Part shown: positions 1 to 23,503 of the stretch, in pieces | Layout of the letters: every line of letters begins with the position of its first letter | How positions within the stretch are numbered: the stretch's first letter is position 1 | IMG/VR virus record: IMGVR_UViG_3300045275_000010 | Coordinates: 1 to 23,503 of that record | Source of the DNA: a virus | Length of the DNA: 23,503 nucleotides | Reading direction: 5' to 3' (one strand) | The notes under the pieces: model-generated | Told to the model about the DNA's origin: nothing | Database searches by the model: none | Seen by the model: the letters and a program-made list of their open reading frames with translations, nothing else | Position numbers and translations under genes: made by a program

Positions 1-3
1 CAT
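1..3 (-). CDS. Start codon of the next late gene, cut by the window edge
   Basis: An ATG on the minus strand occupies the last three bases of the window. It lies 17 bases after the stop of the preceding gene and is preceded by CGGAGTCTGAC, which puts a GGAG ribosome binding site about seven bases upstream. Spacing and orientation match the other junctions of the late operon, so another tail or ejection gene probably begins here. Only the start codon is visible and no product can be named. Confidence 0.4.
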
Positions 4-19
4 GTCAGACTCCGGTCGG

Positions 20-790
20 TTAGAGGCGGTTTATCGTGCCGACGTTGCCGAACTTCTCCTTCTGCGCTGCGGCGTACTCGCGGTTGTCCTTGGCGATCTT
101 GCCCTGGGCGTTGCCAGCCAAGGCATTGGCGCCAACATTGACCAGCGCCGCCGTCGTCCTGTCGCCGAGACCGTTGAGCAATCCGGTGAGTTTGCTACCG
201 CCGGTATTCAACCCGCTGCCTCCGGAAGGCTGTGAAGAAGACGCATCGGAAGATGGCGACGCCCCACCGAGCGACGTATCGGGAACGGACGTGCTCAGCG
301 ACGTGCTGGGCGGCGTCAGCAACAGCGACGTGCTGGGCGGCGTCAGCAACAGGCCGGACTCGCCGTTGGCGATGGCCGGAGCGAACTGTGCATTCGACGC
401 CGCGGCAGCCTCGGCAGAGGCAAACGGCGCCGCCGGTGCGGACGTCGGAAGCGTGGAAGTGCCGCCCATCAACTCCAGACCGGACATGACGCCATTTGAG
501 CCACTGGCCGGCAGCATGCCCTCGACGCCCGTCACGCTGCCGGTCGCCGCATCTACCGCGCCGGCCGTGCTCGCCGCCGTCTCGGCACCGCCGAGCGCGC
601 CGCTCAGGCCGCTACCGATCGCGCCGCCGAGGCCGCCGAGCAGCGCGCCCTTGAGCACGTCTCCGCCGGTCACGGCAGACGCAATGGCGCCGATCACGGC
701 CCCCGTCACGACGGCCTCGACCGTCACTGACCCGACGAAAGCCGCCACCGCCGCGGCGACAGGCCCCTCATATGTGTGCTTCACGCGCAT
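20..790 (-). CDS. Glycine/alanine-rich putative internal virion (DNA-ejection) protein
   Basis: This 256-residue protein has an Ala/Gly-rich hydrophobic segment at about residues 11-70, with GAVIGAIASAV and GGLGGAIGSGLSGALGG resembling glycine zippers. A Ser/Pro/Thr-rich middle follows, then a more ordered C-terminus from about residue 205 ending KFGNVGTINRL. Glycine-zipper membrane segments are common in small ejection proteins of short-tailed phages, and the gene closes the visible late operon beside another putative ejection protein; the role is inferred. Residues 147-164 are a perfect duplication of LLLTPPSTS, encoded by a 27-bp tandem repeat. The ATG start at 790 has AAGGAGCCAAGCG upstream and overlaps the end of the GNAT-like gene by 23 bases. 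Confidence 0.6.
   Translation of the reverse strand: MRVKHTYEGPVAAAVAAFVGSVTVEAVVTGAVIGAIASAVTGGDVLKGALLGGLGGAIGSGLSGALGGAETAASTAGAVDAATGSVTGVEGMLPASGSNGVMSGLELMGGTSTLPTSAPAAPFASAEAAAASNAQFAPAIANGESGLLLTPPSTSLLLTPPSTSLSTSVPDTSLGGASPSSDASSSQPSGGSGLNTGGSKLTGLLNGLGDRTTAALVNVGANALAGNAQGKIAKDNREYAAAQKEKFGNVGTINRL
298..351 (-). repeat. Perfect 27-bp tandem duplication inside a virion gene
   Basis: Two identical 27-base units occupy 298-324 and 325-351. They are in frame and duplicate nine residues, LLLTPPSTS, in the Ser/Pro-rich part of the putative ejection protein. The two copies do not differ at any base, so the duplication is either recent or kept uniform by slippage. Confidence 0.9.
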
Positions 791-1172
791 CGCTTGGCTC
801 CTTCACGTAAATGGTGTGTCCATCCGCCCCACGATAGGGCTTGAATCCCAGCCGATCGGCGAGCGCATGCGCCTCCCGGCGTTCGCATGCGATCACCGCA
901 TAGACCGGACACTGCGGCTTCCAGTCCGGATAGGCTTTCAGCATCGCCTTGGAAATCCAGCGTCCGTGCCACTCCGGTAGCACGCCGATGTGGATCAGCA
1001 CCTGCCCGGTTTCGACCTGGTGCAAGAGCACCATGCCGACGTAGCGGCCATCCCTGGAGATCGGCCAAAGCACGGCATCTCTGAAATCCGTCAGCCACTT
1101 GTCGCGCGGCCCCACAGGAAGCCCGGCCCCCCAGAAGATTCGGTAGGCGTCGAGCAGCGTTGCGGCGCGCAT
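768..1172 (-). CDS. GNAT-like acetyltransferase-fold phage protein
   Basis: The product is 134 residues if started at the ATG at 1172, which overlaps the stop of the upstream gene as TGATG. A longer reading would start at 1313, but it lies wholly over the upstream gene and is rejected. The sequence has a GNAT-like outline: a strand at YVGMVLLHQVETGQVLIHIGV, then a basic turn and helix at PEWHGRWISKAMLKAYPDW, then a strand at VYAVIACERREAHALADRLGFKPY, the usual C-terminal GNAT pattern of helix followed by LGF. Proteins of this fold are common in short-tailed phage late operons, where their substrates are unknown. The fold call is by eye and no acetyl-acceptor can be named. Confidence 0.55.
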   Translation of the reverse strand: MRAATLLDAYRIFWGAGLPVGPRDKWLTDFRDAVLWPISRDGRYVGMVLLHQVETGQVLIHIGVLPEWHGRWISKAMLKAYPDWKPQCPVYAVIACERREAHALADRLGFKPYRGADGHTIYVKEPSDAREAHI

Positions 1173-2728
1173 CAGTCGCCAGTTACAGGACCAGACAGCA
1201 GCAGGCCGGGTTCGTCTTTTTCTCCGGTCAGCAAGCCGGTGTCGGCCTTCGGCGTCGCGCCGATCGACGTAGCGCCGGTGGTGCCGAGAATTTCTGGGAG
1301 CATGACCTTCCATTCGTTCTGCCAGCCGACCATGTTGTCGAAAGCGTCGTTGGTCAGGTCGATCTGGTTCTGCAGCGAAACCTCGTACTGCCCGATCGCG
1401 GCGGTCTTCTGCTCCGCCGTCATGTTGGCGTTGTTCTGGATGTTCGTGATGGCGTTGCTGTAGTTCGCCGTGATGTTGTTGATCGCCTCGCGGTAATTCT
1501 GCTGCAGCAGGTTGGCGTTTTCCCTGTCGATGCGACCGTTCGCGACGTCCTGATCGATCTGCGTCTGGTACGCCTTGAGCTCGGCATTCACGCGCGCGCT
1601 CTGCAGGCTGTACTGCTGCTGCTGATAGGTAGAGGCAAACTGGTTGTTGGCGTCGACGTTCGCCCGGCGGTTGTTGTAATACTTCTCGGCATCCGGGCCG
1701 GCGATCTCGATGGCCTTCGATGTCGCCGCCTCGATGGCGGCCTGCTGCGCCATGCTCGAATTCAACAGGCCGCGGCGCGCGAATGCCGCCAGCGCGCGGT
1801 CTGCCGCCTGGCGCACCACGGCGTTGGTGTAGTTACCGCTGGCATCCGTTCCAAGCAGGTTCTGGATGCGGCCCTCGATGGTCTCGCTGCCGGCGTCGAC
1901 CCGGCTGGTCAGATCCGGCTGGTACTCGGCGCCGGCCGGCGTGGTGCCGGGGACGATGTTCGGCGGTTTCGGATTAACCCGTTCGAGATACGGCGCGTAC
2001 AGTTCCTGGAACTGCCCCTCGGCCAGGCCGAGGGATGCGACCATGGCATCCCAGGCGGACCGCTCTTCCTGCGGCGTCTTGTAGGTCGTGCCGGTGTAGG
2101 CGTTGTAGGCGTCGCGGGTTTTCGTCAGGCTGGGGGCGTAGGCGTTGTCGCTGTAGAGCGTGCTCTGCATCCAGTCGTCGAACGACTGCGCGCCGGCGGT
2201 GCCCCTGATGTTCGTGTCGTAGTAATTCCGGTAGCTGTCGTACATGTCGAGCCCGCTTGTCTGCGAGCCGGCCAGCGAGTTGAGCGTACCGACTTCCGTC
2301 TTCGGCGGCGACAGCAGCAGGCCGGAATCCGGGCTGGCCGAGTACGGCAGCGAGGAATTCGGGTTGTCCGACGTCGCCGAAGTCGTTCCGGCGTTGTTCA
2401 GGATCTGCAGCGCATGATCGGCATTCATCAGCGATGATGGATGGCTTCCAGACGAAGACGATGATCCAGGGGAACCGGAGGACGACGAACTGGTATAGCC
2501 AGCCGCCGCGTTCTGAGCCGCCTTGCCGGCGCTCGCCGTGTTGGTCATGGTGCCAGTCACGGAACCAGTAGGAATCGGCCCGGTGCCCAGCCCTTGGGTT
2601 GTCGACGTGGTGCTACCGACCGAGGCGCTGGAGTCTGTTCTGACGCCAGAAACCGGGCCGCCGTCGAGCGTGTTGGACGCCTTCGCGCCGCCGGGCGCAT
2701 ACGGGTTTTTAATCGTGACTGTCGTCAT
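1172..2728 (-). CDS. Large helical putative internal virion (ejection) protein
   Basis: The ATG at 2728 is preceded by CTGGAGCCAAAC, a clear ribosome binding site, and gives 518 residues. An extension to 2863 would add 45 Arg/Cys-rich residues with no coding character. The first 130 residues are Ser/Thr/Gly-rich with a poly-Ser tract near 80-93. From about residue 145 the protein becomes mixed and then strongly helical: about residues 300-490 are rich in Ala, Asn, Gln and Glu (for example QQNYREAINNITANYSNAI) and look like long helices or coiled coil. It carries GLLLSPPKT at 136-144 and GLLLSGPVTGD at its C-terminus, related to the repeat in the glycine-rich protein two genes on. Late position, size and helical composition suggest an internal or ejection protein. 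This is inference. Confidence 0.55.
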   Translation of the reverse strand: MTTVTIKNPYAPGGAKASNTLDGGPVSGVRTDSSASVGSTTSTTQGLGTGPIPTGSVTGTMTNTASAGKAAQNAAAGYTSSSSSGSPGSSSSSGSHPSSLMNADHALQILNNAGTTSATSDNPNSSLPYSASPDSGLLLSPPKTEVGTLNSLAGSQTSGLDMYDSYRNYYDTNIRGTAGAQSFDDWMQSTLYSDNAYAPSLTKTRDAYNAYTGTTYKTPQEERSAWDAMVASLGLAEGQFQELYAPYLERVNPKPPNIVPGTTPAGAEYQPDLTSRVDAGSETIEGRIQNLLGTDASGNYTNAVVRQAADRALAAFARRGLLNSSMAQQAAIEAATSKAIEIAGPDAEKYYNNRRANVDANNQFASTYQQQQYSLQSARVNAELKAYQTQIDQDVANGRIDRENANLLQQNYREAINNITANYSNAITNIQNNANMTAEQKTAAIGQYEVSLQNQIDLTNDAFDNMVGWQNEWKVMLPEILGTTGATSIGATPKADTGLLTGEKDEPGLLLSGPVTGD

Positions 2729-2744
2729 GTTTGGCTCCAGAAAT

Positions 2745-2770
2745 AAAAAAACCGCGCAGCAGCAGCAGCG
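2745..2770 (-). terminator. Possible weak intrinsic terminator before the putative ejection genes
   Basis: On the minus strand a short CCGC/GCGG stem with a TGC-repeat loop is followed directly by seven T (complement of 2745-2751). It lies in the 64-base gap between the chaperone-like gene and the large helical gene. The stem is only four base pairs, so this call is weaker than the other terminators in the window. Confidence 0.35.
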
Positions 2771-2792
2771 GCGATGCGCATGGCGATTGGTT

Positions 2793-3359
2793 TCACGCCG
2801 GCCACCCAGCCTCGATGTCGATGGCCGCCAGTTCGGCAACGGTGGTCGCGGCGCGCGCCGCATCTTGCAGCGCGCCGCAGCGACCGGCGATGGCGGCTTC
2901 CAGTGCCGAGAGCATCGCTGACTTGTTAATCACCTTTGCGACAAGATCAGCAAGCGTCACGCCGCGCGCCTGGGCCTCAAGAGCGAGATTCGGCGCGTCG
3001 GCGGCGTTCGCGCTGGCCTGGTACGCCAGACCCTCGGCGCGCTTGATCGGCCAGCTCGCCATCTCGGCGGCGCTGATGTTGGCGACGACTGCATCGCGTA
3101 CCGTCTTGGCCTTGCGGTCGGCGGCGGCGATGACCTCGGCCTGCTTGACCGCGAGCGGGATCGCCTCGACGACGTACTCGACCGCATCGCCCGTCACCGG
3201 CTCGACGGCGCGCGGCGGACGCTGCGTGGCGGAATCCCATGTCGGCATGTCGTCGTCGACCCAGCGCAAGCCCTTCTCGGGCGCGAGCTGCGGGGCTGAT
3301 CCGTCGAAAGACTGGCGGCGGACGATCAAACCGGTGGCATCAATGAGAGCGTAGTTCAT
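2793..3359 (-). CDS. Putative tail fibre assembly chaperone-like protein
   Basis: This 188-residue protein begins MNYALIDATGLIVRRQSFDG. That opening (current value of a field, then 'W' and 'D' motifs such as GLRWVDDDMPTW) is typical of tail-fibre assembly and DUF4376-like proteins encoded just after phage fibre genes. A helical Ala/Glu-rich centre follows (VKQAEVIAAADRKAKTVRD) and a C-terminal helical repeat (LEAAIAGRCGALQDAARAA). The gene sits directly after the fibre and LamG genes, where fibre chaperones normally lie. GAGGAATGACAA precedes the ATG at 3359, and it starts ten bases after the upstream stop. The role is inferred from position and sequence style. Confidence 0.55.
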   Translation of the reverse strand: MNYALIDATGLIVRRQSFDGSAPQLAPEKGLRWVDDDMPTWDSATQRPPRAVEPVTGDAVEYVVEAIPLAVKQAEVIAAADRKAKTVRDAVVANISAAEMASWPIKRAEGLAYQASANAADAPNLALEAQARGVTLADLVAKVINKSAMLSALEAAIAGRCGALQDAARAATTVAELAAIDIEAGWPA

Positions 3360-3369
3360 TTGTCATTCC

Positions 3370-4068
3370 TCATAGTTCAAATGGCGCGGAGGGCGGGGTG
3401 AAGTTGGCCGTGTAGCGCGCAACACCTTTGGTCAGGCGGACTTCGTCCATGTAGCCTTTGAGCTGGTCGGCAACCGTGGAACTGGTTTTTTCTGCGCAGA
3501 GAATCAACGTCGTCAGCACGAATTCGGCCGTGTTAGACCACTCTGCAACCTTTGACCCATCGACGAACATTCGGCATGTGCTGCCGGAGCGCGTGAACGC
3601 ATAGTGCTGCCAGGCGGTGGCGACGATCCCAGCCGACGCCGGCGTCATCGAAAACTGTTGCCCGCCATTGACCGCGTACATCTGAAAGAAGCCGCCGTTA
3701 TCAATGCGCACGAGCAGCCCGCCAGACCATGGGCCGATCATGACATGACCATTACCAGTTCCAATATCAGAGTGGTACGCACACCACTCCAAAGTGAAGT
3801 TACCAGTCAAACTCCCATCGGTGCCTAGTGCCACTGACAGGTAGTATCCTGTCGTCGTCGCCGGGTTGTACGCGCTCGCCGTCCCGAACTTCTTCTGCCC
3901 CGTCTTGGTAACGATTCCGCTCCGCGTTACTGTGTGGCCTTTTTCGTCAGTGAACGTAGCGCCATCGTCTGAGCCGTCCATATGCATGAGCAGGACGACA
4001 TTCGCGGCGTATGGATCAGTCGCACCAGCGCATACCCCGAATCCACTTAGCTGATTGACGTTAAGCAT
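3370..4068 (-). CDS. LamG/concanavalin A-like lectin-domain protein, likely receptor-binding
   Basis: From the ATG at 4068 the protein has 232 residues. After a short lead (MLNVNQLSGFGVCAG) almost the whole length is one LamG-like (laminin G_3) jelly-roll domain. Signature pieces are VVLLMHMDGSDDG near the start, the FTLEWCAYHSD strand, WQHYAFTRSGSTCRMFVDG, and the closing GYMDEVRLTKGVARYT with FTPPSAPF. Such domains bind sugars or proteins and are widespread in phage tail-tip and fibre proteins. The gene overlaps the fibre gene by eight bases, so the two are probably translated together and may form one adsorption device. An alternative ATG lies 12 bases upstream; neither has a strong ribosome binding site, as expected for a coupled start. 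Confidence 0.75.
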   Translation of the reverse strand: MLNVNQLSGFGVCAGATDPYAANVVLLMHMDGSDDGATFTDEKGHTVTRSGIVTKTGQKKFGTASAYNPATTTGYYLSVALGTDGSLTGNFTLEWCAYHSDIGTGNGHVMIGPWSGGLLVRIDNGGFFQMYAVNGGQQFSMTPASAGIVATAWQHYAFTRSGSTCRMFVDGSKVAEWSNTAEFVLTTLILCAEKTSSTVADQLKGYMDEVRLTKGVARYTANFTPPSAPFEL

Positions 4069-5473
4069 CGTTCGCCGCATCCGTCGTGTAGATGACCACC
4101 ACGCCATGCAGGCGCGCGTCGCCGGCCAGCGTGTCGCTGCCGTTGACGGCATCCCGATAGACCTGGAAAACCACCCAATCTCCAGCGGCCGGAGTGCCGG
4201 CGATGGTGATGGCGCTCGTCTCGGCGGTCTGCATCAGATCGCCCTGCGCGGTTTGCGCATCGGTGACGGTCTGCGCCGTGCCGAATGCGGCGTCGAGTGC
4301 ATCGTCGTCGGAGAGCGCGACGGCTTGCAGCCCCCACACCACGGCGTTGGTGCCGCTGATCGCCGATGACCAGAGTAAATAGGCGGTGACGGCGCTCTCG
4401 TTCCAGCCCTTCGGCATGCGGATGGCGAACTGCGCGTACTCGGCTGCCGCCGCGTCGAAGTCGAGCGTCTGCAGCATCACCTTGTTGGTGGTCGTCTCGA
4501 CGGTGCCGGATGCCGCGCCACTGGTGGTGCGCGCCTTCATGGCGCCGGCCGGAATCCAGATGGTTTGCTTGCCGCGCTGCGCAAGCGAAGACGCCGTCAA
4601 GTCCTCATCGACCGTCAGCGTCTTCGGCGTCGTTCCGCCGGTCGCCGTGAATCCGGTCGTCTGCGGCGTGATGCCCGTGCCTGTGTTTCCGGTGCGCGCA
4701 AAGCTCACAAACGCCAGCGTTGCGTTACTGAATGCGCCGCTGCCGGCAACGTAGGAAACCGCCAGCTCTGTCCAGCCGGCGTTGTCAGTCAGGCCGGACA
4801 CGGCGAACACTGCGAAGCTCGCGCCCTGGCGAATCGTCAGCATGCCCTTGTTGGCGCTGGTCGAGTCATCCCATGTGGCAACGAACGCCGACACGTCCTG
4901 GCTGGCGCTGTTGAGGTCATCCAAGGCAATCGCCGTGACGCTCGCAAGCGTGGCATTGTTAAAGCGCATGGCCCCACTGCCGGGGTCGGCCATCGTGGTT
5001 GTGGCGCTGAAGTTCCAGCCAATGAGCTGCGACGCCACCGCCGTAACATCGGAGGCGACGCCCGCCACCGCCGTAATGTTCGCGTTGTTGCCCGCCACCG
5101 CCGTGACGTTTGCATTGTTGCCCGCCACTGCCGTGATGTTTGCGTTATTCCCCGCCACCGTAGTAATGTTGCTGGCATTGCTGGCGACCGCCGCAACATC
5201 GGCCGCAATGCCGCTGACGGTTGCCACGTCGGCAATCGTATATGGCGTTTCCGGCGCTCCTGTTGTGGCGTTGAATGTCAGCACCTTTCCCTTGCGCGCC
5301 GACGCGGCCGGGATTGCTGAATTTGACTCTCCGTCCGGGCCTTTGATCGCCGCATCTGTTTTCGTCTCGACACCAGAAAAGCCGGCTGCAACCTCGTCGA
5401 AAACCGCGTTCGCGTCCTCGGCGCGCACGGTATCGAAGCGGATGAACCTGCTAAGGTGGGTAAAAAAGCTCAT
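4061..5473 (-). CDS. Tail fibre protein with ten-residue AVAGNNAN(I/V)T repeats
   Basis: The protein has 470 residues. The N-terminus (MSFFTHLSRFIRF, then DANAVFDEVAAGF) looks like a short virion-attachment segment. Residues about 83-148 are a run of ten-residue repeats related to VAGNNANITA, a pattern seen in trimeric phage fibre shafts. The remaining 320 residues are beta-rich with many Thr, Ser and Ala and two similar subregions ending in value-like strands (GDWVVFQVYRDAVNGSD), compatible with a fibre body or head domain. The ATG at 5473 overlaps the stop of the large tail gene as ATGA. Fibre function is inferred from repeat style and its place between the tail nozzle-like gene and the LamG gene. 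Confidence 0.7.
   Translation of the reverse strand: MSFFTHLSRFIRFDTVRAEDANAVFDEVAAGFSGVETKTDAAIKGPDGESNSAIPAASARKGKVLTFNATTGAPETPYTIADVATVSGIAADVAAVASNASNITTVAGNNANITAVAGNNANVTAVAGNNANITAVAGVASDVTAVASQLIGWNFSATTTMADPGSGAMRFNNATLASVTAIALDDLNSASQDVSAFVATWDDSTSANKGMLTIRQGASFAVFAVSGLTDNAGWTELAVSYVAGSGAFSNATLAFVSFARTGNTGTGITPQTTGFTATGGTTPKTLTVDEDLTASSLAQRGKQTIWIPAGAMKARTTSGAASGTVETTTNKVMLQTLDFDAAAAEYAQFAIRMPKGWNESAVTAYLLWSSAISGTNAVVWGLQAVALSDDDALDAAFGTAQTVTDAQTAQGDLMQTAETSAITIAGTPAAGDWVVFQVYRDAVNGSDTLAGDARLHGVVVIYTTDAANDA
5030..5227 (-). repeat. 30-bp repeats encoding the fibre shaft
   Basis: Roughly six imperfect 30-base units encode decapeptides of the form VAGNNANITA or VASNASNITT. Copies differ mainly at silent positions in the centre of the array (NNANI, NNANV, NNANI), which points to an old in-frame expansion under protein-level constraint. 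Confidence 0.85.
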
Positions 5474-7839
5474 CTGCGCATCCCTCGCATCGAGTATTGA
5501 ATAAGAAGCCCTTGGAGCGTGAATGGATCGTCGAACCCGCTTTCGTGCAGGATGATGACGCCCATGTTCTTGCCGACGCCGTCGATGTTTTCCTCGACGC
5601 TAGAATGCGCCGGCGCCGACCAGCGCACGGTGTTCCATGCGGATTCGTTGAAGATGCCGCCTGCGCCGATCACGGTTTTGTCGAAGACGATCGAGGCCGG
5701 GTAGTCGCCGTCCGCGTAGTCGAACAGCAGTCGGAACTGAAAAACGATATCGTTGTCCGCCTCGATCTCGAACGCGATCTTGCGGAACCGCTTGTTGATC
5801 GCCGGGCTCTTGAAGGCGTTGAACGGCAGCGCGACAGCGGAAAGAATCTCGCCGCCGTCAAAACTCGTCCCGGAGTCCTCCTGCATCACCCAGCCGTCCG
5901 TCGTGCCGAACATATGCACGTCGGTCCCGTTGGCATCCTTGCCGGTGAAGAAGCAGTACGGAATATGATCGTAGGCAAACCTCGAGAACTCGACGACGCC
6001 CTCGTTTGCATCAGTCCTCGGCCGCGTCCAGCACGCCGTGATCCCGGTTCCGTCGTCGAAGTAGATGCGGTACTGGTTCTTGCCGTTGATGAGGCGACAG
6101 GCGACGATGTTGTCCAGCCTTGGATCGAGGATGCGCTTGACAGACTCCGAGACGATGGCCGGCTCGAAGCCGCCGTAGCGCTGCGACGTCGATAGCGTCT
6201 CCACGCCCTTGTCGGACACGTAGATCACCGTCGCCACGGAATCTGCCACCGTGAAGCGCTTGGCGCCGACAGACTGGCTAAAGTCGGTTCGCTCCCAGTC
6301 CGTGATGCCGGTTCCCGTCAGCAGCTGAATCGTGCGATTCCCGAAGATCGCCAACTGTCCGCCAACCATGCTCTGCAGGTTCGTGATCTCGTCTCCGGTG
6401 GCGATCAGGCTTGCCGTCGACGTGTGGGTCAGCGGGTCGCCTTGGTTCGAGTGCTGCAGTTGTCCGTCCGGATAGACGAGGAACAGATGCAACTTGAAGG
6501 CGGAAACCTCGTAGGGCAAGTCGCTGAAGTCGGCTAGGCCGATCTCCCAGTCATAGACGGTTCCGCTGCCAGTCGTAGCCGTGACGTTGAGTGTCAGCGC
6601 GCTACCGGAATACGCCGTCACCGTTCCGGTCATCGTCTTGCCCATGTCGCTCGAACTGCGCGCAACCAGCGCGGTGCCGATCGTCCAGTCGCGCGCCGCT
6701 TCGAGAACCGCAAACGACTTGCTGCCTGTGCCGATGGCAAGCGATGTGCCAGAGCATGCCGTCGATCCCCAAATCTGCCCTGACGGGATATGGCTGAAGC
6801 GCCAATCGGTACGGGCCGTCGCTCCGCTGGCCGTTGCGACACTCATTTCCAGCGTGTCGGTGACATCGTCGTAGCTGACGACGGTTCCGCTCATGTAGTC
6901 GCCGATGTTGGCCGCCGACCAGGCATAACACGGCGTGCCCGGAATGAAGTCGCGGCCGTTCTCGGTGATCGTGAAGGTCTTCGAACCCGTGGCAGGCGTC
7001 ATGCTGGTGGCGCTCGACGCGATCACCGTTGCCCCGATAGGTAGGTAGCGCACGCCATCCAGCTTGAAGGGACGATTCGTTCCGCTGACGCCATACAGCG
7101 ACAAATCACTGCTGGCACCTTCGTAATTCGACTCGATGATGCGATAGGTTCCGCCGGCGGCAAGGCCGGTCCTGAAGCTCACCCATCCGGAAGCCGTGGC
7201 TTTCCAGATCGTCGCCGACGTGCCGGCGACGACATCGCGGATTGCATACGTAATTCCATTGAGGATCGCGACGCCGCGCACCGGGCCGGACCCGGGAGGC
7301 TTGCCGATCTTGGCGCGCTGCGACTCCCTGGCCAGCGCAAGGTTCAGCGCGTAGTCGGCGTCACCAATGGTGCCGATAACCGCATCATCCGCGGCCGTCG
7401 CATGCGTCACGCCGCCGACCTGCAGGGCGTCGTTGTTTGAAAACGTTCCGGTGACGTTCATCAGCACCAGATCGCCGACGGCGTTTGACCCGGCCCAGGT
7501 TCCGCTGCTGACCGTCACCCAGACAACCTCGCCGCTGGCGGTTGGGCCGGTCACGATATCTCCGATGCTGATGGCGATGCTTCCAGCGTCGAAAGCCAGC
7601 GTCTGGTAGGCCACGGATGACGGATAGGTCCGGCCGTCGTAGCGCTCGTAGCCGTCGACGCGCCGGTAGCCGTCTCGGCCATAGACGATCTCGAAGTTCT
7701 GGCAACGCAACATCCTGCCGGGCTTGATGTTGAGCGGACTCGAATTCGTGTCGATGCCGCCGCTCAGCGGGACATAGACGAACGACTGATCGATCTTCCC
7801 GGCGGGAACATGCGGACGCTTCGCCGGAACGGCTCTCAT
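5470..7839 (-). CDS. Large tail protein, nozzle-like (T7 gp12-like position)
   Basis: At 789 residues this is the longest protein of the window. It begins with a basic stretch and then FVYVPLSGGIDTNSSPLNI, followed by a GR..RCQNFEIVYGRDGYRRVDGYER motif. A 'GG(I/V).....P.....G....NFE....G...R.GYER' opening is typical of large beta-rich tail nozzle or stopper proteins in short-tailed phages. The rest is almost entirely beta-strand-like with repeated Ala/Thr/Gly strands (for example SATSMTPATGSKTFTI and GSKSFAVLEAARDWTIGTALV), suggesting repeated beta domains. It is coupled (ATGA) to the adaptor gene upstream, the same pair order as T7 gp11-gp12. The assignment is structural analogy, not recognised identity. 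Confidence 0.6.
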   Translation of the reverse strand: MRAVPAKRPHVPAGKIDQSFVYVPLSGGIDTNSSPLNIKPGRMLRCQNFEIVYGRDGYRRVDGYERYDGRTYPSSVAYQTLAFDAGSIAISIGDIVTGPTASGEVVWVTVSSGTWAGSNAVGDLVLMNVTGTFSNNDALQVGGVTHATAADDAVIGTIGDADYALNLALARESQRAKIGKPPGSGPVRGVAILNGITYAIRDVVAGTSATIWKATASGWVSFRTGLAAGGTYRIIESNYEGASSDLSLYGVSGTNRPFKLDGVRYLPIGATVIASSATSMTPATGSKTFTITENGRDFIPGTPCYAWSAANIGDYMSGTVVSYDDVTDTLEMSVATASGATARTDWRFSHIPSGQIWGSTACSGTSLAIGTGSKSFAVLEAARDWTIGTALVARSSSDMGKTMTGTVTAYSGSALTLNVTATTGSGTVYDWEIGLADFSDLPYEVSAFKLHLFLVYPDGQLQHSNQGDPLTHTSTASLIATGDEITNLQSMVGGQLAIFGNRTIQLLTGTGITDWERTDFSQSVGAKRFTVADSVATVIYVSDKGVETLSTSQRYGGFEPAIVSESVKRILDPRLDNIVACRLINGKNQYRIYFDDGTGITACWTRPRTDANEGVVEFSRFAYDHIPYCFFTGKDANGTDVHMFGTTDGWVMQEDSGTSFDGGEILSAVALPFNAFKSPAINKRFRKIAFEIEADNDIVFQFRLLFDYADGDYPASIVFDKTVIGAGGIFNESAWNTVRWSAPAHSSVEENIDGVGKNMGVIILHESGFDDPFTLQGLLIQYSMRGMRR

Positions 7840-8525
7840 TCCGGCCTCACGACAAGCATGCCCGGGTCGGCCATACGCCGTCCATTCTGGTTCGGCAGGT
7901 ACTTCGCTTCGAGCTTGTCGAGCAGGTCGTCGAACTCGATCTGTGCGGACACCATGATGTCAGTGGCGCCCTGGTCCTCGGCGAACATCATCTTGGCGCG
8001 CGCGATGATGATGCGCTCGTACTCCTCTGGGATCGGCGACGTGTCGCCGTTGGCCGTCATCTTGACCGGGCGCTTCCAGTAGTCGGCCGTCAGCAGGTAG
8101 GCGCCATCCGGCGGTGCCTCCAGCTTCAAGGAAAGATCAGGCAGGATGACTACGCTATCCGGTCGCTGATTGGTCTTCACACCTTGGCGGTAGTTCTTGC
8201 GCCAGTCCTTGTAGTCGAGGACCTTCAGCTTCTTGTTGCTCGCCGTGTTGTAGCCCAGGTAAAACGAGTCTTCGTCCCATGTGCCGATCATCGCCGGCGC
8301 CGCGACGGATGCCTCACCGATTGATGTCGTCGCGTTCCATGTCGAGACGTGCAGGAAGTCCCAGTCGAACCACCGGCTTTGCGTCTCGTGGTCGGCATCA
8401 GCAACCCAGGCGACGATCTTTTCGAGAAGGCCGATCTGGTTGGTGACGGCCACCGGGCCGGTTCCCTGGACCCCGCACGCCCGGCGCGTCGCCTGGCACA
8501 GCTGCAGGAACGTGGATTTCGCCAC
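7836..8525 (-). CDS. Head-tail adaptor-like protein
   Basis: This 229-residue protein starts at a GTG at 8525, immediately after the TAA of the preceding gene (TAAGTG). It opens MAKSTFLQLCQATRRACGV, a helix typical of phage adaptor and tail-tubular-A-type proteins. A central part with W-rich segments (SRWFDWDFLHVSTW, DYKDWRKNY) and a C-terminal helical part (YERIIIARAKMMFAEDQGA, then EFDDLLDKLEAKYLP) follow. Adaptors join the portal ring to the tail nozzle, and the gene lies between capsid genes and the nozzle-like gene with an ATGA overlap to the latter. Only an AGG-like ribosome binding site is seen, so translation is probably coupled. Confidence 0.6.
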   Translation of the reverse strand: MAKSTFLQLCQATRRACGVQGTGPVAVTNQIGLLEKIVAWVADADHETQSRWFDWDFLHVSTWNATTSIGEASVAAPAMIGTWDEDSFYLGYNTASNKKLKVLDYKDWRKNYRQGVKTNQRPDSVVILPDLSLKLEAPPDGAYLLTADYWKRPVKMTANGDTSPIPEEYERIIIARAKMMFAEDQGATDIMVSAQIEFDDLLDKLEAKYLPNQNGRRMADPGMLVVRPE

Positions 8526-8822
8526 TTAGCCTACCTGCTCGCCGGCGGCGTTGAAGTAGTGGCCGTCCTGCCAGTAGCGGGCATTCGGCGCGCCTTCGAC
8601 CTCGCCGTGCACGGTGCCGTGCGGCTTCTTCGGATTGAAGCGCACGACGCCGTCGCCCTGCGGTTCGCCGGCATCCTGAGCGGTCTCTTCGGCATTCTCG
8701 GGCGAGGCCGTCAGGAAGGCGATCGCCTCGTCCTTGCCCACGTACTTGCCGCCGGCTGCCTCGACGCGGCTCTTCAGCGCGGACCAATGCAGTCCGGCCA
8801 GGTCTTCCTTGGTTTCCATCAT
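8526..8822 (-). CDS. Small phage protein of unknown function
   Basis: The product is 98 residues, or 97 if translation starts at the second of two adjacent ATGs (8822 and 8819). AAAGGAG lies three bases before the first and six before the second, so the second is better spaced. The N-terminal 35 residues (LAGLHWSALKSRVEAAGGKYV, then GKDEAIAFL) form a helix-turn-helix-like pattern resembling HeH/LEM-type small domains seen in phage head genes. An acidic linker follows, then GEVEGAPNARYWQDGHYFN at the C-terminus. It sits between the small capsid accessory gene and the adaptor. No function can be assigned. Confidence 0.7.
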   Translation of the reverse strand: MMETKEDLAGLHWSALKSRVEAAGGKYVGKDEAIAFLTASPENAEETAQDAGEPQGDGVVRFNPKKPHGTVHGEVEGAPNARYWQDGHYFNAAGEQVG

Positions 8823-8834
8823 CTGCTCCTTTGT

Positions 8835-9035
8835 TTAAAGCGGCTGGCGATGAACCAGCCCGGTTTCGGCAACCTGCTTGCCGGAAGTCTTGGCCTCGTC
8901 GGCGTAGCTCTCGTGCGTGCGCGCCGGAGGACGGTTGTCTTCGATGCCGTAGTCGCGCTCGTGGGTCATACCTGGGGTGCGCGTCCGCTCATCGTCGAGC
9001 AGCAGCACATCCAGGCATCCGGTGTTCTTGCCCAT
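8835..9035 (-). CDS. Small hydrophilic phage protein of unknown function
   Basis: From the ATG at 9035, preceded by CAGGAGACGGAC, the product is 66 residues. A start at 9056 would place the coding region inside the terminator T-run and is rejected. The protein is polar and charged (DDERTRTPGMTHERDYGIED, RTHESYADEAKTSGKQVAE) with no membrane segment or recognised motif. It is the first gene after a strong intrinsic terminator and may be made at a lower level than the capsid genes before it. Confidence 0.65.
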   Translation of the reverse strand: MGKNTGCLDVLLLDDERTRTPGMTHERDYGIEDNRPPARTHESYADEAKTSGKQVAETGLVHRQPL

Positions 9036-9047
9036 GTCCGTCTCCTG

Positions 9048-9078
9048 AAAAAACAAACGGGGGCGCGCGGCCCCCGTT
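9048..9078 (-). terminator. Strong intrinsic terminator downstream of the capsid gene group
   Basis: On the minus strand an eight-base-pair GC-rich stem (AACGGGGG/CCCCCGTT, 9071-9078 with 9056-9063) closes a seven-base loop. It is followed by TGTTTTTT, a clear rho-independent terminator. It lies inside the late operon between two same-strand genes, so read-through or antitermination must supply the distal tail genes, or they have their own promoter. Confidence 0.9.
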
Positions 9079-9096
9079 CGTCGTTGCGGCAGGCGG

Positions 9097-9273
9097 TCAG
9101 CCCTTGAAGGTGAAGTTGCCCTTGTCGGTCTTGACCGTGCTCGAAGTCGAAGCCGGGCGCTGCGACTCCTCGCCGGTTTCGCCGCGCAGCGGCTTCTTGA
9201 CGTCGAACTTCTTCTGCTCGGTCAGACCGAGCTCTTCGGCATTCGCCATGCTCTTGCTTTCCATTTCAGCCAT
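9097..9273 (-). CDS. 58-residue capsid-region protein of unknown function
   Basis: A short but convincing gene: AAGGAGAACACC precedes the ATG at 9273, and the 58-codon frame ends in TGA 19 bases before the terminator stem. The product begins MAEMESKSMANAEELGLTEQ, is rich in Lys, Glu and Ser, and ends TDKGNFTFKG. It has no membrane segment and looks unstructured. It lies ten bases after the stop of the putative cement protein gene and is the last gene before the strong terminator, so it probably belongs to the highly expressed capsid group. Confidence 0.75.
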   Translation of the reverse strand: MAEMESKSMANAEELGLTEQKKFDVKKPLRGETGEESQRPASTSSTVKTDKGNFTFKG

Positions 9274-9283
9274 GGTGTTCTCC

Positions 9284-9655
9284 TTAGAACCAGTCGATGA
9301 TAACGATCACAGACGCCACACCGGCAGCGCCGGCGCCAGTAGCGGCAACCAGCGTGAGCAGCAGGTCGGTATCGGTGATGCTGTCCTCGGTGAAACTGGT
9401 CGCGGCAACCGATGCGCCGGCGGCGGTCGTGCCGAGGTTGAGCGTTGCGTACTTGTCCAGCGTGCCACTCTTGCCGAGCTTGATGATCGGCTTCGTGGTG
9501 CCGCCGGCGCAAGTCGTTGTCACGGCCGCCTGGATATCACGCAGCCGGCCACGAGAACAACCAAGCGGCGCCTTGATGGCATGCGTGGCATCCGCCGACG
9601 CGAAGCTGTTGCCGGTGATGGTGATGGTTTGGGTCAGGGGGTTGCTGTAGCTCAT
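9284..9655 (-). CDS. Small virion protein, putative capsid cement/decoration protein
   Basis: The ATG at 9655 is preceded by CAAGGAGATCAGAC and gives 123 residues; a longer frame to 9763 overlaps the capsid gene and lacks coding character. The protein is rich in Ala, Thr and Gly with beta-like strands (LTQTITITGNSFASADATH, then IQAAVTTTC, ATLNLGTTAAGASVAATSF) and ends in the hydrophobic strand VASVIVIIDWF. A small beta-rich protein directly after the major capsid gene is often a cement or decoration protein; BPP-1 is known to have such a protein beside its capsid gene. The match here is by position and composition only. Confidence 0.6.
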   Translation of the reverse strand: MSYSNPLTQTITITGNSFASADATHAIKAPLGCSRGRLRDIQAAVTTTCAGGTTKPIIKLGKSGTLDKYATLNLGTTAAGASVAATSFTEDSITDTDLLLTLVAATGAGAAGVASVIVIIDWF

Positions 9656-9674
9656 GTCTGATCTCCTTGAGCGA

Positions 9675-10619
9675 TTAGGCGGCAGACGCCCACTTGACGA
9701 TGCGGGACTGCGCGGCGACGGTATGCACCAGGGCGAAGCCCTCCAGCGCGTACCACGCCACACCCTTGTCTCGGCCGTAGTCGCCAGGGATCTTGCCGCG
9801 AATCTCCGGCGGGCAGACGATAGCTTCCATCACGGTGTCCTCACCGAAAAAGAAGGCTTCGTCGGACTTGGCGTTCGTCCAGGCTTGCGACGCGATGGTG
9901 GTCTGTTCGAAGAAGCGGATGCCCTCGTAGGAGCGCCCAACCTCGCCGTTCAGGACCATGCGGAAACCCTCGGGGACGTAGGAATGCACGCTTTCCAAAT
10001 CGTCCTTGACCTGGCGGAAGGTCGTCGGACGGCCGATGGCGCGATAGTTGCCATCGCCATAGACGGGGATGTTGCGTTCCTTCATCTGGTCGGCGATCAG
10101 TTTGACGTGGGTCTTGTTCATCGCCAAGTTGTTGGTCGCCGTCGCCGTGCCGGTGAGTTCCAGCGTGATCGCAGTCGCGCTGTTTCCGCTGGCCGGCGTG
10201 ACGGTCAGTTTCGTGGCGGCGAACTGCGCGCGGGCCTCGGCCTCGAACGCCTTGTTGGCGTCGTTCTTCAGCGCCTTGTGGATGATGTTCTTCACCGGAT
10301 GCAGCGACAGATCATCAAGCTTCCCGGAATACGGGACGCTGTTGCCGAACTCGTAGATCGTTCCGGAGCCTTGCGTGATCGTGAAACTGGTTTCCGGCAT
10401 CTTCTGTGTTTCGTCGAGCCGGCCACCCTGGGTCGAGACATCGGAGTAGATGTTCCAGTGGAAGGTATCGCCCTTGCCGTAGCCCTTGTCCGTGAAGTCA
10501 TCGGCGTCGCAATGCTGCTGGAAGCGCGACATCGGCTGAAGTGCCGAGCGAATGACGCTGGAAAGCTGGTCGGAATACATGTAGCCGCCAGCGGTATTGG
10601 TTTCCCATACTTGAGGCAT
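9675..10619 (-). CDS. Major capsid protein, N4-gp56-like
   Basis: This 314-residue protein begins MPQVWETNTAGGYMYSDQLS and has an AAGGAGAAATC ribosome binding site before its ATG. The pattern of an N-terminal arm, a central AFEAEARAQFAA helix, a conserved VKLIADQMKERNIPVYGDGNY segment and a late RSYEGIRFFEQT motif matches the N4-gp56 family of HK97-fold major capsid proteins. It follows the scaffold gene by nine bases and precedes the putative cement gene, the expected capsid order. The length is near that of other capsid proteins of this type in short-tailed phages. No maturation cleavage site can be read from the sequence. Confidence 0.85.
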   Translation of the reverse strand: MPQVWETNTAGGYMYSDQLSSVIRSALQPMSRFQQHCDADDFTDKGYGKGDTFHWNIYSDVSTQGGRLDETQKMPETSFTITQGSGTIYEFGNSVPYSGKLDDLSLHPVKNIIHKALKNDANKAFEAEARAQFAATKLTVTPASGNSATAITLELTGTATATNNLAMNKTHVKLIADQMKERNIPVYGDGNYRAIGRPTTFRQVKDDLESVHSYVPEGFRMVLNGEVGRSYEGIRFFEQTTIASQAWTNAKSDEAFFFGEDTVMEAIVCPPEIRGKIPGDYGRDKGVAWYALEGFALVHTVAAQSRIVKWASAA

Positions 10620-10628
10620 GATTTCTCC

Positions 10629-11675
10629 TTATTCGAGCCCGCGCTGCTTGCGCAGGTCCGAAACGTATTGACTGCGGGATTGAGGCGGTGGCGCCGGACG
10701 ATTCGCCGCGCGCGCCGATCCACCTCGGATAGTGGTTTGCGAACGCTTTGCATCCAGCTTTTCAGTCGTGCTGGAAGTAGGCGCTGCAGTTCTCCCGCCA
10801 ATCCAGTTGCGAACACGGGTCGCGGCTTCGTCGATGATCTTCGCGGGCGACCAATCGGGGTGCTCGCGCTGGACCTCTTTCGTTTTGCGATCCGTCATCA
10901 CAAGGAGTTCGGGGTCTTCGGCAATGTCCGGGTAGTCGGATGCAAAGCTGTCGCGCTTCTCAAGGCGCTCGCGCTCGAACACCTGAAAGCGCTTCTGATG
11001 CTCATTGCGCTCGATTTCCTGTCTTGCCTTCTCGGCAGCCTTGCTCGCGATCTCGTCGGCGTCAGGGGTAGCGGATGAATTCCGCGCCGCCTGCATCTTC
11101 ACGAGAAGGTCGTCGGCGGCATCCATATCGCCGTCGGCCAGAGCCTCGTGATACCTGCGAGCCAAGTCCTTCATCGCGCCCGCATCTTCGGGTGGCGATG
11201 CCGCGGGCCGCTGCTGAGCCCGCTGTCGTTGAATTTCTTCTTCCTGCTGATGCAATTGTTGGGCGCGAGCATTGATCTGCGCCTCGAGTTCGTTGGCTTG
11301 ACGCATCTTCGCGCTCGCCTGATTGAGAAGTTCGGATGCCGCAGCGTTCTTCTGATAGGCGTCGACGCCGCCTGCCGCTTCTACCTTGGCGCGAGGAACG
11401 CGGCGTTCCTTGCCGTTCACCTTGACGGTGATCTCTTCGTCCTGTGGCCGTTCTTCCTCAGGCGGCTTAACCTCTTCCTCGTCGGCATGAGCAGAACCGT
11501 CGATCTCTTGCCGGCGAAGCTCGGCATGCCTGGCATAGATTGCGGCGCGCGGATCGTTCGGGTCGATCTGCGTCTCGTCTTCGGGCTTCGCGCCGCCAAT
11601 GTCGAGCGGTTCCTGCTTTGCCTCGACCTGAACGCCGGCTTCGTCGTTATCGATGGTGGTCTGCTCTTGCGTCAT
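10629..11675 (-). CDS. Scaffolding protein
   Basis: This 348-residue, very charged protein directly precedes the major capsid gene. The first 110 residues are strongly acidic (for example EEEVKPPEEERPQDEE). The next 100 form Gln/Glu/Ala-rich helices or coiled coil (ELEAQINARAQQLHQQEEE, QRQRAQQRP), followed by more helix to about residue 290. The basic C-terminus (GSARAANRPAPPPQSRSQ, YVSDLRKQRGLE) would suit binding to capsid subunits, as in P22-type scaffolds. The ATG at 11675 has AAGGAGCAGGCA before it. No protease motif is present, so it looks like a simple scaffold rather than a protease-scaffold fusion. Confidence 0.8.
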   Translation of the reverse strand: MTQEQTTIDNDEAGVQVEAKQEPLDIGGAKPEDETQIDPNDPRAAIYARHAELRRQEIDGSAHADEEEVKPPEEERPQDEEITVKVNGKERRVPRAKVEAAGGVDAYQKNAAASELLNQASAKMRQANELEAQINARAQQLHQQEEEIQRQRAQQRPAASPPEDAGAMKDLARRYHEALADGDMDAADDLLVKMQAARNSSATPDADEIASKAAEKARQEIERNEHQKRFQVFERERLEKRDSFASDYPDIAEDPELLVMTDRKTKEVQREHPDWSPAKIIDEAATRVRNWIGGRTAAPTSSTTEKLDAKRSQTTIRGGSARAANRPAPPPQSRSQYVSDLRKQRGLE

Positions 11676-11707
11676 TGCCTGCTCCTTGCCGTCCCTGCGG
11701 ATGGGCG

Positions 11708-11733
11708 AAAAAAAGCCCGCCGAGAAGCGGGCT
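11708..11733 (-). terminator. Intrinsic terminator upstream of the scaffold gene
   Basis: A seven-base-pair stem AGCCCGC/GCGGGCT with a six-base loop is followed by a T-run on the minus strand (complement of 11708-11714). It lies in the 83-base gap between the small helical gene and the scaffold gene. No clear promoter is seen between it and the scaffold start, so capsid genes must be reached by read-through, antitermination or an unrecognised promoter. Confidence 0.88.
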
Positions 11734-11758
11734 GGTTGGTGGTTCCGTTTCCTTGGAG

Positions 11759-12058
11759 CTAGCCTGAATGGCGCCCCATGTCCTCGGTTTCCTTCAGTTG
11801 TTCATAGGCGGCGCGCCCGCCTTCGATTGATTCCCGCATCCAGGTCAGGAACATCGCGGCGACATGGATGCGGTTGCGAATCTCGCGGCCAAGTTCGATG
11901 TCTTCAGGCTTGGCGTCGATGAGTTCGTTCGTCGCGACGTCGATTTCGTCCTGGGCCTTCTTCTGCAGGAACCGGCCGAGCGGAGTCCGCATGAAGGCTT
12001 CGGCATCTACGCCCATCTTGGCGATGGACAGCAGTTCATCTTCTTCGTGGCGGCTCAT
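11759..12058 (-). CDS. Small helical phage protein of unknown function
   Basis: This 99-residue acidic protein starts at an ATG overlapping the stop of the HExxH gene (ATGA). It is predicted mainly helical: MSRHEEDELLSIAKMGVDAE, FLQKKAQDEIDVATNELID, then IRNRIHVAAMFLTWMRESIEGG. No membrane segment stands out, since the VAAMFLTWM patch is short and amphipathic. It is the last gene before an intrinsic terminator. Small helical proteins in this place are common in phages with P22-like portals, but I cannot assign a role. Confidence 0.7.
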   Translation of the reverse strand: MSRHEEDELLSIAKMGVDAEAFMRTPLGRFLQKKAQDEIDVATNELIDAKPEDIELGREIRNRIHVAAMFLTWMRESIEGGRAAYEQLKETEDMGRHSG

Positions 12059-12378
12059 TTCGCTTCAAGCATAAGTTGCGACAGCATGTAGCAGAACGGC
12101 TCTCCATTTGCTGCTCGCGGGTCGATGTCTGCAAGCTCGAACACATGCAGAATGACATGCGAAAGCTCATGCGCTAGATAGCTGCGGTTCTTCGCCCATA
12201 CAACATAAATCGGACAACGCGTTTTCTCATCGTACTTCCCGGACATGCGCCCGTTCTTGCCTTCAGTGAGAGCAGAATCATTCTCGCCAAAAAGCTTCTT
12301 GTATTCTCGCTGATACTCAGAATGAGTGACGCAGACTTTTACCGTTCCAAAGTACGGGCGCAGAGAAAGCGTCTTCAT
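12055..12378 (-). CDS. Small putative zinc metallopeptidase (HExxH)
   Basis: This 107-residue protein carries HELSH at residues 70-74 in the helix YLAHELSHVILHVFE, a classic HExxH zinc site with hydrophobic neighbours. A glutamate at about residue 93 (NGEPFCYMLSQL) is placed where gluzincin-type enzymes have their third zinc ligand. An upstream strand CPIYVVWAKNRS fits the edge strand of a minimal zincin fold. The gene is coupled by ATGA overlaps to the portal gene before it and the helical gene after it, the place where a head maturation protease often lies. Whether it cleaves capsid parts, other virion proteins or host targets cannot be told from sequence. Confidence 0.65.
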   Translation of the reverse strand: MKTLSLRPYFGTVKVCVTHSEYQREYKKLFGENDSALTEGKNGRMSGKYDEKTRCPIYVVWAKNRSYLAHELSHVILHVFELADIDPRAANGEPFCYMLSQLMLEAK

Positions 12379-14555
12379 CTCTGAAATGCCTCACCAGCCG
12401 GCGCCCTGCCCTGCGGCTCCATTGCCGGCAGCGCTACCTGCTGGACCTGGCGCGCGCCGATCGACAGTTCGCGCTGCGTGCGCAGCTTCATGGCGTCGCG
12501 CATGATCGCCGCCTTGATGGTCTGGAATGCAGTCCTCTCTTCTGCGGTGAGCTTCGCGCCTTCGAGTTGTGCCTCAACCTGCGCGATCGACTGCTGCAGC
12601 ATGCGGTCGAGCTCATTGTCCTGCATCTCGGCGTCAAGCTCCATCTTCGTCCTGATGGTCTCGCCTTTCTGGCGAATCGTCTCGACGGCCTTGCGGCCCT
12701 CGACCTCGAGTTGTCGATTTCCGAGTTCTTGCTGGAGCTTCTGGATCATCTGCTGCATCTGCGCGATGCGCGGGTCTTCGCCCTGCTGACCGAGTTGCGG
12801 GAAGAAGCGTTCGGCACCCTTGTAGCCGAGCGCGCCGAATACTTCTGTCGCCATCTCCTTGGTGTCCAGGCCCTGCAACAGGCCCGGGGCGAAGCCGGCG
12901 ACTGTCTTCATGCCGAGCGCCAGGCGCTCGATGCGTTTCTGCGGATTCGTGGCGCCGAAACCGACGTTCACGTTCACCGTCACCATTCCCTGCAACATGG
13001 CATCGGTCACGCGATCGATGCCGAATTTCTGGAGCAGCTGCGCACGCTGACCGGCGACGGCCAGGACAATCTCGTCCGTCTCGTAGGCTTGCTCCATGCG
13101 GACGAGTTGCTTCAGCACCGGCTCGACCCATGTCTCGGCGAATACCCGCAGCTGGTATTCGGTCATCACGTTGGAGTCGTTCGATAGCATTTCCATGCCG
13201 CCGACCGTCTCGTTCAACTGGCGGTTCGACTGCACAGATCCAGGCGAGAAAGTACCGGCCAGCTCGTCGTAGTCCAGGCTCACGCGGTCCTGTTCGGCGT
13301 AGGCCGATCCCGTCACATCGCCCGGTGCGTCCCAGCGTATGTCGGCGTTGATGTCGTCCACCAGCGTCACGGAACCCGGCACGTTCCGCGTCAGGCTGCG
13401 GTAGTCGATGTTTGCCGTGCGCTTGGCGAAATAGCGCTTATTCATGGCCAGCGCGACGTTGTCGCGGCGCTGGTTGCCGACGTCGTTCGCCTCTTCCTGC
13501 AGTGTTGCCGTGAGCTCGTTGAGGCCGGGAGGAATCGGCTTGTGAGCCTCAAGCACGGCGAAGCCCATCACATAGGGACGCTCCTTCGGCCGCAGATGAC
13601 GGTACTCATGGCGCAGCAGCACAGGATCGGAAAGCCGCAGGTCTGTTCCCAGCGTGTAGAAAATCCAGTCCTCGCCGTCCTGACGAATGATGTTGCGATG
13701 CACGAAAACAGTGTCGAAATCCGCAGTGGCGTGCGTGACGTCCATGCTGTCCTGACGCTTCTTGCCGTCGCGCGCCGCACGAATCGTGTCGTACTGATTC
13801 GCGCCGGCTTGCTGAATCTCGCCGTCGCTGTACTCGATCCACTTGCCGTCGGCCATCTTCTCCTTGATATCGCCGATAAACATCGGAATCAACTCGATGA
13901 CGTAGGGCGTCGTTCCCATCGGATCGGCCCAGTCGGCCGCCGGCGAGATGCGCAGGTTCTCGATCGCCACCAGATCGATGCGCGGCTTGTCGCTGACGAT
14001 GCGGCCGACCTCGCGAACCGCCGGCTGCCCTGCCTCGGTCAGAATCGAGTTTCCGTTTTCGTCGATCAGCGGATATTCGTCGGTGCGCTCTTCGAATTCC
14101 CATGTCTGGTGCGACACGACGACGCCGACGTTGAGCGCGTTCTGGTAGGCGCCGATCACGGTCAGGAACCACGGAATCGAGTCGTCGAGGCGATAGTTCA
14201 GCAACTCGGACAGCACGGCGGCCGACACCACCTGGCTCTTGTCGTTGCTGTTCTCGGCAGTGACGGATACCATGTCCGACGTGCTGAAGAACGCCACGGC
14301 CGCCGCAGCTTCGTTGCGACGTATCGTCGCGCGTGTCTTCGGACGAAACCCCTTGGCGCGGAACTTGTAGCTGTCCGAGTAATACTTGCTGCCTGGAGCA
14401 TGGCGGTTCGAGAAATGCGCCAACGCCTTCTCGATGGATGGACGCAGGCTGGCATCGAACCAGTCTGACGACTGCACGTATGCGTCGCGCGCCATCGTCA
14501 GCCAGGCGTCGTCCTGTGGCTCCGCGACCTGGTTGGCGACTTGCGGTTCGTTCAT
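12375..14555 (-). CDS. Portal protein, P22-like size
   Basis: Starting at the ATG at 14555, one base after the upstream stop, the product has 726 residues, almost the size of P22 portal. The N-terminal part has the usual portal helices and stem-clip pattern (ASLRPSIEKALAHFSNRH, IRRNEAAAAVAFFSTSDM, then WFLTVIGAYQNALNVGVVV). The DPVLLRHEYRHLRPKERPYV segment and PIPPGLNELTATLQEEANDV match the central body of P22-type portals, where a helix lines the channel. About residues 580-700 are Gln/Glu/Lys-rich coiled coil (IAQMQQMIQKLQQELGNRQ), like the C-terminal barrel helices. Portal forms the dodecameric DNA-entry ring with TerL and the adaptor. A longer start at 14681 is rejected because it overlaps the previous gene. 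Confidence 0.85.
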   Translation of the reverse strand: MNEPQVANQVAEPQDDAWLTMARDAYVQSSDWFDASLRPSIEKALAHFSNRHAPGSKYYSDSYKFRAKGFRPKTRATIRRNEAAAAVAFFSTSDMVSVTAENSNDKSQVVSAAVLSELLNYRLDDSIPWFLTVIGAYQNALNVGVVVSHQTWEFEERTDEYPLIDENGNSILTEAGQPAVREVGRIVSDKPRIDLVAIENLRISPAADWADPMGTTPYVIELIPMFIGDIKEKMADGKWIEYSDGEIQQAGANQYDTIRAARDGKKRQDSMDVTHATADFDTVFVHRNIIRQDGEDWIFYTLGTDLRLSDPVLLRHEYRHLRPKERPYVMGFAVLEAHKPIPPGLNELTATLQEEANDVGNQRRDNVALAMNKRYFAKRTANIDYRSLTRNVPGSVTLVDDINADIRWDAPGDVTGSAYAEQDRVSLDYDELAGTFSPGSVQSNRQLNETVGGMEMLSNDSNVMTEYQLRVFAETWVEPVLKQLVRMEQAYETDEIVLAVAGQRAQLLQKFGIDRVTDAMLQGMVTVNVNVGFGATNPQKRIERLALGMKTVAGFAPGLLQGLDTKEMATEVFGALGYKGAERFFPQLGQQGEDPRIAQMQQMIQKLQQELGNRQLEVEGRKAVETIRQKGETIRTKMELDAEMQDNELDRMLQQSIAQVEAQLEGAKLTAEERTAFQTIKAAIMRDAMKLRTQRELSIGARQVQQVALPAMEPQGRAPAGEAFQR

Positions 14556-14556
14556 G

Positions 14557-14919
14557 TCATCCACGATCAGGCACCAGTTCGCTGCGGAAGTTGCGCGGTG
14601 CGGCGCGCAGGCTATCCATGGCCACGCTGACACGCTGACTGCGCGATATCCGGTAGCGCTCCAGCAATTCTCCGCCGGCACGCACCACCTTGCGGCCTTC
14701 CGGGTCGATCTTGGCGATGTGCATCAGGAACCCCCAGCGGCCGGACAGTGCCATGTTCGTTACCTCGACTGTTCCTCCCTTCTCATTCACCGTCACGCGC
14801 CACATGCCAGCGAATGCCGGATAGGCTGACTCCAAGCGTGCAATCAGGTTGTTGGCCAGCGTCTGCGCCGCACCGGAAAGATTGATGCCGGCGATGTCGG
14901 TAATGATCTGAGGAAGCAT
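14557..14919 (-). CDS. Phage protein of unknown function between terminase and portal
   Basis: This 120-residue protein starts at an ATG overlapping the preceding stop (TAATG), with CAGGAGAACTA as ribosome binding site. It begins MLPQIITDIAGINLSGAAQT, includes a strand pattern WRVTVNEKGGTVEVTNMAL and a basic C-terminal helix (RISRSQRVSVAMDSLRAAPR). There is no clear membrane segment. Its place between TerL and portal, one base before the portal start, suggests a virion or packaging accessory role. No family is recognised. Confidence 0.7.
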   Translation of the reverse strand: MLPQIITDIAGINLSGAAQTLANNLIARLESAYPAFAGMWRVTVNEKGGTVEVTNMALSGRWGFLMHIAKIDPEGRKVVRAGGELLERYRISRSQRVSVAMDSLRAAPRNFRSELVPDRG

Positions 14920-15080
14920 TAGTTCTCCTGCTGATACACGCCGCCAAACTCTTCAGGCGACTTGAACTGGCGTCCATTGCTGAACTCGTAGGCAACCGGC
15001 TTTTCACTCAGTTTCTCGCCTTCGACTTCTTTGCAGAGCGCCGACCAATCGAAGTCTTTGGTGCTCACGCCATCAGCCAT
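14919..15080 (-). CDS. 53-residue protein after terminase, unknown function
   Basis: A short gene fitted exactly between TerL and the next gene: its ATG at 15080 follows the TerL TAA directly (TAAATG), and its own TAA shares a base with the next ATG. GGAGGTGGCTTAA is a near-perfect ribosome binding site. The product begins MADGVSTKDFDWSALCKEVE and contains PVAYEFSNGRQFKSPEEFGG, polar and probably helical then extended. The tight fit at both ends and codon use like its neighbours support a real gene. No function is recognised. Confidence 0.75.
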   Translation of the reverse strand: MADGVSTKDFDWSALCKEVEGEKLSEKPVAYEFSNGRQFKSPEEFGGVYQQEN

Positions 15081-16592
15081 TTAAGCCACCTCCGGATAAA
15101 GTTCTGCCTCGCTGACCACCTGGTGCGTCGTGAATCCAGTTGCCCCTGTTCGCAACGCATCGGATCCGTGCGAGGCCCAGTTGTGCAGCGGGCCCTTCTT
15201 CCATGTACCGGCGTTGTCGTCCCATTCCTTCTGGTAGTTATCCAGCGACCGGATGCCGTCCGCGCAGTTCTGCTCGTCGATCCAACACGTCATCAGGAAT
15301 GCGCGCACCGACTCGATGCCGTCCAATACTTCCTCGAGGTTTTTCGGCCGAGGAACCTTCTCGATCGGTTTGATGCCCAGGTTCTCTGCCGCCTCCTTGC
15401 GAGACAAGCCGTTGTTGCCGAGCTCGCGCACGCTGATGTCGTGCGGCATGTAGTGCGTTCCGTACAGGTAGCCCCTGTCCCGCAACACCCTGGCGTAGTG
15501 CTGAATTCCCTCTCCGCTGTTCTGGTAGTAGTCGATCAGGCGATTCTCCAGCCCGACGCGCTGGTGGAACCAGATCGTCATGCTGTCGTTCATGCCGAGA
15601 TCCCAGAACGTGTTCACCGGAAGCGCGGGCTCCCACGGAACCTCGCGGAGCCTTCCTTTGCTGCGCAGGTAGGTCATCTGCGTACCGTAGAAGGCCCCTT
15701 CGATGGCGACTTCGAAGGCTTCATCCGGCGTGCTCGGGAACTCCTGCTTCATCTCCTCGCCCTGCTCCTCCGCTTTCTTGACATACCAGGCCATCTGCTC
15801 TGTGTCGAGCGTGATACCGTGCTTCGCCTTCAGCTTGGCGAAGTAGTCGATGTGCTTCGCCTCAAACACCACGCCGGCCGGATCGATCCGGTAGCGCTGG
15901 TCCTGCCACCAAGCGAAGAAATGGAACTTGTAGTCCATCTTCGTCGGCGCCTTTCCTGCTTCAAGCAGCTTGCGAGAGCGCTGGCAGAGCTCGTAGAACT
16001 CACCGGCGCGCCCCTCCGCCGTGCTCTCGACAAACACGAAATGCCCGGCATGCACGGCATTCAGCGCGCCAGTCCTGATCTCCTGCGCCTTCTCCGGGTA
16101 CTTGCGGCAAATCTTCCCGTACTCGGAGACATGCAGGTACTGCAGCGTTCCGGATCGCATCGACGTTCCGACGCGGATGCTGCTGTTGTTGCTCAATAAG
16201 AGCTCGCCGGCGTCGTTCTTGATCGCCCGCCGCTCGGCCTTCAGCCATTCCGGCAGGTTGTCGTAGGCAAACTTGATCTTGTCGCGGAAGAACACCAGCG
16301 CGTCTTCCTTGTTGTGCGCGATCACGCCCGCCCGGACGTTGCTGTTGAACAAACATCTGTCCAGGATGAAAATCTGGATGAATGTCGTCATGCCCAACTG
16401 GCGGGCCTTCAGAATCACGTTCAAGAACCACATGTCGCGCAGCAAACGACGCTGCGCCCAGTTCAATCGAAACCTGACGCGCCTGCCGCCGGTATCTGTG
16501 ATGTAGTACAGGTTGTCCAGGCGCCAGATCGGATCGCCTAGTTTTGCCTTTACCTCATCAACCTGCCGCCGGGAGGCCGGTGTCTGTTCCAT
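15081..16592 (-). CDS. terL: Terminase large subunit (packaging ATPase-nuclease)
   Basis: This 503-residue protein is the DNA packaging motor. The ATPase domain has a deviant Walker A, KARQLGMTT at residues 62-70, common in large terminases that lack GKT. A Walker B-like strand with acidic residue lies in LQYLHVSEYG (about 150-159), and the coupling motif VESTAEG is at 188-194. The nuclease domain starts near PVNTFWDLGMND (D331), with later acidic sites at MPHDISVRE (D385) and HGSDALR (D478), which fits RNase H-type metal ligands. The start at 16592 overlaps the TerS gene by 35 bases with a weak ribosome binding site, so it is probably coupled to TerS translation. Confidence 0.92.
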   Translation of the reverse strand: MEQTPASRRQVDEVKAKLGDPIWRLDNLYYITDTGGRRVRFRLNWAQRRLLRDMWFLNVILKARQLGMTTFIQIFILDRCLFNSNVRAGVIAHNKEDALVFFRDKIKFAYDNLPEWLKAERRAIKNDAGELLLSNNSSIRVGTSMRSGTLQYLHVSEYGKICRKYPEKAQEIRTGALNAVHAGHFVFVESTAEGRAGEFYELCQRSRKLLEAGKAPTKMDYKFHFFAWWQDQRYRIDPAGVVFEAKHIDYFAKLKAKHGITLDTEQMAWYVKKAEEQGEEMKQEFPSTPDEAFEVAIEGAFYGTQMTYLRSKGRLREVPWEPALPVNTFWDLGMNDSMTIWFHQRVGLENRLIDYYQNSGEGIQHYARVLRDRGYLYGTHYMPHDISVRELGNNGLSRKEAAENLGIKPIEKVPRPKNLEEVLDGIESVRAFLMTCWIDEQNCADGIRSLDNYQKEWDDNAGTWKKGPLHNWASHGSDALRTGATGFTTHQVVSEAELYPEVA

Positions 16593-17118
16593 CGATCTCG
16601 GCGAGGATCGATGCCAGCGCAGACCCTTTCTGCCGGTTGTCTTTCTCGAACAATCCGAGGTGCTTCATGGCTTGCTCGCGCGCCTGGTGGCGACTCGCCC
16701 ATTTGACCTTGCGCACAGAAACCGGCGAATCCGCGCCGCCGATCTGTTCGAACTCGACGGAAGCCAGCGCCATCCGCGTATCCTCATCAAGTTCGGTGAT
16801 GTCCTTCAGCGAACCATCGTCGCGATACAGTTTCGCCGGGTCGAAACTCAATTCTTGGACGATGCTGCGGATGACGAGGTCAGCGTCGAGCTCGTACTTC
16901 TTGGTCAGCGTCTGCTGATGCTGCTGGATCATCTCGCGCACCCGCGGCCGTTCCAGCAGCTTCACGGCCTGGCGCCTGGCGGAGTGCTCGCCGTAGCCGG
17001 CGTAAATCGCAGCCTCCTTGCCGTTCCCTCCGTTGGCGATGAACGCCAGCGCGAACAACTCCTCGCGGTGCTCGATGGTGATGCGCGACGTGCTCGCGCC
17101 CTTGCGCTTGCCGGTCAT
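16558..17118 (-). CDS. terS: Terminase small subunit
   Basis: The ATG at 17118 overlaps the previous stop as ATGA and gives 186 residues; a longer frame to 17286 overlaps the membrane protein gene and is rejected. The N-terminal half matches the Terminase_2 family: LFALAFIANGGNGKEAAIYA, GYGEHSARRQAVKLLERPRV, REMIQ, a helix-turn-helix that recognises the packaging site. A helical centre follows (LVIRSIVQELSFDPAKLY), then DPVSVRKVKWASRHQAREQ-like basic helix and AMKHLGLFEKDN, a common C-terminal motif of this family. It lies just before TerL, as usual. The preceding basic MTGKRKGAS tail may touch DNA. Confidence 0.88.
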   Translation of the reverse strand: MTGKRKGASTSRITIEHREELFALAFIANGGNGKEAAIYAGYGEHSARRQAVKLLERPRVREMIQQHQQTLTKKYELDADLVIRSIVQELSFDPAKLYRDDGSLKDITELDEDTRMALASVEFEQIGGADSPVSVRKVKWASRHQAREQAMKHLGLFEKDNRQKGSALASILAEIDGTDTGLPAAG

Positions 17119-17504
17119 TTCGGCGCCATCAACCACAGGGCAGCAACAACACCGGCTGATCCAGACAGCAGCGCTGTCACCACCATGCGCGCCGCTTGCT
17201 CGACAGCCGCCTTCTTTCCGGCCTTTGCGATCTCCTGCGCGTCTTCCTCGGCCTTCTTCTCGTCGGCGATCTTCTTGGCGACCCACTCGTGATGATCGTG
17301 ATGGGCGGCTTCGTGGCCATTCAACACGGCACGGCGCAGGCTTTCCTCGTCATCTCGCAGGTTCTGGATTGACTTCTGGATGCCCTCGATGCCGTCAAGG
17401 TTCGCCTCAAGCACGCCGAGCAGCAGCAGCAGGACGGTACGCATCGTCTCGTCATTGGTCTTGTTGATCTGCGCGTAAATCTCGCTTTTCAGGTCGAAGG
17501 CCAT
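17115..17504 (-). CDS. Tail-anchored membrane protein, holin-like candidate
   Basis: This 129-residue protein has one convincing membrane segment near the C-terminus (about 107-126, MVVTALLSGSAGVVAALWLM) after a charged helical region (WVAKKIADEKKAEEDAQEIA). A His cluster, NGHEAAHHDHHEW, lies at 62-74, and residues 22-33 are also hydrophobic but short. Coiled coil followed by a C-terminal membrane helix recalls XhlA-type phage proteins. Its place between lysis genes and TerS suggests a lysis role, but the endolysin two genes upstream carries its own membrane segments. The ATG at 17504 shares a base with the upstream stop (TGATG). Function is a guess. Confidence 0.65.
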   Translation of the reverse strand: MAFDLKSEIYAQINKTNDETMRTVLLLLLGVLEANLDGIEGIQKSIQNLRDDEESLRRAVLNGHEAAHHDHHEWVAKKIADEKKAEEDAQEIAKAGKKAAVEQAARMVVTALLSGSAGVVAALWLMAPK

Positions 17505-18130
17505 CAGAACATCACCCCAACACGAACGCGCGCCTCAATGTCGGTAGGCCCATAGGCCGCCCGGCGCACCTGGTTGATCTCGGCGCCCAGCCTGACGAGC
17601 CACACGTCACGCTCGATCCAAGCCCCGAGCGTTTCATTGGTCGGCGACCAACTCAGTCCGGCCGCCCACTTCTTCTGCTCTTCCGGCGCTGCGGCCGTCT
17701 CGACCGGGATGTCGATCGCCTTCAGGATCTCGCCGTCCGGGCTCGACGCGACGACGCGCTTGCCACCATCCTGCTCGCGGACCAGCGACAGGTCGAGCGT
17801 CACCGGCGGGCAGTCGGCCAAGCTCAATCCGCTGATCTTGTCATGAGAAGCGGCGCCAAACCCTGATGGAGCCTTGCTTTTCAGCGTAACGGAAACGACG
17901 CGCTCGACCTTAGCGCCCTTCGGCGTCATGTGCTTCGGCTTGGCCTTGGCGTCCGGCGCGCGCTTGATCACCTTGGATCCATCCTGCTGCTCAACGGCCG
18001 GCGCCGGCGTCTCGACGACGACGGCAGGCGAGAAAGCCTTATACCCGAGCCACAGGCCGAAGGCGATCAGTAGCAGCGCGGCAATCGCGGTCAGCCACGG
18101 GCGAGGACGGACGAGGTTGATATCGCCCAT
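17504..18130 (-). CDS. Membrane-anchored periplasmic phage protein of unknown function
   Basis: This 208-residue protein has one N-terminal membrane helix (about 13-31, LTAIAALLLIAFGLWLGYKAF) after a short Arg-containing start, so a type II inner-membrane topology is likely. A Pro/Lys-rich linker follows, then a beta-rich domain with CPPVTLDLSLVREQDGGKRV and VASSPDGEILKAIDIPVE, and a C-terminal part with LGAWIERDVWLVRLGAEINQ. It sits among lysis genes where a spanin could lie, but the outer domain is not coiled coil and no lipoprotein partner is nested in it. It may act in envelope disruption or superinfection control; neither is shown by the sequence. Confidence 0.65.
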   Translation of the reverse strand: MGDINLVRPRPWLTAIAALLLIAFGLWLGYKAFSPAVVVETPAPAVEQQDGSKVIKRAPDAKAKPKHMTPKGAKVERVVSVTLKSKAPSGFGAASHDKISGLSLADCPPVTLDLSLVREQDGGKRVVASSPDGEILKAIDIPVETAAAPEEQKKWAAGLSWSPTNETLGAWIERDVWLVRLGAEINQVRRAAYGPTDIEARVRVGVMF

Positions 18131-18342
18131 CAGTGTCCCTCCTGGCTATCCGGACCATCACCCCATCCAGCAACGGCCTCGAACTCCGTGCACCCGCTGC
18201 CGGGATTGGTCGGCTCGAACTCGCGCACCCAGCCGGCGTCATTCGGCCTGCCACCGGCGAACACCACGAGGTCGTACTTGCGGCACCGCATGGCGCGGTC
18301 GCAGCCGTGGCCGTTGCAATAGTTGATGATCTTGGCAGTCAC
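18130..18342 (-). CDS. Small Cys-containing phage protein of unknown function
   Basis: This 70-residue protein starts at a GTG at 18342, with AGAGGCCGGGC upstream, nine bases after the endolysin stop. The N-terminal CNGHGCDRAMRCRKYDLVVF contains three Cys and a His in a spacing that could bind a metal, with one more Cys at GSGCTEFEAV. The rest is polar. It ends in a TGATG overlap with the next gene. Position between endolysin and membrane protein makes it part of the lysis cassette, but no function is recognised. Confidence 0.65.
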   Translation of the reverse strand: MTAKIINYCNGHGCDRAMRCRKYDLVVFAGGRPNDAGWVREFEPTNPGSGCTEFEAVAGWGDGPDSQEGH

Positions 18343-18351
18343 GCCCGGCCT

Positions 18352-19293
18352 CTACGCACCCAGCACCGCAACATACTTGTGACGCCGCACGACCATCACG
18401 TTGCGGACGTGCGTGCGGTTGATCTCGAAGGCACTGGCGCCGTAGCCGCGCCACTTAACGCGGCTCTTGGTGCTGTAGTGCTCGACGTTGGCAAACCAGA
18501 TGCGCGGGTTGCAATTGGTGGCCTGGGTACACAAGCGGCGCTCGGCCATGACGCCGCCCTCGCCACCGTTATAGGCGGCATCGCACATCGCCAGGGCGTT
18601 GTAGTCGTCTCCGACCAACTGCCTGACGCGCCGGTGGCAGTCGCGCACCTTGACCGTTACGGCGCGCAGCTGCATGCGCGGGTTGTAGCGGTCCGCCCAT
18701 GCCCACCCGGCCAAACTCGCATCCGCACTCGCCACCTCGGCAAGCGCGTCGAAGCGCAAGCTGCCGTCGGCGCGATAGGCGCGCGTGAATTGCCCATAGC
18801 CGGCGCCCTCCTCTCGATCGGTCTTGAGCGTCGCCATCGGGTTCCAGCGCGATTCCTGTTCGACAAGTGCAGCGAGCATCGACGGAATCGGCATGCCAGG
18901 CCAGCGCGCCTTGATCTCCTGCTGCAGCACCGGCAAGTCGCGACTCGCCAATCCAGGAAGTTTCGCGTCTCCAGATCCGGCGCCGATGCCCGGGGAGGCG
19001 AGCGCGCGCGGAACCAGTGCGAGGAACAGCATGCCGGCAAGGATGCACAGTCCGACGAACACCAGTCCGGCGCCAACCGGGTTCTCCATCGCCTTCCGCG
19101 CGGCATCTCGGCTGCGCGCCTCGGCGAAGAACCGGCGCAGCACGTAAGCCAGCGGCGCCGCGACGAATACGCCGACCAGGGTCTGGGTCTGCACAAGCAG
19201 CTGCAGCCCGCCATCAGGATCGCTGTGCCAGAACCAGGCCAACACGACGAGAACAACAGCGGCCAGCCAGCCGTGACGCTTGACGATATCCAT
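18352..19293 (-). CDS. Membrane-anchored lytic transglycosylase, holin-endolysin-like fusion
   Basis: The ATG at 19293 has CTGGAGGCAAGC before it and gives 313 residues. Residues 1-100 hold three hydrophobic segments, about 9-23 (WLAAVVLVVLAWFW), 38-53 and 73-95 (GLVFVGLCILAGMLFLALV), separated by charged loops. From about 115 on there is an SLT/goose-lysozyme-like domain that cuts the glycan strands of peptidoglycan. The catalytic glutamate is probably E147 in ALVEQESRWNP, with GYGQF at 165-169 and AYNGG at 240-244 as the other family motifs. The three membrane helices may export or anchor the enzyme and could act like a holin or pinholin; this is inference. It is the first gene after the tandem terminators, as expected for a late lysis gene. 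Confidence 0.8.
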   Translation of the reverse strand: MDIVKRHGWLAAVVLVVLAWFWHSDPDGGLQLLVQTQTLVGVFVAAPLAYVLRRFFAEARSRDAARKAMENPVGAGLVFVGLCILAGMLFLALVPRALASPGIGAGSGDAKLPGLASRDLPVLQQEIKARWPGMPIPSMLAALVEQESRWNPMATLKTDREEGAGYGQFTRAYRADGSLRFDALAEVASADASLAGWAWADRYNPRMQLRAVTVKVRDCHRRVRQLVGDDYNALAMCDAAYNGGEGGVMAERRLCTQATNCNPRIWFANVEHYSTKSRVKWRGYGASAFEINRTHVRNVMVVRRHKYVAVLGA

Positions 19294-19416
19294 GCTTGCC
19301 TCCAGGGTTGATGCCATCGCCCGCCGCCAGCGCCGGGGAAAGGAACAAAGCCCGGCCGGCACGTCACCACGTCGATGGCTGCGGCTGTTACGCGCCACCG
19401 GCCGCCGGGCAGAAAT

Positions 19417-19441
19417 AAAAAACCCGGCGCGCAGGCCGGGT
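19417..19441 (-). terminator. Second of two tandem intrinsic terminators before the lysis genes
   Basis: On the minus strand ACCCGGC, a six-base loop and GCCGGGT are followed by TTTTTTA. The seven-base-pair GC stem and T-run make a clear rho-independent terminator, about 120 bases before the endolysin start. Confidence 0.9.
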
Positions 19442-19483
19442 GGAAGGCTTCCCCAAACGGAAGCGTAGGAGGACTCGGAAACG

Positions 19484-19514
19484 AAAAAGCCCGCGCGGAA
19501 GAACCGGGCGGGCT
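19484..19514 (-). terminator. First of two tandem intrinsic terminators before the lysis genes
   Basis: On the minus strand AGCCCGC and GCGGGCT form a stem, extended inside by CCGG/CCG pairing with a small loop, then TTTTT. It begins about 30 bases after the predicted start point of the late promoter, so transcripts should end here unless the polymerase is modified. Confidence 0.88.
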
Positions 19515-19550
19515 TACGAAAACTCAGGACGCAACTTGGGCGCCAAGGAA

Positions 19551-19579
19551 ATTAGGCCACAACGAAATGCGCATGTCAA
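19551..19579 (-). promoter_or_regulatory. Putative late promoter (sigma70-type)
   Basis: On the minus strand TTGACA (complement of 19574-19579) is a perfect -35 box. It is spaced 17 bases from CCTAAT (complement of 19551-19556), which matches four of six -10 positions. Predicted transcription starts near 19544, reads into two terminators and then the late genes. It is the only promoter of this quality I found on the coding strand. Confidence 0.65.
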
Positions 19580-19582
19580 TAG

Positions 19583-19609
19583 TGGCTGATAATTCTGGCT
19601 GATAATTCT
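19583..19609 (-). promoter_or_regulatory. 13-bp tandem direct repeat abutting the -35 box, possible activator or Q-binding site
   Basis: Two perfect copies of a 13-base unit (AGAATTATCAGCC on the minus strand) occupy 19584-19596 and 19597-19609, ending four bases before the -35 box. A tandem direct repeat at a phage late promoter is how some Q proteins, such as that of phage 21, recognise their site, although there the repeats lie nearer the -10 element. It is also AT-rich compared with its surroundings. Confidence 0.6.
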
Positions 19610-19661
19610 CGGCGAGTTTCATGCGTTATTTGCCTGAGGGCCTATGAATCTCTGTTGGGCA

Positions 19662-19949
19662 TCATCGTCCTCCACTCCCGATGGCACCGACGCCGAGGAA
19701 AAACCCGAAGTCGTACCACCCGCCGTTGTTGTAAATCGCGTAGATCGCCACGTCATCCATGAATAGCGACAGGAACCATGCGAAAGGCAGAATCATTCCG
19801 TGCCAGAGTCCGTACCAGAACCCTACAGGTTCCTTTTCTGCCGCCTGCGCGAACTGCACATGGTCTGCACACCCGCTTAGTGTGAATACCAGCATTATGC
19901 TCAACCCTACGGTCAACGCGGACCTTGCGCCATAAGCCGTCTTCTTCAT
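19662..19949 (-). CDS. Small lipoprotein with membrane segment, likely accessory (moron) gene
   Basis: From the ATG at 19949 (MKKTAYGARSALTVGLSIML, then VFTLSGCADH) the product has 95 residues, with AAAGGTGATTGAC upstream. A GTG nine bases earlier is possible. The N-terminus is a lipoprotein signal peptide: Lys-Lys, a hydrophobic core and the lipobox LSGC with Cys at about 28. The mature part has EPVGFWYGLWHGMILPFAWF, then LSLFMDDVAIYAIYNNGGWY and DFGFFLGVGA, a motif style I associate with small bacterial envelope proteins rather than phage virion genes. It lies between the Q-like gene and the late promoter and has no link to either. An envelope-modifying or exclusion role is speculative. Confidence 0.7.
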   Translation of the reverse strand: MKKTAYGARSALTVGLSIMLVFTLSGCADHVQFAQAAEKEPVGFWYGLWHGMILPFAWFLSLFMDDVAIYAIYNNGGWYDFGFFLGVGAIGSGGR

Positions 19950-19991
19950 GTCAATCACCTTTCTTCCAGCGCAAGTCCGGTTACGCCAGCG

Positions 19992-20375
19992 TCAAACCAA
20001 ATCCCTCGCCATCGCCGCGCGCCAGAAAGCTGCGGCGGCCTCGACCAGAGCGTCCTCGATGCTCATCCTCCGAAACGACCATACGGCGGCCTCATACACA
20101 TGCTGCAGCGCAATCTTGTGCTGCACAGAAAGCCCGTCGATGATGGCGTCGCATACTTCTGCTGCCCACTCGTCGACGGGCTCGCACAGGTGCTCGAAGG
20201 CGTCTTCGCCGCTGACGCCGCCGCTGGCCAGACCGGCAGAATGGCCGCCGTAGCCCTGGACGCCCTTGTACCGCCGGCGCCAGTCGCCCCAGTTCGCCAG
20301 GTGCCAGTCGGCGCGCTCAGGAACTGTGCTCCGCAAGCGCTGGATTTCGTCGTATGGCAGGTCATTCATTCGCAT
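19992..20375 (-). CDS. Q-like late transcription antiterminator
   Basis: The ATG at 20375, with AAAGG six bases before it, gives 127 residues starting MRMNDLPYDEIQRLRSTVPE; upstream ATG 20390 and downstream 20369 are alternatives. The protein has the look of phage antitermination Q family proteins: a Trp-rich segment LANWGDWRRRYKGVQGYGGH, then a helical region with VDEWAAEVCDAIIDGL and HKIALQHVYEAAVWSFRRMS. It ends IEDALVEAAAAFWRAAMARD, a helix that may touch DNA. It overlaps the preceding gene by 14 bases and is the last gene of the early cassette, directly before the late-control region, where Q belongs. The family assignment is from pattern memory and not certain. Confidence 0.6.
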   Translation of the reverse strand: MRMNDLPYDEIQRLRSTVPERADWHLANWGDWRRRYKGVQGYGGHSAGLASGGVSGEDAFEHLCEPVDEWAAEVCDAIIDGLSVQHKIALQHVYEAAVWSFRRMSIEDALVEAAAAFWRAAMARDLV

Positions 20376-20586
20376 TTCTGGCCTTTCCATTCAACTTGTT
20401 GCCGATCTGCCTGACGAACTCGCGTTCGATCATGCCGAGCCTAGGATCGCTGACGGCCACCACCAGGATGCCGTCCTCCTGCCAGCCACGGCGCTTTACC
20501 TCCTCGGCATCCATCTGCGTCGGCTGGACGCCACCGAGCGCGCAGCGTGGCGGCGCTGGCTTGTTCCCGGTCTTGGTGACGCTCAC
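20362..20586 (-). CDS. Small phage protein of unknown function
   Basis: The start is a GTG at 20586 that overlaps the RusA stop as GTGA, giving 74 residues; a longer frame to 20766 lies wholly over rusA. The protein starts MSVTKTGNKPAPPRCALGGV, then has DAEEVKRRGWQEDGILVVAV followed by SDPRLGMIEREFVRQIGNKL. The last part forms an amphipathic helix. It sits between resolvase and antiterminator in a tightly coupled cassette. No family is recognised. Confidence 0.7.
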   Translation of the reverse strand: MSVTKTGNKPAPPRCALGGVQPTQMDAEEVKRRGWQEDGILVVAVSDPRLGMIEREFVRQIGNKLNGKARNANE

Positions 20587-21038
20587 AGCAGCGCCACCTG
20601 AGGAGACCCCGGCGCAAGCAGCTGCCGTACAGTCACAACGACTCGGGCCTCGCCATCGGGCTCCATGCGTCGCCCGCTGTCCTCGCGCACCCACTTGTCG
20701 TCCTCGAAGGCAATTCCCTTCAGGGCGTCGTAGAGCACCTTGCGGGCGTTGTCGAGGTCGATGCACTGGACCGTGTCATCCCAGTTCGCAGGATCGCGCG
20801 CAGCGCGCCTGGCCCAGTCGAGCGGGCGCTGCGGGTAGAGCAGCACATCGACGGCCACGCGCCCCTGTAGCGGATGTCGCATTCCGGCCTGCTTCGCCAT
20901 CCAGGCGACCTCCTGCTTGTAGGCTTTGGCCTCGCTGCTCAGCGTGACGATTGCCCGGCTATGGCCGCGCGGAACGTAGCTGCGCCAGTAGCGGTTTGCC
21001 GACAGAGGGTACGGCAGAGTCAGGACGATCTCGGTCAC
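20583..21038 (-). CDS. rusA: RusA-type Holliday junction resolvase
   Basis: The start is a GTG at 21038 overlapping the upstream stop as GTGA, giving 151 residues that begin MTEIVLTLPYPLSANRYWRS. RusA family signatures are clear: PYPLSANRYWR near the N-terminus, CIDLDNARKVLYDALKGIAF at about 92-111 with D94 and D96, and EDDKWVRE with a third acidic ligand at 113 or 114. RusA is a homodimeric endonuclease that resolves four-way junctions during phage recombination and late replication. Between the helices is an unusual Arg/Ala insert (RPLDWARRAARDPANWDDTV) before the metal site. The longer frame to 21584 overlaps other genes and is rejected. Confidence 0.88.
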   Translation of the reverse strand: MTEIVLTLPYPLSANRYWRSYVPRGHSRAIVTLSSEAKAYKQEVAWMAKQAGMRHPLQGRVAVDVLLYPQRPLDWARRAARDPANWDDTVQCIDLDNARKVLYDALKGIAFEDDKWVREDSGRRMEPDGEARVVVTVRQLLAPGSPQVALL

Positions 21039-21265
21039 GCCGCGGACTCCATCGCCTCGATCGACTTCGCCAGCTGCATCGCCTCCATCCGCGACGCGCA
21101 CCGACCCTTGACCTCGTTGGCACCGCTGCGCGTCAGCATGAACCACTCGACTCCCATCACCACGACACGCGCGATCGTCCAGGGCTCGCACATCCACACG
21201 CCAGGCTTTTCGAGACGCCAAGCCCGTCCTGAAGCCTGTAGTTGCCCATGGTTGGCTTCGGTCAT
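21035..21265 (-). CDS. Small phage protein of unknown function
   Basis: The ATG at 21265 overlaps the helicase-loader-like stop as ATGA and gives 76 residues. The longer frame to 21403 lies over the previous gene. The protein begins MTEANHGQLQASGRAWRLEK and has a Trp-rich strand pattern (GVWMCEPWTIARVVVMGVEW, FMLTR), then a helical C-terminus SRMEAMQLAKSIEAMESAA. It may be a small beta-sheet domain followed by a helix. It is coupled to rusA by a GTGA overlap. No function is recognised. Confidence 0.7.
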   Translation of the reverse strand: MTEANHGQLQASGRAWRLEKPGVWMCEPWTIARVVVMGVEWFMLTRSGANEVKGRCASRMEAMQLAKSIEAMESAA

Positions 21266-21618
21266 GACCGGCCACCAATCCTGCGCTTCGCCTCGGCAAG
21301 CCTTGCCTTGGCAACGGAAATGTCGATCGTCGGCGCTGGCAATGCCGGTCCGGCTGGATTTCGGCGCAACGCGTCGCGGCACATCGCGGAGAATTCTGGG
21401 CACGTCGGCGGGAAAGGCCGGTCGTCGAGCGCGTCGAGCGCCGCCCTGATCGCTTGCGGGTAGTCAGCGAATCCGCCGAGCTTGCGCGCCCAAAACGCCT
21501 TGACCGTGTCGGGGTCGATGCCCGCCCACATCTCGGCGAAGCGCCTGCCATACTGGCAGGCCATCTCGGCGAAGATGCGGTCAATCAACTCTTTCGGCAA
21601 TTGCGGATGTGGGTTCAT
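21262..21618 (-). CDS. Helicase-loader-like replication protein (lambda P-like position)
   Basis: This 118-residue protein starts at an ATG with CCCAGGAGCAATCCGC upstream and overlaps the initiator gene by 38 bases. It has the pattern of phage replication P and helicase-loader-like proteins: LIDRIFAEMACQYGRRFAEM, then WAGIDPDTVKAFWARKLGGF, and PFPPTCPEFSAMCRDALRR, where a Pro-rich stretch is followed by PEF..(M/L)CR. Such proteins bring the host DnaB helicase to the initiator at the origin. The protein is shorter than lambda P and has no ATPase motif. The initiator gene directly upstream supports the role, but the family call is by pattern only. Confidence 0.6.
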   Translation of the reverse strand: MNPHPQLPKELIDRIFAEMACQYGRRFAEMWAGIDPDTVKAFWARKLGGFADYPQAIRAALDALDDRPFPPTCPEFSAMCRDALRRNPAGPALPAPTIDISVAKARLAEAKRRIGGRS

Positions 21619-22579
21619 GCGGATTGCTCCTGGGTGTCGTTACCAGCCCGCCGGTCAGCCCGGCGAGCGTTTCGGCTTGCTGATCCATGCGGGATCGGTA
21701 CGGCGATGCGCGGGTATCCGGAATCGCGGCGCCGCCGGCGGAAATGTCCGCGGCGTCCCTGGCCCAGCGTTCGAGGATCCCGACGACGTAGCCGACGGGT
21801 ATGCGCTCTCCCGGCTTTGCGCGGCGGGCCTCGGCGGCTGCCGCCTCGACGGTCTCCGGCGTTACGCCCTGCTCGGCAAGGCGCATCAGCCTCGGATCTG
21901 CCGGCTGAGCCTCGATTCCAGCCGCTCGCAGCGCCTTGGACAGGACTGCGGCTTGAGACGGGCCGGCGCGCGCAGCGATGCTTGGCCCGCCTACCTCTGC
22001 TTCCGGTGTAGACGCTGGCTGTTCGGAGAAAGAAGTAGGTAACGGAGACGGAGACGGTAACGGAGACGGTGCACTGCTATTTCCTGCTGCGTGCATGCTG
22101 CATTGCGTGCTGGTAGCAGTGCTGATAGCACTATTATTTGTGCTGTCAGCAATAGTCTTAGTGTCTTCCTGCCCTGCTTTACTTATCCTTGCAGCGTACT
22201 CTGGCATCATCTGCGCGGCTCTTTCGCGGCCGTGCTGCTTGCACAGCGCCATCCACCTGGCTTTCTCGCTGCGCGCCTCTGCGCCGGCTGCCCAGGGGTT
22301 ATGCTCGCTCCAGTCATGGATTCTGTACTCGCCGTCCGTACCATCCAGGAACCCGACTTCGACCAGCGCCTTCACGAATTCGTCGTTCTTGCCGGTCCAG
22401 TCGGCGGCCAACTCGATGTCCTCGGCGGTCATGCCGGAAAGGTTTCCGTCCGGCCTGGTCTGCGCTGCCCACAAGAACAGGCAGACCAGGCGCCAAGCTC
22501 CGGCCTCTCCAACCCTGCGGATCAGCTTCTTCGTCTTTGGGTGAGACGGAAGGCCGATGCTGATTCTTGCGTCAATCAC
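21581..22579 (-). CDS. Replication initiator, lambda O/DnaD-like, with internal origin-like repeats
   Basis: From the GTG at 22579, with GAGG six bases before it, the product has 332 residues. A second GTG at 22591 is possible. Residues 1-130 form a winged-helix-type replication domain (RISIGLPSHPKTKKLIRRVG, EAGAWRLVCLFLWAAQTRP, then VEVGFLDGTDGEYRIHDWSE), typical of phage O/DnaD-like initiators. A Ser/Thr/Pro linker at about 140-190 is followed by a C-terminal helical domain (PRLMRLAEQGVTPETVEAAA, IPVGYVVGILERWARDA) common in such proteins. Linker DNA contains direct repeats and is AT-rich, as in lambda O where the origin lies inside the gene. The frame upstream of 22579 stays open into the DUF551-like gene. 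Confidence 0.75.
   Translation of the reverse strand: MIDARISIGLPSHPKTKKLIRRVGEAGAWRLVCLFLWAAQTRPDGNLSGMTAEDIELAADWTGKNDEFVKALVEVGFLDGTDGEYRIHDWSEHNPWAAGAEARSEKARWMALCKQHGRERAAQMMPEYAARISKAGQEDTKTIADSTNNSAISTATSTQCSMHAAGNSSAPSPLPSPSPLPTSFSEQPASTPEAEVGGPSIAARAGPSQAAVLSKALRAAGIEAQPADPRLMRLAEQGVTPETVEAAAAEARRAKPGERIPVGYVVGILERWARDAADISAGGAAIPDTRASPYRSRMDQQAETLAGLTGGLVTTPRSNPHEPTSAIAERVD
22038..22070. repeat. 18-bp direct repeat in the initiator gene
   Basis: An 18-base unit, GGTAACGGAGACGGAGAC on the plus strand (22038-22055), is repeated for its first 15 bases at 22056-22070. It encodes Pro/Ser-rich linker residues (SPSPLP twice). Its period equals that of the lambda origin iterons. Confidence 0.75.
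22107..22151. repeat. Three 12-bp iteron-like repeats in an AT-rich linker
   Basis: GTGCTGGTAGCA, GTGCTGATAGCA and GTGCTGTCAGCA lie at 22107-22118, 22119-22130 and 22140-22151 on the plus strand. Each is partly palindromic (GTGCT-GAT-AGCAC for the middle one). The third follows an AT-rich spacer CTATTATTT. Together with the 18-bp repeat this is a candidate initiator-binding array. Confidence 0.7.
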
Positions 22580-22864
22580 TTTGAACCTCACTCGCGCGGA
22601 TGATCTCCCTGCACTTCCTCTCGCCGTCGAGCAGCGCCGAGAAGTCGAGCCGCGGCTGGAATCCATCAGTCCTGCCAGGCGCCGTGTGTCTCCGATAATC
22701 ATGCTGTCCGTGAAATGGCGCTCATACCACCCAGACATAGGCGGGGCTTCATTGCCCGAAAACCAAACCGTCAGTCCGGGTTTGTTCGGCCTGCGCTCGT
22801 TTGCCACGGCAACCCATTCCAGCGGGTTTATCGGGCTTCGCTTGTCAATTCCGCCGTTGCTCAC
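22572..22864 (-). pseudogene. DUF551-like gene with an apparent frameshift
   Basis: The gene begins at a GTG at 22864 overlapping the NinB stop as GTGA. Its first 50 or so residues, such as INPLEWVAVANERRPNKPGL and TVWFSGNEAPPMSGWYERHF, look like a short DUF551-like phage protein. This frame then loses coding character but stays open into the initiator gene. The -1 frame becomes coding-like: 49 codons from 22721 to 22575 have no stop and no ATG, GTG or TTG, and include 23 consecutive codons ending in G or C (reading FQPRLDFSALLDGERKCREI). They end in a TGA eight bases inside the initiator start. A single-base deletion or sequencing error near 22665-22720 explains this best. Confidence 0.6.
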
Positions 22865-23271
22865 GCCACCGCCCTCCACGGCACATCCGACCACCGCACG
22901 CTCTGCTCCGTACCCCAGGCCAAGACGTACTCGATCAGGCTCGCCATCTCCGACTTCGACATACGGCTCGTCCGGCGGTAGAGCACGTCGAAGCCCTGGC
23001 CGTCGACAGCCGGAACCAGCTTGACATGCTCGCGCTCGGCGCGCGCCCAGGCCGCAGTCAGCAGGCGCTTCCAGTCCTCGATGTCCATGCGCTCGCCGTG
23101 CCAGGTCAGCTGCCGGCTGATGTCGTGCAGACAGGCGTGCAGCTTGGCGTTCGCCTCCAGGCTGCGCGTCGGCTCCTTGACCACGACGACATAGCCATCC
23201 GGCGCCGTCAAAACGGCCTCCTGGGCAAGCCGGCGCGCGGTCGCGTGGACGAGGCGGAAGGTGCCCGTCAT
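22861..23271 (-). CDS. ninB: NinB-like recombination protein
   Basis: This 136-residue protein matches the NinB/Orf family: an N-terminal strand, GYVVVVKEPTRSLEANAKLH, ACLHDISRQLTWHGERMD, DWKRLLTAAWARAE, then LVPAVDGQGFDVLYRRTSRM and SKSEMASLIEYVLAWGTEQ. In lambda this protein (Orf) binds single-stranded DNA and SSB and replaces RecFOR-type functions in recombination. The ATG at 23271 overlaps the previous stop as ATGA, and its stop overlaps the next GTG. With RusA downstream it forms a phage recombination set like the lambda nin region. Confidence 0.88.
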   Translation of the reverse strand: MTGTFRLVHATARRLAQEAVLTAPDGYVVVVKEPTRSLEANAKLHACLHDISRQLTWHGERMDIEDWKRLLTAAWARAEREHVKLVPAVDGQGFDVLYRRTSRMSKSEMASLIEYVLAWGTEQSVRWSDVPWRAVA

Positions 23272-23459
23272 GCCGCACGCTCCATCCGGCGCGCGTGCCG
23301 CGCTGCCATCTGCTTCGCCTCGTCGGCGAACATCACCGGGCCGCCGACCGGCTCGTCGCGGAAGAACAGCGAGAATTCGTATTGCCCGTCCACCTTCTCA
23401 GCAGCGACGCGATAGTCACCGGAGCGCCAGACGTAGGTCGAGTCGCGGGACCACTTCAT
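23268..23459 (-). CDS. Small early phage protein of unknown function
   Basis: This 63-residue protein begins MKWSRDSTYVWRSGDYRVAA and has strand-like DGQYEFSLFFRDEPVGGPVM before a basic C-terminal helix (ADEAKQMAARHARRMERAA). An AGAGAGGCGG stretch precedes the ATG at 23459, and it ends in an ATGA overlap with ninB. The pattern of a small beta-sheet followed by a basic helix occurs in many small phage proteins, but no specific function is recognised. Confidence 0.7.
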   Translation of the reverse strand: MKWSRDSTYVWRSGDYRVAAEKVDGQYEFSLFFRDEPVGGPVMFADEAKQMAARHARRMERAA

Positions 23460-23503
23460 GCCGACCGCCTCTCTTCTGCCGCGATCTCGGCCGGATCAAC
23501 GAT
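23456..23503 (-). CDS. C-terminal end of an upstream early gene (partial)
   Basis: The last 16 codons at the window edge read IVDPAEIAAEERRSA and a TGA that overlaps the next ATG as ATGA. This is the same junction type as elsewhere in the early cassette, so it is probably the end of a real gene that begins outside the window. Too little remains to name it. Confidence 0.45.
   Translation of the reverse strand: MVDPAEIAAEERRSA

Follow-up and report, generated by a model that had tools for sequence, protein, structure and literature searches.

A recurrent GL[LI] motif in the putative ejection proteins of some SU10-type podoviruses

Neighbouring, mutually unlike proteins encoded among the late genes of a group of podoviruses carry the tripeptides GLL and GLI far more often than their composition predicts, and the excess is restricted to one gene cassette. 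That the motif GL[LI] is under selection is well supported. Since GLL recurs in unrelated neighbouring proteins and in dozens of relatives, it looks like a shared attachment tag, and with moderate confidence we read GL[LI] as a short linear docking motif for one common partner in the ejection cassette of SU10-type podoviruses that possess a B-type protein (described below). As is typical of short linear motifs, it recurs in unrelated proteins beyond the effect of composition and does so in disordered or terminal segments. Ejection proteins diverge fast and are often unresolved in structures, according to passages of two papers (PMC8954989, PMC9509320). Little is understood of how podoviruses bring several ejection proteins, which are unlike one another and partly disordered, together inside the head, or of the order in which these exit. 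A shared tag, if true, predicts a single receptor, provides a sequence rule for ejection proteins missed by protein families, and offers a route by which foreign proteins could be loaded into phage heads.

Proteins A and B of the window

The DNA analysed here, termed the window, is a whole 23,503-base IMG/VR record that forms part of a larger phage genome. Its late genes are located on the minus strand in the order terminase, SU10-type portal, scaffold, major head protein, SU10-type adaptor and a gene in the nozzle position, whose 789-aa product is followed by fibre-like genes, protein B, a GNAT acetyltransferase and protein A. The record ends just past A, such that the further cassette genes of related phages (d3, d4 and a giant last gene) lie beyond view. 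Gene calls were mechanical, the longest ORFs of the strand being taken, and their starts are doubtful. Portal and adaptor both belong to the SU10-type families (Table 1), which identifies the window as the head and tail region of an SU10-type podovirus; the portal family was also recognized in locus L046 (85.5 bits) and in phage MW202426 (53.7 bits), and the adaptor family in L061 (67.2 bits). Gene position and relatives suggest that A and B are ejection proteins, packed in the head and injected into bacteria.

Table 1. Features of the window discussed in the text, in order of position
Feature	Position	Strand	Basis or remark
Protein A, 256 aa, glycine-rich, cassette slot d2	20..790	-	ORF
A aa 203-209, GLLNGLG	164..184	-	short predicted helix 200-207
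Tandem duplication, period 27 bp, 2.1 copies, 100% matches	296..352	strand-neutral	
A aa 146-164, GLLLTPPSTSLLLTPPSTS	299..355	-	one full motif and one Gly-less copy
GNAT-type acetyltransferase between B and A	768..1172	-	PF00583, 27.5 bits (cut-off 20.7)
Protein B, 518 aa, with disorder at 1-158 and in the tail (481-518) and a helical core at about 265-480	1172..2728	-	ORF and AlphaFold2
B aa 508-518, GLLLSGPVTGD, C-terminal end	1175..1207	-	
B aa 498-502, GLLTG, disordered tail	1223..1237	-	
B conserved domain, aa 276-365	1634..1903	-	alignment A1; query for relatives
B aa 319-326, RGLLNSSM (G320)	1751..1774	-	loop between helices 303-317 and 325-396
B aa 136-144, GLLLSPPKT (SGLLLSPPKT, G136)	2297..2323	-	disordered N-terminal part
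SU10-type adaptor	7836..8525	-	PF24175, 43.6 bits (cut-off 27)
SU10-type portal	12375..14552	-	PF23899, 97.2 bits (cut-off 30); start codon as mechanically called; possible motif receptor

Protein A reads NGESGLLLTPPSTSLLLTPPSTSLSTS, with the motif at residues 146-164 (window 299-355). The sequence-only reading of the window had described GLLLTPPSTS in A, followed by LLLTPPSTS from a 27-bp duplication, and two copies in B, two genes upstream: GLLLSPPKT and, at the very end, GLLLSGPVTGD. All of this was confirmed. The duplication is exact, its second copy lacks the leading Gly, the gene order is B, GNAT, A, and the C-terminus of B is PGLLLSGPVTGD, with the motif Gly at G508. Beyond that list, A contains a GLL at G203, which is possibly structural, and B contains RGLLNSSM and GLLTG, so that A carries two GLL (146, 203) plus the Gly-less repeat copy, and B four (136, 320, 498, 508). 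In AlphaFold2 models, the copies of B at 136, 498 and 508 lie in segments with a pLDDT below 50 (1-158, except residue 97, and 481-518) and G320 lies in a confidently predicted loop between two helices; the model of A is poor (mean pLDDT 55), and in it residues 146-164 fall in a stretch without secondary structure (61-199).

Neither protein matched a family in Pfam or PHROGs at E up to 0.001, nor did the B domain alone in PHROGs at E up to 1. Foldseek comparison of B with the PDB gave no match at E up to 0.001, the best candidate being a cyanophage pre-ejectosome chain (9k2v_a, E 0.32, probability 0.07), and the top Z of 9.2 in VIA-align belonged to a helical bundle, below the level that means much. 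Direct searches with A in phages, viral contigs and 16 records yielded no relative; the assignment of A to slot d2 therefore relies on gene order and on its weak alignment to 26 relatives (15-30% identity; 26 of 40 candidates entered the alignment).

To estimate chance, B and A, the latter shortened by one repeat unit, were shuffled 20,000 times. GLLL[ST]PP never arose in both proteins; two or more GLLL occurred in B in 2 shuffles and three or more GLL in 20, and GLLL occurred in A alone in 567. A and B shared some 5-mer in 6,430 shuffles. Because shared 5-mers are frequent in low-complexity proteins such as these, a shared short word alone is weak evidence. The 774 aa of A and B together contain 6 GL[LI], compared with 5 in the 5,366 aa of 18 other window proteins; the window GNAT protein, when inspected for GL[LI], had none.

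Excess of GL[LI] across the cassette

A search with the whole of B retrieved one phage record and one viral contig, and a search with the B domain at least 28 viral and 23 genome loci, in total at least 51 and, together with phage MW202426, at least 52. The usual gene order is B, a GNAT-like protein of about 145 aa or a protein of about 100 aa (d1), an A-like glycine-rich protein (d2), d3 (about 190 aa), d4 (about 330 aa) and the giant. Among the matches listed, a protein of more than 1,000 aa was present in, and ended, 31 of the 52 loci; the one giant examined had family matches to virion RNA polymerase, endolysin, minor head protein and a DarB-like protein. PHROGs gave no family match for nine small proteins from the cassettes of L077 and L089. 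The cassette is also carried by prophages, for example in Halomonas or Acidovorax lysogens (loci L077 and L081). Since the relatives were found partly by means of the pattern RGLLNSSM, the core of B was masked in the counts. The 269 cassette and 363 upstream proteins were reduced to 201 and 281 by a 40% identity filter; the window was left out of the enrichment, position-bias and extended-pattern counts and was included in the within-genome flank tests.

In the 155 non-redundant proteins of slots B and d1-d4, GLL ranks first of all tripeptides (96 copies versus 21.8 expected, spread over 66 proteins) and GLI second (43 versus 11.4), whereas GLL is not in excess in the proteins encoded upstream in these loci (36 versus 41.1). 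GLL is also first in the viral subset (54 versus 13.0), in the genome subset (42 versus 8.7) and without B (80 versus 17.1). Slot by slot, the observed and shuffled counts are 16 and 4.7 in masked B, 14 and 4.1 in d1, 31 and 5.8 in d2, 12 and 2.6 in d3, 23 and 4.6 in d4, 10 and 4.0 in later small proteins, 33 and 23.7 in the giant, and 24 and 28.7 in upstream proteins shorter than 700 aa. By copies, GLL ranks 1st in d1, d2 and d4, 11th in d3, 39th in masked B, 540th in the giant and, in eight upstream slots, between 216th and 4,495th; when proteins instead of copies are counted, it is 15th in d1, 2nd in d2, 4th in d3, 1st in d4 and 28th in masked B. The copies within a slot are not independent, because the slots hold distant homologues, the N-termini of d3 and d4 above all. 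A profile from the window GNAT gene recognized three d1 proteins and the Pfam GNAT family scored above its cut-off in three of nine d1 proteins tested; some GNAT proteins thus remain in the d1 set and should dilute its signal. In 31 complete cassettes GL[LI] occurs in 71 of 117 proteins other than B and the giant, in contrast to 21.0 in shuffles (maximum 30). Four of the 31 had no copy outside B, one of them having no other small protein called. Non-conservation in relatives and general Leu/Pro/Ser composition had been named beforehand as what would speak against the motif; it is kept in relatives, and by the shuffles and the tripeptide ranking such a composition does not account for it.

The motif exists at the protein level. 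A DNA-level motif was rejected, as the 122 in-frame GLL are encoded by 74 different 9-mers; in the other frames GLL was found 23 times (+1), 9 times (+2) and 91 times (in-register antisense), the last of which may stem from sense codons rich in Gln, Glu and Lys.

GLL could instead be a structural or compositional by-product of Gly/Leu-rich helices such as glycine zippers, combined with distant homology and without a shared partner. In d2 and d4, a number of copies fall within glycine-rich hydrophobic helices and may be structural, the flanks are hydrophobic in 29 of 165 G[LI][LI], G203 of A is in a predicted helix, and LLG is itself somewhat raised (49 versus 21.8 expected). We nevertheless hold this explanation unlikely: words of the same composition are rarer than GLL in B and d1-d4 (LGL 21, LLG 49), the flanks are hydrophilic in 92 of 165 copies versus 36 of 82 for [LI][LI]G, GLL heads the copy ranking in three slots whose proteins are unlike, and both an extended pattern far above its shuffled count and a likeness of flanks within genomes that outlasts the removal of similar protein pairs (see below) argue against it.

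Quite unlikely is a site for a host factor, that is, a chaperone-binding site or a site cleaved by a host or phage protease, which would fit the proteins for ejection. DnaK-like chaperones prefer Leu-rich peptides, and the copies are Leu-rich extended peptides in disordered segments; cleavage has a precedent in P22 gp7, from which a host protease removes 20 residues at the N-terminus (sequence-record annotation). Arguing against a generic chaperone site is the specificity for Gly, since A[LI][LI] (41) and S[LI][LI] (36) are not raised, as opposed to 165 G[LI][LI]. The end positions of the copies argue against cleavage, as sites at residues 2-5 or within 10 residues of the end make little sense, and the flanks vary with the phage genome, although different hosts could cause the same.

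Form, position and within-genome likeness of the motif

The essential core is GL[LI], and GLLL(S/T)PP is the variant of this genome. The earlier proposal of a short motif shared by disordered parts of neighbouring proteins is supported, extends to protein ends and proves general to the cassette, with the shorter core instead of GLLL(S/T)PP. In 139 GL[LI] copies, the core of B omitted, Gly or Lys precedes the motif, Ser, Asn or Gly occupies +3, Ser or Gln +4, and Met is found at +6 in 18 copies versus 4.4 expected. The pattern GL[LI]..[GAS][ML], which was picked after the contexts had been viewed, occurs 27 times, compared to 1.2 by shuffle (maximum 5) and once in upstream proteins. RGLLNSSM of B fits the flank preference and is probably a fixed copy of the motif within a folded domain; among the matches listed it is exact in 44 of the 52 loci, varies slightly in 6 and is absent in 2. 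The B alignment took in 43 of the 52 loci and the window, with L041 omitted under the folding rule, L069 and L086 for their length, and six near-duplicates as well.

Copies are concentrated at protein ends: 30 of the 139 are found in the first 15 residues, where 8.0 would be expected, and 25 in the last 20 (10.7 expected). Among the matches listed, those closest to the window retain copies in the N-terminal part and the tail of B. In L045 a copy is located 13 residues before the C-terminus; L069 has two, 25 and 12 residues before it, and L073 has a copy at residue 43 and a GML variant 11 residues from the end; MW202426 has GLLFSAP at 54, and in L046 the core copy stands alone.

The flanks of copies in different proteins resemble each other more within than between genomes. 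For positions +3 to +7 the difference is 1.24, while permutations gave 0.07 with a standard deviation of 0.30 and none of 500 reached the observed value; controls with random positions or random Gly of the same proteins gave 0 of 200 each. When the 39 same-genome protein pairs that blastp matched at all at E<10 were removed, the difference was 0.95, which was reached in 3 of 500 permutations. The likeness is weaker at -4 to -1 (5 of 500) and absent for +3 alone (53 of 500). Such a likeness would be expected if the copies of a genome shared a reader and this reader varied from genome to genome.

Flanks specific to each genome would likewise result from self-association, in which GLL peptides act as stickers among the ejection proteins and no further receptor is involved. 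Tandem copies 5 to 13 residues apart, as in L051, L055, L064, L069 and at 498/508 in the window B, are consistent with stickers. The conserved polar residues at +3 and +4 and the Met at +6 suggest a shaped pocket instead, and one copy of B is in a folded loop; on balance self-association, too, is unlikely. The tandem copies of L051, L055 and L069 make the suggested change in copy number of the motif plausible, but strain variants of the window repeat itself did not turn up, there being no exact match to a 21-base flank in viral contigs.

Candidate partners and comparison with known systems

In the favoured docking model, each small cassette protein would display at least one copy close to a terminus or within a disordered stretch; the copies often take the form GL[LI]xx[GAS][ML] and, in the window, GLLL[ST]PP. 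One partner from the same genome would read all copies, gather the proteins during head assembly and permit their ordered release at ejection. That there is a single partner and that it acts in loading we infer from the pattern of copies. Candidates are the giant last protein, the portal, the capsid or another virion protein. The giant, which has the weakest excess of the cassette and is always last, would suit a hub. The two kinds of scaffold C-terminus found among the loci argue against the scaffold end as the receptor. Mimicry of that end (KQRGLE in the window, MKRDRGLLVD in L017, MREARGLPV in L019) was rejected as a general rule: RG occurs in the last 12 residues of 14 of 31 distinct candidate scaffold ends, and most loci with a GLL cassette have other ends, such as FDHYAAKKAAR in L077.

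A bolder version, which we consider doubtful, postulates a single code word for the whole lineage. Every small ejection protein would carry GL[LI] tags, one virion pocket, in the giant, the portal or the capsid, would read them all, tag and pocket would drift together in each genome, copy number would be tuned by small tandem duplications like the 27-bp repeat, and the giant may rely on a further set of its own, made up of tandem tags at the N-terminus, the whole being a phage counterpart of encapsulin peptides. Encapsulin cargo-loading peptides and the capsid targeting sequences of T4 are short peptides at protein termini by which cargo is brought into an HK97-type shell. GL[LI] differs from them in its several copies, its presence in several proteins and also at internal sites, and its unlike sequence. 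Although targeting peptides are already known, GL[LI] and its distribution across an entire ejection cassette seem to be undescribed: searches of open-licence papers gave no description of a GLL motif, and the passages available from PMC8954989, PMC10386132, PMC11440229 and PMC9509320 contain no such motif.

SU10 (Kuravirus) resembles the window in its portal and adaptor families and in the place of the cassette after the nozzle and tail genes. According to passages of PMC9509320, SU10 gp20-24 are in the virion and lost upon genome release, their density in the head not being resolved. In contrast to the cassette studied here, they contain 2 GL[LI] in 2,956 aa. As these proven ejection proteins are nearly devoid of GL[LI], ejection in general does not require the motif. 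P22 (gp14/gp7/gp20/gp16) and BPP-1 (bbp10-12) agree with the window in where their podovirus genes for head and internal proteins are located, with 3 GL[LI] in 1,460 aa and 1 in 3,003 aa, respectively, and without the cassette pattern. PTXU04, Bas95 and Vibrio phage D279 have a portal related to that of the window and share the layout of a B-like protein, a protein of about 100 aa, further proteins and a large last protein. They differ in the core of B, which is RGMGNSSM in PTXU04, RGLGNSSM in Bas95 and RGLGNTTL in D279, and their small proteins contain 1 GL[LI] in 1,492 aa, 0 in 1,486 aa and 0 in 1,172 aa, respectively. The core and the outlying copies thus seem to go together, judged from these three, and hence few, phages. 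The last protein of D279 has two GL[LI], one of which reads GLLNSS.

N-terminal repeats of the giant cassette proteins

Many of the giants (the last proteins of the putative ejection cassette, with more than 1,000 residues) begin with short tandem repeats that are lineage-specific and lie within the first 110 residues, among them those of the relatives L048, L054, L068, L071, L075, L076, L078, L092 and L093. The units include GLFDDLP/GLFDDIP, TDWSQFTPI/IDWSQFEPI, PTLETWLPQ/PTLQSWLPQ and GYRFVGGDP, the last present twice. Over these 110 residues the repeat signal exceeded all 40 shuffles in 10 of the 31 giants, one of which, that of L050, is simply proline-rich. Possibly the repeats serve as a second docking tag, besides the GL[LI] tag proposed for the small cassette proteins.

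Other cassette proteins and the scaffold

In relatives, the acetyltransferase gene of the cassette corresponds to slot d1, where GNAT scored above the Pfam cut-off in three of nine proteins tested. Protein B of L069 (G005) has 979 residues and contains a long series of helical, imperfectly repeated units of the MGVQQGYDVAKMGIDQQN type. The candidate scaffold ends in RKQRGLE, perhaps its capsid-binding end; similar RGL-type ends occur in L009, L013, L014, L017, L018 and L019.

Features located in the window
Feature	Position	Remarks
GNAT acetyltransferase gene	768-1172	within putative ejection cassette
Gene containing the repeat	4061-5473	product with repeated AGNNANITAV-like units
30-bp tandem repeat	5060-5170	3.7 copies, 83% matches; codes for the AGNNANITAV-like units
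Candidate scaffold	10629-11675
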